64,000 nt of DNA from the NCBI RefSeq assembly GCF_036429475.1, contig NZ_CP144125.1, positions 992,001 to 1,056,000 of the forward strand. Reading direction: 5' to 3'. Under the pieces are notes generated by a model. The model was not told the DNA's origin, ran no database searches, and saw only the letters and a program-made list of their open reading frames with translations. The stretch's first letter is position 1. Each line of letters opens with the position of its first letter. Of the stretch, positions 1 through 64,000 are shown one piece after another. Origin of the DNA: Halalkalicoccus sp. CGA53. Lineage in GTDB: Archaea > Halobacteriota > Halobacteria > Halobacteriales > Halalkalicoccaceae. The translations under genes were made by a program, and so were the position numbers.

Positions 1-690
1 GGCGATCTCGAAGTGGAGTTTCACGGGGAACTCCTCGCCGATGTCGATCGTCACCTCGCCGTCGGTCGGGATCGCCTTGTTCATCTCTTTCAGGTAATCG
101 AGGCTGAACAGCGAGTGCGCCTCGCCCGGCGTGAGGTCGATCAGGTCCTCGCGATCCAGTTTGAAGTTCACGTCGTCGGTGTCGCCCTCCGCCTCGACGT
201 AGAACCGCTCCTCGGCGGTGTCGACGCCGAGCGCGATGTGGTCGCTCACCATGTCCGCGGCCTTCACCGCGCGGTTGACGTCGCGCCCTTCGAGGACCAC
301 CCTGGCCGGGAGGTCGAGGTCGGGGATGTCCGGCTCCTCCCTGATCGAGTCGGGGTCGATCAGCGCGAGAGTGTACTTGAGGCCATCGAGACGGATCGTG
401 AGTTTCCGGGTCTCCTCGTCGAGTTCGAGGTCGACGAGCTGGCCGGCGTCGGCCATCCCGACGATGTCCTCGAGCCGAGAGAGGTTCACGCCGATCGTAC
501 CGCCGTCGGCCTCGTAGGACTCGAAGGCGGACGCGGAGAGCGTGAGGTCGACCATGCCGACGTTCGCCGGGTCGACGGCGCGGATCGAGAACTCCTCCTC
601 GCCGAGCTGGATCTTGCACTCGTCGACCAGCGCACTCACGGAGTCGAGCGCCGCCCCGAGCGTGTCGGCGCTCACGATGGCCTTGAACAT
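1..690 (-). CDS. pcn: DNA polymerase sliding clamp (PCNA), 3' end cut by window
   Basis: This is the archaeal homotrimeric sliding clamp that tethers replicative polymerase, FEN1 and ligase to DNA. The reading frame opens at an ATG and gives 230 codons with no stop before the window edge. Archaeal PCNA is about 245-250 residues, so only the last 15-20 are missing. The protein begins [16 protein letters not shown] and contains the domain-linking stretch [18 protein letters not shown], both typical of haloarchaeal PCNA. It is very acidic, as expected for a halophile. It stands alone with its own promoter just upstream. Identification rests on direct sequence recognition and is secure. Confidence 0.96.
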
Positions 691-715
691 ACTGGATACG
701 GCTACGAAACGGCCG

Positions 716-724
716 TTTAAAAAG
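716..724 (-). promoter_or_regulatory. TATA box of the PCNA gene
   Basis: On the minus strand the AT block CTTTTTAAA is centred about 30 bases before the PCNA ATG. That spacing suits an archaeal TATA element driving a nearly leaderless transcript. The surrounding DNA is GC-rich, so the block stands out. Positions 725-920 upstream of it hold no convincing gene. Confidence 0.6.
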
Positions 725-920
725 CCACCTTTCCTGTACGCGCGCACGCGGGGCAGGCTGGTTCGGAGCGGTCACCGAGTGGCGGCGTTCCGTCCCCTCC
801 CGATCGCGCCGAGCGGTACGTGTATCGCACCGGTGTCTCACCGCTCGGAGAGCCTTCGAGCGCCCTCGAAGGTGACACGATCACGGGTCGGGTGTACTTT
901 CCTCGACGCGTCGCCACGGA

Positions 921-1844
921 TCACCGCGCCCCACCTTCGAGCTTTCCGAACCGCTCGAGCGTCAGCAAGCACTCGAGCGTCAGTTTCCCAACCCACTCCC
1001 GCTCGGCGGTCGGCCACGCGTCCTCGTACTGTCCCCACCCCCACGTCGGCCACCAGCCGCCGTCTCGCGCCTGTCTCTCGATGTCTTCGTCGAGAAGCCG
1101 GTCGACACGATCCGGGTACAGTCGAGCGACCGTCGTCTCCGGCGAGAAGGCGAACGCGAACGCGTACAGCTCACGAAGTTCCTCGTCCAGGTCCATCGAC
1201 CTCACCGTGCGTTCGAGCGACGTGCGGACGTCTCCGGCGAGCCTCGGCGGGAGGTGCGGGAGGGCGCGCTCCCAGCAGAGGATCGCGTAGCGCCGTCCTC
1301 GATCGTCCCCGACGACGGTCGTGTCGCGTACGTTACGAGCCGCCCGCTCCGTAACCGCCTCGAGAAACCTTTCAGAGACCGCGTCGCCCCACCTCCACAG
1401 GTATCCGAGGAGCTCCGCGCTCGGGTTCGGCCACTCCGACTCGGAGGGTGCCGTCACGGTGTCGACGTGCCACCAGACCGCGTGCGGCGCGTCGTTTACG
1501 TCCTCGTACGTCGCCGGCCAGTAGCCCTCGCGCTCCCGGTACGACTCTTCGAGGTACGCGAGCGCGGCCCGGACGAGGTCGTAGCCCGACGAGAGCTCGA
1601 GTTCGGCCGCGTACTGCAACCCGACCGACGTCGCAAGCGGCGACGACGCTTCGAGTCGAAAATCCGGCTCGAGGGCGTGTCCGAACCCACCGTCGTCGTT
1701 CTGATACTGCCGAAGCTCCTCCACGACGTCCTCGGCCGCGGCGTCCTCGAACCGATGATCGAAGAGGGAGACGTCGAGCGACCGCCCGTGTTCGTAGATC
1801 GCGGATCTCGCCCTCGTGTACCTCTCTCGTGAGAGTCCGTGCAT
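921..1844 (-). CDS. Prenyltransferase/squalene-cyclase-like alpha-toroid protein
   Basis: The product is 307 residues from the ATG chosen here. A GTG 63 bases upstream would add 21 low-complexity residues and is less likely. The protein has repeated helical units with QYQNDDGGFGHALEPDF near residue 50 and DGGWWPTWGWGQYEDAW near the C-terminus. These Gly/Trp-rich turns are characteristic of alpha/alpha-toroid folds found in terpene cyclases and protein prenyltransferases. No classical DXDD cyclase signature is evident, so enzymatic activity is not assured. It is transcribed divergently from the rlmE gene. Substrate unknown. Confidence 0.7.
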   Translation of the reverse strand: MHGLSRERYTRARSAIYEHGRSLDVSLFDHRFEDAAAEDVVEELRQYQNDDGGFGHALEPDFRLEASSPLATSVGLQYAAELELSSGYDLVRAALAYLEESYREREGYWPATYEDVNDAPHAVWWHVDTVTAPSESEWPNPSAELLGYLWRWGDAVSERFLEAVTERAARNVRDTTVVGDDRGRRYAILCWERALPHLPPRLAGDVRTSLERTVRSMDLDEELRELYAFAFAFSPETTVARLYPDRVDRLLDEDIERQARDGGWWPTWGWGQYEDAWPTAEREWVGKLTLECLLTLERFGKLEGGAR

Positions 1845-1954
1845 AGTCTCGGATCGGGGCTCCGCACGGTAGCTGTTGTCCTCGGAGGCACTCGAGTACG
1901 AAGTCACGCCTCGCGAGCGAAGCGCGTATCCGCCTCGCGGGGGTAGGGAGTGCG

Positions 1955-2719
1955 ATGAGCAACCGCGATCAGTGGTACAACAAGGCGAAACAGCAGGGCT
2001 ATCGCTCGAGGTCGGCGTACAAGCTCCAGCAGCTCGACGACCTGGAGACCGTCCTGCCCGAGGGCGGCACGGTCGTCGACCTCGGTGCCGCTCCAGGCGG
2101 CTGGCTTCAGGTCGCCGCCGAACGCGTCGGTCCCGGGGGGACGGTTCTGGGAGTGGACCTCCAACGCATCAAGGATATCGAGACCGAGACGACCGTCGAG
2201 ACGATCCGCGGCGACATCACGGACGAAGAGACCCACGAGGCGATCCGCGGACGGGTGGGTGAGGTCGACACGGTCCTCTCGGACATGGCCCCAAACATGA
2301 CCGGCGAGTACAACCTCGATCACGCGCGGTCGGTCTACCTCGCGGGGCAGGCCGCTGCCGTCGCCCGCGAGGTGCTCAAACCCGGCGGGAATCTCGTGGT
2401 AAAGGTGTTCGAGGGGCCGGATCTCGCCGAGTTCCGATCCGGATTGGAGGGCGAGTACGAGTTCGTCCGGACGACGAGCCCCGAGGCCTCGCGCAAGGAG
2501 TCCTCGGAGGTCTACCTGATCGCGAAGGGGCTGCTGACCGCGCCGGTCGGGGTAGGCGAGCAACTCACCGTCGAGGTCGAGTCGGTCGGCTCCGAGGGCG
2601 ACGGCGTCGCACAGGTCGAGGGCTTTACGGTGTTCGTTCCAGGTGCAGAGAGGGGTGAGACAGTCGAGGTGCGGATCGAGGACGTCAAACAGCGTTTCGC
2701 GTTCGCGGAGCGTCTGTAG
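1955..2719 (+). CDS. rlmE: 23S rRNA (uridine-2'-O)-methyltransferase RlmE/RrmJ with TRAM domain
   Basis: The enzyme transfers a methyl group from S-adenosylmethionine to the 2'-hydroxyl of a 23S rRNA uridine. The SAM-binding loop VVDLGAAPGGW lies near residue 40. The catalytic K-D-K-E set can be placed at the Lys of SAYKLQQLD, the Asp of SDMAPNMTG, the Lys of LVVKVFEG and the Glu of KESSEVYLIAKG. Residues from about 195 to 254 form a TRAM domain (EGDGVAQVEGFTVFVPGA), an RNA-binding module added in archaeal members. Length is 254 residues. It ends 10 bases before the convergent transporter gene. Confidence 0.93.
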   Translation: MSNRDQWYNKAKQQGYRSRSAYKLQQLDDLETVLPEGGTVVDLGAAPGGWLQVAAERVGPGGTVLGVDLQRIKDIETETTVETIRGDITDEETHEAIRGRVGEVDTVLSDMAPNMTGEYNLDHARSVYLAGQAAAVAREVLKPGGNLVVKVFEGPDLAEFRSGLEGEYEFVRTTSPEASRKESSEVYLIAKGLLTAPVGVGEQLTVEVESVGSEGDGVAQVEGFTVFVPGAERGETVEVRIEDVKQRFAFAERL

Positions 2720-2729
2720 ATACCCCGTA

Positions 2730-3446
2730 CTACCCCGGGGTCGAGACGCCAGTTTCGAGCCCACGAGAACGGACGGCACCGACGATCAGGTAGACGAACG
2801 GCGTGTCGGCGACGGCGATCAGCAGTTTGATCAGGTACTGGCCGACGATCAGCGCGAGCAGTTCGGCTACGGGAAGCACGGGACCGATGCCGAGCAGCGC
2901 CGGTGCGAGTGCGAACGCGACGAGGATGAAGACGACGGTGTCGATCGCCTGGCTCGTCGCAGTCGAACCGAGGTTGCGTAGCCAGAGTCGCTCTCTCCCC
3001 GTACGAGCGCGGATCCGGTGGAAGGCGACGACGTCCCAGTTCTGGCTGATCAGGTACGCGAGCAGCCCACCGAGGACGATGTTCGTGCTCGGACCCATTA
3101 CGGTCGCGAACGCCTCCTGATCGACGCCGGCGGGCGACGCCGGCGCGAGGATCGCGAGCCAGACGAGCGCGAGCATCGCGAGGATCGTCGCGAAGCCGAC
3201 GTTCACCATCAGCTGTGCCGGGCGCTTGCCGTACAGTTCGGCGTAGCAGTCGGTCGCGAGGAACGTGATCGCGTAGGCGATGACGCCGGCGGGAACGATC
3301 AGCTCCGGGCCGACGGGACCGGCTTCGAACGGAACCGGAAGCGCGATGATCTTCACCGCCAGGAGCTGTGCGGTGACGAGCGCCGTGACGAACAGCGCAG
3401 CGAGCGTGAGCGCGACGGCCGGCAGCGGCCCCTCGCTATCGCTCAT
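2730..3446 (-). CDS. Queuosine precursor transporter family membrane protein (YhhQ/DUF165)
   Basis: The product is 238 residues with about six hydrophobic helices. It carries the family signature around FLATDCYAELYGKRPAQ (near residue 65) and the segment LRNLGSTATSQAIDTVVF, both hallmarks of the YhhQ/DUF165 family. Bacterial members import queuosine precursors. Haloarchaea make archaeosine through the same preQ0 intermediate, so uptake of a deazapurine is a reasonable but unproven role. The start codon overlaps the 3' end of the small ribbon-helix-helix gene upstream, suggesting co-transcription and coupling. Confidence 0.87.
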   Translation of the reverse strand: MSDSEGPLPAVALTLAALFVTALVTAQLLAVKIIALPVPFEAGPVGPELIVPAGVIAYAITFLATDCYAELYGKRPAQLMVNVGFATILAMLALVWLAILAPASPAGVDQEAFATVMGPSTNIVLGGLLAYLISQNWDVVAFHRIRARTGRERLWLRNLGSTATSQAIDTVVFILVAFALAPALLGIGPVLPVAELLALIVGQYLIKLLIAVADTPFVYLIVGAVRSRGLETGVSTPG

Positions 3447-3612
3447 CGTCCAGCCTGCCGTGGCGGGCGTCTATCTCGTCGAGTAAGTCGAGGGTCTTCC
3501 TGACGGAGGTGCGGATCGCGTCGCTCCGGTTGACGAACTTCCCGTCGTCACCGACGTGCTCGTCCAGGTCGTCGAGTAGCTCCTGTGGGATCTCGACGCT
3601 GATCTTAGGCAT
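3436..3612 (-). CDS. Small ribbon-helix-helix (CopG-type) protein
   Basis: A 58-residue protein reads MPKISVEIPQELLDDLDEH followed by NRSDAIRTSVRK. The beta strand, two helices and basic loop match the ribbon-helix-helix DNA-binding fold. The last 11 bases overlap the transporter gene, so it may regulate that gene or itself. This is inferred only from the overlap. It is short but has strong codon structure. Confidence 0.8.
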   Translation of the reverse strand: MPKISVEIPQELLDDLDEHVGDDGKFVNRSDAIRTSVRKTLDLLDEIDARHGRLDDER

Positions 3613-3837
3613 GCTGGTAGGGTTGGTCGGTCGGCGTCAAGTACGCTCCGGAGAACCCTCGAGGAATATCCGGCTCTTCTCCGAAGTATATCATGGATCT
3701 GGCGGTTCCGAGACACGCGACCGCTGTGGAGCAGAGATACGTATCCAGCAATAGAGTTAACCCGATCTCGCGTGAGTTCCGTCTGTGTCATCTAGCAGAC
3801 CCGGCTCTCGATCCATCGGTGGGTGTGGAGGTGACGG

Positions 3838-4560
3838 ATGAGCCTCCTCGACAGGATCTCGTTCACGATCCGGTCCTGGCTGAACGCGCTGGTGAACCGC
3901 GTCTCCGATCCCGCGGCCGAACTCGATTACTCCTACGAACAGCTGCGCAACGAGCTCCAGCGGGTCAACCGTGCGATCGCGGACCTCACGACCCAGAAGA
4001 AACGCCTCGAACTGCACCGCGAACGGCTGCGCGCGAACGTCGAGAAACACGACGGACAGGCCAGGGAGGCGATCCGTCAGGACCGCGAGGACCTGGCCCG
4101 GCGCGCGCTCGAGAAGAAGAAGACGACGACCCACGAACTGGCCGACCTCGACGAGCAGATCGACCGGCTGCAGGCCACCCAGGACCGGATGGTCGAGCGC
4201 CAGGTCGCGCTCCGCGGCCGGATCGAGGGGTTCAGAACGCAAAAGGAGATCCTGAAGGCGCGCCACGGCGCGGCGCAGGCCTCCGCGCGTGCCGCCGAGG
4301 CGTTCACCGGCGTCGGGGGCGAACTGGGCGACGTCCAGCGAACGGTCGAGCGTGCCGCCGAACGCACGGAGGAGATGGAGGCCCGGGCCGCGGCGCTCGA
4401 GGAGCTCGAGGAGACCGGCGCGTTCGACGACATCCTCGCGAAGGGCGACGCGATCGACCGCGAACTGGAGCGACGATCGACCGAACACCGGGTCGAACAG
4501 GAGTTAGAGGAGCTGAAGATCCGGGTGGGTGGTGAGACCGAGGAGGAACTCGATCGATGA
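3838..4560 (+). CDS. PspA/IM30 family protein
   Basis: The product is 240 residues, almost entirely helical and charged, as expected for the coiled-coil PspA/Vipp1/IM30 family that assembles on stressed membranes. The N-terminus (MSLLDRISFTIRSWLNALV) is an amphipathic membrane-binding helix. Long heptad-rich segments follow (residues 25-140), then an Ala/Glu-rich stretch and a C-terminal helix. It appears monocistronic, and positions 3613-3837 upstream show no gene. Partners such as PspB or PspC are absent, as is usual in haloarchaea. Confidence 0.88.
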   Translation: MSLLDRISFTIRSWLNALVNRVSDPAAELDYSYEQLRNELQRVNRAIADLTTQKKRLELHRERLRANVEKHDGQAREAIRQDREDLARRALEKKKTTTHELADLDEQIDRLQATQDRMVERQVALRGRIEGFRTQKEILKARHGAAQASARAAEAFTGVGGELGDVQRTVERAAERTEEMEARAAALEELEETGAFDDILAKGDAIDRELERRSTEHRVEQELEELKIRVGGETEEELDR

Positions 4561-4654
4561 GTTTCGGGAGGATATCAGCCTGTTCGAAGCCCCACCGAAC
4601 CCGGACGTGCTCGCTTCGCTGCGCGTCCGGCAGGGTTCGAACCGTTCGCTCGTG

Positions 4655-4695
4655 ATGGATTTACCGCTCACGGACGTGTTCGCGGTAAAATCCAT
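4655..4695. terminator. Hairpin immediately 3' of tRNA-Pro
   Basis: The arms ATGGATTTACCGC (4655-4667) and GCGGTAAAATCCAT (4682-4695) are complementary apart from one bulged base, with a 14-nt loop. The hairpin abuts the 3' end of the minus-strand tRNA-Pro and lies after the convergent PspA gene. It could serve in 3'-end formation or tRNA trailer processing. This is inferred from position and symmetry only. Confidence 0.45.
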
Positions 4696-4767
4696 GGGAC
4701 CGCCCGGATTTGAACCGGGGTCAACGGCACCCAAGGCCGCAAGGATACCAGGCTACCCCACGGTCCC
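4695..4767 (-). tRNA. tRNA-Pro (UGG)
   Basis: The minus strand folds as a cloverleaf with a 7-bp acceptor (GGGACCG with CGGTCCC) and discriminator A. The anticodon stem GCGGC/GCCGT encloses the loop CTTGGGT, giving anticodon TGG. The T arm is CCCGG-TTCAAAT-CCGGG. There is no intron and no encoded CCA. Confidence 0.95.
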
Positions 4768-4867
4768 GTGTATCGAAGACGGCACGGCTCGTTGAAAGCG
4801 TTTCGTTCTCCTCGTCGTCTCTCGTGTGCTTCGCGCCGCTTTTATCGGCCGGTCACCTCCTCTCTCC

Positions 4868-5134
4868 ATGGTCACCGGTATCGAGGTCGCCGTCGTGCTC
4901 CTCGCGCTCGCCTTCCTCTTCGGCGCGTGGCGGATCATCCACGCCGTGAAGCCGTTCATCGTCAACGCGGTGGTCGGCCTACTCGTGCTTCTGCTCGCGA
5001 GTTGGTTCGGACTCGCGGTCGAGGTCACGCCGATCGTCCTGCTCGTCGTCGCCCTCGGGGGCGTGCCGGGGGCACTCCTCGTGCTCCTGCTCGCGGTGTT
5101 CGGCGTGGCGTTCGTCCCCGCGCTCGCTCTATAG
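4868..5134 (+). CDS. BofA-like small membrane protein
   Basis: An 88-residue protein composed of three hydrophobic helices contains the segment VKPFIVNAVVGLLVLLLASW (about residues 27-46). This segment is shared with proteins annotated as pro-sigmaK processing inhibitor BofA family. Archaea have no sigmaK, so the bacterial role cannot apply. The family resemblance is structural only. The ATG at 4868 was chosen because the upstream extension is not protein-like. The function is unknown, and a membrane location is clear. Confidence 0.72.
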   Translation: MVTGIEVAVVLLALAFLFGAWRIIHAVKPFIVNAVVGLLVLLLASWFGLAVEVTPIVLLVVALGGVPGALLVLLLAVFGVAFVPALAL

Positions 5135-5284
5135 CGCTCGGGACCGTTTCGCGGTCGCTCCGGAGTCGAACGTATAGGTATTACAAGACGTTAAACCCGC
5201 CACGGTCGAACGACGAGACGAGCCAGCGTGTCCGACCCACAGCGCTCGAAACGGCCGGGAGGCGATCGGTGAATGTAGCTCCCG

Positions 5285-5452
5285 ATGCTGGTCCTCGCCG
5301 CCCTCGCACTAGTCGTCCTCTCACCGGTGGTCGTGCTCGTCGTCGTCGAGTTTCGTCGCGAACGTGGCTCAGGTCCGGCGCAGGATCACCCAGACACCGG
5401 CGACGAGCAGCAACAGCCCCCAGTAGAGCGAGTCGCCCGGCGCGACTTTTAG
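5285..5452 (+). CDS. Possible 55-residue single-span membrane protein
   Basis: The frame encodes an N-terminal hydrophobic helix followed by an Arg- and Gln-rich tail. An AT-richer block (TATAGGTATTACAAG, about 110 bases upstream) could be a promoter. It overlaps the minus-strand small frame at 5369-5527 over 84 bases, so at most one of the two is likely to be expressed. No family is recognised and confidence is low. Confidence 0.28.
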   Translation: MLVLAALALVVLSPVVVLVVVEFRRERGSGPAQDHPDTGDEQQQPPVERVARRDF

Positions 5453-5527
5453 AAGTAGCGTGACGATCCCCGAACTCACGAGCGACCAGCCGAGCGTCGT
5501 CTGGTAGCCTCTGTCCCTCGAACTCAT
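5369..5527 (-). CDS. Small two-helix membrane protein (52 aa)
   Basis: The minus strand encodes 52 residues starting MSSRDRGYQTTLGWSLV. There is a first hydrophobic segment, a short PGDSLYWG turn, a second segment LLLLVAGVWVILRR and a stop. The alternation of two spans with a polar N-terminus and an arginine C-terminus looks like a genuine small membrane protein, more so than the overlapping plus-strand frame. It lies 39 bases from the 3' end of the helicase gene that is transcribed towards it. Function unknown. Confidence 0.5.
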   Translation of the reverse strand: MSSRDRGYQTTLGWSLVSSGIVTLLLKVAPGDSLYWGLLLLVAGVWVILRRT

Positions 5528-5566
5528 GGGTGAGAGAGCGGCGGCCGAGGAATAAGGGTTCGCCCG

Positions 5567-7618
5567 TCAGTCATCGTCTCTGAGCTGGATGTCCGCGACG
5601 ATCCCGTCTACCTCCTTCCCTTTCCTGATCCCGTCGAGGATGACGAACGCCTCCTCGGGAGAGAGGAAGTGCGTCGTTACCGCTCTGCCGAGCGGCGTCG
5701 GCGAGAAGCCGTCGATGAACCCGTACTCGAGCAGTTTTCCGATCGCGTGTTTGGTGGGCACCTCGCCGATCATCCGGTCGGTGATCGCCTTCGCGCGCTT
5801 CCCTCCCACCGTCACGTTCGCGAGCACCTCCTCGACCGCTGCCGACTCGTCGTAGACGGTGTGGACGTCCTCCATCTCGTCCTTCAGGAGACGGAACGCC
5901 ACCTCGTCCTCGGTGCCCTCCATGCTCGCGTGATACGAACAGTCGGGTTCGACCAGCAGGTAGACGACACCGCGGTCGTGGTAGTCCGGACGGCCCGCCC
6001 GCCCGAGCATCTGGTGGAACTCCTGGACCGTGAGCCACTCGATGCCCATCGCGAGCGAGTCGAAGATAACCTGCGAGGCGGGGAAGTCGACCCCGGCGGC
6101 GAGCGCGGCGGTCGTCACAACCGCTGCGATGTCGCCGTCGCCGAACATCCGCTCGACCTTCTTCCGGCGCCGGTAGTCCAGCCCCGCGTGGTACGGCGCG
6201 GCGTCGTACTCCAACCGACGGCTGATCTCGTGACAGCGCCGCCGCGAGTTCGTGAAGATTATGGTCTGACCCCGATACCCCTTCGAGGACTCGCGGTCGA
6301 ACTCCCGGCGGACGAGCTTGTTCGCCACCCGTGGTTTCTCCATCCCGTCGACGAACGTGACGTGGCGCTCGATCGGGACCGGTCGCTCCTCGAACTCGAT
6401 CAGCCGCGCCTCGAGCCGCCTCGCGAGCCACTCCGGGTTGCCGACCGTCGCCGAGAGGTAGATCCACTGCGCGCCGGCGTAGCTCTCGCGGGCGCGCGAG
6501 CGAGCCTCGCAGTACTCCTTCAACCGGGCGATCAGCCCGTCGAGACGGTGGCCCCGCTCTTCGGCCTGGAGCGTGTGGACCTCGTCGATGACGACCGTCC
6601 CGATGTCGCCCAGATCCCGCCCCGTCCGCAGCGCGTGGTCGATCCCCTCGTAGGTGCCGACGATCACGTCCGCCGTCGGGTCGAATCGGGTGCCGTCGTC
6701 GCGCACCCGGCTCGCGCCGACACGGATCGTCACCTCCGCGAGCTCGCCGTAGGTATCGAGAAAGTCCTCGTGTTTCTGGTTCGCGAGCGCGACCAGCGGG
6801 ACAAGAAAGAGCACCTTTCCCTTGCCTCTCAGTACGCGATCGATCCCCGCGAGCTCGCCGACGAGCGTCTTCCCGGTCGCGGTGGCGCTCACCACCAGCT
6901 GATCGTCGCCGTCCAGGAGACCGTTCCGTACCGATAGGCTCTGGACTGGGAGCAGGGTCTCGAACCGGTCCTCGACGAGTTCTTTCAGTTCCGGATGCAG
7001 GTCGAGCGAGTCCACCCGAACCGGATCGACGTCCTCGACCGTGGCACCGATCTCGTCGAACTTCGTCAGATCCGGGTCGAGCCTGCCCTTAAGCAGGTTC
7101 TTCAGCCGCTCTAGGTCCTGGACCTGGAGCAGGAGCTCCTCCAGCCGGTCCTGTGCGGCGCTCGTCAGCCCGCCGTGGTGGGCGAGCTCGCGGTCGAGCT
7201 CGACGAGCGCACAGTCCGGACAGATCTCCTCTCTGTCCGTCTTGATCGCCGTCTCCGAGGTGATCGGCGAGTACCGCCCGTGCGAGGCACAGTACCGACA
7301 GGTCCGGACGACCGTCGCCTCCAACTGGTATCCCTCGAGCATCTCACGGAGTTCGGCGCGTCCGCTCCGCGAGGTCTGCTCGGAGATCCGGATCCGGGAC
7401 GCCCTGCGGGCGAGGTCGACGAACTCGCTCGGATCGCGCGGATCGCGGCCGCTCTCGGCTTTGACTCCGAACTTCCCGGGCCGTGGTCCCGCCGCCGTCT
7501 CCTTCAGCTTGAGGACGGCCTGGAAGACGCGCTCGCCGCCACGGGTGACGACGGCGAGGTAGTCGTCGCCGACCTCGTGGAGGAAGAGCGTGTCCACGCG
7601 TGGGACCTGTTTCGACAC
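5567..7618 (-). CDS. Large Ski2-like DEAD/DEAH helicase with zinc-binding N-terminal region
   Basis: The open frame extends far upstream, but sensible protein starts at the GTG at 7618, giving 683 residues. An N-terminal region of about 230 residues, a type seen in haloarchaeal helicases, holds a CxxC-x22-CxxC zinc site at Cys107/110/133/136. The helicase core follows: Walker A SATATGKTLVGEL, DEVH box VIDEVHTL, motif III YLSATVGN, then HAGLDYRRRKKVE and the motif VI arginine segment QMLGRAGRPDYHDRG. The C-terminus contains a winged-helix-like part (TKHAIGKLLEYGFIDG). It most resembles Ski2/Hel308-type enzymes that remodel RNA or stalled forks. The exact substrate is unknown. It is divergent from the luciferase-like gene. 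Confidence 0.88.
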   Translation of the reverse strand: MSKQVPRVDTLFLHEVGDDYLAVVTRGGERVFQAVLKLKETAAGPRPGKFGVKAESGRDPRDPSEFVDLARRASRIRISEQTSRSGRAELREMLEGYQLEATVVRTCRYCASHGRYSPITSETAIKTDREEICPDCALVELDRELAHHGGLTSAAQDRLEELLLQVQDLERLKNLLKGRLDPDLTKFDEIGATVEDVDPVRVDSLDLHPELKELVEDRFETLLPVQSLSVRNGLLDGDDQLVVSATATGKTLVGELAGIDRVLRGKGKVLFLVPLVALANQKHEDFLDTYGELAEVTIRVGASRVRDDGTRFDPTADVIVGTYEGIDHALRTGRDLGDIGTVVIDEVHTLQAEERGHRLDGLIARLKEYCEARSRARESYAGAQWIYLSATVGNPEWLARRLEARLIEFEERPVPIERHVTFVDGMEKPRVANKLVRREFDRESSKGYRGQTIIFTNSRRRCHEISRRLEYDAAPYHAGLDYRRRKKVERMFGDGDIAAVVTTAALAAGVDFPASQVIFDSLAMGIEWLTVQEFHQMLGRAGRPDYHDRGVVYLLVEPDCSYHASMEGTEDEVAFRLLKDEMEDVHTVYDESAAVEEVLANVTVGGKRAKAITDRMIGEVPTKHAIGKLLEYGFIDGFSPTPLGRAVTTHFLSPEEAFVILDGIRKGKEVDGIVADIQLRDDD

Positions 7619-7705
7619 GTTCGGTGAGATGCGGTGAGGGTATTTCAGCGATTCGACCTCGCGAACGGGGCGCTCCGTTATCCCCCCGCCCGCCGTATCT
7701 CTCCC

Positions 7706-8155
7706 ATGGTTTCTGTGGGTTCCGATCGGGCGGAGATCGAAGCGACGGTCGACCGTCTGGTGCGCGAGGTAAGCGAGTGGGAACACGTCACCGCCGGCGA
7801 ACACCGCTTCGGCGGGACCGAGTTCCGCGTCGGCCCGCGCGAGATCGGCCACGTCCACTCGTGGGGGATGCTCGACATCGCGTACCTCGGTGCGTTGCGC
7901 GACGCCCTCGTCGAGGAGGGTCACACCGGCGTCCACCACCTCCTGACGGAATCGGGGTGGACGACGTTCCACATCACCGCCGAAGCGGACTACGACCACG
8001 CCCGGTGGCTCCTCCGGCTGTCGTACCTCTACCACGTGAACACCCTGCGTCGGACCGCTGCAGGCGCCGAGGAGTTCGCGGACGTGGATGTCGAAACGGA
8101 ACTCGGGGCGATGGGTCCGAGCGAACCCGTTCGCGCGGCGTTCGACCGACGCTGA
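7706..8155 (+). CDS. Luciferase-domain-like protein (DUF5519 type)
   Basis: A 149-residue protein contains FGGTEFRVGPREIGHVHSWG, then HHLLTESGWTTFHITAEADY and a C-terminal LRLSYLYHVNTLR. The conserved His/Trp-rich pattern matches proteins annotated as luciferase-domain or DUF5519 in haloarchaea and bacteria. No catalytic chemistry is established for these. The ATG at 7706 follows a Pro-rich non-coding leader. It shares an upstream region with the helicase gene. Confidence 0.65.
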   Translation: MVSVGSDRAEIEATVDRLVREVSEWEHVTAGEHRFGGTEFRVGPREIGHVHSWGMLDIAYLGALRDALVEEGHTGVHHLLTESGWTTFHITAEADYDHARWLLRLSYLYHVNTLRRTAAGAEEFADVDVETELGAMGPSEPVRAAFDRR

Positions 8156-8218
8156 GGCGGACCGCCAGTTGTGCGTCGAGCCCCGGTTATATCGGGTACG
8201 AGTGCGTACCACGACCCG

Positions 8219-8536
8219 ATGTCGCACACGAAAGTCGACACCGCCGACGTCGAACCGGTCGCCGACGCGATGCACTTCCTCCGGGAGCCCCTCGACTGCG
8301 AAAACCTCGGTCTGACGCTCGTCGAGGCGCCGGCCGACTGGACCGGGAAGGAACACGACCACGCCGAAGACGGCGAGGAGGAGGTCTACCTGCTGACCGA
8401 GGGCGATGCGACGATCGTCATCGACGGCGAGACGATCTCGCTCTCACCCGGCGAGGCGGTCCGCGTCTCTCCCGAGGCGACCCGACAGCTCCACACCGAA
8501 GCGGAGAGCACGTTCGTGATCGCTGGGGCACCCTAG
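8219..8536 (+). CDS. Cupin-fold protein
   Basis: A 105-residue single cupin domain has the first motif around GKEHDHAEDGEEEVYLLTEG and the second around LSPGEAVRVSPEATRQLH. The two His and Glu of motif 1 and the His of motif 2 could bind a metal. The ATG at 8219 places the fold at the N-terminus. A second, unrelated cupin gene ends 109 bases away on the other strand, with the palindromic 100-bp element between them. Substrate unknown. Confidence 0.8.
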   Translation: MSHTKVDTADVEPVADAMHFLREPLDCENLGLTLVEAPADWTGKEHDHAEDGEEEVYLLTEGDATIVIDGETISLSPGEAVRVSPEATRQLHTEAESTFVIAGAP

Positions 8537-8545
8537 CTCAGACTC

Positions 8546-8645
8546 ATAGGGATCATCGTAGGAGTTCATAGTTCCTCGATTTCGAATCTACCGAGACCGA
8601 TGAGACGTGTGCTTGAGAGATCCGGCCGGCTACGATGATCCCTAT
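8546..8645. repeat. 100-bp palindromic repeat element, copy 1
   Basis: The element starts ATAGGGATCATCGTAG and ends with its exact reverse complement, so it has perfect 16-bp terminal inverted repeats. Copy 3 (55268-55367) is the same sequence in reverse orientation with only two differences by my alignment. Copy 2 (29999-30097) is more diverged. It fills the gap between two convergent cupin genes, and its last base overlaps the stop codon of the minus-strand cupin. It is too short to encode a transposase and resembles a MITE or a mobile terminator. Confidence 0.88.
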
Positions 8646-9013
8646 CACTCCACGAGTTCGATCTCGTCGTCGCCGTTCGGCACCGCACAGAGAAAGGCGC
8701 CCTCCTCTTCGCCCTCGTTTCGGTACCAGTGGACCGTTCCGGCGGGGATGAGCAGGGAATCGCCCTCTGACACGACGTACTCCTTGTCGTCGATACCCAC
8801 CGTGTACTCCCCCGAGAGGACATACTGCTCGTGTTCGACCTCGTTCGTGTGTCTCGGCACCTCGCTCCCCGTCGAGAGCGTGAACCGTCTGATCGCGAAC
8901 GTGGGCGCGCCGTCACTCGCGTCGAGCAGGACACCCTTCTCGAGTCCCTCCGCGGCCCCGACGGGCTCGTACTCGATCTCCGATGCTCGTCTCACGACCG
9001 GCTCCGTCTCCAT
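8645..9013 (-). CDS. Cupin-fold protein
   Basis: A 122-residue cupin carries motif 1 as PRHTNEVEHEQYVLSGEYTVG and motif 2 as GDSLLIPAGTVHWYRNEG, with three candidate metal-binding histidines and a glutamate. A single complete domain makes a small dioxygenase, isomerase or sensor role equally possible. It lies convergent with another cupin gene, separated by the repeat element. Positions 9014-9178 upstream contain no gene and presumably hold the divergent promoters shared with the S2P protease. Confidence 0.82.
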   Translation of the reverse strand: METEPVVRRASEIEYEPVGAAEGLEKGVLLDASDGAPTFAIRRFTLSTGSEVPRHTNEVEHEQYVLSGEYTVGIDDKEYVVSEGDSLLIPAGTVHWYRNEGEEEGAFLCAVPNGDDEIELVE

Positions 9014-9178
9014 ACCCCCTCCTCGACGCTTTCGCCCTTCACTCCTCCGACGTGGCCCGATACGGACGGTCGTAGCTGGTCACCGATGATCACCAGTACG
9101 GGTCGGCAGTCACCGGCAAGATACTCCAACCGTCCGTACGAGCGGTCACTTAAGCCCCTCGCGCCCCAAGTTCGGGTG

Positions 9179-10429
9179 ATGTTCAAGAGCTTCCGGATCG
9201 GCTCGCTCTTCGGCATCCCGATCAAACTCGATGTCACGTTTCTCCTCATCTTGCCGGTGTTCGCGTGGCTGATCGGGGGGCAGGTGGAGCCGCTGATCGG
9301 GATCACCAACACGTTCCTCGGAACCGAGATCGATCCCGAACCGCTGACGACGGGCTCGATGCCCTGGATCCTCGGTCTCGCGGCGGCTATCGGACTGTTC
9401 GTCGGGGTGGCGCTCCACGAACTCGGCCACTCGCTGGTCGCGATGTACTACGGCTACGAGATCGACTCGATCACGCTCTGGATCTTCGGCGGGCTCGCCC
9501 AGCTCACCGAACAGCCCGACCACTGGCTCCAGGAGTTCAACATCGCGATCGCCGGACCCATAGTGAGCGTCGCCGTCGGGATCGTCTCCTGGCTGCTGCT
9601 CCTCCCCTTACCGCCGAGTCTCGACGCGGCGATCTTCGTCCTTGGCTACCTCGCGCTGATGAACGTCGCGCTCGCGGTGTTCAACATGCTCCCGGCGTTC
9701 CCGATGGACGGCGGGCGCGTCCTGCGCGCACTGCTCGCGCGGAACCGGCCGCTCGCACAGGCGACGCAGATGGCCGCCGAGATCGGCAAGCTCTTCGCCT
9801 TCCTGATGGGGATCTTCGGGCTCTTCCAGCTCAACATCATCCTCATCGGCGTCGCCTTCTTCATCTACATCGCCGCCTCGGGCGAGGCCCAGCAGACGGT
9901 TCTCAAGGCCGCCTTCGAGGGCGTCACCGTGAGGGACGTGATGACCCCCAGCGAGGACGTCGACGTCGTCCACCCCCGCACGTCGATCACCGAACTCCTC
10001 GATCGGATGTTCACCGAGCGTCACACCGGCTACCCGGTGCTCGACGACTTCGGCCGCCCGGTCGGGATGGTCACGCTCGACGACGCCCGCGAGATCGACG
10101 AGATCGAGCGCGACGCCTACCGCGTCGAGGACGTGATGAGCCGGGAGCTGAAGACCGTCCGTCCGGAGACCGGCGCGATGGAGGCGCTCCAGGCGATGCA
10201 GAGCCACGGCATCGGTCGGCTGCTCGTCACCGACGAGACGGACGACCTCGTCGGCCTCGTCTCGCGCACCGACCTGATGACCGCCTTCAACATCATCAAA
10301 CAGAGCGGCTCCGTCGAGGCGGTTACCGGTACCGAGAACTACGACGGCCGTGGACCCGTGATCGACGAGCCGATCGAGCCGGGGGACGCGCGCACCGACG
10401 GCGACGGCGAGCGCGACGGCTGGCGCTGA
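9179..10429 (+). CDS. Site-2 protease family intramembrane zinc metalloprotease with CBS pair
   Basis: The protein is 416 residues and polytopic. The zinc site HELGH is at about residues 80-84 within a transmembrane helix, and the third ligand lies in NMLPAFPMDGGRV near residue 175. Together these define M50/S2P proteases, which cut substrates inside the membrane. From about residue 250 it has two CBS domains (VRDVMTPSEDVDVV and VEDVMSRELKTVRP), which usually sense adenine nucleotides. The acidic tail after residue 385 is disordered. The ATG at 9179 was chosen because upstream codons are not protein-like. No obvious anti-sigma-type substrate lies nearby. Confidence 0.92.
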   Translation: MFKSFRIGSLFGIPIKLDVTFLLILPVFAWLIGGQVEPLIGITNTFLGTEIDPEPLTTGSMPWILGLAAAIGLFVGVALHELGHSLVAMYYGYEIDSITLWIFGGLAQLTEQPDHWLQEFNIAIAGPIVSVAVGIVSWLLLLPLPPSLDAAIFVLGYLALMNVALAVFNMLPAFPMDGGRVLRALLARNRPLAQATQMAAEIGKLFAFLMGIFGLFQLNIILIGVAFFIYIAASGEAQQTVLKAAFEGVTVRDVMTPSEDVDVVHPRTSITELLDRMFTERHTGYPVLDDFGRPVGMVTLDDAREIDEIERDAYRVEDVMSRELKTVRPETGAMEALQAMQSHGIGRLLVTDETDDLVGLVSRTDLMTAFNIIKQSGSVEAVTGTENYDGRGPVIDEPIEPGDARTDGDGERDGWR

Positions 10430-10466
10430 TTCGCTACGAAGAACGGTACGAAAAGTCGATTCTCTC

Positions 10467-10928
10467 CTACTCGATGTCGATCGTGCGACCGCTCTCGTCC
10501 GCCTCGTCGGCGGTCGGGAGTCTCACTTCCAACACGCCGTTTCTGTAGGTGGCGCTGATCTCCTCTTCGAGCACGTCGCCGGGGACCGAGAGCGTCTCGT
10601 GGACGTGGCGGCTCCGGTGGTGGACGCCAGTCTCGCTCTCCTCACCCTCCTCGTGGGCGGCCTCGATGGTCAGGATGCCGCCGTCGAACCGGAGCGAGAG
10701 CTCCTCCTTCTCGAAGCCGGGGACGTCCGCGTAGACGAGGTAGCCCTCGTCGTCGGACTCGATGCTGGCGTTCAGCCCCTGCTCGGCGAACCCGCCGAGT
10801 GCGGGGAGGTCGCTCCGTGCGTCGTCGCCGCCCCAGCCCATCGCTCGGGGGTATCCGCTCGCCATCATCCGGCGCATCTGCTCGAACATTCGGTCCATCT
10901 CGTCGAACGGATCTCGTCGCATAGACAT
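10467..10928 (-). CDS. Hsp20 / alpha-crystallin family small heat shock protein
   Basis: A 153-residue ATP-independent holdase. The N-terminal region is Met/Arg-rich (RRDPFDEMDRMFEQMRRMM). The alpha-crystallin domain spans about residues 50-140 (YLVYADVPGFEKEELSLRF, then SRHVHETLSVPGDV and the strand GVLEVRLP). An IxI-like C-terminus is present as TIDIE. Two start ATGs lie six bases apart, and the upstream one is used here. A strong AT-rich promoter precedes it, consistent with heat induction, although no regulator site was identified. Confidence 0.92.
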   Translation of the reverse strand: MSMRRDPFDEMDRMFEQMRRMMASGYPRAMGWGGDDARSDLPALGGFAEQGLNASIESDDEGYLVYADVPGFEKEELSLRFDGGILTIEAAHEEGEESETGVHHRSRHVHETLSVPGDVLEEEISATYRNGVLEVRLPTADEADESGRTIDIE

Positions 10929-10957
10929 CGTGATCAGATATATATTGTTTGCACTTC

Positions 10958-10966
10958 TATATAAAT
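10958..10966 (-). promoter_or_regulatory. TATA box of the hsp20 gene
   Basis: The minus strand reads ATTTATATA about 30 bases before the hsp20 ATG, with a purine-rich stretch upstream that could be the BRE. A second AT run (10936-10947) sits nearer the start codon. This is the most AT-rich patch of the neighbourhood and fits a strong inducible archaeal promoter. Confidence 0.6.
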
Positions 10967-11056
10967 CTAGCGTGACGTGTGCGCTCACACCTCCGAACGT
11001 TTACTCAACTCCGACTCACAGTAGCCTCTTATCGGCGGACGACGAATATGCGCCCG

Positions 11057-11185
11057 ATGCCACAGATCGACGTTTCGGACTCCCTGTACGAACAGCTCGA
11101 GACCGCCGCCGACGGCGACGACATCGAGAACGCGCTCTGGCAGATGACGTACCTGTTCCAGCGCGGCAACGACCCCTCCGAGTAG
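11057..11185 (+). CDS. Small haloarchaeal protein, possibly ribbon-helix-helix-like
   Basis: A 42-residue acidic protein begins MPQIDVSDSLYEQLETAAD. The strand-then-helix opening resembles short ribbon-helix-helix or antitoxin-like proteins of haloarchaea, but the second helix is short. An in-frame ATG nine bases upstream is an alternative start. It is divergent from hsp20. No toxin partner is adjacent. Function unknown. Confidence 0.5.
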   Translation: MPQIDVSDSLYEQLETAADGDDIENALWQMTYLFQRGNDPSE

Positions 11186-11230
11186 ATTCATTCGCGTTTG
11201 GCCGACGACCGCCCGGGAGCGACGCGTCGG

Positions 11231-11599
11231 CTACCCCTCGTACTCGTACCATTCGAGCACCTCGAGCGATAGCTCCCCGAGAACCGCCTCGTTCGTCGCC
11301 TCGAGGACGACCGGCGGCGCACAGCCGACTCCCTCCGCCTCGATCCACCGGGCGAGACAGACACACCACCGGTCGCCCGGATGCAGGCCGGGAAACTCGA
11401 ACTCGGGTACTGGCGTGATCAGGTCGTTACCACGTTCGCGGCCGAACTCGAGGAACTCCTGGGTAACCACCGCACAGACCTCGTGTCTGCCGGGGTCCTC
11501 GGGGACGTGCCGACAGTGACCGTCGCGGAGGTACCCGGTCGCGGGCGAGAGACAGCACGGATCGAGCGCGGTGCCGAGGACGTTTCGCTCGTCGGTCAT
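11231..11599 (-). CDS. DUF2237 family protein
   Basis: A 122-residue protein matches the DUF2237 family. It opens with NVLGTALDPCCLSPATGYLRDG, has the core ICTVVT-like strand HEVCAVVTQEFLEF and the signature PGLHPGDRWCVCLARWIEA. Conserved cysteines at the start (CC) and in WCVC could form a metal or redox site. The biochemical role is unknown across the family. It is convergent with the preceding small gene and has its own short leader. Confidence 0.85.
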   Translation of the reverse strand: MTDERNVLGTALDPCCLSPATGYLRDGHCRHVPEDPGRHEVCAVVTQEFLEFGRERGNDLITPVPEFEFPGLHPGDRWCVCLARWIEAEGVGCAPPVVLEATNEAVLGELSLEVLEWYEYEG

Positions 11600-11666
11600 G
11601 CGTCGGCTTGGGGGGTCGGGGATAAGTACTGTCGGTGACCCGTTCCGAGCGGTGGTACGGCCCGAT

Positions 11667-12176
11667 TCAGTCGTCTACCCACGACGTATCGGCCGTGCGC
11701 GCTCCGACAGCCGGGTGCAGTAACGGACGGTCGACTCGCGGAGACGACCGGTTCGGAGGTACCACGGTCAGATCCGACCAGAGCGCTACCCACGGGTCGC
11801 AGGGCTGCCAGGTTTCGGTGACACGACCGTCTGCGATCCGGACCGCCATCGTCTTCCAGTCGGGGACGGATCTCTCTCGGCGTCCGCTCCCCTCGATGTC
11901 GCGAACCGACCACTGGCAGTAGACCACGTCGGCACCGCCGACGAGGTTGTCTACGCGGTACGAGAGCGAGGGAAACGCCCGTTGCGTGGTTCGAATGTGA
12001 TCGTTCAGCGCCCGCCGTCCGAGGAGCGTCCCTCGGCTGGTCCCGTAGGCGATGTGATCACCGGCGACCAGGTCGTCGACGGTCGTAGTCAGCTCCTCGG
12101 GCGACCGCGGCTCCGCACACAGTCGGATGAATCGCCGACCGATCCGTTCGTCCAACGTCGTCTGCTTGAGAGTCAT
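11667..12176 (-). CDS. SnoaL-like / ester cyclase-type NTF2-fold protein
   Basis: A 169-residue protein. Segments such as VDDLVAGDHIAYGTSRGTLLG, AFPSLSYRVDNLVGGADVVYCQWSV and MAVRIADGRVTETWQPCDPW follow the cone-shaped NTF2/SnoaL fold seen in polyketide cyclase-like and ester cyclase proteins. Catalytic identity cannot be inferred from the fold. The last 30 residues are a proline- and arginine-rich tail of unclear meaning. It stands alone. Confidence 0.7.
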   Translation of the reverse strand: MTLKQTTLDERIGRRFIRLCAEPRSPEELTTTVDDLVAGDHIAYGTSRGTLLGRRALNDHIRTTQRAFPSLSYRVDNLVGGADVVYCQWSVRDIEGSGRRERSVPDWKTMAVRIADGRVTETWQPCDPWVALWSDLTVVPPNRSSPRVDRPLLHPAVGARTADTSWVDD

Positions 12177-12526
12177 GTACCCTGTCCTCCTCTCCTGCTC
12201 TGTGAGGTGGTGACACTCCTACGGTCGGATTCGACAAATACGTTCGGAGATAACCATTTCTCTCGTTTCGCGGAGTGAAGATCCGTTCACCCGGGATCGG
12301 TCGGGGAGTCCGCTCCCGGGGACGGCCGTGGAGCCTGCCGTACCCGAACCGATCGACCGGCCCGGACATGGCGAGTCCGACCGCGACCGAGCTGGCCACA
12401 TCGGACTCCTCAGGAGGGCTGACTCGGACCGCTACAGGTGCCAGGGCGGAGTACAGAAGCCGGAGACGCGTCGTTCGATCGTCCTCAGGGGGGACGGGTC
12501 GGAACCGCCGACTAGGTTTATGCGGT
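12177..12526. other. Intergenic stretch without a convincing gene
   Basis: About 350 bases separate the divergent SnoaL-like and winged-helix genes. Short open frames on both strands have Arg/Ser-rich shadow composition and no start context. A small inverted repeat (CCTCAGGAGG, 12408-12417) is the only local symmetry noted besides the operator listed next. The region probably holds the two promoters. Confidence 0.5.
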
Positions 12527-12551
12527 ACAGTGTGGTATAGAATACCACTGT
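12527..12551. promoter_or_regulatory. Palindromic operator overlapping the start of the first winged-helix regulator
   Basis: ACAGTGTGGTAT (12527-12538) and ATACCACTGT (12542-12551) are inverted repeats with one extra T in the left arm, separated by AGA. A likely TATA element, TTTAT, sits at 12517-12521 about 31 bases before the GTG start, so the palindrome covers the expected transcription start. This layout suits repression, most simply autoregulation by the winged-helix protein encoded immediately downstream. That link is inferred. Confidence 0.6.
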
Positions 12552-13512
12552 GAACACCCGATCGACCTCGGAGATCGAGTTGGACGGGCTGGCGCCGGAG
12601 GAGGCGTTCTCGATCCTGGGAAACGAGACGCGACTCGACATCGTTCGGGCCCTGTGGTCGGCCGGTGCGCTGCGGGAGTACGACGAGGTCGACGACGCCG
12701 ACGCGACGATCTCGTTCTCAGAGCTCCGACAGGCGGTGGATATCAGGGACAACGGCCAGTTCAACTACCACCTCTCGAAGCTCGTCCCGCACTTCGTCCG
12801 ACGGACCGACGGTGGCTACCGGCTGAGCGATCCCGGCAAGAGGATCGCACGAACGGTGATCGCGATCTCGGGCGGACTGCCCGATCTCTCGGCCGGGGTG
12901 CGAACGACCTGTCCGCTGTGTGGGAGCTCCGTTACGGCGGCGTACGACGAGCAGTGGCTCCGCTTTTCGTGCACCGAGTGCGACGGGATGTTCGGCGATG
13001 TGGCTCCGGACGGGGCGATCTTCTACGCCGGGTTTCCGGCGGCCGGGCTGAACGGTCGGTCTCCCGACGACGCCCTCGAGACCGGCGTGTACAGGTGTAT
13101 GCTGGATCTGGCGTACCTGATGCGGGGCGTCTGTCGCGAGTGTGCGGGTCCGATCGCGCCGTCGGTGTCGGTCTGCGAGAGCCACGACGCGAGCGGGGGC
13201 GGGCCCTGTGTCGCGTGTGGCACGCCGTTCGTCGCCTGGACGACCCTCCGGTGTGAGGGGTGTCGGTTCACCAAGCGGCTGCCGATCGAACTCTGCGTCA
13301 TGGGGTTGACGCCCGTGATCGGAGCCCTCTACGAGAGGGGGATCGACGTGCTCTCGCCCTCGTTCGGCGACCTCGTCGACGCGATCGGGAGCCTGTTCCG
13401 GACCACCGTCACGCACGACCCCCTTCGGGTGACGGTCGCCATCGAGGACGAGCTCGAGCGGCTGACGCTGACGTTCGACGACGAGATGACGCTCGTCGAA
13501 CTCGGACCGTAG
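12550..13512 (+). CDS. ArsR-like winged-helix regulator with double zinc ribbon (paralogue 1)
   Basis: A 320-residue protein starting at GTG. Residues 10-100 form a winged helix (EEAFSILGNETRLDIVRALW, then NGQFNYHLSKLVPHFV), like many haloarchaeal ArsR-type regulators. Residues about 120-240 contain CPLCGSS/CTECDG, CRECAG and CVACGTPF/CEGC motifs, enough for two or more zinc ribbons. The C-terminus is a beta-rich domain ending LTLTFDDEMTLVEL. The same architecture occurs in the gene at 17360-18247. The palindrome at its start codon suggests autoregulation. The effector is unknown, and the middle part may sense metal or redox state. Confidence 0.82.
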   Translation: MNTRSTSEIELDGLAPEEAFSILGNETRLDIVRALWSAGALREYDEVDDADATISFSELRQAVDIRDNGQFNYHLSKLVPHFVRRTDGGYRLSDPGKRIARTVIAISGGLPDLSAGVRTTCPLCGSSVTAAYDEQWLRFSCTECDGMFGDVAPDGAIFYAGFPAAGLNGRSPDDALETGVYRCMLDLAYLMRGVCRECAGPIAPSVSVCESHDASGGGPCVACGTPFVAWTTLRCEGCRFTKRLPIELCVMGLTPVIGALYERGIDVLSPSFGDLVDAIGSLFRTTVTHDPLRVTVAIEDELERLTLTFDDEMTLVELGP

Positions 13513-13553
13513 CTGCTCCGTGGCCCCCCTCAGCTCTCTGAAACCCCGTCCGG

Positions 13554-14150
13554 TCAGGCCTCGATACCGAGCGCGGCGTAGAACGCGTCGTGATCCCCGT
13601 CCATTCGCCCGATCAGCCCTCTCGCGCGTTCTTTGACGCCCTCCGTCACCCGAACGTGGACCATTCCCTCGCCCGGCTGTCCGTAGACGACGCTCGTGCC
13701 GAGGGGCGCTGCGACCAGTACGGGCAGCGTGAGCAGGTCCTCCTCGCCGTCGATCACGACGAGAACCGATCCCTCCCGATCGAGCGCCTCCCGAAGCGCC
13801 GAGAGCGCCGAGTGCGAGACCGTCGCCGCGGGGTTCGCCGCCTCGATCCGTTCGGCGTCGATGACGTCGAGGGTCTCCCGGGTCGACTCGCCCACCGCGT
13901 CGCGCTCGGTGAGCCAGTCTACCACGGCGATGTCCGGCGTCCGTCCGGCACGCACGAGGTGGGCGGTGACCACGTCGCCGACGGCGATCACGTCACTGTC
14001 GACCTCAGAAAGCAGCGTTTCCCCCTCGGTGAACACCGGACCTAACGGATCCTTGAACGCGCCACGCATCGCCTCGGGGAGCGTGAGGACGACCCCTTCG
14101 CTATCGCCGTTTCTCCCGCCCCCTCTCTCTCCCGAACCGGACTCGCCCAT
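13554..14150 (-). CDS. GTP-dependent dephospho-CoA kinase (DUF359 family)
   Basis: A 198-residue protein of the DUF359 family, shown in archaea to phosphorylate dephospho-CoA with GTP as the last step of coenzyme A synthesis. Recognisable segments are KDPLGPVF near residue 33, VIAVGDVVTAHLVRAGRTPDIAVVD and VLVVIDGEEDLLTLPVLVAAPLG. The first 18 residues are a disordered Gly/Ser/Glu leader. It is the last gene of the operon eIF2-gamma, PIN, Rpo7, Spt4, kinase. Its start abuts the stop of spt4. Confidence 0.87.
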   Translation of the reverse strand: MGESGSGERGGGRNGDSEGVVLTLPEAMRGAFKDPLGPVFTEGETLLSEVDSDVIAVGDVVTAHLVRAGRTPDIAVVDWLTERDAVGESTRETLDVIDAERIEAANPAATVSHSALSALREALDREGSVLVVIDGEEDLLTLPVLVAAPLGTSVVYGQPGEGMVHVRVTEGVKERARGLIGRMDGDHDAFYAALGIEA

Positions 14151-14348
14151 CTACCGGACCTTGAGCGCGTAGGTACCCGGTTCCGTGACCTGCATCTCCT
14201 TGGCGATCTCGCTCTCCTCGGGGTGGCCGATCACGACGTAGCCCGCCCAGTCCTCGGTGAAGCTCGTCGACCCACAGCTCGGACAGGCGTCGGTGTCGGG
14301 GTCGAGCACCCGGTGACAGTCACGGCAGGTCGGGCGTTTCTTCGCCAT
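14151..14348 (-). CDS. spt4: Transcription elongation factor Spt4 (RNA polymerase subunit E'')
   Basis: A 65-residue zinc protein with the pairs CRDC and CPSC near residues 8-26, followed by SFTEDWAGYVVIGHPEESEIAKEM. It is the archaeal Spt4 that pairs with Spt5 to increase RNA polymerase processivity. It was formerly called RpoE2. It is directly joined to rpoE1 upstream and to the CoA kinase gene downstream, with no intergenic bases, so co-translation is likely. Confidence 0.96.
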   Translation of the reverse strand: MAKKRPTCRDCHRVLDPDTDACPSCGSTSFTEDWAGYVVIGHPEESEIAKEMQVTEPGTYALKVR

Positions 14349-14936
14349 CTAGTCGCCCTCCGCGGTCTGCTGCTCACGGCGTCGGCGATCGGACTCCAGC
14401 CACTCGTGTTTGCCGAGTGCGACCTGCTTCGCCGTGAGCCCGATCTTCGAGTCGCGCGGGTTGCGCTCGTCGATGCTCTTCGTGACGATCCTCGTCCTCA
14501 CGGAGTCCTCGACGCCGAGTGCCTGGTCGGACTCGGTCGAAGAGAGACGCTGGTTCTCGCCGTCGTAAGCGAGGTACTCGTCGGAGATCTGGGAGACGTG
14601 GAGCAGGCCGTCGACGGGGCCGATCCCGACGAACGCGCCGAACTCGACCACCTCGACGACGATCCCGTCGACGACCTCCTGCATCTCGGGGTCGTAGGTG
14701 ATCGCGTCGAACTCCGCCTCGTAGAAGACCGACCCCTCGTGGTGCTGTTGCTCCGGGAGGACTACTCCCTCGCCGATGTCGTGAACCTCGACGACGGAGA
14801 CGACGGAGCCGACCTCCTCGTCCATCCGCCCCTCGAGTTTGTCCTGGAGGAGCTGTCTGACCAGCTCCGGCGTGACGCTCGCAAGCGCCTTCGGCGGTAC
14901 CTCGACGACGTCCTTCAGTGTGACCCGTTTGTACAT
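14349..14936 (-). CDS. rpoE1: DNA-directed RNA polymerase subunit E' (Rpo7)
   Basis: A 195-residue stalk subunit of archaeal RNA polymerase, homologous to Rpb7. The N-terminal tip domain begins MYKRVTLKDVVEVPP. The C-terminal S1/OB domain starts near residue 85 (GIVVEVVEFGAFVGIGPVDG) and continues with LLHVSQISDEYLAYD. It binds nascent RNA and helps open promoters. The usual archaeal pairing with spt4 is preserved. The PIN-domain gene precedes it by six bases. Confidence 0.96.
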   Translation of the reverse strand: MYKRVTLKDVVEVPPKALASVTPELVRQLLQDKLEGRMDEEVGSVVSVVEVHDIGEGVVLPEQQHHEGSVFYEAEFDAITYDPEMQEVVDGIVVEVVEFGAFVGIGPVDGLLHVSQISDEYLAYDGENQRLSSTESDQALGVEDSVRTRIVTKSIDERNPRDSKIGLTAKQVALGKHEWLESDRRRREQQTAEGD

Positions 14937-14942
14937 GGTGTG

Positions 14943-15329
14943 TTACGGTTGAGTGATCGCGAGTTCGTTTCGGCCCCGTAAAGCAATTACTGGAACGCCC
15001 GCGCGCAGGAGACGCGTTCGCAGGGGGCCGTCGTTCGTCACGACGTACTCGGCGTCGCCCTCGCGGGCGAGGCCCAGCAGCACGTCGTCGGCGTACTGTT
15101 CGTCGTCCTCGACGACCTGACAGCGCTCGCGTGCGAGGTCCAGTCCGACACTCGCGGCGACCGCCTCCGTTCCCCCTCCCTCGGCGAGCCGTTCGAGTTC
15201 CCGTATCGCCGACCGTGTCGTGAGTACCTCGACCGAGCCGAACAGGCGGTCGAGTTCCTCGAAGACACGCACGTCACACTCGACCGGCATCATCAACGCG
15301 TTCGTGTCGAGGGCGACCACCGGCCCCAT
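14943..15329 (-). CDS. PIN-domain protein (Fcf1/Utp24-like)
   Basis: A 128-residue PIN-fold nuclease candidate. The acidic residues are visible: Asp in VVALDTNALMMPVE, Glu in SAIRELERLAEG, Asp in EQYADDVLLGLA and Asp in YVVTNDGPLRTRLL. The ALMMP stretch after the first Asp resembles the Fcf1/Utp24 type, linked to rRNA processing. It sits between eIF2-gamma (2-base gap) and rpoE1 in a conserved operon, which also favours an RNA-processing role over a toxin role. A longer open frame continues upstream but only as a shadow of eIF2-gamma. Confidence 0.86.
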   Translation of the reverse strand: MGPVVALDTNALMMPVECDVRVFEELDRLFGSVEVLTTRSAIRELERLAEGGGTEAVAASVGLDLARERCQVVEDDEQYADDVLLGLAREGDAEYVVTNDGPLRTRLLRAGVPVIALRGRNELAITQP

Positions 15330-15331
15330 CG

Positions 15332-16564
15332 TCACCCGCGGAGCGTGCCGATGCCGATCAGCCGCCAGCGCGTCCCGACTCGGCGGTTCATCGCGATGGC
15401 CGCTCCGATGGGCGCACAGACCGGCCGTTTCAGTGCGACCTCGCACTCGCCGTCGCGCGCGCTCGTCACCGCGCCGACGGTCGTGGCGGTGCCGACGGTC
15501 ATCATCAGCGGCTCTCCCGTACTGATCTCCTCGATCTCCTCGTCGCTGCCGACGACGCGCTCTAGCAGCTCGACGTCCATCGTAAAGGAGTCCCACGTCG
15601 GCGGCAGGCTCCCCGGCGGCCCGGCGACCTGCCCGGCCAGCGAGTCCCCCTTCGTCAGGCTCGGATCGAGGCCGGTCCCGACGCCGAGCAACCCTCCAGG
15701 GGTGGCCGCCTCGACCATCTCCCCACCCGCCTGGATCGAGCGGATCTCGGTGGTGATCGGCTGCCACTCCGTCTGGCCGCCCTCCTCTACCTGTCTCCCC
15801 GGTCGGACCTCGATCTCGTCGCCGACGGTGAGCCTGCCGGAGACGAGGCTCCCGCCGATCACGCCCCCGAGGAGGTCCTCGTGGGTCGTTCCCGGCCGGT
15901 TGATGTCGAAGCTCCGCGCGACGTACATCCTGGCGTCGTCGTTCGGATCCCGTTCCGGCGTGGGGATCTCCTCCTCGATCGCCGCGATCAGGAGGTCTAA
16001 GTTCACCTCCTGGCCGGCGCTGATCGGGACGATCGGCGCGCCCTCGGCGACCGTACCGGAGACGAACTCCTCGATCTGGCGCTTGTTCTCGACCGCGCGG
16101 TCGCGGTCGACCAGGTCGAGTTTGTTCTGGGCGATGACGACGTTCTCGATGCCGATGATGTCGAGTGCCATCAGGTGCTCTTCGGTCTGGGGCTGCGGGA
16201 CCGGATCGACCGCGCTGATCACCAGCACCGCGCCGTCCATCAGTGACGCCCCGGAGAGCATCGTCGCCATCAGCGTCTCGTGGCCCGGCGCGTCGACGAA
16301 CGACACCGTCCGAACCGGTTCGCTCTCCGCGCCGTCCGGGCAAGTCTCCTCGACGGTGTAGCACTCGGGCGCCTCGACGCCGGGACACCGACGGAACGTC
16401 GTGTCGGCGTAGCCGAGCCGGATCGAGATGCCGCGTTTCATCTCCTCCGAGTGCTTGTCGGTCCAGTCGCCCGAGAGCGCCTGCACCAGCGTCGTCTTCC
16501 CGTGATCGACGTGACCGACGAGTCCGATGTTCACCTCCGGTTGTCGTGTATATGTATCCGCCAT
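15332..16564 (-). CDS. eif2G: Translation initiation factor 2 subunit gamma
   Basis: A 410-residue GTPase that carries initiator Met-tRNA to the small ribosomal subunit. G1 is [10 protein letters not shown] near residue 17, G3 is VDAPGHE, G4 is [10 protein letters not shown]. The archaeal/eukaryal zinc knuckle is seen as [16 protein letters not shown] at about residues 60-75. Domains II and III follow. The ATG at 16564 gives the family's usual length, and the open frame 33 codons further upstream is not conserved-looking. It heads the operon with the PIN, rpoE1, spt4 and CoA-kinase genes. Confidence 0.97.
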
Positions 16565-16647
16565 AGAGAGGGTTTCTTCTAGTCGTTTCGCCCCGAACGA
16601 CTGATAAACCCACCGTTCTCGTCGCTCGCTCTGGCCCGTGCCCTCGA

Positions 16648-17250
16648 CTACGCCCGCTCCCACTTCAGTTCGACCGGGAGCTCCTCGCGGAGGAGCTCAG
16701 AGACGTGACACGTCCGTTCGCCCATCTCGACGATCCGGTCGACTGTGTCCTCCTCCGCCTCGCAGCCGTGAAGGCGGACGAGCAGGTCGATCGCCTCCAC
16801 GCAGCCATCCGTGGGGTGGCCCTCCGTCTCCACCTCGATCGCCTCGAACGACACGTCCCGGATCCCGGCCTGGACCGCGATGCTCGACGAGAGGCACGCG
16901 GCGAGCGCGCCGAGGAAGTGGTCGATCGGCGTCGGGGCACGTCCACCGCCGAAGCGCTCGGAGACGTCGAACGTCCACCCGTGGGAGCCGACGGTCGCGG
17001 ATCCGGATCGATCCGCCGAGCACGTCGCGCTCACCCGTCGCTCGGGGAGGGCGGCATCGGGCATCTCCTCTCGGCGCGTCGCCCGCAGACCGTCCCGGTC
17101 GTCGACGACCCCCTCGATTTCGGTCTCGGGTTCGACCACCGCGATCGCGTCCCCGTCGGACACGGACTCGCCCTCCGAGACGAGCCACTCGACGAGGACG
17201 GCCCCGGTCGTCTCGCGCTCGGGCCCCGGGAGTCGTAGCGTGAGTTCCAC
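16648..17250 (-). CDS. OsmC-family protein with N-terminal lipoyl-like domain
   Basis: From the GTG at 17250 the protein has 200 residues. A TTG ten codons earlier is less plausible. The C-terminal 130 residues are OsmC/Ohr-like, with the reactive cysteines in [17 protein letters not shown] and [12 protein letters not shown], so thiol-dependent peroxide reduction is possible. The first 55 residues ([20 protein letters not shown], then [17 protein letters not shown]) look like a biotinyl/lipoyl hammerhead domain, but the expected lysine is absent, so it may be a non-acylated scaffold. It lies 83 bases upstream of eIF2-gamma in the same direction. Confidence 0.78.
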
Positions 17251-17359
17251 GGGGGTCGGTTGGACGACCGATCGGATCAATCGTGCGCCTACAGTAAAGC
17301 GAAGCTACAGGAATCGAGTTCAGCGAACGCTTTTACCGCCGTTCGTCGTTCGTTCGTCC

Positions 17360-18247
17360 ATGAGCGAACGGACACAGCCCGTCATCGCCGACGACCTCGA
17401 GCGGTGTGCGGAGCCGGCCAACGCCTTCTCCGTCGTCGCGAACGAGACGCGACTGTCGATCCTGATGGCGCTCTGGCGCGCCGACGGCGTGACGAGCTTC
17501 ACCGATCTCCATCGAGCCGTGGGTCTCCGCGACAGCGCGCAGTTCAACTACCACCTCCAGAAGCTCACCGACGCGTTCGTCCGACCGCGCGAGGGCGGCT
17601 ACGAACTCCGCTACGCGGGCGAGAAGGTCGTTCGTGCCGTTCTCTCGGGTTCGTTCGTCGAGACGCCGGCCATCGAGCCGTTCGCCCTCGACGCGTCGTG
17701 TGTGGCCTGCGGACGCGACCTCCGGGCGCGCTACGCCGACGAGCAGTTCTCGATCGACTGCGTGAGCTGTGGGACCCGGTTCGGCCGGTATCCGTTCCCG
17801 CCGGGCGGGTTCACCGACAGGACGAGGGCGGAGGTGATGGACGCGTTCAACCAGCGCGTGCGTCACCTGCACTGTCTGGCCGCAGACGGCGTCTGTCACG
17901 AGTGCAACGGTCGGATGCGGACCCGGTTCGTCCGCGACGACGAGCGCTTCGCCGCGGGCGTCTCCGTCACCCATCGCTGCGAGCAGTGTCGCCACCGGCT
18001 CCACTCGCCGATCGGCCTCACGCTGCTCGACCACTCCGGCGTCGTCGCGTTCCACAGAGAGCACGGCGTCGACCTCTGTCGGGTGCCGTACTGGCGGCTC
18101 GCGTGGTGTGTCGGCGACGACGCGCTGACCGTCCTCTCGGAGGACCCCTGGGAGGTCCGCATCGACGTCTCGCTGGGTGACGAGACGCTCTCGGTGTGGA
18201 TCGACGAGACGCTCGCCGTCACCGCGATGGATCGCACGGGGGACTGA
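17360..18247 (+). CDS. ArsR-like winged-helix regulator with double zinc ribbon (paralogue 2)
   Basis: A 295-residue paralogue of the protein at 12550-13512. The winged helix covers about residues 15-95 (ANAFSVVANETRLSILMALW and SAQFNYHLQKLTDAFVRP). Zinc ribbons follow with CVACGRD/CVSCGTRF, CHECNG and CEQCRH. A C-terminal beta domain ends DETLSVWIDETLAV. A possible TATA box (CTTTTACC) lies about 28 bases upstream, followed by three direct repeats of CGTTCGT before the ATG. The two paralogues bracket the eIF2-gamma operon. Confidence 0.83.
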   Translation: MSERTQPVIADDLERCAEPANAFSVVANETRLSILMALWRADGVTSFTDLHRAVGLRDSAQFNYHLQKLTDAFVRPREGGYELRYAGEKVVRAVLSGSFVETPAIEPFALDASCVACGRDLRARYADEQFSIDCVSCGTRFGRYPFPPGGFTDRTRAEVMDAFNQRVRHLHCLAADGVCHECNGRMRTRFVRDDERFAAGVSVTHRCEQCRHRLHSPIGLTLLDHSGVVAFHREHGVDLCRVPYWRLAWCVGDDALTVLSEDPWEVRIDVSLGDETLSVWIDETLAVTAMDRTGD

Positions 18248-18315
18248 TCTGATCTCCCGCTCGCGTTCGAGAACCGAACCACGAACGGCATAGGCCGGGC
18301 GGGCGAACGCTCGCT

Positions 18316-18891
18316 ATGACACCGCGATCGATCCCCCCGCTCGCCTACGCCGCGGGCACGTTCGTCCTCGTCTCCGCCACCGTCCACCTCGGCCTCGGCC
18401 TCTCGGGGCTCTACGAGTGGCTCGTCCTCGGGACCGAGGGCGCGCTCAGACCGCTCGCGATGCTCGTCGCCGCCGTACTCGCCTACGGCCTCGTAACGAC
18501 CTACGTCACGGGAGCGCTCGCGCCGATGACCGTCCATCTCGTCGGCGCGGTGCTGATGGCGCTCTACCTGACGGCCTACGCCGACGTCCACGCCTTCGGC
18601 GTCGTCGAGGCCACCACGGGCTTCGACCTGGGCGGTCACGGTCCCGACCACGGTCACACCGGCCACGACGACGGACATGGACACGATCACAACGGACACG
18701 GGCACGACCACAACGGGCACGGCGACGACCACGATCACGATCGGAACGGGCACGATCACGGCCACGACGGTCCGACGACCGAGGTCCTAATCGAACACCT
18801 GCGGGCGGACGCGTTCGCGCTCGTCTCGAAACTCGCCGAAGTCGGTGCCCTCGTCTCGTTCGCGGCGCTCGCGCTCGTCGACCGGCGCTGA
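18316..18891 (+). CDS. Membrane protein with extensive His/Asp-rich loop
   Basis: A 191-residue protein. Three or four hydrophobic helices occupy residues 1-100 (LAYAAGTFVLVSATVHLGLG, then LAMLVAAVLAYGLVTTYVTG). Residues about 112-155 are a low-complexity loop dominated by GHDHNGH-type units. A final helix ends the protein. Such histidine clusters bind zinc, nickel or copper in transporters and metal buffers, so a metal-handling role is plausible but not shown. It converges with a DsbA-like lipoprotein gene with no intergenic bases. Confidence 0.72.
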   Translation: MTPRSIPPLAYAAGTFVLVSATVHLGLGLSGLYEWLVLGTEGALRPLAMLVAAVLAYGLVTTYVTGALAPMTVHLVGAVLMALYLTAYADVHAFGVVEATTGFDLGGHGPDHGHTGHDDGHGHDHNGHGHDHNGHGDDHDHDRNGHDHGHDGPTTEVLIEHLRADAFALVSKLAEVGALVSFAALALVDRR

Positions 18892-19530
18892 CTACCGCTC
18901 CGCCTCGATCGCGTCGCTCACGGCCTCGACACTCCACTCCTCGAGGAACTCGTCGTTGACGACCACGGTCGGGGTGCCCTCGACGCCCCGGTCGATCCCC
19001 GCCTGTCGGCTCTCGACGATCTGCTCGCAGAAGGGCTCCTCGTCGATCGCCTCGCGGACCGTCGCCTCGTCGGCCCCGTGGCTCGCGGCCAGCGCCGCCA
19101 GCGAGTCCGCCTCGTACTCGCCCTGCAGTTCGTACACCTCCGCGCCGAAGTCGACGTACGCCTCCTCGCCAGCGTCCTCCAACACCGCGAGCGCGGCGTT
19201 CGGCACCTTCCACGACCAGGTGTCGTCGACGGGGATCGGGAAGTCGTGGGTGTGGTAGCTGATCTCGCCCGGCTCGACGTATCGATCCTTGATCTCGGGC
19301 GCGACGTCGAGTTCGTAGGTCCGACACGAGGGACAGGCGAAATCCTCGTAGACCTCGACCTCGATCCCGGAGTCCGGGTCGCCCATCGCCGGCACGTCGA
19401 CCTCGCGTTGCTCTCCGGAACAGTCGCCCTCGGCGCCGCCGTCGTCGCCGAGACAGCCGGCCGTCCCGACCGTGCCGGCCGCCCCGACCGCGAGCAGCAC
19501 CTCGCGGCGCGTCGGGAGTCGTCGCTGCAT
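18892..19530 (-). CDS. DsbA-family thioredoxin-fold lipoprotein
   Basis: A 212-residue exported protein. The N-terminus has a twin-arginine-like region (RRLPTRREVLLAVG) and a lipobox ending TAGC, so it is probably Tat-exported and lipid-anchored. The thioredoxin active site is EDFACPSCRTYE near residue 65, followed by a helical insertion and the cis-Pro loop GVEGTPTVVVND near residue 185. It would catalyse or sense disulfide exchange outside the cell. A second DsbA-like lipoprotein lies about 2.2 kb away. Confidence 0.88.
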   Translation of the reverse strand: MQRRLPTRREVLLAVGAAGTVGTAGCLGDDGGAEGDCSGEQREVDVPAMGDPDSGIEVEVYEDFACPSCRTYELDVAPEIKDRYVEPGEISYHTHDFPIPVDDTWSWKVPNAALAVLEDAGEEAYVDFGAEVYELQGEYEADSLAALAASHGADEATVREAIDEEPFCEQIVESRQAGIDRGVEGTPTVVVNDEFLEEWSVEAVSDAIEAER

Positions 19531-19687
19531 GTCGGGCAGTTAGACGGGAACCGCATACGACTGTCGGTCCGACCCCGGACCGGCCCGTCGTCGGATCGCG
19601 GAATGCCCTCCTCAGTCCGCCGATCGTGTGCCCGTTTCGTCTCTGTGGCCAGTTAGTATTTATGTGTCCTGACGTTTTTTCCGGTCG

Positions 19688-20200
19688 ATGGAGCGAGAAG
19701 GCCTCGGCGGCGAGCGCGGCCCCGACGGGCGGCGTCACTTCCCGAGCTACCGGCCGGGCTGTTACCACGGCAGGGTCGAGGACTGCTGTCTCCTCTGTTA
19801 CCTCAGACAGGTGGGCCGACTCGTGACGCGGCCGGTCGGCCGCCCCGCCGACGAGCGCCCGACGGTCGGCCGGTCGGCCGATCGGACCGTGATGACCGTC
19901 TCGGCGCCGGAGTCGCTCACGCTCAGCGAGCCGGCGGTCGTCATCGTCCACGGCCACGAGCGGATCGCGACCGAGGGTGACCGCGTCAGGATCGAGCGTC
20001 CGGAGACGATCGCGGTCCAGGCCGAGATGCCGATCGTGATCAAGGGCGCCCGTTCGGCCGTGATCGTCGACGAGTCGCTCGTCATGAGCGACGACACCGC
20101 CCAGCTCCCGGAGGGAGAGTCGGGCCGACTCGTCTCCTTTCCCTATCCCGAACGGGTAGCGGTCTCCGAACCGACGGAGCTCGTCGTCGGTCGGGAGTGA
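19688..20200 (+). CDS. Unknown protein with Cys-rich N-terminus and beta-rich body
   Basis: A 170-residue protein of no family I recognise. The N-terminus has CYHGRVEDCCLLC (about residues 25-37), which could bind zinc or an iron-sulfur cluster. The body from residue 69 is made of short hydrophobic strands alternating with charged turns (AVVIVHGHERIATEGDRVRI, then AVIVDESLVMSDDTAQL), suggesting a beta-sandwich or beta-helix. A TATA-like GTATTTATG about 30 bases upstream supports the ATG used. Its stop overlaps the region of the next gene's possible start, so the two are probably co-transcribed. Confidence 0.6.
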   Translation: MEREGLGGERGPDGRRHFPSYRPGCYHGRVEDCCLLCYLRQVGRLVTRPVGRPADERPTVGRSADRTVMTVSAPESLTLSEPAVVIVHGHERIATEGDRVRIERPETIAVQAEMPIVIKGARSAVIVDESLVMSDDTAQLPEGESGRLVSFPYPERVAVSEPTELVVGRE

Positions 20201-20232
20201 GCTTTTCTCCCCCCGGCGCCTCCCCGAGACCG

Positions 20233-21189
20233 GTGTCGGAGTACGCCTTCGAACTCGCGCTCTGTGCCCGACTGGAGGACGGCGAGCGGATCGTCTCCCG
20301 ACAGCTCGGCGGGGCGGTCCGTGCGCCCGGCAACCGGATCCTCGACGTGGTCTGTGTCGAGCCCGGTCCCGAGTTCTCCGACAGGGCCGCGATCACCCCG
20401 GAGACGATCCCGCCGCTCGCGATCGAGGCGGGCATCGGCGTCGGTCGCGCCCGCGACCCCCACGGGCTGATCGACGCCCACCCGGAGTTCGCCCGGGAGG
20501 CGGTCGACGAGGCCGTCGACGTCGGCTTCTTCGAGCGCGAGCGACGGGACGGCCGCGACCTCGTTCGCCAGACGGCCCGCTATCCCGACTGGTTCGGCGC
20601 GATCACGGCGATCGAGAACAAACCAGACCTCGCCGCGCCGGGCGACCTGGAGCGACAGCTGCGGACCGACGTGAGTCTCGGTCTCGTGGACCGGGTGATC
20701 CTCGCGACCGAGAGCTACGTCACCCGCGCACACCTCAACCGGCTCCCCGAGGAGGTCGGTGTCTGGCGCGTGCAGGGTGGGATCGAGGTGATCCGGGAGC
20801 CCACGCGGCTCACCCCTGCCGAACCGGGAATCGAGATCCTGGATCGGGAGCCGCTCCGAACGGACGTGGCGGTCGTCTCGGCGAGTGAAAAGGCGAAAAA
20901 GCGCCGCCGGATCGGCGAACGCGCCTACGGAAAGGGCTGGCGGCCGGCGCTGCCGGCGTGTGCGAACGTCGGGGTGGGGAGCGTCGCCGGCTCCGGTGGA
21001 CTTCCACACTGTACCTACTACGACGAGGTGGTGAACCCGGCGGGCTGTGGCCCGGACTGTCCGGGCTACGAGGAGGGTGCGGTACCGGAGTTCGACGCGG
21101 CCGCCGAGCGCGAGGCGAACTCGCCGTGGGTCGCGGAGCCCGATGGACGAGTACGGAGACAGGTCGGGCTGGATCGCTTTTCGGGCTAG
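20233..21189 (+). CDS. DUF5787 family protein
   Basis: A 318-residue protein starting at GTG with SEYAFELALCARLEDGERIV, the opening typical of haloarchaeal DUF5787 proteins. An earlier GTG at 20197 adds 12 unconserved residues. Conserved features include GAITAIENKPDLAAPGDLER, reminiscent of a nuclease-like E-x-K core, and a C-terminal Cys-rich stretch CTYYDEVVNPAGCGPDCPGY. The ENK motif plus an upstream acidic residue makes a PD-(D/E)XK-type fold conceivable, but this is speculative. It ends four bases into the convergent membrane gene. Confidence 0.75.
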   Translation: MSEYAFELALCARLEDGERIVSRQLGGAVRAPGNRILDVVCVEPGPEFSDRAAITPETIPPLAIEAGIGVGRARDPHGLIDAHPEFAREAVDEAVDVGFFERERRDGRDLVRQTARYPDWFGAITAIENKPDLAAPGDLERQLRTDVSLGLVDRVILATESYVTRAHLNRLPEEVGVWRVQGGIEVIREPTRLTPAEPGIEILDREPLRTDVAVVSASEKAKKRRRIGERAYGKGWRPALPACANVGVGSVAGSGGLPHCTYYDEVVNPAGCGPDCPGYEEGAVPEFDAAAEREANSPWVAEPDGRVRRQVGLDRFSG

Positions 21190-21761
21190 TCCCGGATGTC
21201 GATCGGACAGCCGCGGATCGTCGCCCCGCGCATCCCGTCGGCGAGCCAGTGCAGCGAGAGCACGAGCGCGAGGATGGCGGCGAGGGCGAACTCCATCCCG
21301 TCCAGCGGAAGCGTCACCGAGATGCCGAAGACACCGAGGATGCCGAAGAACCCGGCGAGCACGGCCGAGCCACAGGCCGCACAGCCCGCACCGAGCGTTC
21401 CGAGGACGACGCCGCCGAAGCTGCCCGAACTCGCGCCGAGCGAGAGGTTGTGCTCTCTGAGGTGGTAGACCAGTAGTGCGATGTTCGTCCCCGTGAGGAC
21501 GCCCGTGAGGACGAGCAAGATCGAGGAGAGGGTGCCGAAACCGTCGCCGATGAACGGGTAGAGGTTCACGAGGATTCCCAGCCTGTTCTCCATCGGCAGC
21601 GGCCCGAAGACCACCAGATCGCGCACGAGCGCGACGTTCTGTGCGACGACGAACGTGGTGATCCCGATGAGACCGGTGACCGCCGCGATGGCGGCGTAGA
21701 GCGGGCTCACGAGCACGAGCCGGGTCGTCCGGCCCATCCGCTGCCAGTCGGCCGAGCGCAT
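21186..21761 (-). CDS. Polytopic membrane protein with GAGCAACGS motif
   Basis: From the ATG at 21761 the protein is 191 residues with five to six hydrophobic helices. An alternative ATG at 21788 would overlap the preceding gene by 17 bases. The motif GTLGAGCAACGSAVLAGFFG near residue 130 places two cysteines inside a helix, reminiscent of CcdA/DsbD-like or thiol-relay membrane proteins. The directly preceding gene (10-base gap) encodes a DsbA-like lipoprotein, so electron transfer or maturation of that partner is a reasonable guess. Confidence 0.62.
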   Translation of the reverse strand: MRSADWQRMGRTTRLVLVSPLYAAIAAVTGLIGITTFVVAQNVALVRDLVVFGPLPMENRLGILVNLYPFIGDGFGTLSSILLVLTGVLTGTNIALLVYHLREHNLSLGASSGSFGGVVLGTLGAGCAACGSAVLAGFFGILGVFGISVTLPLDGMEFALAAILALVLSLHWLADGMRGATIRGCPIDIRD

Positions 21762-21771
21762 CGGCAGCCAG

Positions 21772-22611
21772 CTAGAGCGAGAGCGCATTCTCGAACACCT
21801 CCGCGCTCTGGTTGCCCTCGATGGTCGTCAGGTACTCGCCCTCCCTGAACAGGTAGAACGTCGGTACCCCCTCGATTCCCGCCTCTCTCGCCGCAGCGAT
21901 CGTGTTCTCTATCATCCCTGTGTGTGTCTCTATCTCCGCCGCCTCGACGACCGCATCGGGCTCCTCGACGATCCGGTGGAGGAACTCCTCGGTTCGCTCT
22001 ATGACGTTCCCCTCGTCCAGCCCGTCCTGCTCGCGGTAGTAGAACTCCGCGAGCGACCAGAACGCCGCCTCGCCCTCGCGTTCGAGCGTCTCGTAGAGCG
22101 CGTGCGTCGCCGGGACGTTCCAGCCGGTGTCGAGGCCGGGAATCGCCCGGTAGACGTACGCGAGCTCGCCGCCGTCGATGTACGCCGACGAGAGCTCCTC
22201 GTAGGCGCCCTGGTGGAACTCGCGACAGAGCGGACAGCTGACATCCGAGACGTCGACGATCGTTGCCGTCGCGGTCGCCGGATCGCCGCGCGTCGGGAGT
22301 GACCCGAGGTCGGCCGCGAGCGGGTGGTCCCGCGGGGTGTTCTCCGTCTCGTCGGAGCCCTCCTCGCCGCCGTCAGCCGTCTCTCCCTCCTCGCTCTCGT
22401 CGCCCCTGCCGTCGTCAGCGCCCTCCGGCTCCGAGGTATCGTCCGAGTCCGAACCCGTCGCTCCCGGGTCGTCGTCCGATCCCGGGGTGTCGTCGTCCGA
22501 TACCCCGTCTCCCTGCTCTCCACCGTCCACGTCGCCGGCGTCGTCGTCCAGACAGCCGGCGAGACATCCCACTGCCATGGCGGAGAGCAGCACCTCCCGC
22601 CGTCCTGGCAT
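21772..22611 (-). CDS. DsbA-family thioredoxin-fold lipoprotein with acidic linker
   Basis: From the ATG at 22611 the protein is 279 residues. It starts PGRREVLLSAMAVGCLAGC, a signal peptide with lipobox. Residues 25-95 are a Glu/Asp/Ser/Gly-rich linker that would hold the domain away from the membrane. The thioredoxin-like domain has DVSDVSCPLCREFHQG and the cis-Pro loop GIEGVPTFYLFREG. It would act in extracellular disulfide chemistry. It is followed by the Cys-containing membrane gene in the same operon. An upstream ATG at 22638 is possible. Confidence 0.86.
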   Translation of the reverse strand: MPGRREVLLSAMAVGCLAGCLDDDAGDVDGGEQGDGVSDDDTPGSDDDPGATGSDSDDTSEPEGADDGRGDESEEGETADGGEEGSDETENTPRDHPLAADLGSLPTRGDPATATATIVDVSDVSCPLCREFHQGAYEELSSAYIDGGELAYVYRAIPGLDTGWNVPATHALYETLEREGEAAFWSLAEFYYREQDGLDEGNVIERTEEFLHRIVEEPDAVVEAAEIETHTGMIENTIAAAREAGIEGVPTFYLFREGEYLTTIEGNQSAEVFENALSL

Positions 22612-22795
22612 TGTCGAGTGCTGGACGGTGCGACCCATAAACCTTCTGAAACCGTGGGGGACGGCCCGTCGCGGCCGTTTTCGCCGGACAGCACGCCGGA
22701 GGTCGTGATACGGTCGTCCGACCGAGGGTATCAGCTACCACGCACATTTCGGGACCTGCCCGACCGGCGACCGGATCGCAGACGGAACAGGTGAT

Positions 22796-23614
22796 CTACA
22801 GGACGTACCGTTCGCCGTCGACGGCGAGCGGCGCGGCGAACGCCTCCTCGACCGGGTAGAAGTGTGCGACGTGGACGAGTCGGGTCTCCTCGGCGCCGAG
22901 ATCGTCGGCGAGCGCGAGCGCGCCCTCGCGGGTCATGTGTTTCGAGCCGAACGTCCGGGGGACCCCGGTTTCGTCTCGGTGTCTCCCGCCGATCGGGTGG
23001 TGCTCGCAGAGCGAGGCGGGGACGATCGCGTCCGCGAGCAGCAGGTCCGGCTCGGAGAGCACCTCCCTCGCCCGGTCGCCGATCCCGTAGCTCGTATCGC
23101 CCGAAAGCGAGAGCTTCGCCCCCTCGTGCTCGATCGTGAGCCCGTAACAGAGCAGCGGGGGGTGGTCGACTGGGACGAACGTCACCTCGAACCCACAGGT
23201 GGTGAAGGGTTCGTAGGGTCGCTGCTCGCTGACGGTGATCCGATCGAGGTAGTCGTACTTCTCCCGGATCGTCCCGGCGACGCTCGTGCCGGTGACCGGA
23301 TCGACCTCGTCCGCCGCGTGCACGGGGAGGTCCGAGAAGAGCCGGTAGGTGTTGCCCAGGCCGTCCAGGTGGTCGAAGTGGACGTGCGTGACGATGCCGG
23401 CGTCCGGTAACGCGACGTCATGGGTGAGAAACTGTGCGCGAAAGTCGGGGCTGAAGTCCACCAGCAGCGACTCCCCCGTCTCCTCGTTCTCGACGTGCAC
23501 CGAAAAGCGACTGCGCTCGATACCGTTCTCGATGGCGTACGTACAGGTCTCACAGTCACAGCCGGCAGTCGGCGTCCCGGTGGTGTCGCCGGTGCCGAGC
23601 AGCGTCACCCGCAT
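22796..23614 (-). CDS. Metallo-beta-lactamase-fold phosphodiesterase-like protein (PhnP-like)
   Basis: A 272-residue protein that starts with MRVTLLGTGDTTGTPTAGC and a Cys cluster (CDCETC), as in PhnP and related cyclic phosphodiesterases. The metal site is THVHFDHLDGLG near residue 80, with later histidines in VPVDHPPLL, LSGDTSYG and HVAHFYPV. Members hydrolyse cyclic phosphates or phosphodiesters, and the exact substrate is open. Its start lies one base after the stop of the AAA ATPase gene, so the two are co-transcribed and translationally coupled. Confidence 0.86.
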   Translation of the reverse strand: MRVTLLGTGDTTGTPTAGCDCETCTYAIENGIERSRFSVHVENEETGESLLVDFSPDFRAQFLTHDVALPDAGIVTHVHFDHLDGLGNTYRLFSDLPVHAADEVDPVTGTSVAGTIREKYDYLDRITVSEQRPYEPFTTCGFEVTFVPVDHPPLLCYGLTIEHEGAKLSLSGDTSYGIGDRAREVLSEPDLLLADAIVPASLCEHHPIGGRHRDETGVPRTFGSKHMTREGALALADDLGAEETRLVHVAHFYPVEEAFAAPLAVDGERYVL

Positions 23615-23615
23615 C

Positions 23616-24977
23616 TCAGTGGTCGTGATCGTGGTCGTGGTCGTGGTCGTGTCCGCCGTCGCCCGTCGGGGTCCCGCCCGCGACGAGCGCCTCGTGGTCG
23701 CCCTCGATCATGTCGAGTGACTTCAGCGTGTCGCGCTCCTCGAAGTCGACGATCGCGTCGAGGAGGTCGCGCTGGGTGAGCGTCCGTCGGTTCTCCGTCA
23801 GCGCCTCGAGCACCGCCTCGCGCAGCACGAGTCGGAGGTCGCTCCCGGTGAGTCCCTCCGTCCTGGCGGCGATCTCCTCGGGGTCGAACTCGCTGATCTC
23901 CATCTGCCGGGTGATCACCCGGGCGATGTCCGCGCGCATCCCCTCGTCCGGCTTCGGGAAGTTGACGATCTCGTCGAACCGCCGCCAGGCGGCGGCGTCG
24001 AGTTGGTCCGGGTGGTTCGTCGCGCCGATCAGGAGCACGTCGTCGCGGATCAGGCTCACCTCGTCGATCGATTTCAGGAGGGTGTTCACCGCCCGCTTGA
24101 TCGCGGCGTGCTCGTCGCTTCGCCTCGTCTTCGCGACGAAGTCGAACTCGTCGATGAAGAGGATACACGGCGCGAGCCGTTTCGCCACCTCGAACACCTT
24201 GTCGACGTTCTTCGCCGTCTCGCCGAGGTACTGTGAGGTGATCATCGACAGCTTCACCTCGACGAACGGCAGGTCGAGGTCGTGGGCGATCGCCCGCGAG
24301 GCGGTCGTCTTCCCCGTCCCCGGCGGACCGACGAACAGCAGTTTCCCGATCTCTCGCAGGCCGATCGCCGCGAGGTAGTCGCGGTGTTCGATCGCCTTCA
24401 CGACCTTCTCGATCTCGTCCTCCTGGTCCGGGGTGAGTACGAGGTCCTCTAAGGTCATCTCGATCTCCTCGGGCGCGCGGATGTCCACGAGGTCGAGCAT
24501 GTCCGCGTCCTCCTCGTCCTCGGCGTCGAAGTAGGTCTCGAGCAGTTTGTCGATCCACATCCGATCGGCTTGGATCGGCCGGGTGTTCGTCCGCGCGGCC
24601 TGCGGGTCCGGCTCGAAGCCGAGGTCGAACTCGCCGGCGGCGTAGAGGGCCGAGAGCGCCGGGTTCGCCGCGAGTCGATTCTCGGTGATCCGGCCCGCGA
24701 GCCACTCGGCGGCCATCTCCGGCTGGGTGAGCGAGAGCTTGCCGGTGAACTCCTCGCGGGTCGTGAACATGAACTCCGAGACGGCGTCCCACGGGTCGGC
24801 GCTCTCGGTCACCTCGCGGGCGAGACCCTCGGTCACCGTGAGAGGGCGTTCGATCGTCCCGTCGTGCCAGAACGCCGCCCGGTAGCGGGGAGGAAGGTCG
24901 TTCTCGTCGAGGTCCTGATCGTCGTTGTAGGCGTGTGCCGTCAGCAACAACTCGACCACGTCGAGCGGGTCACTCAT
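23616..24977 (-). CDS. AAA+ ATPase (FtsH/Cdc48-like core) with His-Asp C-terminal tail
   Basis: A 453-residue protein from the ATG at 24977. The first 200 residues are an unclassified helical region. The AAA core has Walker A GPPGTGKTT at 217-225, Walker B CILFIDEFDF at 271-280, sensor 1 LLIGATNHPDQLD and arginine finger AWRRFDEIVNF. No protease domain follows, so it is probably a remodelling ATPase. The last 14 residues alternate His and Asp and could bind metal. The downstream gene encodes a metal-dependent phosphodiesterase-like enzyme one base away, so assistance in its assembly is possible. Confidence 0.86.
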   Translation of the reverse strand: MSDPLDVVELLLTAHAYNDDQDLDENDLPPRYRAAFWHDGTIERPLTVTEGLAREVTESADPWDAVSEFMFTTREEFTGKLSLTQPEMAAEWLAGRITENRLAANPALSALYAAGEFDLGFEPDPQAARTNTRPIQADRMWIDKLLETYFDAEDEEDADMLDLVDIRAPEEIEMTLEDLVLTPDQEDEIEKVVKAIEHRDYLAAIGLREIGKLLFVGPPGTGKTTASRAIAHDLDLPFVEVKLSMITSQYLGETAKNVDKVFEVAKRLAPCILFIDEFDFVAKTRRSDEHAAIKRAVNTLLKSIDEVSLIRDDVLLIGATNHPDQLDAAAWRRFDEIVNFPKPDEGMRADIARVITRQMEISEFDPEEIAARTEGLTGSDLRLVLREAVLEALTENRRTLTQRDLLDAIVDFEERDTLKSLDMIEGDHEALVAGGTPTGDGGHDHDHDHDHDH

Positions 24978-25140
24978 TCCCGATGACTTGGAATGGGAGA
25001 ATCTTAACGCCGTCGTTACGAACGCGCGACTCCTCCCTGTGGAGGTCGAACGCTCTCGGCGGGAAACGGGGTGTCCGATCGAGATCGTCCGTCCGTGCGC
25101 GCGCCGGTACGCTCTTTGTCGCTGACCCTGAGGGGCCGAC

Positions 25141-26133
25141 ATGAACCAGCAGCGGGCGTTCGTCCTCCTCGCCATCGCGATCTCGGCGCTCGTCTCGCTC
25201 TGGATCGTCCTTCCCTTCCTCCAGTACGTCCTCGCGGCGGTGATCCTCGCGTACGTCCTCTTCCCGATTCACGCCCGCCTCGCCCCGCGAATCGGCCGTC
25301 GTGCGTCGCCGGTCCTGCTCATCGTCCTCACGCTCGTCGCCGTGATCCTCCCGCTGATCTACGTCGGGACGGTGCTCTATCGCGACCTGCTCGAACTCGC
25401 CCAGGGCGAGACCGCCCTCGACGCAGAGACGCTCGAAGCCCGCATCGAGGAGAGCACTGGGCAGACGGTCGACGTCCAGAGCGCGCTCGTCGACGTGGGC
25501 GAGGCGCTCGTCGAAGTCCTGTTCGGGAGCGTCACGCAGGTCGTCGGCGTGACGTTCACCGCGACGCTCGGTCTCGCGCTCACGCTCTTTCTCGTCTACT
25601 ACACCCTCCGGGACGGCCCGGCGTTCGTCGACTGGGCCGCCGACGTGATCCCGCTCCCGCCGGACGTCACCGCTGACCTCTTCGACCAGATCCACCGCAC
25701 GACCTGGGGCGTCGTCATCGGCCACATCTCCGTCGCGGTGATCCAGGGCCTCGTCGGCGGCGTCGGCCTCTACTTCGCGGGCGTGCCGAACGTCGTCTTC
25801 TGGACGTTCGTGATGATCGTTCTGGCACTCTTACCGCTGATCGGTGCGTTCATCATCTGGGGACCGGCCGCGATCTACCTCGTCGCCGTCGACCAGGTCG
25901 TTCCGGGGGTCGCGCTCGCGGTCTACGGCATCGTCGTCGTGAGCATGATCGACAACTACGCCCGACCCATCGTGATCGACCGCGAGGCCCACCTCAACCC
26001 CGGCGTGATCCTCGTCGGCGTCTTCGGCGGCGTCTACACGCTCGGCTTCACGGGGCTGTTCATCGGACCCATCGTCATCGGCGTGCTCGCGGCAACGCTC
26101 GCGACCTTCCGCGAGGACTACGACCGGCTGTAG
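25141..26133 (+). CDS. AI-2E family transporter (PerM-like membrane protein)
   Basis: A 330-residue protein with about eight hydrophobic helices. It begins NQQRAFVLLAIAISALVSLW and has the central soluble stretch LEARIEESTGQTVDV, followed by LTLFLVYYTLRDGPAFVDW, which is conserved in the AI-2E/PerM family. Bacterial TqsA was linked to autoinducer-2 export, while other members act as sodium/proton antiporters, so the substrate here is unknown. Its 3' end overlaps the convergent membrane gene by 16 bases. Confidence 0.85.
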   Translation: MNQQRAFVLLAIAISALVSLWIVLPFLQYVLAAVILAYVLFPIHARLAPRIGRRASPVLLIVLTLVAVILPLIYVGTVLYRDLLELAQGETALDAETLEARIEESTGQTVDVQSALVDVGEALVEVLFGSVTQVVGVTFTATLGLALTLFLVYYTLRDGPAFVDWAADVIPLPPDVTADLFDQIHRTTWGVVIGHISVAVIQGLVGGVGLYFAGVPNVVFWTFVMIVLALLPLIGAFIIWGPAAIYLVAVDQVVPGVALAVYGIVVVSMIDNYARPIVIDREAHLNPGVILVGVFGGVYTLGFTGLFIGPIVIGVLAATLATFREDYDRL

Positions 26134-26804
26134 TCGTCGCGGTCGTCGTCGACGTGATCGCTCGCGGTCCACGCCCCGTCTCCCGGCTCCTCGGGTTCGG
26201 GCTCCTCTGGCTCGTCGTCGGCCTGAAACCGGTTCCAGAGGTGGATCGAGAGCCCGCCGAAGCCGACGGCGGTGAGAAAGAGCGTGAGGAAGCCGACGAG
26301 CGGGATCAGCGAGAGGAGCGTGACGGCGAGCAGCCCCCCGACGAACGCCCAGCCCAGGGAGACACCCTCGCGGTCGAGGACGCCCGCGAGGACGAACCCG
26401 ACCGACACCGCGATCATCGCCTCCGAGAGGAGACCGGCGACGAACAGGGCGATCGCCCCGGGGACGGCGAGCAGCAGCCCGACCACCGTGATCGCGAGGA
26501 CGAAGAGGGCGACGATCAGCCCGACGAACAGCCCCACTCCGACGAGCCCACAGAGCACGGGGGAGTCACGGATCTCGCGGTCGACGCCCCGGACGAAGTC
26601 GGGGACGGCGAGCACCGCGATCCCACCGACGACGAACACCAGCCCCATGTAGAGGAGCGTACCGAGGGCCGTGACGAACAGGTTCAGGACGGGATCGGCC
26701 ATCGGGTCGCCGGTCGGGGGCTGGCCCCCCTGGGCGACGGCGGTACCCGGGAACGCGAGGAGGAGGGCGAGCGATCCGAGGAGAGTTCGTCCGAAGCGTG
26801 TCAT
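26118..26804 (-). CDS. Polytopic membrane protein with signal peptide
   Basis: From the ATG at 26804 the product is 228 residues. A signal-peptide-like start (GRTLLGSLALLLAFPGTAVAQ) is followed by a short loop and about six hydrophobic helices rich in Gly and Val. A Glu/Asp-rich cytoplasmic tail ends the protein (EPEEPEPEEPGDG). The arrangement matches unnamed haloarchaeal membrane proteins that sometimes carry bactofilin-like N-termini, but no such domain is visible here. Function unknown. Confidence 0.68.
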   Translation of the reverse strand: MTRFGRTLLGSLALLLAFPGTAVAQGGQPPTGDPMADPVLNLFVTALGTLLYMGLVFVVGGIAVLAVPDFVRGVDREIRDSPVLCGLVGVGLFVGLIVALFVLAITVVGLLLAVPGAIALFVAGLLSEAMIAVSVGFVLAGVLDREGVSLGWAFVGGLLAVTLLSLIPLVGFLTLFLTAVGFGGLSIHLWNRFQADDEPEEPEPEEPGDGAWTASDHVDDDRDDYSRS

Positions 26805-26851
26805 ATCGGGGCGCACACGGATCGGGATGAAAAGCCTTCGGGCGAAGCTCT

Positions 26852-27304
26852 TCAGGCCGGCTCGTCGAAGTCGAGTTCGTCGAACTCCTCGGGCGAGTGT
26901 GCGGCCTCGTCGAGCACCTCGTCAGAGACGACGACCGGACAGCCCAGTCGCACCGCGAGCGCGATGGCGTCCGAGGGTCGTGCGTCGAGCACCAGCTTCT
27001 TGCGCTCGCCGCCGTGGTACTGCTCGGCGTCGATCTTCGCGTAGAACGTGCCCCCGGAGAGGTCGTCGATTCGCACCCTGTCTATCGCGCCGCCGAACTC
27101 GGCGATCATGTCGACGAAGAGGTCGTGAGTGAGGGGGCGCTCGAACGGCACCTCCTCGACGGCGAGCTGGATCGACTGTGCCTGGTCGTAGCTGACGAAG
27201 ATCGGGAGCAGTTCACCCCGTGCCTCGAGGACGACGGCCGGCGCCCCGCCACCCTCGTCGTCGACGCTGATCCCGACCCCGCGGATCTCGGCCTCGTGGT
27301 CCAT
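26852..27304 (-). CDS. Bifunctional nuclease-family protein (DUF151)
   Basis: A 150-residue protein of the DUF151/BFN family. Diagnostic segments are PIFVSYDQAQSIQLAV, RPLTHDLFVDMIAEFGG and the strongly conserved LDARPSDAIALAVRLGCPV near residue 105. Plant BFN proteins have nuclease activity, while most prokaryotic members are uncharacterised. The ATG at 27304 gives the usual length. It appears monocistronic and is divergent from the propeller gene. Confidence 0.9.
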   Translation of the reverse strand: MDHEAEIRGVGISVDDEGGGAPAVVLEARGELLPIFVSYDQAQSIQLAVEEVPFERPLTHDLFVDMIAEFGGAIDRVRIDDLSGGTFYAKIDAEQYHGGERKKLVLDARPSDAIALAVRLGCPVVVSDEVLDEAAHSPEEFDELDFDEPA

Positions 27305-27395
27305 ACCGGGAGAACGCTCTACAGGGGCAAAAACGGACGGGGCTGCACGCTCGGGGCGAAGCCTCATCCGACCGGGGCGATTCGAGGCAGGTAGA

Positions 27396-28805
27396 ATGCG
27401 TACGACTGCCCGGTCGAGGGGGTTCTGGGGGTTCTACCGGGAGTACACCGAGAGCGCCGTCCACACGGCGTCACTCGTGGCGCTCACCGCCCTCGGACTG
27501 CTCTCGACCGTCGACCGCTGGTTCATCCCGCTCGCGGTCGCCGCCTACGTCGTGCCGGCGCTCTCGCTCTATCTCGGGACCCGGGGGCCTGCCGAGCGGG
27601 AACGGACCGGGGAGGAGGTCCGGCCGTCCGGGGCGACCCGGGAGCACGACGACGAGCGCCCTCCCGCGGAACCGACCGAGGAAGGCGCTCCCAGCCCGCG
27701 ACGCGAGTCCCCACCCCGGGAGCGACGGACCGGGAGGACGGACGAAGCGGACGGGGACGGAGAGCAGGAGCCACGGGACCGGGGGGTATCGACGCCGACG
27801 GAGGACGAAACGCCGACCGAGACCGACGAACCGACTGAAACGGAAACCCGGACCGAAACCGAAGAGCCGATTGAAACGAAGGAGCCGACCGAGACGGACG
27901 ACGGGGGGACGGGTGAGGAGAACGGGGAGAACGAACGGGAGTGGCGGGCGGTCGAAACCACGGCCGAGGTGTCGCTGACCGACGTCACCGGTGCGGACGG
28001 GTGCGCGTTCGCCGTCGGCGAGGCCGGCACGCTACTCGCCCGGACCGACGGTGGCTGGGAGACGGTGCTCGAGGAGGGTCCGACCGGGCGCTCGACCGAC
28101 CTCTCTTCGGTCTCCGTGAGCGAGGACGGAGAGCGCGTCTGGATGGCGGGCGACGGCGGGGTTCTCGCCTCGTACGACCCGGAGAGCGGACGGGTGACCG
28201 ATCGGTCGGCACCGCTCGACATCACGAGTTCGTGGACGGACTGCGCGGCCGTCGGGGCCGCGGGCGAGGAGACGATCACGCTGCTCACCGGCTCCGGCGA
28301 GGTGGTTCGCGGGACGGTCTCGGGAACCGAAATCAAGTGGGACGAGCCGGTGAAACCCGGGAGCGGGTCGAGTGCGACGGGCGCTGCGTTCGCCGAGGGC
28401 GTCGGCTACGTCTGTGATTCGAACGCGAGCGTGTTCGAGATTCGAGAGCACGAGTTCGAACGGATCGGCGTCGAGGACGGTGGGTCGTTCACCGACATCG
28501 CCGCGAGCGCGCCGAGTGAGGTCTCCGCCGTCGCGTCCGACGGCTCGGTCCACCGGTACGACGGGACGACGTGGACGCGGTCTGCGGCGAGCGAGGGCGC
28601 GCTCACGGGGATCGATCTCGCCGGGGATCGAGGACTCGTCTGTAGCGACGCTGGTGAACTCCTCGACCGTGAGTCGCCGGGGTGGGAGGCCGCGGAGGTG
28701 CCGACGGACGAGGGGTTGAACGCCGTCGTGCTCGACGTTGGCGGAGTGGACCTCGCGGTCGGCGATAGCGGGACCGTACTCGAACGCGGAATAAACTCCG
28801 CGTGA
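27396..28805 (+). CDS. Membrane-anchored beta-propeller protein with Thr/Glu/Pro linker
   Basis: A 469-residue protein. Two hydrophobic helices lie at residues 20-65. Residues 65-185 form a disordered linker ending in imperfect PTETDE repeats, an array like those that carry O-glycans or act as spacers. From about residue 195, six or more units of the type GAGTLLARTDGGWETVLEE with recurrent FAVGEAGT and VCDSNASVFE patterns form a beta-propeller resembling BNR/YCF48-like photosystem-assembly or kelch-type repeats. The ligand is unknown. It is co-directional with the thiolase gene. Confidence 0.7.
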   Translation: MRTTARSRGFWGFYREYTESAVHTASLVALTALGLLSTVDRWFIPLAVAAYVVPALSLYLGTRGPAERERTGEEVRPSGATREHDDERPPAEPTEEGAPSPRRESPPRERRTGRTDEADGDGEQEPRDRGVSTPTEDETPTETDEPTETETRTETEEPIETKEPTETDDGGTGEENGENEREWRAVETTAEVSLTDVTGADGCAFAVGEAGTLLARTDGGWETVLEEGPTGRSTDLSSVSVSEDGERVWMAGDGGVLASYDPESGRVTDRSAPLDITSSWTDCAAVGAAGEETITLLTGSGEVVRGTVSGTEIKWDEPVKPGSGSSATGAAFAEGVGYVCDSNASVFEIREHEFERIGVEDGGSFTDIAASAPSEVSAVASDGSVHRYDGTTWTRSAASEGALTGIDLAGDRGLVCSDAGELLDRESPGWEAAEVPTDEGLNAVVLDVGGVDLAVGDSGTVLERGINSA

Positions 28806-28856
28806 GCGGGCGACGGTTGTGACACACTTACGGTCGTGACCGTCCAACGACGAACC

Positions 28857-30002
28857 ATGTCAGCAGCGACCACCCCGGTGATCGTCGAGGCGCGACGGAC
28901 CCCGCTCGGCAAGGAGGACGGAGCGTTCGCCGACGTCAGGAGCGAGGACCTCTCGATCGCGCTCGTGAACGAGATCCTCGCGGAGACGGCGCTCTCGGGC
29001 GAGGAGGTAGACGACCTGATGTGGGGCTGTGCCCAGCAGCGCGGCGAGCAGGACAACAACGTCGCGCGCGTGATCGCGCTGCTCTCGGAACTCGGTGAGG
29101 GCGTCCCGGCGACCACGATCAACCGCTGGTGTGCCTCCTCGATGCAGGCGGTCGCGAGCGCGAGCGACGCGATCCGTGCGGGCAGCCGCGAGGTCGTGAT
29201 CGCCGGCGGGGTCGAGTCCATGTCTCGCGTGCCGATGGGCGAGGGCCACGGCCACCTCCACCCCGGACTCGCCGACGCGTACAACGTCGGCGAACTGATG
29301 ATGGGGATGACCGCGGAGAAAGTAGCTGAGAAGTTCGGCGTGAGCCGGGCGGACCAGGACGCGTTCGCGCTGCGCAGTCACGAGCGGGCGGCCGAGGCGA
29401 CCGAGTCCGGCCGCTTCGCGGACGAGATCGTGCCCGTGGAGACCGAGGAGGGAACCGTCGACCGCGACGAGGGGATCCGCTACGACACCTCGATGGAGGC
29501 GCTCGGCTCGCTCCCGACGGTGTTCAAGGGTGACGGCACGGTGACGCCCGGAAACGCCTCGCAGATCACCGACGGCGCGGCGGCGACGCTGGTGACCAGT
29601 GAGGCGTTCGCCGACGAGCACGGCCTGGAGGTGCTCGCGTCCGTAGGGAACAACGCCGTCGCGGGCGTCGACCCGACGATCATGGGGATCGGACCGGTGC
29701 CGGCGACCGAGGCGCTCCTGAGGAAGACCGGCGGGGAGATCGACGAGTACGACCTGGTCGAGATCAACGAGGCGTTCGCGAGCCAGTGCGAGTACTCCCG
29801 GCGCGAACTCGGAATCGAGAAGGACCGGTTGAACGTCAACGGCGGGGCGATCGCCATCGGCCACCCGCTCGGCGCGAGCGGGGCGCGGCTCCCGGTAACG
29901 CTGATCCACGAACTCAGAAAGCGCGGCGGCGGTCGGGGACTCGCGACGCTCTGTGTCGGCTTCGGGCAGGGGATGGCGATCGAGTTCGACGTGAACCGAT
30001 AG
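28857..30002 (+). CDS. Acetyl-CoA C-acyltransferase (thiolase)
   Basis: A 381-residue thiolase. The acyl-accepting cysteine is in NRWCASSMQAVASASDAI near residue 89. The catalytic His lies in GHPLGASGAR near residue 340, and the second Cys in LCVGFGQG near residue 370. It could cleave 3-ketoacyl-CoA in beta-oxidation or condense acetyl-CoA. No other beta-oxidation gene is adjacent, although an enoyl-CoA hydratase family gene lies at 54.3 kb. Its TAG stop codon is supplied by the first bases of repeat element copy 2. Confidence 0.92.
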   Translation: MSAATTPVIVEARRTPLGKEDGAFADVRSEDLSIALVNEILAETALSGEEVDDLMWGCAQQRGEQDNNVARVIALLSELGEGVPATTINRWCASSMQAVASASDAIRAGSREVVIAGGVESMSRVPMGEGHGHLHPGLADAYNVGELMMGMTAEKVAEKFGVSRADQDAFALRSHERAAEATESGRFADEIVPVETEEGTVDRDEGIRYDTSMEALGSLPTVFKGDGTVTPGNASQITDGAAATLVTSEAFADEHGLEVLASVGNNAVAGVDPTIMGIGPVPATEALLRKTGGEIDEYDLVEINEAFASQCEYSRRELGIEKDRLNVNGGAIAIGHPLGASGARLPVTLIHELRKRGGGRGLATLCVGFGQGMAIEFDVNR

Positions 30003-30097
30003 GGATCATCGTAGGAGTTCATACGTTCTCGGTTGCGAACCGAACGACGCCGGAGACGTGTGAGCCCACGAGATCCGGGTGGCTACGATGATCCCAT
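29999..30097. repeat. Palindromic repeat element, copy 2 (diverged)
   Basis: It shares the left end ATAGGGATCATCGTAG and the following GGAGTTCATA with copy 1, and the internal blocks GAGACGTGTG and AGATCCGG. The middle has diverged. The right end CTACGATGATCCCAT keeps 14-15 bases of the inverted repeat. It begins inside the last codon of the thiolase gene and provides the stop codon TAG. It lies between the convergent thiolase and metallo-hydrolase genes. Confidence 0.82.
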
Positions 30098-30150
30098 GAG
30101 CGGTCGCGAGAAACCGACGTCGGCGGTCGACGATCGGGTCGAGGAGGCCG

Positions 30151-30777
30151 TCACGGTTTCCCGGGGAAGTTGACGTACCGGTCGAGTTTCTCCCGGGCGT
30201 CCTCCATCACGGACGAGCCGTGATAGACGAGACCCACGTCGAACTCGTACGCGAGCAGTGCCTCGAGACTGCGTTCGGCCTCGTCGAGGTCCTGTGAGTA
30301 GACCGCCGGTGGGAGGTGGAAGTACCCGGCGGGCAGTCCGCGCTGATCGGCCCCCGAGACGGCATCGCCCATAACCGCGATCCCGGCGTCCTCGTCGATC
30401 AGGGCGTGGTTGTCGGGTTCGTGTCCGGGGACGTGCACCGCCGTGAACCGGCCGATTCGGTCGCCGTCGCCGTACCGGTGGTCCGGGGCGTGGTAGGCGT
30501 CGATATCCGTCTGCCTGGGCACCCACGTCTCGAGGTCGTACCGGTCGACCATCGCGTCGAACCCCCCGACGTGATCCCCGTCGCCGTGCGTGACGATTAG
30601 CCGCTCCGGGTCGACGCCGACGTCGGCGACGCCGTCGAACACCGCTTCGGCCGTGTCGGCGAACCCGGCGTCGAGTAGCGTTGGTGTCTCACCGGCGAAC
30701 AGGAACACCCGGTACCGCTTTCCACTGTCCACCCGACACGTGATGTCGTACACACCGTTTGCGATCTCTCTCGGCAT
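30151..30777 (-). CDS. Metallo-beta-lactamase-fold hydrolase
   Basis: A 208-residue protein with an MBL site at IVTHGDGDHVGGFDAM (HGDGDH in place of the common HxHxDH, so the first His is replaced by Gly spacing), a later His in HVPGHEPDNHAL and an Asp in AVMGDAVSG. It resembles glyoxalase II-like or lactonase-like small hydrolases. The altered T-H-G-D-G-D-H form occurs in a subset of the superfamily and may change metal content. The ATG at 30777 is used, and the upstream open frame is a shadow. Confidence 0.82.
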   Translation of the reverse strand: MPREIANGVYDITCRVDSGKRYRVFLFAGETPTLLDAGFADTAEAVFDGVADVGVDPERLIVTHGDGDHVGGFDAMVDRYDLETWVPRQTDIDAYHAPDHRYGDGDRIGRFTAVHVPGHEPDNHALIDEDAGIAVMGDAVSGADQRGLPAGYFHLPPAVYSQDLDEAERSLEALLAYEFDVGLVYHGSSVMEDAREKLDRYVNFPGKP

Positions 30778-30883
30778 GCCTCTCCATCGCTGTCCGACGC
30801 AAAAAGGTGGGTGGACGAGAGGTGCCAGCGGTGGACGTCGAACCGACGAACACCTTTCTTCCCCCGGTGGCTCCTCCCACACG

Positions 30884-31834
30884 ATGAACGAGGGCTCCGA
30901 ATCGAGTGGCCCCGAGGTGATCTGTCTCGGCAGCGCGCTCGTGGACGAGGAGTACCTGCTCTCGAACCTCCCGGGACCTGACGGCGGCGCGTACGTCAAA
31001 GAGCGGGCCGAGAGCTTCGGCGGGGTCGGGGCGAACGCCGCCGTCGCGCTCTCGCGATACGGTCGCGGGGTGGGGATGATCACCCGCGTCGGCGAGGACG
31101 AGCGCGGCGAGCGCGTCGTGGAGAACCTCGCGTTGGAGGGAGTCGGCACACGCGGGATCAGCCACGGCCCCGAGCCCTCGACCTACTGCATGGTGTTCCG
31201 CGACGACACGGGCGAGCGCTTCATAATCACCGGCGGCGAGAGTACGCGAAACCTCCGGCTCGACGACGGGGACCACGAGAGGCTCCGGTCGGCGGACCTC
31301 GTCGTCGCGAACGCCTACTGTCCCGACCGGGTGAGCCGGGACCTCGCCGATCTCGCGCGCTCCGGCGTCCCGGCGAGCTTCGATCTCACCGGTCCGATCG
31401 CCGAACTGGAGGACCGGGGAACCGAACGGGAGACGCTCGACGCCCTCCTCCCGGGGCTCTCGCTGTTCGTCTGCGGCGGGGTCGCGGCGGAGTCGTACCT
31501 GGGGGTCCGTGGTCGCGAGGCGGTCGACGCCCTCAGGGAACGCGGCGTCGAGCGCGGTGCGTTCACCCGGGGGGAGGAGGGGGCGATCCTCTGGGAGGGC
31601 GATTGTGTGACCTCGATCCCCGCGTTCGAGGTCGACGTCGTCGACACGACCGGCGCAGGCGACGCCTTCCACGCGGCGCTCGTCCACCGCTGGCTGCTCG
31701 GCGGGAGAGAGATGGCGGAGGCAGGCCGGTTCGCGGCCGCGGCCGGTGCGCTCAACTGCACCACCGAGGGCGCTCGTGGCGGGCTGGCGAGCGAGGACGA
31801 GGTCGAGGCGTTCCTCGCGGAACGGACTACCTGA
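30884..31834 (+). CDS. PfkB-family carbohydrate/nucleoside kinase
   Basis: A 316-residue ribokinase-fold kinase. It has the substrate-binding start SFGGVGANAAVALSRYG near residue 43 and the catalytic anion-hole motif VVDTTGAGDAFHAAL near residue 250, with Asp as base. The phosphoacceptor could be a sugar or nucleoside and cannot be fixed. Its 3' end overlaps btpA on the other strand by eight bases. PfkB kinases and BtpA/SgcQ proteins co-occur in other genomes, which makes a shared pathway worth testing. Confidence 0.87.
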   Translation: MNEGSESSGPEVICLGSALVDEEYLLSNLPGPDGGAYVKERAESFGGVGANAAVALSRYGRGVGMITRVGEDERGERVVENLALEGVGTRGISHGPEPSTYCMVFRDDTGERFIITGGESTRNLRLDDGDHERLRSADLVVANAYCPDRVSRDLADLARSGVPASFDLTGPIAELEDRGTERETLDALLPGLSLFVCGGVAAESYLGVRGREAVDALRERGVERGAFTRGEEGAILWEGDCVTSIPAFEVDVVDTTGAGDAFHAALVHRWLLGGREMAEAGRFAAAAGALNCTTEGARGGLASEDEVEAFLAERTT

Positions 31835-32639
31835 TCGCGTCCGCCGCGTCGACCACCCGTCTCACGCGATCCGGATCGACCGGGTTCGTCGTCTCGCCGC
31901 CCTCCTTCAGCGACGTGCCGACGATCACCCCGTCGGCGACCGAGAGTAGGTCGGTGACCGAGTCGGCGGTGACGCCGCTGCCGACGAAGACGGGCGTGTC
32001 GAGTCCGTACTCCTCCCGCTCGGTGGCGGCCCGCTCGACCGCCTCGAGCGAGGTCTTCCGCCCGGTGCCGGAGCCGCTTACGACCACGCCGTCGGCGAGC
32101 CCTCTCTCTGCCGTATCGGCGAACTCCTCCGCCGAGAACTCCCCTCCCAGGGGAACGGAGTGTTTCACGTCGAGATCCGCCAGCAACGCGACGTCGGCAT
32201 CGAGACGCTCGCGCAGGCGCACCGTCTCGTGGGCTCGCCCCTCGAGGAGGCCCTGATCGGCGACCCGCGCCCCGGTGTGGACGTTCACGCGGACGAACTC
32301 CGCGCCGGTCGCGGCGGCTACCGAGAGCGCCGCTTCCGCGTCGTTCCGGAGCACGTTCACCCCCACGGGGAGCGCGACCGAGTGGGTGATGTCGGCGACG
32401 AGCGCGGTCATCGAGGCGACGGCGTGCGCGGGCACGGAATCTGGGTAGAACGGGGCGTCGCCGAAGTTCTCGACCAGGATCGCGTCGACACCGCCTTCCG
32501 AGAGCGCACGGGCGTCGCGCAGCGCCGCCTCCCGGATCGCGTCGCGGTCGCCGCCGTATCGCGGCGCGCCCGGCAGCGGAGCGAGGTGGACCATGCCGAC
32601 GACGGGTCGCCCAGTACCGAAGACCGACTGGAGGTTCAT
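31827..32639 (-). CDS. BtpA/SgcQ family TIM-barrel protein
   Basis: A 270-residue protein with the family signature VVGMVHLAPLPGAPRYGG at the N-terminus, then GGVDAILVENFGDAPFY, LPVGVNVLRNDAEAAL and GLADGVVVSGSGTG. BtpA was named for an effect on photosystem I in cyanobacteria, but the fold is an ordinary TIM barrel related to SgcQ, and archaeal members lack photosystems. It is probably an aldolase- or isomerase-like enzyme. It follows eutA by 24 bases, so it forms the last gene of the ethanolamine operon. Confidence 0.88.
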   Translation of the reverse strand: MNLQSVFGTGRPVVGMVHLAPLPGAPRYGGDRDAIREAALRDARALSEGGVDAILVENFGDAPFYPDSVPAHAVASMTALVADITHSVALPVGVNVLRNDAEAALSVAAATGAEFVRVNVHTGARVADQGLLEGRAHETVRLRERLDADVALLADLDVKHSVPLGGEFSAEEFADTAERGLADGVVVSGSGTGRKTSLEAVERAATEREEYGLDTPVFVGSGVTADSVTDLLSVADGVIVGTSLKEGGETTNPVDPDRVRRVVDAADAIR

Positions 32640-32663
32640 ACGGTGGGTTTCGGTGGCGCTCCG

Positions 32664-34121
32664 TTAACCGTTCCCCTCGCTCGCTTCGTCGAACGCGAGC
32701 GTCTTCACCACCACCGGAACCGCCTCTCCGCCACGGAACGGCTCGCCGACGTCGAGGTAGTCGCCCTCCCCGACCCGGAGTTCGTCGATCGCGAGCAGCG
32801 TCCGCTCGCACCCGTCCGCTCCGCGGACCGCCCCGGCGAGCGCTTTCGCGCAGTTCTGTCGGGTCACGACCACCGGCACGAGATCGGACGGAAGCTCGGA
32901 CCGCGCGTCCGCGAACGCAGCTCCGACGTCCCGAATCCGGTCGTAGCCGAGTACCCCGATATCCTCGATCGAGAGCGCGAGCGCGTCGAGATCGACGAGA
33001 TCGTAGAGCGCCGTGGCCCGTTCGACGGTCTCCTCGAACGCGGCCCGTAGCTCGGACTCGCCCTCGTACTCGCTCAGATCGCCCACCGAGACGACCGGGA
33101 CGTTCCGCAACGGGAGGTGTGCTGGATCGACCGCGACCGTCCGGCCGCTGAACGTCGTCGTCTCCGTTCCGGCTCCGATCACCGTCGCGCGGATGTCCTC
33201 CGGGATGTCGAGGTGGCGCCACCCGGAGATGACGGGGTGATCCCGGATCGCCCGCGCGAGATCCGATCCCAGATCGCCGTAGGAAAGCGGGTCCTCGAGT
33301 GGAGTACGAACCAGCCGGCCCACACCCCCCGTGAAGGCCAGTGCGTCGATCTCAACCGATTCCGTGGGGAGGTCCTCGATCGCCAGTTCTCGGGACTGCT
33401 CCTCGAACGGCGGCCCCGAGAGCAGGTCGGCGAGTCGATCGGCCATCGCGTCGGCGAGCACCCGACGCTCCCCTTCGTCGATCGGCTCGCCGACCGAGAG
33501 CGCGATCCCCTGGCTCTCGGCGAGGCGCCGAACGGGTTCCGAGACCCCTGTGACGATCTCACTGGAGTCGAACCGGAGGAGCCGTCCCCCGACGTCGAGA
33601 CAGCGTGTCTCTCTCAAACCACCGCCCTCGAAGATCGCCGCGTTCGTCGTTCCGCCGCCGACGTCGACGTTCGCGACGGTCTCACCCGTTCTCGCGGCGT
33701 ACGCGGCGGCACCCGAGCCCCGCGCGGCCAGGACCGCCTCGAGCGACGCGCCCGCGACCGCCGAAACGAACGTACCCGAATCGGCCGCGAGGCGGTGAGC
33801 CAGCGGCTCGGCGTTTTCTTTCCTCGCAGTCTCGCCGGTGACGATCACCGCCCCCGTGTCGATCCCCTCGGGCGAGACGCCCGCCTCCGCCAGATCGCTC
33901 TCGACGAGCGCGAGGACCCCTTCGATATCGACCGTCTCCGGGTCGAGCAGCGGCGTCTCGTGGATCGGGCCGCGGAACACGATCTCGCGATCCGTGATCC
34001 GCGGGGAGGCCGCGCCGTCGTACGGGCTCACCTCGACACGGAGCCGGCTCACGACCGTCTGCGTCGTCGTCGTACCCACGTCGACGCCGACGCTGGTGAT
34101 CGTCTCGGTGCGGTCCGCCAT
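32664..34121 (-). CDS. eutA: Ethanolamine ammonia-lyase reactivating factor EutA
   Basis: A 485-residue actin-fold ATPase of the EutA family, which exchanges damaged adenosylcobalamin out of the lyase. N-terminal nucleotide-binding motif VGVDVGTTTTQTVVSRL near residue 12, second phosphate loop ANVDVGGGTTNAAIFEGG near residue 168, and the C-terminal segment VVVTRQNCAKALAGAVRG. The length matches bacterial EutA. It lies 24 bases after eutC in an operon with eutB, eutC and btpA. Confidence 0.92.
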   Translation of the reverse strand: MADRTETITSVGVDVGTTTTQTVVSRLRVEVSPYDGAASPRITDREIVFRGPIHETPLLDPETVDIEGVLALVESDLAEAGVSPEGIDTGAVIVTGETARKENAEPLAHRLAADSGTFVSAVAGASLEAVLAARGSGAAAYAARTGETVANVDVGGGTTNAAIFEGGGLRETRCLDVGGRLLRFDSSEIVTGVSEPVRRLAESQGIALSVGEPIDEGERRVLADAMADRLADLLSGPPFEEQSRELAIEDLPTESVEIDALAFTGGVGRLVRTPLEDPLSYGDLGSDLARAIRDHPVISGWRHLDIPEDIRATVIGAGTETTTFSGRTVAVDPAHLPLRNVPVVSVGDLSEYEGESELRAAFEETVERATALYDLVDLDALALSIEDIGVLGYDRIRDVGAAFADARSELPSDLVPVVVTRQNCAKALAGAVRGADGCERTLLAIDELRVGEGDYLDVGEPFRGGEAVPVVVKTLAFDEASEGNG

Positions 34122-34145
34122 GGTTCGGGGAACGTCGGGGAGGGA

Positions 34146-34928
34146 TTAGCCCTTCTGGAACTCGCGGTCGTTTCCCCCTAGATCCAGCCCGCTCGCCCGC
34201 TTCTCCAGCATCTCCGCGAGCAGATCGGCGATCGCCGCACCGGCTTCGACCGCCGGCAACCCTCCGGAGTGGACGTTCGAGATGACCGACTTCTTCGCCG
34301 TCGGTGCGCCGCGCTCCGGCCCGTAGACGAAGTACGCGCTCAGGCTCTCGGCGGTCGCGAGCCCCGGTCGCTCGCCGATCAGGTTCACGCAGGCCTCCGC
34401 GCCGAGGGTCTCGCCCACCGCGTCCATCACGTCGACGCGGCCGTACTCGACGAACACGGGCGTTCCGACCGAGATCCCTCGCTCGTCCAGCCCGTCGAGC
34501 AAAGCGGGCAGCAGATCTCGGAGATTCGCCTCGACCGCCGTCGCCGAGAGGCCGTCACAGACGACGATCTGGACCTCGGGGTCGGCTTCACAGCCCTCTC
34601 GTAGCTCTCTCACCGTCTCCTCGGAGATCTCTCGCCCTCTATCCGGTCGGGCGAGGTACTCCTCCGTATCGGAGACGAGCGATCGCACTCTGTACAGGCC
34701 CAACTCGTCGAGCAGATCCTCACTCACCCGCGAGAAGACCGCGTCGCGGGCGACCCCGTGGTCCGCGCGGAACTCGAGTAGCGTCTCGGTCCGGGGCCGC
34801 GGTCCAGCCCGGCCGACGCCGAGCCGGGAGGGGTTACGTTCGGCGATTCGGCGGAGCCGGTCGTCGTCCACGCTCGGCCCTCCGCCCTCGCCCCGTTCGT
34901 CGTCCGTCTCGTGTGTCTCGCTCGCCAT
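34146..34928 (-). CDS. eutC: Ethanolamine ammonia-lyase small subunit
   Basis: A 260-residue small subunit. Core motifs are SRLGVGRAGPRPRTETLLEF near residue 34, QIVVCDGLSATAVEANLRDL near residue 120 and the cobalamin-contact region LIGERPGLATAESLSAYFVY near residue 183. The first 20 residues are an acidic leader. It pairs with EutB to deaminate ethanolamine to acetaldehyde and ammonia. The gene starts two bases after eutB ends. Confidence 0.94.
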   Translation of the reverse strand: MASETHETDDERGEGGGPSVDDDRLRRIAERNPSRLGVGRAGPRPRTETLLEFRADHGVARDAVFSRVSEDLLDELGLYRVRSLVSDTEEYLARPDRGREISEETVRELREGCEADPEVQIVVCDGLSATAVEANLRDLLPALLDGLDERGISVGTPVFVEYGRVDVMDAVGETLGAEACVNLIGERPGLATAESLSAYFVYGPERGAPTAKKSVISNVHSGGLPAVEAGAAIADLLAEMLEKRASGLDLGGNDREFQKG

Positions 34929-34930
34929 GG

Positions 34931-36289
34931 TCAGGTGAAGATCGTCGGGTCGCCCGCCCGCTCGGTCAGCCGGCCGTCGCGCCATATCCCCATCTCGGAG
35001 AGCCACTCCCGGAACTCCGGCGTCGGTCCCTTGTCGTAAACCTCCCAGAGCGCGGCGGCGTCGTGGTAGCTGTTCGACTGGTAGTTGAGCATCACGTCGT
35101 CGCCCATCGGCACGCTGATGAAGTAGTTCGCACCCGCGGCCGTGAGCAACACCGCGAGGTTCTCGATGTCGTTCTGGTCCGCCTGGATGTGGTTCGTGTA
35201 GCAGGCGTCGATGCCCATCGGGATGCCGTGGAGCTGGCCCATGAAGACGTCCTCTAAGCCGGCGCGGGTCACCTGCCGGGCGTCGTAGAGGTACTCCGGG
35301 CCGATGAACCCCACGACCGTGTTCACGAGGAACGGGTCGTAGCGCTTCGCGAGACCGTAACACCGCGATTCGAGCGTGAGCTGGTCGACCCCCTCGTGGG
35401 CCTCGCCGGAGAGCTCGGATCCCTGGCCCGTCTCGAAGTAGGTGACGTTCGGCCCCGACGAGGTACAGCGTTTCTGCGCGACCCTGTGTGCCTCGTCGAG
35501 GCTCTCGACGTCGACGCCGAACTCGTCGTTCCCCTTCTCGGTGCCCGCGAGGCTCTGGAAGAGCATGTCCGCGGGTGCGCCCTCCTCGATCGCTTCGACC
35601 TGCGTTGAGACGTGCGCGAGACAGCAGTTCTGTGTCGGTACCTCCCACTCGCGGATGAACTCGTGGGTCGCCTCGAGGATCGCTGTCGTCGTCCCCACGC
35701 CGTCCTCGACCGGGTTGATCCCGATCACCGCGTCGCCGACGCCGTAGGAGAGCCCCTCGCGCGTGGAGTCGATGATCCGCCCCACGTCGTCGGACGGATC
35801 GTTCGGCTGGAGGCGAAACGAGAGCGTTCCGGACTGGCCGACGGTCGTGTTGCAGGTCGCGGGGACCGACATCTTCGACGTCGCGAGCACGAGGTCCATG
35901 TTCGACATGAGCTTCGCGACCGCGGCGATCACCTCGCTCGTGAGCCCCGCCCTGATTCGGGCGATCTCGTGCTCGCCAGTCGACTCCGAGAGCAGGAACT
36001 CCCTGAGGTCGGAGACCGTCCACTCGCGGATCTCGTCGTAGACCGGCTCCCGGACGCTCTCCTGGATGACTCGGGTCACCTCGTCGCGCTCTTCGGGAAC
36101 GACCGGATTCTCGCGTAGCGTCTCGATCGTCGTCCCGGCGAGCGCGCGCTTCGCCGCGACCCGCTCGGCGTCGGAGTCGGCGGCGATCCCCGCCAGCTGG
36201 TCGCCGGTCTTCGGCTCGTTCGCCTTCGCCAGCACCTCCCGGAGCGAGTCGAAGCCGCTGCCCTCAGGGGCCGTGTCGTGAACTGCCAT
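34931..36289 (-). CDS. eutB: Ethanolamine ammonia-lyase large subunit
   Basis: A 452-residue catalytic subunit, the same size as the bacterial enzyme. Characteristic segments include KLMSNMDLVLATSKM, FRLQPNDPSDDVGRIID, TQNCCLAHVSTQVEAI and LHGIPMGIDACYTNHIQADQ. It holds the adenosylcobalamin radical chemistry. The ATG at 36289 is preferred to one six codons earlier. It is the first gene of the eutBCA-btpA cluster. No carboxysome-type shell proteins are encoded nearby, so acetaldehyde would be released directly into the cytoplasm. Confidence 0.95.
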   Translation of the reverse strand: MAVHDTAPEGSGFDSLREVLAKANEPKTGDQLAGIAADSDAERVAAKRALAGTTIETLRENPVVPEERDEVTRVIQESVREPVYDEIREWTVSDLREFLLSESTGEHEIARIRAGLTSEVIAAVAKLMSNMDLVLATSKMSVPATCNTTVGQSGTLSFRLQPNDPSDDVGRIIDSTREGLSYGVGDAVIGINPVEDGVGTTTAILEATHEFIREWEVPTQNCCLAHVSTQVEAIEEGAPADMLFQSLAGTEKGNDEFGVDVESLDEAHRVAQKRCTSSGPNVTYFETGQGSELSGEAHEGVDQLTLESRCYGLAKRYDPFLVNTVVGFIGPEYLYDARQVTRAGLEDVFMGQLHGIPMGIDACYTNHIQADQNDIENLAVLLTAAGANYFISVPMGDDVMLNYQSNSYHDAAALWEVYDKGPTPEFREWLSEMGIWRDGRLTERAGDPTIFT

Positions 36290-36385
36290 GGCACATCGAC
36301 CGGCCATAAGAGGGGGGTACGCTTCACCGTTCGCCGCTTCGTACGAAAGTCGAGTTGGTGAGGAGAAAGCGACGTTTCACAGGGT

Positions 36386-37087
36386 TCACCAGTCGATCAC
36401 CGCCCGATCCCGCCAGAACCGCCCACCGGGCGAGCCGGGAGCGAACCGACAGAGCCAGATCGGCGTCTCCGCACCCTCCTCGGGGCTCTTCGTCGCGTTC
36501 GGCCCGCCGAGGTCCGTCCGAACCCACCCGGGACAGACCGCGTTCGCGAGCAGCTCCGGCCCGAACTCGCCGTGTAGCGCGACCGTGAGCGCGTTCAGTC
36601 CTGCCTTCGAGATCCGGTAGGCGGTCGCGCCGCCGCTCATCCCCTCGCCCAGCGCGCCCATCCCGCTCGAGAGGTTCACGACGCGCGCACCCTCGCGTTC
36701 GAGCAACAGCGGCAGCGCGCGACGGGTGAGCATCACCGGCCCGCGGAGGTTGATCGCGAGGACCGAATCGATCTGCTCTCTCGGCTCCTCGACGAGCGTC
36801 TGTCCGACTCCGGGGCCGATCCCCGCGTTGTTCACGAGCACGTCGAGCCGTCCTGCTTCGTTCTCTACTCGCTCGATCGCCGCGTCGACCGTCGTGTCGT
36901 CGGTTACGTCGAGTTTGATCACGGTCCCGCCCTCGGGTGGGTCGACGCCCTCGGTCGAACGGGAGCCGGCGTAGACGGTCGCGTCGAGGTCGGCGAGGCC
37001 GTCGGCGATCACGCGTCCCATGCCGCGGTTCGCGCCCGTGACGAGCGCGACCTGTCCCGAGAGCGAGCCGTGGAGTTCGATGTCCAT
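36386..37087 (-). CDS. Short-chain dehydrogenase/reductase
   Basis: A 233-residue SDR. The cofactor loop is TGANRGMGRVIADGL near residue 17, followed by NNAG in LDVLVNNAGIGPG, the catalytic Ser in VVNLSSGMGALG, and the YxxxK pair in ATAYRISKAGLNAL near residue 160. The substrate is unknown. It precedes eutB by 96 bases in the same direction, so it could be co-expressed and act on acetaldehyde or an alcohol, but this is only positional. It is divergent from the M20 peptidase gene. Confidence 0.9.
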   Translation of the reverse strand: MDIELHGSLSGQVALVTGANRGMGRVIADGLADLDATVYAGSRSTEGVDPPEGGTVIKLDVTDDTTVDAAIERVENEAGRLDVLVNNAGIGPGVGQTLVEEPREQIDSVLAINLRGPVMLTRRALPLLLEREGARVVNLSSGMGALGEGMSGGATAYRISKAGLNALTVALHGEFGPELLANAVCPGWVRTDLGGPNATKSPEEGAETPIWLCRFAPGSPGGRFWRDRAVIDW

Positions 37088-37186
37088 GGAAAGGGTACGC
37101 ACGGCGAGGAAATACCCGTAGCGACGCCGGGTGGAGCGGGCAGCCGGGACGTGAACGTTTACCTCGCAGCCCCGAGAGCGCCCGAC

Positions 37187-38491
37187 ATGGACGGGGAACT
37201 GGAGGAATGGATCGAGGAGGCGGTACGGGAACGCGAGGACGAGCTGCTGGAACTGCTCTCGCGGCTCGTCGCGGAGCCGACCGTGACCGGAAACGAGGCG
37301 CCCGGACAGGCGGTGATGGTCGAGGCGTTCGAGTCGCTCGGGCTGGAGCCGAACACGTGGGAGCCCGATCCCGAGGAGCTTCGCGATCACCCCGGCTTCT
37401 TCGAGACGAGTTCAGGTATCGAAACGGGCTACGAGGGGCGCGAGAACGTCGTCGCGCGGCTCTCCGGTGCCGGTGAGGGGCCGACGCTCGCGCTCTCTGG
37501 ACACATCGACGTGGTGCCCGCGACGCCCGAAGACGAGTGGACGAGCGATCCCTGGGGGGTCAGGAGGGATGGCGACCGGGTCTACGGCCGCGGAACCTCG
37601 GACATGAAGGGTGGACTGGCAGCGATCGTCACGGCGGTCTCGGTCCTCCAGGCGCTCGAAATCGAGCTCTCGGGCGATCTCCTCCTCCAGAGCACGATCG
37701 AGGAGGAAGACGGCGGCTGTGGCGGCCTGCTCTCGGCGCTCGAACGTGGCTACGTCCCCGACGCGGCGATCGTCCCCGAACCGTTTTCCCTCCCGAACGT
37801 CGGCATCGCGAGCGCGGGCGTGATGTTCTTCCGGATCTCCGTTCCTGGCAGAAGCGCCCACGCCGCCTGGGGCCATCAGGGCGTGAGCGCGCTGGAGAAG
37901 GCGGAACTCGTCACCAGGGAGCTCCGCGAGCTGAACCGGAAGCGCCAGGGCGAGATCGACTTCGTACCCGCGAGAGCCGCCGATCCAGATCTCGAAGGGC
38001 ACGTCACGAACATCAACGTCGGGACGGTCGAGGGCGGGGACTGGCCGGCGACGGTCCCCGGCGAGGTCGTGCTCGGCTGTCGGGTCGGCTGGCCGCCGGG
38101 CGAAACTCGATCGGAGATCAGAGAGGGGATCGAGGCCGCGGTGGGGCGGGCCGCGGACGGCGACGAGTGGCTCGCCGAACACCCACCCGAGGTCGAGTGG
38201 TTCGGCTGGAACGCCGAACCGCACGAGGTCGACCGTGAGGCGGAGATCGTCCGACTCTCGAAACGCCACGCCGAGCGGATCACGGGCGAGGAGGGCGAGT
38301 TCGTCGGGGGGAACGCCGCGCTCGACGAGCGCTTCTACGCGAACTACTACGACGTGCCGGTCGCGACGGTCGGGCCGTACGGCCCGAACCTCCACTCGGT
38401 CGACGAGTACACGACCGTCTCGTCGCTGCTCGACACGGCGGCGACGCTCGCCTGTACGGCAGTCGAATTCTGTGGCGTCGAGGGGCAGTAA
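37187..38491 (+). CDS. M20-family peptidase/deacylase (ArgE/DapE-like)
   Basis: A 434-residue zinc hydrolase. Metal ligands are visible in LALSGHIDVVPATP (His, then Asp), GRGTSDMKGGLAA (bridging Asp), LQSTIEEEDGGCGG (Glu pair) and the C-terminal GPNLHSVDEYT (His). A dimerisation domain lies at about residues 205-330. The family covers acetylornithine deacetylase, succinyl-diaminopimelate desuccinylase and dipeptidases, and the substrate cannot be told. The open frame upstream of the ATG at 37187 is non-coding-like. Confidence 0.88.
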   Translation: MDGELEEWIEEAVREREDELLELLSRLVAEPTVTGNEAPGQAVMVEAFESLGLEPNTWEPDPEELRDHPGFFETSSGIETGYEGRENVVARLSGAGEGPTLALSGHIDVVPATPEDEWTSDPWGVRRDGDRVYGRGTSDMKGGLAAIVTAVSVLQALEIELSGDLLLQSTIEEEDGGCGGLLSALERGYVPDAAIVPEPFSLPNVGIASAGVMFFRISVPGRSAHAAWGHQGVSALEKAELVTRELRELNRKRQGEIDFVPARAADPDLEGHVTNINVGTVEGGDWPATVPGEVVLGCRVGWPPGETRSEIREGIEAAVGRAADGDEWLAEHPPEVEWFGWNAEPHEVDREAEIVRLSKRHAERITGEEGEFVGGNAALDERFYANYYDVPVATVGPYGPNLHSVDEYTTVSSLLDTAATLACTAVEFCGVEGQ

Positions 38492-38542
38492 GGATCGGGA
38501 CGAGAACCGGGGACCGAGAGGAGAAGTGCCCAGGGACCGATT

Positions 38543-38617
38543 CGGTCTGCTGTAACGATTTCCCGGCGCAACAGCGACCGTCCTACGGTTGCGCCGGTAA
38601 TGACTTACAGCAGACCG
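38543..38617. repeat. Nested palindrome between convergent genes
   Basis: Outer arms CGGTCTGCTGTAA (38543-38555) and TTACAGCAGACCG (38605-38617) are perfectly complementary over 13 bp. Inner arms CCGGCGCAAC (38563-38572) and GTTGCGCCGG (38588-38597) give a further perfect 10 bp. A small ACCGT/ACGGT pair closes the centre as an alternative fold. It sits between the 3' ends of the M20 peptidase and aldehyde oxidoreductase genes. It could be a bidirectional terminator or a short mobile palindrome. Confidence 0.8.
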
Positions 38618-38626
38618 TACGACCCC

Positions 38627-40306
38627 TCAGTCGTCGGCCGGGGCGGGTGCCGAGGCGCTCTCGACGACGCCCTCGTCGGACCAGCCGCGAACGCCGTAGT
38701 ACTCGGTGAGCGCGTCGTCGAAGCCCTCGAGCTGGTCGACGTACGGCAGCGTGTCGTCCGCCCGGTCGAAGCCGCGCTGGTTGTTGAAGTGCCGCTCGAG
38801 TTCGACGACGCGGCCGCCCACCTCGAGCAGGTCCTCGTAGTCGGCCTCGAGGAGCGCCTCGTACCTCTCGGGGTTCATCACGCCGCGGGAGAACCGACAG
38901 ACGATGCCGCAGTCCTCGAGCGCGCGGGCGTTCTCCTGGCGGGCGACCGCCTCGGGCTTGCCCTCGAAGCCGCTCTGGGGGAACGCGTCGTCCTTCCCGA
39001 CGAGCGGGTACTCCCAGGCGTAGAAGGTCGAGTACATGTGGTCCGCCCCGCGGTTCGACACCGCGTAGGCCAGCCCCTGGCCGTGGAGGGTGCGGCCCTC
39101 GTGGCCCGCGAACGAGAGGTTCTTCACCGTGAAGTTATCGACGCCGAGCTCCTCCGCGGCGCGGCCGATCCCCTCCGCGAGCGTGTCGCCGATGCCGTCC
39201 CTGTACGCGATCTTCTCGACCGTCTCGTGGATCAGCTCGGTGTCGCCGAAGGCGTCCTCGCTCGCGAGGTAGCCCGCGACCGTGTTTCCACAGGAGATGG
39301 TGTCGAGGCCGAACTGGTCACAGAGCTCGTTCGACTGCATCACGTCGACGATGTCGTCGACCGCGCAGTTCGACCCGAACGCCATCACCGTCTCGAACTC
39401 CGGCCCCTCGGTCTCGACGCCGCGCTCGTCGTCCTTCGTCGGGAGTTTACAGGCAAAGGCACACGCCGAACAGGTCCCCTTCTTGTACTTCTTCTCCTCG
39501 ACGCGATCGCCGTTGATCCCCTCGACGCCCTCGAACTGCTGTTCGGAGAAGTACCTGGTTGGTAAACCGTTCACCTCGTTCGCCAGGTCGGTCACCGACG
39601 TCGTCCCCTGGCGTTTCATGATGTGGTCGTTCGTCGCGGCCTCGCGGTGGACGTCCATCTGGACTTCGTCGATCTCGATCTCGGGGTGCGAGTCGCCGTC
39701 GAACGTGATCGCCTTCACGTTCTTCGAACCCAGGACCGCGCCGAGACCCCCTCTTCCGAAGGCCCGGCTCTCGGTCGTCATGATCGAGGCGAACCGGACG
39801 AGGTTCTCACCCGCCGGGCCGATGCAGGCGACGTGCTCCTCCGAGAGGTCGCGTTCCTCGGCGACGTACTCGGTGACCTCCGAGGAGGTCGCCCCCTCGA
39901 GGGTCGGTACTTCTTCGAACTCGGTACCAGAATCGGTGACGTGGAGCACGAGGAGTGCGTCGCTCTCCCCGACGATCTCGACCGCCCCGTAGCCCGCGCC
40001 CGCGAAGTTCCGTGACATGAACCCCCCTGCGTTCGACGAGCAGAGGCCGTCGGTGAGCGGCGAGAGCGCGGTCGCGTTCATCCTCCCCGTGAAACTCATC
40101 TGGGAGGTCTGCATCGGGCCGGTCGTGAGGTAGAGGCGGTTCTCTTCACCGAGTGGATCCGCGTCGAACGGGATCCGGTCGTGGGCGAGCGCCGTCGCGA
40201 CGCCGCGTCCGCCGATGAACTCGGCGAGAACGTCCTCGATGGCTTCCTCGTTCGTGGTGCGCTCGCCGACGTCGATCGTGAGCAGTGGGCCTTCGGCGTG
40301 GAGCAT
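38627..40306 (-). CDS. Aldehyde:ferredoxin oxidoreductase (tungsten/molybdenum pterin)
   Basis: A 559-residue member of the AOR family. The N-terminal pterin-binding domain has EFIGGRGVATALAH, YLTTGPMQTSQMSFTGR and GRGGLGAVLGSKNVKAI. The [4Fe-4S] cysteines appear in GTCSACAFACKL near residue 290, and a fourth candidate in EDCGIVCRFSRG near residue 495. The enzyme oxidises aldehydes to acids with ferredoxin as acceptor. With eutBC encoded 2.3 kb away, acetaldehyde is a natural candidate substrate. No pterin-synthesis gene is nearby. It marks the left edge of the AT-richer island. Confidence 0.9.
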   Translation of the reverse strand: MLHAEGPLLTIDVGERTTNEEAIEDVLAEFIGGRGVATALAHDRIPFDADPLGEENRLYLTTGPMQTSQMSFTGRMNATALSPLTDGLCSSNAGGFMSRNFAGAGYGAVEIVGESDALLVLHVTDSGTEFEEVPTLEGATSSEVTEYVAEERDLSEEHVACIGPAGENLVRFASIMTTESRAFGRGGLGAVLGSKNVKAITFDGDSHPEIEIDEVQMDVHREAATNDHIMKRQGTTSVTDLANEVNGLPTRYFSEQQFEGVEGINGDRVEEKKYKKGTCSACAFACKLPTKDDERGVETEGPEFETVMAFGSNCAVDDIVDVMQSNELCDQFGLDTISCGNTVAGYLASEDAFGDTELIHETVEKIAYRDGIGDTLAEGIGRAAEELGVDNFTVKNLSFAGHEGRTLHGQGLAYAVSNRGADHMYSTFYAWEYPLVGKDDAFPQSGFEGKPEAVARQENARALEDCGIVCRFSRGVMNPERYEALLEADYEDLLEVGGRVVELERHFNNQRGFDRADDTLPYVDQLEGFDDALTEYYGVRGWSDEGVVESASAPAPADD

Positions 40307-40400
40307 TGTTGGGGGTTCGTGCGAGGAGGAGTTAACGGTTGGTGTGGGGTGGTGTCGGGCAAACGGAGTGTTTTCATCAACACCACAGAACCATGTGTCA

Positions 40401-40618
40401 ATGGCCGACTCGCAGGCGGTGCTCGACGCGCTGGGGGGATCGCCGATCACGTCAGGGCGGAGATGAGCGAGCAGGACATCGAGTGGGTGGTTGGGTCCGC
40501 TTCCGGGTGGACGGACACGATGTACGTCACCGTCGACATCGACGCGGTCTACCTGATGGAGATTCGCCGCCCTACGACCCAACCAAGTGAATGCAACGGC
40601 TGGCCGCTTACCCGCTAG
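40401..40618 (+). pseudogene. Small frameshifted gene of unknown family
   Basis: An ATG at 40401 opens MADSQAVLDALGG and stops after 21 codons, but the sense-like sequence continues one frame over as IADHVRAEMSEQDIEWVVGS and on to the stop at 40618. The two parts join if a run of six G at 40433-40438 is restored to seven. The result would be about 72 residues. An independent start at 40463 is the alternative reading. No family is recognised. It lies upstream of, and divergent to, the aldehyde oxidoreductase. Confidence 0.45.
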
Positions 40619-40652
40619 TGGGGGTTCTGGAACAGGAGTTGGCCCGAACGGA

Positions 40653-40886
40653 TCAGTAGTTCCGATCCGACACTTCCGCGGCGATCGAGGCCGCTCGTTC
40701 GTAGGCATCGTCGAAACGATCGATCTCGTCTAACCGGATCCAGCGACTTGAGAACCCCCGCCCGCACCCCTCTTCCGGATCGCAGTCGATGATTACCTTC
40801 CATCCAGTCGACTCCTCTTTCAGGCCATACAGGATTCGCTCGCCACATCTGGGACAGCGTGCGGACTCGTGTGGATAACGGGGCAT
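40653..40886 (-). CDS. Small zinc-ribbon protein
   Basis: A 77-residue protein has CPRCGERI near residue 11 and CDPEEGCGRG near residue 35, four cysteines spaced as in a zinc ribbon. Its helical C-terminus is acidic and aromatic (WIRLDEIDRFDDAYERAA). It is divergent from the EVE-McrB gene, which starts 92 bases away. Function unknown. It might be part of the defence island or a regulator of it. Confidence 0.62.
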   Translation of the reverse strand: MPRYPHESARCPRCGERILYGLKEESTGWKVIIDCDPEEGCGRGFSSRWIRLDEIDRFDDAYERAASIAAEVSDRNY

Positions 40887-40977
40887 CGAGGGCTCTGGTT
40901 CCGTTATCGTTTCTAAAACTTCGGACAGAAGTAGAGGAAAGCTAAAGGAAGCGTACCGAGGAGTGGAGCCAGACAGC

Positions 40978-42515
40978 ATGTCCTACGATGGCCCTCGGAT
41001 ATTCCAGGCGCCGTACGGGAACCGAGCGGCGCAGGAGAACTTCGATCGAACCGTTATCGAGGGCGTGTTGGCAGACCGGCTCCGAGAGCACACTGACCGC
41101 GCCTTCGAGACGGATCGAGTGCGACTGTGGGGGACGAAGAAGACGGTAAAGGGAAAGTGGAGGAGAATCAACCCTGGCGATTTCCTGATCTTCTACCGTA
41201 ACGGCACGTACGAATACGCGGCTGAGGTCATCGACACCGAGGAAAACGAATCTCTGGGCAGGATCGTCTGGCCGAATCACGAGGATGGTAGCCCGTGGAT
41301 CTGCATCGTCTACCTGGAGGAGCCGATCGAACTCGGCGTCGATTCGAGCCTCGTTCACGATCTCGCGGGATACGATATCGACTATCCGATGGGTTTCAGC
41401 CCGCTGAGCGATATAGGAATCGGCGGTATCAGGGGGAAGTTCGGCTCGGTCGAGGAGTTCGTCTACGGCTCCGTATCCGACTCGGGAGGGTCCCGCATCG
41501 ACGTCGATGGGCAGGTCGAAGCGAGTATTCCGGAGTCGATCCTATCGGGATTGTACTTCCCCGCCGGAAGCGGACCGAACTCGTCGGACAGGTCACCGCC
41601 GCGATCAACGCCGGCAAACACGTCGTCTTCACCGGTCCGCCGGGGACGGGAAAAACCGAGATCGCGCGCCGGGTGTGTAAACACCTGTCGAGGGGCCACG
41701 ACGAACTCTATACGGGCTATCGACTCACGACGGCGACGGCGGACTGGTCGACGTTCGAGACCGTTGGCGGCTACATGCCCGAGGAGGCGGGCGATGGCGA
41801 ATTGACGTTCGAACCGGGCCAGGTGCTCCGGCGGTTCAAGCGAGGCGGCGAACAGCGGAACGAGCTGCTGATCGTCGACGAGATCAACCGCGCGGACATC
41901 GACAAGTCGTTCGGACAGCTGTTCACGCTGCTCTCGGGCCAGGCGGTTCAGCTGCCGTACAAGCGGGAGGGCGAGGAGATCGAGATCCTACCGGCCGATC
42001 GGATCGACGGGGAGCCGAGCGCACACGAGTACGTCGTTCCGACGTCGTGGCGGATCCTGGCGACGATGAACAGTTACGACAAGACCTCGCTCTACGAGCT
42101 CTCGTACGCGTTCATGCGTCGGTTCGCGTTCATCCACGTTGATGCACCCGAAATCCCCGAGGACTCGGATCTACAGGTCGAACTACTCGAATCGTACGTC
42201 GACATGTGGGGAGTCGAACCGGACGAAGACGTGCTCCGGATCATCGGCGGGGTGTGGCGGGCGACCAACGCGACCGTCGAGGGTCGCAAGATCGGTCCCG
42301 CTATCGTCCGAGACATGCTCGCACACGTGTTCGAGTCGGAGGAGGATGTCGAGACGGCGAGTGCACAGGCCGTGACGAACTACGTGTTCCCACAGTTGGA
42401 GGGCGTCCCCCGTCGGGAACGGATCGTCAGCGAGATAGCGACGGTCGACGGAATAGACGAGAGTCGGCTGAAACGACTGGGACGCGACGTGCTGGGGGTC
42501 AGCGTAGATGGATAG
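40978..42515 (+). pseudogene. EVE-domain McrB-type AAA protein, split by a frameshift
   Basis: The first frame (40978 to about 41562) encodes an EVE/PUA-like domain (VRLWGTKKTVKGKWRRINPG, DFLIFYRNGTYEYAAEVI, LGRIVWPNHEDGSPW) of the kind that reads modified bases. The second frame, one base back, continues as RKRTELVGQVTAAINAGKHV to a McrB-like motor: Walker A GPPGTGKTEIARRV, Walker B LLIVDEINRADIDKSFGQL and the McrB signature ATMNSYD. The halves join if one C is added to the run of four at 41559-41562, giving about 513 residues. This may be a true inactivating deletion, a programmed frameshift or a sequencing error. The nuclease partner follows with an 8-base overlap. Confidence 0.82.
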
Positions 42516-43851
42516 AGGAGAACTCCTCGAACGCCTGACGCAGGACATCCTGGCGTACGTGATGCACGGGGGATTCTCCGAGGATCGTCTGGCGAGCGAG
42601 ATCAAACCCGACGGCTTGGATGAGCGTTTCGACGACTACGAGAGCCTGATCCGACTCCACTTCGTCCTCCGACCGGACGTCGTCAACTTCGTCGAAGCGC
42701 TCCCGCAGCGTCTACGTAGCGTAAAGACCCAGACGAAGAACACGATCAGGATGAGTCGGGGACGGATCGATGGACGCATCGACTGGTCAGCGACTGTTCG
42801 AAAACGATACTCGACGAACCCGCGCGACACCTCGTTGTTCGTCTGCCGGAACCGATCGGAGAGCTACGACATCGACGAGAACGTCGTCCTCAAACGACTC
42901 CTATCGGTCATCTACACGACGCTGACGGACTGCGAACGGTACCTCCTGCGGGAGTACGAGTGGGTCACCGACCGGTGGCGAGAGAACCTTGAGCTGGTCG
43001 ATACGATGATCGACCTGTTCGAGCGGAACGTCCACGTTACGAGGATCAGGGATCCCGAGGAGTACGAACCGACCGAACGGATGTTGCAGCGGACGGCGGA
43101 CTCCAGAGAGCCGATCTATCGCGAGGCGGTAGAGCTCACACGGACGTATCGTAGCAGTCTCGCGGGCGAGGAGGTAGCGATCCGTGAACTGCTGGACGAA
43201 ACGGCGATTACGCCGAACGACGAGGAGACGCTGCTTGAACTCTTCGTTCTGTTTCGGTTCATCGCGACGATAGAACGGCTTGAAAACGAGGAGTTCCGGC
43301 TCCGAACCATCGAATCCGGATCGCAGGAGGTCGCCCGGATGGCGAGCGGTGATCGGGAGATCGTGCTGTATCACGACAGCTCCGCGGGCGACCGGGGGCT
43401 CAGGTTCGCGTCGTCGGAGCCCGACAAGGAACGGTCGAAGCTCACCCGTGCGGAGATGGTGAAACGGGAAGCCCGCGAGGTGACGGCGGAGTACTTCGGA
43501 ACGGAGATCTCGTCGGTCTGGACGAAACGGCCCGATGTGATCGTCCTCGAAATCCAAGGTGACGAACGGACGGAGTATCTGATAACGGAGATCAAGAACT
43601 CGACGAGGAAGGAGACGATCCAGCAGGGGATCGAGGAGACGCTTGAGTATCTCGCGTTCCTCCAGCAGGACCGAAAGTTCGTCTACGAGAAGGACACGGA
43701 CTACTTCGGAACGGGCTGGAATGGCCTCTTGGTGATTCAGGACATCGAGGAAGTGACGAGGGGTCTTCGGGATCAGCGGTCGATCCGAATCCTGCAGGCT
43801 ACGGAGGTCGAGGACAGGCTCGAAGAGATCCTACGAAACGTCGCACTATGA
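42508..43851 (+). CDS. McrC-like PD-(D/E)XK nuclease partner
   Basis: A 447-residue protein. Residues 85-135 (RGRIDGRIDWSATVRKRYST, then YDIDENVVLKRLLSVI) resemble the DUF2357-type region found in proteins encoded with McrB-like motors. The nuclease centre is RPDVIVLEI with Asp343 and TEYLITEIKNS with Glu361 and Lys363, a standard PD-(D/E)XK arrangement. With the EVE-McrB gene upstream (overlapping start) it forms a two-gene modification-dependent restriction system. Base composition is visibly more AT-rich than the flanks, which suggests transfer. Its frame is intact. Confidence 0.82.
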   Translation: MDRGELLERLTQDILAYVMHGGFSEDRLASEIKPDGLDERFDDYESLIRLHFVLRPDVVNFVEALPQRLRSVKTQTKNTIRMSRGRIDGRIDWSATVRKRYSTNPRDTSLFVCRNRSESYDIDENVVLKRLLSVIYTTLTDCERYLLREYEWVTDRWRENLELVDTMIDLFERNVHVTRIRDPEEYEPTERMLQRTADSREPIYREAVELTRTYRSSLAGEEVAIRELLDETAITPNDEETLLELFVLFRFIATIERLENEEFRLRTIESGSQEVARMASGDREIVLYHDSSAGDRGLRFASSEPDKERSKLTRAEMVKREAREVTAEYFGTEISSVWTKRPDVIVLEIQGDERTEYLITEIKNSTRKETIQQGIEETLEYLAFLQQDRKFVYEKDTDYFGTGWNGLLVIQDIEEVTRGLRDQRSIRILQATEVEDRLEEILRNVAL

Positions 43852-43880
43852 GGATCGAATACGTACGAAACCGACCCTGA

Positions 43881-43985
43881 CAGCGAAAGCGCCTGCAGGC
43901 GGGTATCGACGAGGCCGTCTACGACCTGTTCGACCTCATCGAGGAGGAACGACGGGTGATCGAGGAGTATCTGGAGGTGTTCTGA
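43881..43985 (+). pseudogene. C-terminal remnant of a restriction/methylase-like protein
   Basis: A 34-codon open stretch, preceded in frame by a stop, ends with GIDEAVYDLFDLIEEERRV and a final EYLEVF before a stop. This C-terminus is of the kind found at the end of haloarchaeal N6-adenine methylase/restriction proteins, in which an IDEAVYDLY-like helix closes the polypeptide. No upstream part survives. The nuclease gene ends in an ATGA overlap with a ten-codon frame, so a third gene was probably deleted here. This is inferred from memory of the family ending. Confidence 0.5.
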
Positions 43986-44065
43986 GCGCGGGCGGGTGCG
44001 TGGCGGTCGGTCGAGCGCTGCACCCGCGAGCGACCGAAGGGAGCGAGCGGTTTTTTGGTGGCGGG

Positions 44066-44164
44066 CGAGACGGCCTGCCGTCTCGCTGCTTCCGCGAACG
44101 CTCCGCGTTCGCAGAACAGATTTTTGCGGTGAGCGGGTCGCGAAGCGACCCCGAGCCGCAAAAA
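44066..44164. repeat. Cluster of three hairpins before rps24e
   Basis: CGAGACGGC/GCCGTCTCG (44066-44085) forms a 9-bp palindrome with a 2-nt loop. GCGAACGC/GCGTTCGC (44094-44112) forms an 8-bp stem with a 3-nt loop. GGGTCGC/GCGACCC (44135-44151) is nested inside TTTTTGCGG/CCGCAAAAA (44121-44129, 44156-44164). The last structure ends in an A/T tract, as terminators do. The cluster separates the defence island from the ribosomal operon. The rps24e TATA element (CCTTTTAGC) lies just after it. Confidence 0.65.
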
Positions 44165-44220
44165 GGTGCGTTCGAAACCCTTTTAGCCGAATCGCGGGCA
44201 ACTAGGTGTAACTGAGCATC

Positions 44221-44532
44221 ATGGATATCGAGATCATCGACGAGGAGGAGAACCCGATGTTGCACCGGACCGACGTGACCTTCGAGATCGTTCACGAGGA
44301 GGCGACGCCCTCACGGCTCTCCGTGCGCGACAGCCTCGCGGCGAAGCTGAACAAGGACGCAGAGGAGGTCGTCATCCGCGAGATGAACACGAAGTTCGGC
44401 ATGCGAAAGACCGTCGGCTTCGCGAAGGTCTACGAGGCAGCCGAGTTCGCGCGCGACGTCGAGACCGAGCACATGCTCGACCGGAACAAGATCGCCGGGG
44501 GCGACGCGTCCGAAGAGGGCGAGGAAGCGTAG
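44221..44532 (+). CDS. rps24e: 30S ribosomal protein S24e
   Basis: A 103-residue archaeal/eukaryal-type small-subunit protein. The core MDIEIIDEEENPMLHRTDVT is followed by VIREMNTKFGMRKTVGFAKV, the family signature near residue 60, and an acidic tail. It is the first gene of the S24e, S27ae, Kae1-Bud32 operon, with the next start directly after its stop. Confidence 0.97.
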   Translation: MDIEIIDEEENPMLHRTDVTFEIVHEEATPSRLSVRDSLAAKLNKDAEEVVIREMNTKFGMRKTVGFAKVYEAAEFARDVETEHMLDRNKIAGGDASEEGEEA

Positions 44533-44667
44533 ATGGCCCGCCACGAACTCTACGGCGAGGACGGCACCACCGACCGCGAGCAGTGTCCCCGCTGTGGCGA
44601 TACGTTCCTCGGGAACTACGGCGACCGCGTCCACTGCGGGAAGTGCAGCTACACCGAGTGGCAGTGA
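44533..44667 (+). CDS. rps27ae: 30S ribosomal protein S27ae
   Basis: A 44-residue zinc-ribbon ribosomal protein. [21 protein letters not shown] provides the four zinc cysteines in the pattern C-x2-C-x14-C-x2-C. It lies between rps24e and the KEOPS gene with no spacer on either side. In eukaryotes the homologue is fused to ubiquitin, and here it stands alone. Confidence 0.96.
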
Positions 44668-46236
44668 ATGCGCGTCCTCGGTATCGAGGGTACCGCGTGG
44701 GCGGCGAGCGCGGCCTGCTTCGACACCGAGACCGGTGAGATCGCGATCGAGACCGACGCCTACCAACCAGAGAGCGGCGGGATCAACCCCCGCGAGGCGG
44801 CCGAGCACATGGCCGGGGCGATCCCGGATGCCGTCGAAACGATCCTGGTCGAGCACGGACCGCTGGACGTCGTCGCGTTCTCCAGAGGGCCCGGTCTCGG
44901 GCCCTGTCTCCGGATCGTCGCGAGCGCGGCGCGGGCGGTCGCCGGCTCCCTCGACGTGCCGCTCGTCGGGGTCAACCACATGGTCGCTCACCTCGAGATC
45001 GGCAGACATTTCTCCGGGTTCGACTCCCCGGTCTGTCTGAACGCGAGTGGGGCGAACGCACACGTCCTCGGCTTTCACAGGGGGCGGTACAGGGTCCTCG
45101 GGGAGACGATGGACACGGGCGTCGGCAACGCGCTCGACAAGTTCACGAGACACCTCGGCTGGTCGCACCCGGGCGGGCCGAAAGTCGAGGAGGCGGCGAG
45201 GGAAGGGGGATACGTCGACCTGCCGTACGTCGTGAAGGGGATGGACTTCTCCTTTTCGGGGATCACCAGTGCCGCGAAGGAGGCGGTCGATTCAGGTAAC
45301 GAGATCGAGGACGTCTGTTTCTCGCTCCAGGAACACGTCTTCGCGATGCTCACCGAGGTGACCGAGCGTGCGCTCTCGCTCACCGGGAGCGACGAACTCG
45401 TCCTCGGAGGCGGCGTCGGTCAGAACGCGAGGCTGCGGGCGATGCTCGCGGAGATGTGCGAGGCACGCGGCGCGGACTTCTTCGCCCCGGAGGGACGATA
45501 CCTCCGGGACAACGCGGGGATGATCGCCGTCCTCGGCGCGCGGATGGTCGAGGCGGGCGACACGGTCTCGATCGAGCGCTCGAGCGTCGATCCGAACTTC
45601 CGGCCGGATCGGGTCGAGGTCACGTGGGACGCCGGCGGATCGGTCTCGCGGTTCGCGGACGAGGGGCGGGAGGTCGTCGGCGCGGAGGCGGTCGTCGAGA
45701 TCGGATCCGATCGGGTCGTGAAACGCCGGGTCCCGAAGTCCTACAGACACCCGGGGCTCGACGACCGGCTCAGACGCGAGCGAACGGTCGCGGAGGCCCG
45801 GCTGACGAGCGAGGCGCGCCGCCACGGCGTTCCGACACCCCTGGTCGAGGAGGTCGATCCCCGCGAGGGGACGATCACCTTCGAGCGGGTGGGCGAGGCG
45901 GAACTGCGCGATGAACTCACCACCGAACGAGTCCACGAGGTCGGCTCCCACCTCGCGCGGCTCCACGGCGCGGGGATCGTCCACGGCGACCCGACCCCCC
46001 GAAACGTGATGGTTGGAGGTGAGAGAACGTACCTGATCGACTTCGGTCTCGGCTACCACTCGGCGAGCGTCGAGGACCACGCGATGGACCTCCACGTCTT
46101 CTCCGGCACGCTCTCGGGGCTCGCGGACGACCCCGATACCTGTCGGGCGGCGTTCGAGGCGGGGTATCGTTCCGCTGGAGACGAGGGGACGCTCTCACAG
46201 CTCCGTGAGATCGACCGACGCGGCCGCTACCGGTAG
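44668..46236 (+). CDS. Kae1-Bud32 fusion, KEOPS t6A37 tRNA modification
   Basis: A 522-residue fusion. Kae1 (residues 1-325) transfers the threonylcarbamoyl group to tRNA A37. It begins MRVLGIEGTAWAASAACFDT and holds the metal ligands in NHMVAHLEIGR and the phosphate loop VLGGGVGQNARLR. Bud32 (from about 340) is a small kinase/ATPase with the catalytic loop IVHGDPTPRNVMV and the metal-binding YLIDFGLGYHS. Such fusions are standard in many euryarchaea. It starts directly after rps27ae, so translation and tRNA modification genes are co-expressed. Confidence 0.96.
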   Translation: MRVLGIEGTAWAASAACFDTETGEIAIETDAYQPESGGINPREAAEHMAGAIPDAVETILVEHGPLDVVAFSRGPGLGPCLRIVASAARAVAGSLDVPLVGVNHMVAHLEIGRHFSGFDSPVCLNASGANAHVLGFHRGRYRVLGETMDTGVGNALDKFTRHLGWSHPGGPKVEEAAREGGYVDLPYVVKGMDFSFSGITSAAKEAVDSGNEIEDVCFSLQEHVFAMLTEVTERALSLTGSDELVLGGGVGQNARLRAMLAEMCEARGADFFAPEGRYLRDNAGMIAVLGARMVEAGDTVSIERSSVDPNFRPDRVEVTWDAGGSVSRFADEGREVVGAEAVVEIGSDRVVKRRVPKSYRHPGLDDRLRRERTVAEARLTSEARRHGVPTPLVEEVDPREGTITFERVGEAELRDELTTERVHEVGSHLARLHGAGIVHGDPTPRNVMVGGERTYLIDFGLGYHSASVEDHAMDLHVFSGTLSGLADDPDTCRAAFEAGYRSAGDEGTLSQLREIDRRGRYR

Positions 46237-46280
46237 CTCGACCGAAATACCCATCCGCTGTCGTATCGTTCACACGAACG

Positions 46281-47717
46281 ATGAGTCAGCAGGCCGACCG
46301 ATCGACTGGGCTTGCGGGGGCGTACGTCGGGCGTGAGCCCGAGTCGGGGGCCCGCAGTCCGCTCGGTCTGATGGTCGGACTCCCGTTCGCGGTCTTCCTG
46401 GGTGCCGTCGTCCTCTCCGACACGACGGCAGGGGGGTGGTTCACGAGTCGACGCCTCGCGCTCTTCGCGCTCGCGTTCCTCGCCGTCCTCTTCGCCGACC
46501 GGTGGCTCGCGGGGGAGCGAACGGAGGTCGAGACGGGCCTCCTCCTCGGTCGGTTCGCACTGCTCGTCGGGTTGCTCGTCGTCGTTCACTACGGCCGATC
46601 CGGGGTGATCGACGGCGGGTCGTCGCTCGCGTTCGCCGGTGTCCTCCTCGCGCTGATCGCGCTCTCGCTCGCCCACCCGACCGCCCGCGACCGGCCGCTC
46701 GAACTGGCGAGCGTCGGGCTGTTCGCGGTCGTCCTCGGGATCTACTTCTCCCACGCCAGCGCACTCGATCCGGCGACTGCTTCGGCACGGTTTCCCCTCT
46801 GGGCGGGGATCGTCGCCGCGAGCTGTCTCTTCGTCGTGCCACGACACCTCCCCGAGGACTGGACGCTCGCCGCGATCGCGGCGCTCGCGACGCCCGTCTC
46901 CGCCCTCGGACTCTCGACGCTCGTCCTCGGGGCGTACGACCTCGGCCCGTTCGCCGTCCAGCCCTGGTCTGCGACCGTCCCGGTCCCCCTCGTCGGCGAA
47001 CTCCAGTCGACCCGTTCGCTCTTCGAGAACCCGAACACGTTCGGCCTGCTCGCGTTCGCCGGCACCGCGGCGGCGGCCGTCGGGACCGTCCGGGCGTGGC
47101 CGACCGATCGGGCGCTCTCGATCGGGTTCGGCTTCCTCGCGCTCGTCAACCTCGGAGGGCTGGTCCTCTCGAACAGCCGGGCCTCGATCGCCGCGTTCGC
47201 GGTCTTCGCGGTCGTGTACGCCGTGGCCCTGGTGGGCGGTCGACGGACGTACCCGCTGGCGATCCTCGCCACGCTGGTGGGGGCCGTGGGCGTCCTCCTC
47301 GCGATCTCGCTCGGGCTGATCGACTCCGCGGGTCGGCTCGAACTCTGGAGCGCGGGGCTCGCCGTGGTGGCCGACGCACCCTCAGCGCTCGGCTACGGCA
47401 TCGTCGGCACGGGCGCGACGATCGAGCCGTACCTCGCGGAGCGGAGCGGGTCGGTCCACAACTCCTACCTCTCGACCGCGATCCGCGTCGGGGTCGTCGG
47501 CGGTCTCGCCTACCTCGCGCTCGTCGTCGCTCCACTCCTCTACGCTGCGGTACGATCGGCGAACGTGAGTGCCGCCGCGCTCGCGCTCGCGAGCGCGTGG
47601 GCGGTCCACCAGCTCTTCGAGGTCTACTCGCTGATCCAGGTCTCGACCCCGGGGGTGCTCGCGGCGCTCGCGCTCGGCTATCTCCTGGTCGGTTCGGCGG
47701 AACCCGGCGATAGGTAG
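46281..47717 (+). CDS. O-antigen ligase-like polytopic membrane protein (Wzy_C type)
   Basis: A 478-residue protein with about twelve hydrophobic helices. The loops contain TRSLFENPNTFGLLAFAGTA near residue 250, LSNSRASIAAFAVF near residue 297 and the glycan-transfer loop SVHNSYLSTAIRVGVVGG near residue 394. These are the conserved positions of WaaL/Wzy-type O-antigen ligases. It might join lipid-linked glycan to an acceptor in the S-layer or cell envelope. No other glycosylation gene is adjacent. The annotation is by motif pattern. Confidence 0.75.
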   Translation: MSQQADRSTGLAGAYVGREPESGARSPLGLMVGLPFAVFLGAVVLSDTTAGGWFTSRRLALFALAFLAVLFADRWLAGERTEVETGLLLGRFALLVGLLVVVHYGRSGVIDGGSSLAFAGVLLALIALSLAHPTARDRPLELASVGLFAVVLGIYFSHASALDPATASARFPLWAGIVAASCLFVVPRHLPEDWTLAAIAALATPVSALGLSTLVLGAYDLGPFAVQPWSATVPVPLVGELQSTRSLFENPNTFGLLAFAGTAAAAVGTVRAWPTDRALSIGFGFLALVNLGGLVLSNSRASIAAFAVFAVVYAVALVGGRRTYPLAILATLVGAVGVLLAISLGLIDSAGRLELWSAGLAVVADAPSALGYGIVGTGATIEPYLAERSGSVHNSYLSTAIRVGVVGGLAYLALVVAPLLYAAVRSANVSAAALALASAWAVHQLFEVYSLIQVSTPGVLAALALGYLLVGSAEPGDR

Positions 47718-47754
47718 CCGAACCTTCTTAATGCGGCCCGCCGTTGTCCCGGGT

Positions 47755-48051
47755 ATGGCAGACGACGAGAAACCGGAGACGGGAACGATCCTGGGCGTTC
47801 CGTACAACTTCGAGCGACCGAACCTGCGACGGCTGCTGTCGTCGTACTGGCAGCCCGGCCAGGGGATGCTCGTCGAGAAGCCCTTCGGCGTCGGCTACAC
47901 GCTCAACCTCGCCAGCTGGCGGTCGTGGGTCGTGATCGCGGTCGCGGCAGCGCTCTTCTACCAGGAGCGATCCGGGGTGGACGAAGAGGAGGTCGCCGAC
48001 GATGACGACGACGAGGGCGGCGAGCCCGTCGAAGTGATCGTCGAGGACTGA
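47755..48051 (+). CDS. DUF5808 family protein
   Basis: A 98-residue protein begins with an acidic leader and then ILGVPYNFERPNLRRLLSSY, WQPGQGMLVEKPFGVGYTLN and a single hydrophobic helix WVVIAVAAALFY. This is the DUF5808 pattern of a folded N-terminal part and a membrane anchor. A Glu/Asp-rich tail follows. Function unknown. Its TGA is directly followed by the GTG of the ITPase gene, so they are translated together. Confidence 0.78.
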   Translation: MADDEKPETGTILGVPYNFERPNLRRLLSSYWQPGQGMLVEKPFGVGYTLNLASWRSWVVIAVAAALFYQERSGVDEEEVADDDDDEGGEPVEVIVED

Positions 48052-48588
48052 GTGCTCCGGTTCGTCACCGGGAACGAGGGGAAGGTAGAGGAAGCCCGCG
48101 AGTACCTCCCCGAGCCGGTCGAACGTGTCGAATACGGGTACACGGAGGTCCAGTCGGACTCGCTGGCCGAGATCGCCGTCGCGGGCGCCCGCGAGTCCTA
48201 CGAGGCGATCGGCGAGCCCGTGTTCGTCGACGACGCCGGGCTGTTCGTCGAGGGGCTGGCCGGGTTCCCGGGGCCGTACTCCGCGTACGTCGAGGACACG
48301 CTCGGCGTCGATCGTGTCTGGCGGCTCGCGGATCGCGAGTGCGAGGAGCCACGCAGGGCATCGTTCAGGGGCGTCGTCGCGTTCTGCGACGAGCAGGGCG
48401 CGGAGACGTTCGAGGGGAGCGTCCGCGGTCGACTGGTCGCACCGAGGGGCGAGGGTGGTTTCGGCTACGACCCGATCTTCGAGCACAACGGGCGAACGCT
48501 CGCCGAGATGAGCACCGGGGAGAAGAACGCCATCTCGCATCGAGGCCGCGCGCTCGCGGCGTTCGGCGACTGGCTCGCCGAGCGGTAG
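48052..48588 (+). CDS. Non-canonical purine NTP pyrophosphatase (HAM1/RdgB)
   Basis: A 178-residue house-cleaning enzyme that hydrolyses ITP, dITP and XTP. It starts at GTG with LRFVTGNEGKVEEAREYL and has the diagnostic VFVDDAGLFVEGLAGFPGPY near residue 60 and GEGGFGYDPIFEHNG near residue 135, ending with MSTGEKNAISHRGRAL. The GTG lies on the base after the preceding stop. It converges with the PIN-domain gene with no intergenic bases. Confidence 0.93.
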   Translation: MLRFVTGNEGKVEEAREYLPEPVERVEYGYTEVQSDSLAEIAVAGARESYEAIGEPVFVDDAGLFVEGLAGFPGPYSAYVEDTLGVDRVWRLADRECEEPRRASFRGVVAFCDEQGAETFEGSVRGRLVAPRGEGGFGYDPIFEHNGRTLAEMSTGEKNAISHRGRALAAFGDWLAER

Positions 48589-49056
48589 TCAGGCCCTCGG
48601 GTCCCGGTCCGGACCCGGATATTCCCCGCCGACGACCGCCTCGTAGAGCGAGGCGGCGTCGAACAGCCTGACGAACCCGGCGGGGTGTTTCACGCTCGTA
48701 CTGAGTCGACTACGGAGCCGCGCCGCGGTCTCGGCCGACCTGAGCCGGTCGTCGAACGAGAGGACGTGTGCGGCCTCCCCCCTGTACGCCGACGAGAGCG
48801 CGGGGTGGTCGCCCGGCGTCCCCTCGACGGACTCTCTGAGATCGTCGATCCGAACCCGCCAGTCTGCCGCGAGCTGCGGCTCCGAGAGCCGGGTTATCGC
48901 CTCTTCCGCATCGTCGACGAGCGCGTCGCTCGCGACGAGCGTGACCCAGTCGTGAGCGCGCACGAGGTCCATCGCCTCGCGGGCAGCACCGTCGATAAAG
49001 AGGTCCGCACAGAGTACGTCGCTGTCGGCGACGATCCGGATCGAATCACCCCTCAT
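48589..49056 (-). CDS. PIN-domain protein
   Basis: A 155-residue protein. Acidic PIN residues are seen in RIVADSDVLCADLFID (Asp), AEEAITRLSE (Glu) and LSFDDRLRSAETAARL (Asp pair), with GDHPALSSAYRGEAAHV between. The order fits a haloarchaeal PIN-like nuclease fold. The next upstream gene encodes a 37-residue protein whose end overlaps this start by 11 bases, a layout like VapBC toxin-antitoxin pairs. Toxicity is unproven. Confidence 0.72.
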   Translation of the reverse strand: MRGDSIRIVADSDVLCADLFIDGAAREAMDLVRAHDWVTLVASDALVDDAEEAITRLSEPQLAADWRVRIDDLRESVEGTPGDHPALSSAYRGEAAHVLSFDDRLRSAETAARLRSRLSTSVKHPAGFVRLFDAASLYEAVVGGEYPGPDRDPRA

Positions 49057-49159
49057 CCCTGATCGCGCGGATCGTCCGCTCCACTCGCTCCCGGTCGACC
49101 TCGTAGCCCGACGCGCGGGCGAACAGGTCGGCCCACCTCCGTGGTTCGTCCGGACTCAT
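49046..49159 (-). CDS. 37-residue protein coupled to PIN gene, possible antitoxin-like partner
   Basis: The minus strand encodes MSPDEPRRWADLFARASGYE followed by a short charged helix ending RAIRDEG. It has no beta strand for a classical ribbon-helix-helix fold, so it may bind the PIN protein through the helices instead. The 3' end overlaps the PIN start by 11 bases. It is short, and coding status rests on the overlap and on the plausible amphipathic composition. Confidence 0.5.
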   Translation of the reverse strand: MSPDEPRRWADLFARASGYEVDRERVERTIRAIRDEG

Positions 49160-49289
49160 CGCTCGGCCCGTGGACGGAGATCCGCCCCCGTCTGACTCTC
49201 GTCTGACGTGTTTTTATGACGTTCGATACCGTCTCCCTCACCGGGGCCGGAGAGACAGTACCTCGGCGCCCCCACCCACCTTCCTCCAT

Positions 49290-49955
49290 TCACTGTCCCT
49301 GCTCGTCGAGCAACAGCCCTCGAACGGCGTCGAGACTCTCGCCGTCCCCGAGGACCGCGACCCGATCGCCGGGGTCGGCGCGGGTCTGGGGGAGGGGGAT
49401 CGTCAGGGGGTCGGTTCCGGAGCCGTGGGCGTAGACCCGCGCGTTCTTCGGCAGTTCGAGCTCTGTGAGCCGTTTGCCGGCGGCCGGAGCCGTCTCGTCG
49501 ACGGTGATCGTCGCGAGCTGGAGGAGCTCGGTGAGTTCGGCGACGACGTTGAAGTTCCCGCCGAGCAGCGCGGTCTTCGCGCCGGCCGCGCCCAGCCGTT
49601 CGGGGTAGATGATCTCGTCGACGTCGTCGGCGTACTTCCTGTAGATAGCCTCCTGGTAGTCGTCGTCGATCCGCATCACCGTCCGGCAGCCGTGGTGTTT
49701 GCCGACGAGACAGGCCGCGAAGTTCACGTTCAGGTCCCCTGTCAGCCCCGCCAGCGCGTCGGCCTCCTCCAGCCCTGCTGCTTCGAGCACGGACTCGTCC
49801 GCGCCGCCGCCCTCGATCGCCTCGTACCCCTCCTCCTCGGCTCGTCTGACCTTGTCTGGGTCGTTGTCGATCGTCACGACCTCGTGGCCCTCCTCTCTGA
49901 GCACCCGGGCGGTCCGCGCTCCGACACGACCGTAGCCGACGATCACGACCTTCAT
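49290..49955 (-). CDS. TrkA-N/TrkA-C (RCK) potassium-transport regulatory protein
   Basis: A 221-residue protein. The N-terminal Rossmann domain begins MKVVIVGYGRVGARTARVL with GxGxxG and continues VTIDNDPDKVRRAEEEGYEA. Residues 140-221 form a TrkA-C domain (LLQLATITVDETAPAAGKRL). It binds nucleotides and gates potassium channels or transporters. No channel subunit is adjacent. The ATG at 49955 is chosen over one eight codons upstream because the Rossmann strand then starts at the usual place. Confidence 0.9.
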   Translation of the reverse strand: MKVVIVGYGRVGARTARVLREEGHEVVTIDNDPDKVRRAEEEGYEAIEGGGADESVLEAAGLEEADALAGLTGDLNVNFAACLVGKHHGCRTVMRIDDDYQEAIYRKYADDVDEIIYPERLGAAGAKTALLGGNFNVVAELTELLQLATITVDETAPAAGKRLTELELPKNARVYAHGSGTDPLTIPLPQTRADPGDRVAVLGDGESLDAVRGLLLDEQGQ

Positions 49956-50010
49956 GGACTCCCTGAGGTGAGCGAGCACAAAAACGTTCGTGCGCTGTGG
50001 GGTCGGACTG

Positions 50011-51042
50011 CTACACCCGCCGGTGGGTGAGGCGGTACCCCCCGTCCATCCGATCGACGTCCTCTACGGTGTAGAACCCGATCCGTCGCTCCTGGGCGGT
50101 CTGGACGGGGACGTCGTAGCGTTCGGCCTCGTAGCCGAGGTCGCCGCCCTCCCCCTCGACCCGTTCGACGAACGCCCGGTGGTCGTCGAGGCGCCGCTCG
50201 ACGACGTGCTCGGAGAGCTCCTCGACGGACTCCACGCGGTCGTCGAACACCGACGCGAACCCCTCGTCGAGTTCGTAGCCGATCGAGCTCCGTCCGGCGA
50301 CCATCGCCGCGAGCGAGGTCGTCCCCGTCCCCCAGAACGGGTCGAGCACGGTATCGCCGTAGACGGAGTACATACAGAGCAAACGGTACGGGATGGCGAA
50401 CGGGAACGCCGCCGAGCGCTCTCTGAGATCGGGGTCGGCGAGCCCCTGTCCGATCCCCCGGACGTCGTCCCAGAGGTCCGAGAACCACCGGTTTCGTTCC
50501 TCCCAGAAGTACGCGCTCTCGTAGCGCCGATCGGAGCCGGGTTCGAACTCCCGCCGGCCGCCCTTCCGGAAGACGAGGACGTACTCGTGTTCGAGCGTCG
50601 CGTAGGCGTTCGTCGGCAGCATGCCCGAACCCATGAACTTCGCCCCGCTGTTCGCGGGCTTCCGCCAGAGGATGTCCGGAAGCGGCGTCAGCCCCCGCTC
50701 CCGGAGCGCGCGGGTGATCCGGACGTGGTTCGGGTAGACCTGGAACTCCCCTACCGTTCGGGTGGCGTCACCGACGTTCACGCAGGCGACCCCGCCGGGC
50801 GCGAGCACTCTCTCGACCTCGTCCCAGACCGAGTCGAGCAGCCCGTGCATCGCGGAGAACGCCCGGTCGCCGTCGCCCGCATCGAGCGCCTCACCGACCG
50901 CCGGATCGAGCGCGGAGAACGCCTCGTCCCAGAGCTCGATCATCGGGTAGGGCGGGGAGGTGACGACCAATTCGACCGAGCTGTCGGCCACGTCGTCCAT
51001 CGATCGCGCGTCGTCGAACCGGACGGCGTGGTCGGTCTCCAT
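50011..51042 (-). CDS. zim: Orphan N4-cytosine DNA methyltransferase, probable CTAG methylase (Zim-like)
   Basis: A 343-residue beta-class methyltransferase. The catalytic motif IV VVTSPPYPM comes first (near residue 30), and the SAM-binding motif I DPFWGTGTTSLAAM comes near residue 232, the order expected for beta-class N4-C or N6-A enzymes. No restriction endonuclease is adjacent. A conserved orphan of this kind in haloarchaea is the CTAG methylase Zim, and the segments YFWEERNRWFSDLWDDV and NAYATLEHEYVLVFRKGG fit that protein. The specificity is an inference. Confidence 0.75.
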   Translation of the reverse strand: METDHAVRFDDARSMDDVADSSVELVVTSPPYPMIELWDEAFSALDPAVGEALDAGDGDRAFSAMHGLLDSVWDEVERVLAPGGVACVNVGDATRTVGEFQVYPNHVRITRALRERGLTPLPDILWRKPANSGAKFMGSGMLPTNAYATLEHEYVLVFRKGGRREFEPGSDRRYESAYFWEERNRWFSDLWDDVRGIGQGLADPDLRERSAAFPFAIPYRLLCMYSVYGDTVLDPFWGTGTTSLAAMVAGRSSIGYELDEGFASVFDDRVESVEELSEHVVERRLDDHRAFVERVEGEGGDLGYEAERYDVPVQTAQERRIGFYTVEDVDRMDGGYRLTHRRV

Positions 51043-51064
51043 ACCCCGGCGCTTTCCCCTCCCG

Positions 51065-52402
51065 CTACCTAAGTGGCTCGCCGTAGTGCCAGCGGCCGCC
51101 GACTTTCAGCTCGTTCACGTAGCCGTCGGCGAGCGCGTCCTTCGTCGCCTCGCGTGACCGGTGGTCGAGCGTCACCGCCTCGTTCGCGAGCGCGAAGACC
51201 GCTTCGGCCAGGAGCGCCGCGAGCGCGCGAAGGTCCCGCACGTCGAGTTTATCGAGCGTGTCCGCGTGCGTGTGGCCCCAGCCCCGGCCGCTCTCTCCCG
51301 ATTCGGAACTCGCCATCACCGCGGGGACGCCCTCCTCGACGTACGCCCACTGATCCCCGTGTGGGCTCACGGTGTCGTGCGTCGAGAGCGGCACGTTCCG
51401 ATCCTCGGCGAGCGTCTCGAAGACGGCACCGAGATCTTCGAAACCGTTCGTCCCGACACGGAGGTTTCTGGAGTTTCCCGCGCCGTCGACGTTCACGACG
51501 CACTTCACGTCCTCCAGATCCCGGGTCGCCGCGTCGTGGTACGCGCCGTAGAGACCGATCTCCTCGGAGCCGAAGGTGAGGAGCCTGACCCGGGTCTCCA
51601 GGTCCTCTTCGACCGTCGCGAGCAGCCGCCCGACCTCCGCGACGAGCGCACAGCCCGCGCCGTTGTCGTTCGCGCCCTCGCTCACGTCGTGGGCGTCGAC
51701 GTGCGCGGTGAGCAGGAGTTCCTCCTCCGTATCGGGTCCGATCTCCCCCACCACGTTCCGTGACGTCGCGGGTTCGTTCCGACAGTCGACCGAGAGCGCT
51801 GTCTCCACCCCTTCGGAGCGGCGGAGGAGGCGTTCGCCGAGCTCCGCCGAGACGCCGGCTGCGGGGATCGGTCCAGGCCGGTTGTGGTAGCCCACCTCGC
51901 CAGTGGGCGGGAGACAGCCCTCGACGTGGTTCCGGAAGACGAACCCTGCCGCCCCCGCCTCGGCACAGGCGGTGTACTTCTCCATTCGGTGGAGCCAGCG
52001 ACCGAACTCCTCGGGCGTGCGACTCGAGGCGATCGCGATCGAGTCCGAGAGATCGGCCGCGTCGATCTCCTCCTGTGTGCCGAAGCCGACGTCGACGAGC
52101 GGCCCGCTCACCTCGCCGGCCGGCGTCCCGGGCAGTGCGATCACCTCGTGGTCCTTCCCGTAACTCCGATTTCCGACTGAGAGCGAGGACGAACCGCGCC
52201 ACCAGCCGGGGATCTCGAACTCGTCGACGGTCACGTTTCGCGCGCCCGCGCGTTCGAAGGCGTCCTCGATCACCTCCGCACCGCGGCGCTCGCCCTCCTG
52301 GCCGGCCATCCGGTTCTCCACGTCGACCAGTTCGGAGAGCACCGACCAGGAGAACTCGCTGTTGTACGCCTCGCCGACGACCGCGGGGGGTAGCCGTCCC
52401 AT
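51065..52402 (-). CDS. M28-family zinc aminopeptidase
   Basis: A 445-residue peptidase. It has a PA-like insert domain (residues 90-215) and an M28 catalytic core with metal ligands in LLLTAHVDAHDVSEGANDNG (His, Asp), FGSEEIGLYG (Glu pair) and the C-terminal GWGHTHADTLDKLD (His). There is no signal peptide, so it is probably cytoplasmic. It follows the methylase gene in reverse order without operon coupling. Specificity unknown. Confidence 0.88.
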   Translation of the reverse strand: MGRLPPAVVGEAYNSEFSWSVLSELVDVENRMAGQEGERRGAEVIEDAFERAGARNVTVDEFEIPGWWRGSSSLSVGNRSYGKDHEVIALPGTPAGEVSGPLVDVGFGTQEEIDAADLSDSIAIASSRTPEEFGRWLHRMEKYTACAEAGAAGFVFRNHVEGCLPPTGEVGYHNRPGPIPAAGVSAELGERLLRRSEGVETALSVDCRNEPATSRNVVGEIGPDTEEELLLTAHVDAHDVSEGANDNGAGCALVAEVGRLLATVEEDLETRVRLLTFGSEEIGLYGAYHDAATRDLEDVKCVVNVDGAGNSRNLRVGTNGFEDLGAVFETLAEDRNVPLSTHDTVSPHGDQWAYVEEGVPAVMASSESGESGRGWGHTHADTLDKLDVRDLRALAALLAEAVFALANEAVTLDHRSREATKDALADGYVNELKVGGRWHYGEPLR

Positions 52403-52526
52403 ACCGATGGCTGGTGCTACCGGGGGATCAACGTGGGGGTAGAGGCCGTTGGCACCGGCTCTCGGGGGGTAGCCAAAGGATGAAAGTGGACGATGATCGC
52501 TGCGTTGCCGGGTGGGCTGCGGTTAC

Positions 52527-52591
52527 GGTGGATGTCGCCAGTGTATCTCTGTGCGGGATGGTGGATGTCGCCAGAGTGGCTGTTGTGGGAT
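52527..52591. repeat. 33-bp tandem duplication
   Basis: GGTGGATGTCGCCAG occurs at 52527-52541 and again at 52560-52574. Each copy is followed by a related TGTGCGGGAT/TGTGGGAT end. Only two clear units are present, so this is not a CRISPR array. Function unknown. Confidence 0.6.
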
Positions 52592-53243
52592 GTCGTGGTC
52601 GCGCCGACCACCCGACGATTCTCCCTACTGGAGGGGACGTAAAATAGGTGGCAGTCCGTTAACGTGCCTTCGGCTCGCTTCGACTCGTTCGGCACCTTTC
52701 ACACGTTTTACGCCAGTTACCGCCGCGCTAATCTCTTCCCTAACTCAGCTATACGAAACGTGAATTTTAGGAACTCGGGTCCTGCTCCGGCCTTATGGAT
52801 CAGTTATACTCCTGAAAAACGCGAGTGTCACCCGGATATTCAGCGATGGGACGGAGAAGGGACTCGAATACGCACTCCCGCAATTCTTGCCTCTACCGAG
52901 AGTTCGGTCTGATCGATCCGGCCGGGTCGCGAACGAGACGCGGATTCCGGTCGACCGTAGGCCACCGGGGTCGATTCGCTACCGGCAGGGCGAGATCCTC
53001 CCAAGAGGGGGTTCGGAACGGCGTCGAACTCGGACGATGCTCACCGACTCGGTCACCGGAGAGTCGGTATCCGAGCTTTCGTTTCCGTACCTACATCGCA
53101 AGTTTTGTCGCCGTTCAGTCGAACGCGATTCAGTCGTCCTCCGCTGTACGTGCCGATGTATGCGCCGAACACTCGGAAGGTTCCGTTGCGGGTTTCGATA
53201 GCAGCCTCCTCCGTCGATCCACCCGGACTTTCGAGTGGTAGGA

Positions 53244-53263
53244 CTCAGCCCAGTCGGGCTGAG
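53244..53263. terminator. Perfect 8-bp hairpin
   Basis: CTCAGCCC and GGGCTGAG form a perfect stem around the tetraloop AGTC. It is not followed by a clear T tract. It lies in the gene-poor stretch and may be a terminator or part of a structured RNA. Confidence 0.4.
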
Positions 53264-53417
53264 AGCTAGATAGGTGCAGATCGGCTCCATAGTCGACTTC
53301 GAAAACGACCGGCACGGGAGATACCCGGATGACGGTTTTCGGTCCGTAGAATGTCGACGAACACGCACAGACGTTCCTGCTCGCCCTGCGGGCTGTGCGA
53401 GCTGTGCCTGGCCTGCT

Positions 53418-53438
53418 CAAATCCCGGGTCTGGCTTTC
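53418..53438 (+). repeat. Partial inverted copy of the tRNA-Thr 3' end
   Basis: CAAATCCCGG, four unmatched bases, then GGCTTTC repeats the sense-strand 3' part of tRNA-Thr and its first flanking bases with 17 of 21 identities, but on the opposite strand. The copy lies about 90 bases from the tRNA. It may be a relic of integration or an inverted duplication. Confidence 0.4.
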
Positions 53439-53524
53439 GCTTCTCAGGTCCGTTCGTCACGAAATTCTGGCGCAATCCCGTCGATAATCAGAGGAGATCG
53501 AAGATCTCGGATACCACTATAGAA

Positions 53525-53596
53525 AGCCTAGGCCGGGATTTGAACCCGGGCTCTCGTCCTTACCAAGGACGCGCTTTACCGCTAAGCTACCCAGGC
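53525..53596 (-). tRNA. tRNA-Thr (GGU)
   Basis: The minus strand folds with acceptor GCCTGGG/CCTAGGC (one G-U pair) and discriminator U, as usual for archaeal threonine tRNA. Anticodon stem CGTCC/GGACG encloses TTGGTAA, giving anticodon GGT. The T arm is CCGGG-TTCAAAT-CCCGG. There is no intron and no encoded CCA. Confidence 0.95.
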
Positions 53597-53637
53597 GCAG
53601 TTTCCGCTTGCCCGCCCCCGAGTTTATCGGTTTCGGT

Positions 53638-54279
53638 TCACGGGTCGGTCGCCGAAACTTCGGCGTCCGCGACCCACCGATCGAGGTGCGAGAGACGGGG
53701 ATCGCCCCGGGCGAAGAACGCCCTCGCCTCGGGGAGCGGTGGTTCTACGGACCGACCGAGTGCCGAGAGGGTGGCGAGACGCTCTTCGCTCGGCCGCTCT
53801 CCGGCGACGCTCGCGCCCGCGAGACCGGCGAGCGCGAAGACGTCCGCTTCGAGACTCCCGCTCTCGACACCGCTGCGGCGGTTCGTCTCGTCCCGACCGA
53901 ACGACCGGACCACCTCGACCGCCGCCTCGGCGGCGTCGCCCATCGCGAGGAGGTAGAACCCGCGCGAGACGAGCACGTCCGCGGCGAGGACCTCGATATC
54001 GGACTCGACGACATCGCCCCCGCTCGCCCAGGGTTCCTCCCGTACGAGGGTTCGGGTGAGCCCGAGACCGTCGTAGATGAGCTGGACGCCTGCGGCGCGT
54101 TCGGTGATCGCCCGATCGTCGACCGATCGATCGACACTGCGTGCGCTCGCGACCGTGAGGACGGCGGGAACCATCGACGCCCGGTCGAGGTACGCCTCGA
54201 TCCGTTCTCGCAGTGGGGTCGGCTCGACGTCGGCGATGGCCTCGCGCGCGCCGCGGCGGGCCACCTCGGCCGCTTCCAT
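53638..54279 (-). CDS. Haloarchaeal helical protein of unknown function (DUF7114-like)
   Basis: A 213-residue, almost wholly helical protein. It begins MEAAEVARRGAREAIADVEP and has ASMVPAVLTVASARSVDRSV, then VQLIYDGLGLTRTLV and ADVLVSRGFYLLAMGDAAEA. The packing pattern resembles polyprenyl synthase-like helical bundles, but the aspartate-rich DDxxD motifs are missing, so prenyl synthesis is unlikely. Similar unnamed proteins are widespread in haloarchaea. It is divergent from the enoyl-CoA hydratase gene. Confidence 0.68.
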   Translation of the reverse strand: MEAAEVARRGAREAIADVEPTPLRERIEAYLDRASMVPAVLTVASARSVDRSVDDRAITERAAGVQLIYDGLGLTRTLVREEPWASGGDVVESDIEVLAADVLVSRGFYLLAMGDAAEAAVEVVRSFGRDETNRRSGVESGSLEADVFALAGLAGASVAGERPSEERLATLSALGRSVEPPLPEARAFFARGDPRLSHLDRWVADAEVSATDP

Positions 54280-54331
54280 CGTCCGGAGTTGGATCGGTAG
54301 CGGCAAAGCCCTTGTGAAACCGAGACTCCGT

Positions 54332-55018
54332 ATGATCGAGACGGAAACGCGATCGGGGCTCGGGACGATCACGCTCGCGCGACCGGAGAAACGCAACGCG
54401 CTCGACCCGGCTGGCCTCGACGCGCTCGTCGGAGCGGTCGAGGCGGCGACCGAGCCAGTGGTGTTCCTCCGGGGTGCCGGCTCGGCCTTCTGCGCGGGTG
54501 CGGACCTTGAGGTCGTGAACGCGCTCGACGGGGAGGACGCCGCGGAGTTCGCCCGGCGAGGGCAGCGGGCCACACGGGCGATCGAGGAGGCCGAGAGCGT
54601 CGTAATCGCGGGGATCGACGGCCCGGCACGCGGCGGCGGCGTCGAACTCGCACTCGCCTGCGACATCAGGCTCGCGACCCCCCGGGCGACGTTCGGCGAA
54701 CCGGGCGTCGCCAACGGGCTGTTCGGCGCGTGGGGCGGGACCGTTCGTCTCCCGCAGGTGTGCGGCCTCGGCGACGCGATGGATCTCTCGCTCTCCGGGC
54801 GCGTGATCGACGCGGAGGAGGCGCTCCGAATCGGGCTGGTCTCCCGGATCGTCGAGGAGCCGGAGCGGGTCGCACGGGGGATCGCCGCTCACGACCCCGA
54901 CTCGCTCCGGATCGTGAAGCGTCGGCTTCGGGACACCAGCGAGGCCGGCCTCCAGGAAGAGGCGGAGGCGGCCGCCTTCGCGTCCCTCCTGAGTCGCGAC
55001 CCGGAATCCGGGGACTGA
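54332..55018 (+). CDS. Enoyl-CoA hydratase/isomerase family protein
   Basis: A 228-residue crotonase-fold protein, slightly shorter than typical (about 255). The CoA-binding and oxyanion-hole segments are FCAGADLEVVNAL near residue 55 and GPARGGGVELALACDIRLA near residue 100. The catalytic Glu pair is seen at ATFGEPGVANGLF, where the first Glu is at FGEP and the second usual Glu position is Asn or Gly, so the activity may differ from hydratase. Substrate unknown. The partner zinc-finger gene follows after 25 bases. Confidence 0.87.
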   Translation: MIETETRSGLGTITLARPEKRNALDPAGLDALVGAVEAATEPVVFLRGAGSAFCAGADLEVVNALDGEDAAEFARRGQRATRAIEEAESVVIAGIDGPARGGGVELALACDIRLATPRATFGEPGVANGLFGAWGGTVRLPQVCGLGDAMDLSLSGRVIDAEEALRIGLVSRIVEEPERVARGIAAHDPDSLRIVKRRLRDTSEAGLQEEAEAAAFASLLSRDPESGD

Positions 55019-55043
55019 TGCCCCCACCGTCCCGAGTCCAGTC

Positions 55044-55268
55044 ATGCCCACGTGCGAGTACTGCGGGGAGAGCGTCGAGGACGACGAGACGCTGCTCTCG
55101 CACCTCGCGACGGACCACGAGGGGGAACTGGGTCCGATCGACCGGCGTCGAGTCGATGAGCGGCCCCCGGCTACCGGCGACGCCCCCACGATCCTCTACG
55201 TCGCGATCGTCGCCGTCGGACTGCTCGCCCTCGTGCTGATCGCGCTCGCGCTCGGCCTGACGTTCTGA
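55044..55268 (+). CDS. Small C2H2 zinc-finger protein with C-terminal transmembrane helix
   Basis: A 74-residue protein. CEYCGESVEDDETLLSHLATDH provides the C-x2-C...H-x4-H ligands of a C2H2-type finger. A helix LYVAIVAVGLLALVLIALAL anchors it in the membrane with the finger in the cytoplasm. Similar single-finger anchored proteins are common in haloarchaea and uncharacterised. Its TGA stop shares its final A with the start of repeat copy 3. Confidence 0.75.
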   Translation: MPTCEYCGESVEDDETLLSHLATDHEGELGPIDRRRVDERPPATGDAPTILYVAIVAVGLLALVLIALALGLTF

Positions 55269-55367
55269 TAGGGATCATCGTAGCCGGCCGGACCTCTCAA
55301 GCACACGTCTCATCGGTCTCGTTAGATTCGAAATCGAGGAACTATGAACTCCTACGATGATCCCTAT
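55268..55367. repeat. 100-bp palindromic repeat element, copy 3 (inverted)
   Basis: The reverse complement of this block equals copy 1 at all but two positions. It has the same perfect 16-bp terminal inverted repeats. It starts on the last base of the zinc-finger stop codon and ends 11 bases before the stop of the convergent nadE gene. The near identity to a copy 47 kb away implies recent movement or gene conversion. Confidence 0.88.
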
Positions 55368-55378
55368 GAGGACCGTGT

Positions 55379-56209
55379 TCAGGGACCGAGTTCAGCGGGA
55401 GCGGGCGGCATCTGGCGTTTGTGCTCGCTCCGTTCGTAGAGCTCCACCACGCGGTCGATCGCCCCCTCACCCAGCCCGAGCGTCCGTCGCGTCGCTGACC
55501 GCGAGAGCGGCCCGTCGACGTGGAGCGCGAGGATCCCATCGACCGTGTCGTAGTCGAGGCCCATCTCCTCCTCGTCGGTCTGGCCCTCCCACATCCCCGC
55601 GCTCGGCGGCTTCTCGACTAAGTCCTCGGGGACCCCGATGTGGGCCGCGAGCCCCCTGACCTGGCGCTTGTAGAGGTTTCCGATCGGGTTGCAGTCGACC
55701 GCCTGGTCCCCGTACTTCGTGAAGTAGCCGGTCATCGCCTCGGTCCGGTTGCCGGTGCCGAGGACGACCAATCCTCTCGAATTCGCCGCGAAGTAGTTGA
55801 GAACCGCCCGCGTCCGGACGTAGACGTTGCCGAGCGTCATCCTGTCCTCTTCACCCTCGGGGAATGCCTCGACGAACCGTTCGACGATCGGGTCGATCGC
55901 GATCACCTCGTACTCGATTCCCAGCATCTCGGCCACCCGCTCGGCGTCGCTCATGTTCTCCTCCCGGTTCACCTCGCTCGGCATCACCAGCCCGTAGAGC
56001 CCCTCCGGGCCGAGCGCCTCAACCGCGAGGTGGGCGGTGAGGGTGCTGTCGATCCCGCCCGAGAGCCCCAGCACCGCGCCGTCGGCGCCCGCGGCCTCGA
56101 CCGTCTCCGAGATGAACGCGGTGATCAGCTCGCGGTGAGCCTCGAGCTCCTCCTCCGAGAGCGTGAGGTCGACGCCCGTCTCCCCCACGGCGGTTTCTGT
56201 GTTCGTCAT
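55379..56209 (-). CDS. nadE: NAD+ synthetase
   Basis: A 276-residue ammonia-dependent NAD synthetase, which amidates nicotinic acid adenine dinucleotide. The ATP pyrophosphatase loop LGLSGGIDSTLTAHLAVE lies near residue 43. The substrate-binding segment GTGNRTEAMTGYFTKYGDQA lies near residue 155, followed by NPIGNLYKRQVRGLA. No glutaminase domain is present, so free ammonia is the nitrogen donor. It is monocistronic and converges on repeat copy 3. Confidence 0.94.
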   Translation of the reverse strand: MTNTETAVGETGVDLTLSEEELEAHRELITAFISETVEAAGADGAVLGLSGGIDSTLTAHLAVEALGPEGLYGLVMPSEVNREENMSDAERVAEMLGIEYEVIAIDPIVERFVEAFPEGEEDRMTLGNVYVRTRAVLNYFAANSRGLVVLGTGNRTEAMTGYFTKYGDQAVDCNPIGNLYKRQVRGLAAHIGVPEDLVEKPPSAGMWEGQTDEEEMGLDYDTVDGILALHVDGPLSRSATRRTLGLGEGAIDRVVELYERSEHKRQMPPAPAELGP

Positions 56210-56333
56210 CGAGCGTTCGTTGCGTCCCGACCGACTAATACTCTCCCGTGGCCCCGAGTTTACTGGACGTTCGTCGGGTAACGGGAAGCGCTATCTTGAA
56301 GTGTCGCCGCCGGCTACCGTTGGGATGCGTGTC

Positions 56334-56404
56334 GCACCGGTGGTGTAGTGGTAGCACATGAGCTTCCCAAGCTCATGGCCCGGGTTCGACTCCCGGCCGG
56401 TGCA
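56334..56404 (+). tRNA. tRNA-Gly (CCC)
   Basis: Acceptor GCACCGG/CCGGTGC pairs perfectly, with discriminator A. Anticodon stem TGAGC/GCTCA encloses TTCCCAA, giving anticodon CCC. The T arm is CCGGG-TTCGACT-CCCGG. No intron and no encoded CCA are present. A partial copy of its 3' end lies 120 bases downstream. Confidence 0.95.
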
Positions 56405-56523
56405 TCCCGTTGAACCGATTCGCGAGCGACGGCACAGCCGTCGTGAGTACGGCCGGTGAGACGGATGCTGTAAAGAGGGAGTCGAATCAGAGAGCGACGC
56501 GAGTACACGAGCGGAACGACCGT

Positions 56524-56543
56524 GGTTCGACGCCCGGCCGGTG
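56524..56543 (+). repeat. Partial duplicate of tRNA-Gly 3' end
   Basis: GGTTCGACGCCCGGCCGGTG repeats positions 56383-56402 of tRNA-Gly with a single mismatch (19 of 20), in the same orientation. Such a duplicated tRNA 3' end is the usual trace of site-specific integration into a tRNA gene. The intervening 120 bases are too short for an element, so any insertion would have been deleted. The rest of 56405-56616 shows no gene. Confidence 0.55.
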
Positions 56544-56616
56544 GGTTCTACTGCCCGCTCCGCTCACCTGCAAACGAAGCGAAGGGTTCAGTATCACCGA
56601 CTCGTTACGACGAGCC

Positions 56617-56844
56617 ATGTCCGTCGTCGAAGTGACGCTGCCGGACGAGGTGTACGTACAGTTTGAGCGGATGGTCGAAGAGGAGTTCGTCAGCGAGGAA
56701 CAGGCGGTCGAGGAGCTCCTGACGCTCGCCATCGACGCCTACGGGCCGCCCGAGAGCGAAGAGGAGACCGCGGAGTTCGCGGACCAGCACTGGGAGGACG
56801 AGTACACCGATCCGGGCGAAGCGACCGACGACGGCGGCTGGTAG
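56617..56844 (+). CDS. Small ribbon-helix-helix-like protein with acidic tail
   Basis: A 75-residue protein begins MSVVEVTLPDEVYVQFERMV, then EEFVSEEQAVEELLTLAIDA, the strand-helix-helix plan of ribbon-helix-helix regulators. The last 25 residues are acidic and Trp-containing. It lacks a basic strand for classical DNA contacts, so it may act by protein interaction. It is monocistronic, and positions 56405-56616 upstream carry the tRNA fragment. Confidence 0.65.
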   Translation: MSVVEVTLPDEVYVQFERMVEEEFVSEEQAVEELLTLAIDAYGPPESEEETAEFADQHWEDEYTDPGEATDDGGW

Positions 56845-56896
56845 TTCGCTCCGGCGCTCGGTCCGTCCCGTCCCAGGCCTGCTGATCGCTCGAGTT

Positions 56897-57520
56897 CTAC
56901 TCGGTTCGCTCGTCGTCCGTGTCGATCCGTTCGGTCTCGTCGCTGTCGTCCGGTTCGTCGACCTCGACGGTTTCGTCCTCGGGCTCGGTGCCCGGCTCGT
57001 CGGTCTTCGTCTGGCTCGGTACCGCGTCGCCGGGGCTTGGTCCAGCTGCCTCGGCGGGCTCCGTCGCGGTCTCGACCTCCGAGAGCTCCTCTACGGTCGA
57101 TTCGTCCTCCTCGTCGGCCGCCTCGTCGCCGGCGAAGGAGGTCCGGGGACGCTGGTTCCGCGTGCCCATCGAACTGCCCTCTTCCTCCTCGTCGGTCCCC
57201 GAGGGCTCGCCTCCGTCGGTGTCGTCCTCCTCGTCGTTCGATCCGCCGAGACGCTTTCGCTGGAGGACGCCGATCGCGATCCAGCCGGCCCCGACGAGAA
57301 AACGTGCGAGCGCTCGCGACTTGCTCCGCGGGATCGTTCGGATCGCCTTGAGGATCGTGATCCCGCCGGCCGCGAACGAGAACGTCCCCTTCCGGCCGTG
57401 TTCGCCGACGATCGGTGCGGCCGCGTCGACGATCGGCTCGATCCGCTCGGCGATCGTCGGTTCCTCCTCGTTCGACTCCGTGCCCGCGCTGCCCTCGACT
57501 GAGTGGTCTTGAACGGTCAT
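56897..57520 (-). CDS. Acidic protein with short hydrophobic helix, unknown
   Basis: A 207-residue protein of no family I recognise. Residues 20-80 contain IAERIEPIVDAAAPIVGEHG, FAAGGITILKAIRTIPRSKS and a hydrophobic FLVGAGWIAIGVLQRKR that could sit in a membrane. The remaining 125 residues are low-complexity Glu/Asp/Thr/Ser and probably disordered. Such tails are common in halophiles. It is divergent from the kynureninase gene. Confidence 0.62.
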   Translation of the reverse strand: MTVQDHSVEGSAGTESNEEEPTIAERIEPIVDAAAPIVGEHGRKGTFSFAAGGITILKAIRTIPRSKSRALARFLVGAGWIAIGVLQRKRLGGSNDEEDDTDGGEPSGTDEEEEGSSMGTRNQRPRTSFAGDEAADEEDESTVEELSEVETATEPAEAAGPSPGDAVPSQTKTDEPGTEPEDETVEVDEPDDSDETERIDTDDERTE

Positions 57521-57611
57521 CGTTCACGGTTCGAGCGGTCGGCGGATAAGGGCCCGCCCGGAGAGTGCGGGCACTCGCGGGTTTTTAGCCCCCGGATCCA
57601 AGGACGGGACG

Positions 57612-58874
57612 ATGACCGACCCTATCGAAGCCCGGGCGGAAGCGCTCGACGCGAACGTGTCGCTCTCCGATGCCCGCGACCGGTTTCACCTCCCCGATGC
57701 GCTCTACATGGACGGCAACTCGCTCGGGCCCCTCTCGGACGCCGCGGAGGCGTCGCTCTCTCGAGCCATCTCCGAGTGGTGCGACCTCGGGATCCGCGGC
57801 TGGACCGACGGCGACCCACCCTGGTTCGAGTACGGCGAACGCCTCGGCGACCTGACCGCGCCGCTGGTCGGCGCGAGCGAGGGTGAGGTCGTCGTCGCGA
57901 ACTCCACGACCGCGAACGTCCACGCACTGTTCGCGACGTTCTACGACCCCGACCGGCCGACGGTGCTCGTCAACGCCCTCGACTTCCCGACCGATCACTA
58001 CGCGATCCGATCGGTGATGCGCCTCAGAGGAATCGATCCGGACGACCACCTCGCGCTCGTCGAGAGCCGTGACGGCCGAGCGATCGACGAGGCGGATATC
58101 GAGGCCGGGATCGAGAGACACGACGACCTCGGGGTCGTCTTCATGCCCTCCGTGCTCTACCGGAGCGGTCAGCTCCTCGACGTCGAACGGATCACGCTCG
58201 CCGCACACGACGCCGGCGCGCTCTGTGGGGTCGACCTCGCCCACTCGATCGGCGTCGTCCCACACGACCTCTCGGCACACGGCGTGGACTTCGCGGTCTG
58301 GTGTTCCTACAAGTACCTGAACGGCGGCCCGGGTGCGATCGCCGGGCTCTACGCGAACGAGCGTCACTTGCCGACGAAACCGGGACTCGCCGGCTGGTGG
58401 GGCCACGAGAAGGAGAGCCAGTTCGACATGAACCTCACCCACACCCCGGCACCCGACGCGGGTGCGTTTCAGATCGGGACGGTGCCGGTGCTCTCCGCGG
58501 CGCCGCTGTTCGGCGCACTCTCGATACTGGAGGACGCGGGGATCGAGGCGATCCGCGAGCGGTCGCTCTCGCTCACCGGCTTCCTGATCGACCTCGCCGA
58601 CGAGATCGAGGGGTTCGCCGTCGGAACCCCCCGCGACCCCGACCGCCGCGGCGGCCACGTCGCGCTCGAACACGGGGAGGCCTACCGGATCAGCCAGGCG
58701 TTGCGCTCACGCGGTGTGATCGTCGACTACCGGCCACCGGACGTGATCCGGGTCTGTCCCGCACCGCTCACCACTTCGCACGTGAACGTCGCACGGGTGG
58801 CGAGCGAGCTGCAAGAAATCGTCAGAACCGAGGAGTACGAGCGCTTCGACCCCGTGAGCGACGGCGTCACCTGA
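57612..58874 (+). CDS. kynU: Kynureninase
   Basis: A 420-residue pyridoxal-phosphate enzyme that cleaves kynurenine to anthranilate and alanine. Family landmarks are FHLPDALYMDGNSLGPLSDA near the N-terminus, the cofactor aspartate in GVDLAHSIGVVPHDL and the Schiff-base lysine in VWCSYKYLNGGPGAIAGLY near residue 237. The length matches bacterial kynureninase. No other kynurenine pathway gene is visible within the window, so its role (tryptophan breakdown or another 3-ketoamino acid substrate) is open. Confidence 0.9.
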   Translation: MTDPIEARAEALDANVSLSDARDRFHLPDALYMDGNSLGPLSDAAEASLSRAISEWCDLGIRGWTDGDPPWFEYGERLGDLTAPLVGASEGEVVVANSTTANVHALFATFYDPDRPTVLVNALDFPTDHYAIRSVMRLRGIDPDDHLALVESRDGRAIDEADIEAGIERHDDLGVVFMPSVLYRSGQLLDVERITLAAHDAGALCGVDLAHSIGVVPHDLSAHGVDFAVWCSYKYLNGGPGAIAGLYANERHLPTKPGLAGWWGHEKESQFDMNLTHTPAPDAGAFQIGTVPVLSAAPLFGALSILEDAGIEAIRERSLSLTGFLIDLADEIEGFAVGTPRDPDRRGGHVALEHGEAYRISQALRSRGVIVDYRPPDVIRVCPAPLTTSHVNVARVASELQEIVRTEEYERFDPVSDGVT

Positions 58875-58879
58875 GTGCG

Positions 58880-59779
58880 CTAGTCGGACGTGGAGAGGTC
58901 GCGCTCGAACTCGTCGAACACCTCGAGGTCGGACGGGAGTTCGTAGTCGAGTCTCCGACCGGTACGATCCGTCTCGACCGGTTCGTCGACCGGCTGCGCG
59001 ACGTCCTCCCACCCCGGTTTGACCTTCACGCTCTTCGCGGGCATCCCCACCGCGATGTGGTGGGCGGGCACGTCGCCCTGGACGACCGCACGCGCGCCGA
59101 CGATGGCGTTCTCGCCCACGTTGCAGCCCGCCCGCACCATCGAGTCGTAGGTGAGCCTGACGTCGTCCTCGATCGTGGTGTGGAAGTTCGTCACCTCGGT
59201 CTGGTCGACGACGTCGTGGTCGTGGCTGTAGACGTGGACGCCGTCGGAGATAGAGACGCGGTCGCCGATCGTCAGGTAGCCCCGGTCGTCTAAGTGCACC
59301 CCGTCGTGGACGACGACGTTGTCCCCCACCGAGATGTTGTGGCCGTAGGTGAACGTGATCCCCTTGAAGAACCGACAGCCCTCGCCGCACTCCTCGAAGA
59401 GGTGGTCGGCGAGCATCCGCCTGAAACGGAGCGCGAACTCGACGTTGTCGGCCATCGCCGTCGCGTCGAACTGCCGCCAGAGCCACTGGAGGTGTTTCGA
59501 TCGGCGGAACGCCTCCTCGTCCTTCTCCGCGTAGTACTCGCTCTCGAGCGTCGCGTTGCAGGGGTCGTAGCCCTGCAGTCGGACGCGTTCGGCTGTCGAG
59601 ACCTCCTCGCCGGCCTGCCACGCCTCGTACGCCTCTCGATCCCCGTAGAGGTCCACGAGCGTGTCGCGGACGACCTCGCAGGTGTCCTCCTCGCCCGAGA
59701 GCCGCTCGTCGACCTCGTCGACGAACGCCTGGACCCCTCGCTCGGCCGCCTCCGGGAGTGAGACGTATCGCTTCGTCAT
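58880..59779 (-). CDS. Left-handed beta-helix acyltransferase (maltose O-acetyltransferase-like)
   Basis: A 299-residue protein. The first 115 residues are a helical region. The hexapeptide-repeat beta-helix spans about 120-260 (ITFTYGHNISVGDNVVVHDG, VHLDDRGYLTIGDRVSISDG, VHVYSHDHDVVDQ), ending with GMPAKSVKVKPGWE. The catalytic-type histidine is in YSHDHD. It transfers acyl groups to sugars or related acceptors, and the acceptor is unknown. It converges on kynU with a five-base gap. Confidence 0.85.
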   Translation of the reverse strand: MTKRYVSLPEAAERGVQAFVDEVDERLSGEEDTCEVVRDTLVDLYGDREAYEAWQAGEEVSTAERVRLQGYDPCNATLESEYYAEKDEEAFRRSKHLQWLWRQFDATAMADNVEFALRFRRMLADHLFEECGEGCRFFKGITFTYGHNISVGDNVVVHDGVHLDDRGYLTIGDRVSISDGVHVYSHDHDVVDQTEVTNFHTTIEDDVRLTYDSMVRAGCNVGENAIVGARAVVQGDVPAHHIAVGMPAKSVKVKPGWEDVAQPVDEPVETDRTGRRLDYELPSDLEVFDEFERDLSTSD

Positions 59780-59994
59780 GGCCCCCCTTACCCCGCCTCC
59801 CACAAATCGGTTCGGTTGTGGGTAGCCCACGTCCATCCGGTGCGGGGGCGGGTTCTCCCGACCGATCGTCGGGGTCACGATGGAGCAGCGGGCCGCCGAC
59901 CGACTCCCGACGGCGGGGGACCTCTACCCGGCGACGATCCGGTCTCGGTGAGAACATTCGGACCCGCTAAGTGTCCGCGTTCCCAACGGAGACC

Positions 59995-61050
59995 ATGAAG
60001 CACCGAACGCTCGGTTCGTCCGGAGTCGAAGTCAGCGAGGTCGGCTTCGGCGCGTGGGTCGTCGGCACCGACTGGTGGGGCGATAGGACCGACGAGGAGG
60101 ACAGGGAGCTGCTCCGCTACGCCTTCGAGCAGGGGATCACCTACTTCGACACCGGCGACGTCTACGGCCACGGCAAGAGCGAGGAGATCGTCGGCGAGGC
60201 ACTCTCCGAAATCCGAGACGAGGTGACGATCGGCACGAAGGTCGGCTACGACTTCTACAACAACCCGCAGGCGGGCCACGGCGAACTCCCGAAGGAGATA
60301 ACGCCCGAGTGGATCCGCGAGGCGACCGAACGGAGTCTCGACCGGCTCGGGACCGACTACGTCGACGTCCTCCAGCTACACAACGCGAACGCCGCCGAGG
60401 TCGACGAGGACGTGCTCGAGACGCTCGAATCGCTCAAAGAGGAGGGCGTCTGCGAGGCGATCGGCTGGGCGCTCGGTCCGTCGATCGGCTGGATCGCCGA
60501 GGGGAAGAAAGCGATCGCGGAGGGCTTCGACGCCTTGCAGTTCGTCTGGAACGTCTTCGAGCAGGTACCGGCCCGACCGTTCCTCGAGGAGATCGAGCGC
60601 CTCGACGCCGAGACGAGCCTGATACCGCGCGTCCCGCACTCCTCGGGGCTGCTCAACGAACAGGTCACTCCCGACACCGAGTTCGAGGAGGGCGACCACC
60701 GCGCGTACCGCCCGACCGAGTGGTACGAGACGGGCTTCGAGAAGGTCGAGGCGATCCGCTTCCTCAAGCGCGACGGCGAGCGAACGCTCGGCCAGGCGTC
60801 GATCCAGTGGCTGCTCGCGCACGACCCTGTCGCGACGGTCACGCCGACGTTCCGATCGCGTGCCGACGTCGACGAGTGGACGGACGCGCCCGAGACGCCG
60901 ACGCTGTCGGACGAGGAGCTCGAACGGATCGAGGAGCTCTACCGGGGGAACTTCGGGATCGACCGGGAGGATGGGATGGACTCGCTTCGCTCCTCGGTCG
61001 GCGGCGAGGACATCGTGGCGGCGGGCGTCGATCGGGGAGCCGCCGACTGA
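59995..61050 (+). CDS. Aldo/keto reductase
   Basis: A 351-residue AKR. The catalytic tetrad is visible: Asp and Tyr in TYFDTGDVYGHGKSEE near residue 50, Lys in IGTKVGYDF near residue 81 and His in DVLQLHNANAAEV near residue 127. NADPH-binding residues follow near the C-terminus (FRSRADVDEW). It reduces aldehydes or ketones, and the substrate is unknown. It converges on the PQQ-propeller gene with no gap. Confidence 0.9.
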   Translation: MKHRTLGSSGVEVSEVGFGAWVVGTDWWGDRTDEEDRELLRYAFEQGITYFDTGDVYGHGKSEEIVGEALSEIRDEVTIGTKVGYDFYNNPQAGHGELPKEITPEWIREATERSLDRLGTDYVDVLQLHNANAAEVDEDVLETLESLKEEGVCEAIGWALGPSIGWIAEGKKAIAEGFDALQFVWNVFEQVPARPFLEEIERLDAETSLIPRVPHSSGLLNEQVTPDTEFEEGDHRAYRPTEWYETGFEKVEAIRFLKRDGERTLGQASIQWLLAHDPVATVTPTFRSRADVDEWTDAPETPTLSDEELERIEELYRGNFGIDREDGMDSLRSSVGGEDIVAAGVDRGAAD

Positions 61051-62250
61051 TCACCGGAGCGCCGTGAGGTCGCCGCCGCCGAGATAGATCGTCCGATCGC
61101 CGACGACGGGCGGCCGATCGGCCGGAAGTTCGGTCTCCCGGACCGCCTCGCCGGAGTCGAGTTCTCGCGTCTCGAGGAGCGGTGTCGGTTCGCCGACCCT
61201 CTCCTCCGGAACACGGACCGTGTAGAGCGTCCCACCCGCGACCGCGAGGTGTGTGACACCCGGATCCGGACGCTCCCAGCGGGGCTCGCCAGTCGTACGA
61301 TCGTACGCGAGCAGCGATCCGTACCGGTAGCCGACGACGACCAGGTCCTCCGTCACCGCGGGCCGTGTCGGCCGGTCACCAGCCGTCGTCCACGCCGTCT
61401 CGTCCCCCACGAGCGCCGTGATCCTCCCGGTTTCCCCGACCGCGAGGACGGTGCCGCCACGGACGATCGGCGCCCCGATCACGCCCGCATCGAGTTCCCC
61501 GGACCACCGTCGCTCGCCGTCGTCCACACCGAGGGCGGTGACCGTCTCGCCGTCGGTGACGTAGACGCAGTCGTCGTCCGCCGCGGGTCGACCGCCGGCG
61601 TCGGACCGCCACCGCTCTTGGCCCTCCACGTCGAGAGCGTAGGTCGTCCCTGCCGCACCGGCGAAGAGCGTTCCGTCCCCGGGAACGACGTGCGACGGCC
61701 GATCGCCGAGGGCGAACCGCCACCGTTCGGCGCCCGCTCGATCGTACGCGACGATGTCGCCGGCCACCGTCGAGACGACGATCAGGTCGCCGACGAGCGT
61801 CGGCGGGTGACCGACGCCTGCTCCAGGGTCCGACTCCCACTCCACCGCTCCCCGGTCGGCAGCGAGGGCGTAGAGCGTCCCGCGTCGCCCCGAACTCCCG
61901 GTCCCGGCGACGACCACCCGTCTATCCGCCGCGACGGGGCGTCCGAGGACCTCGCTCGGTTCGAACGTCCACGCGACCGTCGGTTCGTCTGCAGGCCCCG
62001 TCGCGCTCACCGCGCCCGTCAGACCGGGTCCGCCGCGGTAGCTCAACCACCCATTCGTCGCGATCTCCGTCCGCCCGCCTCCCACATCGCTCTCGTCCCC
62101 CGTCCGGTCATCCCGGTCGGTCGGTGGGGCCGGCTCGTCCGCTCCGCCCGTTGTTTCACCCGCTCCGCGCAGTCGACGCAGCCCGTACACCCCGCCGAAG
62201 GGGAAGACGCCCCCGACCGTGGCGATCACGGTCCGTCTCGATCGTTCCAT
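61051..62250 (-). CDS. PQQ-like beta-propeller protein, probably exported
   Basis: A 399-residue protein. The start MERSRRTVIATVGGVFPFGG resembles a Tat signal without a lipobox cysteine. A Gly/Asp-rich linker runs to residue 65. About seven propeller blades of the type LYALAADRGAVEWESDPGAG and LLAYDRTTGEPRWERPDPG, with the DxxTGxxxW core, follow. Many such proteins in haloarchaea bind no quinone and act as scaffolds. Ligand unknown. Confidence 0.8.
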   Translation of the reverse strand: MERSRRTVIATVGGVFPFGGVYGLRRLRGAGETTGGADEPAPPTDRDDRTGDESDVGGGRTEIATNGWLSYRGGPGLTGAVSATGPADEPTVAWTFEPSEVLGRPVAADRRVVVAGTGSSGRRGTLYALAADRGAVEWESDPGAGVGHPPTLVGDLIVVSTVAGDIVAYDRAGAERWRFALGDRPSHVVPGDGTLFAGAAGTTYALDVEGQERWRSDAGGRPAADDDCVYVTDGETVTALGVDDGERRWSGELDAGVIGAPIVRGGTVLAVGETGRITALVGDETAWTTAGDRPTRPAVTEDLVVVGYRYGSLLAYDRTTGEPRWERPDPGVTHLAVAGGTLYTVRVPEERVGEPTPLLETRELDSGEAVRETELPADRPPVVGDRTIYLGGGDLTALR

Positions 62251-62373
62251 GGTCTCCGTACCTTACCACTACGGTTAGTTATCACGAGGGTAAGAAACCG
62301 GACGACAGGAGACGGCTCTATCCTCTCGGATGAGGCGATTAAACGCACGCTAACCCCGGGTGGCCGGAACCGC

Positions 62374-62556
62374 TCACCCGGCGAGCGTTCGGTAGAGCGC
62401 GACCGAGAGCGCGAAGCCGAGGCCCGCGCCCGCGCCGACGACCAGCCCCCACTGCAGATCGTCTGCGAGGACGCTCGCGACTGCCGCGACGACCACCGGC
62501 ACCGCCAGCAGGACGAGGACGCCGACCGGGTATCGACGCTCCGTGGACTCCCCCAT
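62374..62556 (-). CDS. Small two-helix membrane protein
   Basis: A 60-residue protein has two hydrophobic helices (VGVLVLLAVPVVVAAVASVL and LVVGAGAGLGFALSVALY). Its ATG overlaps the TGA stop of the PitA gene, so it is translated by coupling and may be part of the same function, although no role is known. Confidence 0.7.
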   Translation of the reverse strand: MGESTERRYPVGVLVLLAVPVVVAAVASVLADDLQWGLVVGAGAGLGFALSVALYRTLAG

Positions 62557-64000
62557 CAGGCGAGGAAGACGTGTCGCGGTCGGTCCGCGAGCACGTCACG
62601 GCCCCAGCGGACCGTCTCGCGGAACGCCTCCGACCCGAAGAAGGCCATCGCGTCCTCCTTCGCGCGCCACTGGCTCGCGATGAACATGTCGTTCTCGTCG
62701 TCCTCGTTCACGAGGAGTTCGGTCCCGTGGTGGCCCTCCATCCCCGAGAGCACGTCGGCCACCTCGTCGAACGTCCCGACGAAGTCCGTCCTGTGTTCGG
62801 GTTTCACCGTGTAGAACATCCCCATCGTGCCGAAGCCGCTTTCGGCCTCGCCGAGCACCCCGTCCTCGTCGGCGTGCGCGACGATCCCCGGGAGGTCGGC
62901 CAGGAAGCCGCTCGCGGTCTCGGCGGCGGACTCGGTCTCCCAGATGCTCACGACCGCGAGGCGGTCGCCGTCGTGTCCCTCGTACACCGCGGTCTTCACG
63001 TGCGTGTCGTAGCGGTCGAACCCGTCTCGCAGATCGCCGACCTCCTCCGAGAGTTCCTCACGATCGGCCTCGGAGTAGAGCACGAGCGCGTAGACGTCCT
63101 CGCCGTGGGGCTTCCCGCCGTAGATGTCGAGCTCCGCCAGCTCCTCTCTGATGTCGCTCCCGCCGTCCCCATCTCCCTCCCCGTGGGCCTCGCCGGTCTC
63201 GTGGCTCTCGACCTCGCTTCCCACCGCTCCGGAGATCACCTCGGTGACGCCCGGAAGCTCCTCTAAGAAGCCGCTCGCGGTGTTCGCTGCGCCCTCGTTC
63301 GCCCAGACGCTCACGACCGCTGCTCCGCTTTCGCTCCCGTGGACCTCTGTCAGCACGTGGCTGTCGTAGTGCTCGAAGCTCCCGCGCAGGGAGTCCACCT
63401 CGCTCTCGACCTCCGCGCTACCCGCCTCCGTGTGGATCACGAGGCCGTGTGCGCCCTCCGGAGCGTCGACGGTGACGCCCAGCGCGCCGAGTCCCTCCGC
63501 GAGCGCTGCCGCGGCGTCGGCCGACTCGTCGACGGCGACCGCCTCACCCGCCATGAACGCCTCCAGCTGCGTGGGCGCGAACCGCCGCCCCACGTAGAAC
63601 GGGCCGAACTCGGCGTACCGGGAGGAGACGGGGTCGTAGCGCATCTCGGTGATCAGCTCCTTGATGTCGGTCATCTCGTCGGAGAAGAGCGTCACCCCCC
63701 ACTCCCAGTCGTCGAAGCCAATACTCCCGGTGATGACCTGCTTCACCCGGCCGGCGTAGCCCTTGCCGACCTCGCCGTGGCTCTCCATCATCTCGGCGCG
63801 CTCGGAGAACGGCAGGTCGTACCAGTTGTACTCCGGGTCGCGGCGCTTGTCCATCGGGTAGAAGCAGACGAACTCCGTCTCGGGGAGTTCGGGGTCGATC
63901 CGCGAGTCCATGTAGCGTTTCAGCCCCGGGTCGGCCTCCGCGTTCGGATCGAAGTAGTCCGCCGAGGCCTCGGTGTAGCCCGACGCCTCCGTCACGGAGA
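62556..64000 (-). CDS. pitA: PitA-type protein: chlorite dismutase-like plus ABM domains, 5' end cut by window
   Basis: The frame is open to the window edge, so the N-terminal part (probably about 80-95 residues) is missing. Numbering from Val at 63995, residues 1-140 are chlorite dismutase-like, with the heme-ligand histidine at ESHGEVGKGYAGRV (residue 73). Residues 182-251 and 301-371 are two tandem copies of the same ferredoxin-like domain (TASGFLEELPG and TASGFLADLPG). Residues 385-479 form an antibiotic-monooxygenase-like domain (GMFYTVKPEHRTDFVGTFDE). Haloarchaeal PitA usually has one middle domain, so the extra copy is unusual. Confidence 0.88.
   Translation of the reverse strand, partial: SVTEASGYTEASADYFDPNAEADPGLKRYMDSRIDPELPETEFVCFYPMDKRRDPEYNWYDLPFSERAEMMESHGEVGKGYAGRVKQVITGSIGFDDWEWGVTLFSDEMTDIKELITEMRYDPVSSRYAEFGPFYVGRRFAPTQLEAFMAGEAVAVDESADAAAALAEGLGALGVTVDAPEGAHGLVIHTEAGSAEVESEVDSLRGSFEHYDSHVLTEVHGSESGAAVVSVWANEGAANTASGFLEELPGVTEVISGAVGSEVESHETGEAHGEGDGDGGSDIREELAELDIYGGKPHGEDVYALVLYSEADREELSEEVGDLRDGFDRYDTHVKTAVYEGHDGDRLAVVSIWETESAAETASGFLADLPGIVAHADEDGVLGEAESGFGTMGMFYTVKPEHRTDFVGTFDEVADVLSGMEGHHGTELLVNEDDENDMFIASQWRAKEDAMAFFGSEAFRETVRWGRDVLADRPRHVFLA

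What the first reader, a model, noticed from the sequence alone, without database searches (positions are those of the whole stretch)
40978..43851. EVE-McrB plus PD-(D/E)XK nuclease: a two-gene modification-dependent restriction system
An EVE/PUA-like base-reading domain is fused to a McrB-type AAA motor and followed, with an 8-base overlap, by a nuclease whose N-terminal part is DUF2357-like rather than classical McrC. Known relatives include McrBC and the EVE-containing type IV systems. This haloarchaeal arrangement, in an AT-rich island, could recognise modified phage DNA or RNA and is the best candidate defence system here.
Basis: partly seen in the sequence, partly recalled or inferred. 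Interest (0 to 1): 0.72.

Follow-up and report, generated by a model that had tools for sequence, protein, structure and literature searches.

The report
Broken haloarchaeal YTH-type McrBC restriction locus
A salt-loving archaeon carries a two-gene McrBC-type anti-invader system, with a third small gene beside it that had no assigned role, whose sensor domain looks like known readers of DNA methylated on adenine; this copy is broken by a one-base deletion, but its intact relatives are common in haloarchaea and tend to be absent from genomes that methylate their own adenines.

Summary
A PUA-superfamily reader domain (40978-41568), a McrB-type AAA+ motor (about 41562-42515) and a PD-(D/E)XK nuclease (42508-43851, 8-base overlap) are present. 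However, reader and motor are not fused in this window: a 1-base deletion near 41572 puts them in different frames, and the motor has no usable start of its own. In all intact relatives examined they form one ORF.

Its profile and its predicted fold both pick the Thermococcus gammatolerans McrB N-domain (6mA-DNA reader; Foldseek 1.6e-6, Z 15.2). The "DUF2357 rather than classical McrC" contrast is wrong, because DUF2357 is the classical McrC N-domain; this nuclease passes no McrC or DUF2357 profile.

A divergent zinc-ribbon gene (40656-40886, minus) accompanies every compact YTH-McrB locus with adequate flanks, and none of the long-N-terminus relatives examined. Genomes with the compact system are depleted of N6-adenine methylases (8/28 against 226/364, p=0.001; within-family OR 0.15, p=4e-4); a 5mC methylase shows no significant depletion (p=0.43).

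Best reading: a decayed member of a haloarchaeal YTH-McrBC clade that restricts N6-methyladenine DNA. New variant of a known kind.

The parts
   Evidence: alignment of 23 copies with C11, C14, E25, W29, C35 and D59 invariant; present in every compact-type locus with adequate flank; dN/dS 0.14 against L033
40887..40977 (.). 91-bp intergenic region between the divergent genes; length conserved (mostly 77-105 bp), with AT-rich, TATA-like stretches on both sides in many relatives
   Evidence: promoter role inferred
40978..41568 (+). YTH/EVE-like (PUA superfamily) modified-base reader domain; its frame runs on out of register to a stop at 41803-41805
   Evidence: PDB profile hit to the TgMcrB N-domain E=3.3e-4; AF2 model pLDDT 76, Foldseek 6p0f 1.6e-6, VIA Z 15.2
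41566..41577 (+). site of the 1-base deletion (aligner places it at 41572/41573) that separates reader and motor frames
   Evidence: DNA alignment with L033 and L034; frames
41562..42515 (+). McrB-type AAA+ GTPase domain (GPPGTGKT, DEINR, MNSYD = NxxD, FMRRF)
   Evidence: AAA_5 1.2e-16; alignment; McrB structures 6ut3 and 6hz4
42508..43851 (+). divergent McrC-position nuclease, helical N-terminal half plus PD-(D/E)XK domain (residues about 235-447)
   Evidence: invariant catalytic motif; VIA matches Can2 Z 10.1, E. coli McrC nuclease 6hz4_N Z 8.2; intact ORF; dN/dS 0.08
43884..43985 (+). remnant in the position where the two closest relatives keep the C-terminus of a PglX/BREX-like adenine-specific DNA methyltransferase
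   Evidence: aligns with the L033/L034 remnants at about 50% over 26-28 residues; the L033 remnant is 68-75% identical to the C-termini of plasmid DNA methyltransferases/PglX

Best explanation
The locus is a recently broken member of a haloarchaeal clade of YTH-type McrBC (type IV) restriction systems. In intact relatives, one polypeptide carries a YTH-like reader and a McrB GTPase motor. A small divergent zinc-ribbon protein, sharing a roughly 90-bp intergenic region, most likely regulates the operon. Because the target is 6mA, hosts that methylate their own adenines tend not to keep the system. In this genome a 1-base deletion between reader and motor has uncoupled them, so the system should be inactive unless the base call is wrong. 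Shown here: domains, frames, conservation, depletion statistics. Inferred: 6mA binding, cleavage, the zinc protein's role.
For: Reader: profile and fold both place the TgMcrB N-domain first, and that domain is a YTH fold that targets 6mA DNA (PMC7680126). Trp51, Trp98 and Trp107 are invariant. Motor: NxxD motif invariant and McrB structures hit. Nuclease. Fusion in relatives. 6mA-methylase (PF02384) depletion in compact-system genomes: 8/28 against 226/364, p=0.001; within-family Mantel-Haenszel OR 0.15, p=4e-4; the other genomes with a relative of the nuclease have it in 67/101; 5mC methylase PF00145 control 5/15 against 90/201, p=0.43. Remnant of an adenine methylase beside the locus in the two closest relatives. 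Purifying selection on all four coding segments, w 0.08-0.14 against L033. Zinc gene.
Against: No biochemistry. Several compact-system genomes do carry N6 methylases, including the closest intact relative G007. The effect weakens at a stricter cut-off (E<=1e-20: 5/28 against 141/364, p=0.027). The 5mC control covers only 15 compact-system genomes. The nuclease fails all McrC profiles, its N-terminal half was modelled poorly, and hhalign to classical McrC is weak. Only one class of adenine methylase was counted.
Confidence: 0.68

Rival explanations
1. The reader is an EVE-type domain that reads modified cytosine (5mC, 5hmC or 4mC), as the first reader's EVE label would suggest.
For: Pfam EVE is the commonest, though sub-threshold, Pfam hit of the domain (5 of 18 members, best E 0.038). 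EVE and YTH are hard to separate by sequence in this group (PMC7641849).
Against: The fold ranking puts TgMcrB-N (Z 15.2) and YTH domains (about 9) in nearly all of the top rows. Depletion is seen for N6 methylases and is not significant for 5mC methylases.
Confidence: 0.15
2. The reader senses N6-methyladenosine in RNA, making this an RNA-targeting system like that proposed for CoCoNuTs.
For: Eukaryotic YTH domains that match the fold are m6A-RNA readers.
Against: The closest match is a DNA-reading McrB. The NxxD motif and two-gene layout are those of DNA-targeting McrBC, not the NxD branch (PMC11090510). Depletion of DNA adenine methylases would not be expected.
Confidence: 0.07
3. The frameshift is a sequencing error, and the window holds an intact, working fusion.
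For: All segments are under purifying selection and nothing else in the operon is broken. The rest of the 2-contig assembly could not be checked for errors.
Against: The site is not a homopolymer. Independent decay of the same locus is seen in G005 (frameshift in mcrB and a stop in the nuclease).
Confidence: 0.3
4. A programmed -1 frameshift joins the two frames here.
For: The required shift is -1.
Against: No canonical slippery heptamer in the overlap by inspection, and the intact relatives examined read through in frame.
Confidence: 0.03

Closest known systems
Thermococcus gammatolerans McrBC (YTH-McrB + McrC; PDB 6p0f, 6p0g, 6ut3-6ut8)
E. coli McrBC
   Same: NxxD GTPase motif and nuclease fold (6hz4_N Z 8.2)
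   Different: E. coli reader is DUF3578 for modified cytosine; McrC profiles (PF10117, PF09823) do not match here
AAA + PD-(D/E)XK pair of Archaeoglobus profundus pleomorphic provirus 1 (BK065154, gp03-gp02)
   Same: same fused reader and motor (29% identity over 86% of L057; reader profile E 1e-17) followed by a PD-(D/E)XK gene
   Different: carried by a pleolipovirus-like provirus; nuclease not detectably homologous; no zinc-ribbon gene noted
Haloferax volcanii Mrr
   Same: haloarchaeal type IV enzyme that restricts adenine-methylated DNA (PMC7776575)
   Different: single-protein Mrr, no McrB motor

Membership tests
McrBC type IV restriction systems | McrB-type AAA+ GTPase with Walker A/B and Nx(xx)D signature | tested here: met
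   GPPGTGKT, DEINR and MNSYD (NxxD); N170 and D173 invariant in 15 sequences; McrB PDB hits
McrBC type IV restriction systems | specificity domain fused to the GTPase | tested here: not met
   not met in this copy (frameshift); met in relatives
McrBC type IV restriction systems | partner gene with PD-(D/E)XK nuclease | tested here: met
   invariant motif, fold matches
McrBC type IV restriction systems | McrC N-terminal DUF2357 / McrBC family profile | tested here: inconclusive
   no PF09823 or PF10117 hit; hhalign to haloarchaeal PF10117 McrC E 0.008 but probability 4.9%; N-half of the model is poor
YTH domain | PUA-type fold with YTH topology, nearest to m6A readers | tested here: met
   Foldseek and VIA rank TgMcrB-N first, with YTH domains filling most of the next rows
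YTH domain | aromatic cage for the methylated base | tested here: inconclusive
   W51, W98 and W107 invariant; W51 aligns with the TgMcrB FWG Trp; cage geometry not examined
YTH domain | binding of N6-methyladenine | not testable with these tools
   only indirect support from methylase depletion
EVE domain (PF01878) | Pfam EVE profile above cut-off | tested here: not met
   11.9 bits against a cut-off of 23 in the window copy
CoCoNuT systems | NxD GTPase motif | tested here: not met
   motif is NxxD (definition in PMC11090510)

The most novel reading that the evidence does not exclude
The compact clade is a three-gene, 6mA-directed immune module in which a dedicated zinc-ribbon protein controls a YTH-McrB/divergent-McrC effector. 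Its acquisition shapes host epigenomes by selecting against resident adenine methylases (or the reverse), with dead methylase fragments left beside some loci.
Probability: 0.35. Interest if true: 0.65.

Novelty: new variant of a known kind. Interest (0 to 1): 0.5.

Why it matters
The plasmid records sampled annotate these proteins only as "hypothetical protein" and "AAA/MoxR family ATPase", and Pfam, NCBIfam and PADLOC models do not recognise the nuclease. About 7% of the haloarchaeal genomes sampled carry the compact system. If it restricts adenine-methylated DNA, it would add to Mrr a second barrier to E. coli-made plasmids in haloarchaea. It would also give a natural test of how a modification-dependent nuclease limits which methylases a genome can hold. 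The zinc-ribbon partner is a concrete gene to delete.

Tried and rejected
Viral contigs: no relative of the nuclease found in IMG/VR with the patterns used. Zinc-ribbon in phage and plasmid records: none found by tblastn (different query copies were used). Nuclease against PDB sequences and Pfam: nothing significant. Profile comparison with haloarchaeal classical McrC (A6), long PF10117 proteins (A7) and the one DUF2357 protein found (L147): weak or nothing. Foldseek on the nuclease model gave no significant match; only the VIA realignment was informative. Sequence comparison with the provirus nuclease: no similarity. Programmed frameshift: considered and rejected.

Full report
What is in the sequence. 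The window is a haloarchaeal chromosome segment (G000:C2:992001-1056000 of a 4.04-Mb, 2-contig genome). Three open frames occupy 40978-43851. The first, from ATG 40978, encodes a reader domain and runs to a stop at 41803-41805. The second is a McrB-type AAA frame ending at 42515. The third is a 447-aa nuclease starting at 42508, an 8-base overlap. Alignment with the two nearest homologues (G007 = L033; G005 = L034) shows a single missing base, placed by the aligner at 41572/41573 in a poorly conserved linker. In every relative examined with an unbroken mcrB gene of the compact type, reader and motor are one ORF. G005 carries different lesions: a frameshift in mcrB and a TAG in the nuclease. 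So 'fused' is true of the family and false of this copy.

Is the copy dead? All four coding segments show strong purifying selection between the window and L033 (dN/dS zinc 0.14, reader 0.13, motor 0.14, nuclease 0.08), so the lesion is recent or an error. The site is not a homopolymer, and I saw no canonical slippery heptamer (inspection).

Pfam EVE is reached only below threshold (best E 0.038 among 18 members; 0.23 for the window). A profile of 18 homologues finds the N-domain of Thermococcus gammatolerans McrB in PDB sequences (E 3.3e-4). An AlphaFold2 model (pLDDT 76, pTM 0.71) matches the same structure first (Foldseek 1.6e-6; VIA Z 15.2, 2.4-2.5 A over 149-151 residues). Archaeal PUA-type proteins and YTH domains follow at Z about 8-10. 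That McrB domain is a YTH fold that targets 6mA DNA (PMC7680126; PMC7897488). Trp51, Trp98 and Trp107 are invariant. I therefore call the domain YTH-like; EVE and YTH are hard to separate by sequence in McrB fusions (PMC7641849).

The motor has Walker A, Walker B and an invariant NxxD motif (MNSYD) typical of McrB, not the NxD of CoCoNuTs (PMC11090510). It matches solved McrB structures at 1e-11 to 1e-13.

The nuclease is invisible to Pfam, NCBIfam, PADLOC and PHROGs. PF10117 and PF09823 find nothing in this genome. Yet P342-D343...E361-x-K363 is invariant in two alignments. The C-terminal half of an otherwise poor model (pLDDT 63) aligns with PD-(D/E)XK nucleases, including Can2 (Z 10.1) and the E. 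coli McrC nuclease domain (Z 8.2). The N-terminal half may correspond to DUF2357 (hhalign E 0.008 but probability only 5%).

Distribution. In a sample of 392 genomes of the order, 129 have a relative of the nuclease. HMM survey of flanks splits those read into compact loci (one 200-aa reader plus motor, about 510 aa; nuclease 55-86% identical), long-N-terminus loci (nuclease roughly 50-57%), and a distant type (about 34%), which includes a second system on contig C1 of this same genome (L036). Outside the order only one distant match appeared in a phylum-wide sample (G466); two nanohaloarchaeal MAG contigs also carry relatives (L078, L099).

A conserved zinc-ribbon gene. Immediately upstream and divergent lies a gene of about 75 codons with invariant Cys11, Cys14, Cys35 (and a nearly invariant Cys41), Trp29 and Asp59. 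It is present in every compact locus with adequate flanking DNA: displaced by an insertion in L040, on the other side in L053, and recovered on another contig for G041. It is absent from the long and distant loci examined, and from the intermediate locus L121. The spacer is mostly 77-105 bp. Orphan copies occur in clusters of small ORFs that look mobile. A small haloarchaeal CPxCG protein, Brz, regulates its neighbouring gene (PMC2253796), so a regulatory role is the simplest guess; it is inference.

A test of the 6mA hypothesis. If the compact system cuts 6mA DNA, genomes making 6mA should seldom carry it. The prediction and the E-value cut-off were set before the methylase search; the strict cut-off, stratified test and 5mC control were added after seeing its result. 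PF02384 (N6 methylases) at E<=1e-8 is found in 234 of 392 genomes, but in only 8 of 28 compact-system genomes against 226 of 364 others (Fisher p=0.001). Within families, among nuclease-positive genomes, the Mantel-Haenszel odds ratio is 0.15 (p=4e-4), and a within-family permutation including genome size gives p=0.001. The other nuclease-positive genomes have it at the normal rate (67/101). The 5mC methylase PF00145, a control on 216 genomes, shows 5/15 against 90/201 (p=0.43), while PF02384 in the same subset shows 4/15 against 129/201 (p=0.006). Limits: only one adenine-methylase family was counted, no species-level phylogeny was used, exceptions exist (G007 and G372 carry the system and strong methylases), the effect is weaker at E<=1e-20 (p=0.027), and the control has low power. 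In L033 and L034 the nuclease is followed directly by the C-terminal remnant of a PglX-like adenine methylase, and the window keeps a short related fragment.

Verdict. This is a decayed copy of a widespread, unannotated haloarchaeal YTH-McrBC clade, most likely directed at N6-methyladenine DNA. It works like TgMcrBC; strict membership in McrBC is met for motor and nuclease fold and unresolved for the McrC N-domain. The architecture is a new variant of a known kind. Evidence for 6mA targeting is correlational and structural, not biochemical.

Noticed in passing
L153 (BK065154.1) 4842-7960: Archaeoglobus profundus pleomorphic provirus 1 encodes a fused YTH-McrB homologue (29% identity over 86%) followed by a PD-(D/E)XK gene: a virus carrying a McrBC-like pair.
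   Followed up: partly
L102-L106, L109, L112 (genomes G196, G343, G390, G181, G045, G236): Orphan relatives of the zinc-ribbon gene sit in a conserved cluster of about ten small ORFs; in G045, G343 and G236 a type I HsdM-like N6 methylase lies within a few kb.
   Followed up: partly
L036 (G000:C1:150000-166000): Second, diverged McrB/nuclease pair in the same genome with a very long N-terminal region, next to a RecB/UvrD-like helicase-nuclease gene.
   Followed up: partly
L078 and L099: Nanohaloarchaeal MAG contigs carry relatives of the pair: transfer to episymbionts or binning error.
   Followed up: no
L154 (NZ_CP034941) 374-6004: A long-type system on a Halorubrum megaplasmid lies close to a DNA adenine methylase gene, unlike the compact type's tendency.
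   Followed up: no
L034 (G005) 4361-8143: Close relative independently broken: frameshift in mcrB, stop in the nuclease, and two methylase C-terminal fragments downstream.
   Followed up: yes
L089, L092, L097, L100, L101: Several haloarchaeal genomes hold fragments of the nuclease gene (Natronococcus jeotgali on several contigs), suggesting frequent decay or recombination of these loci.
   Followed up: no
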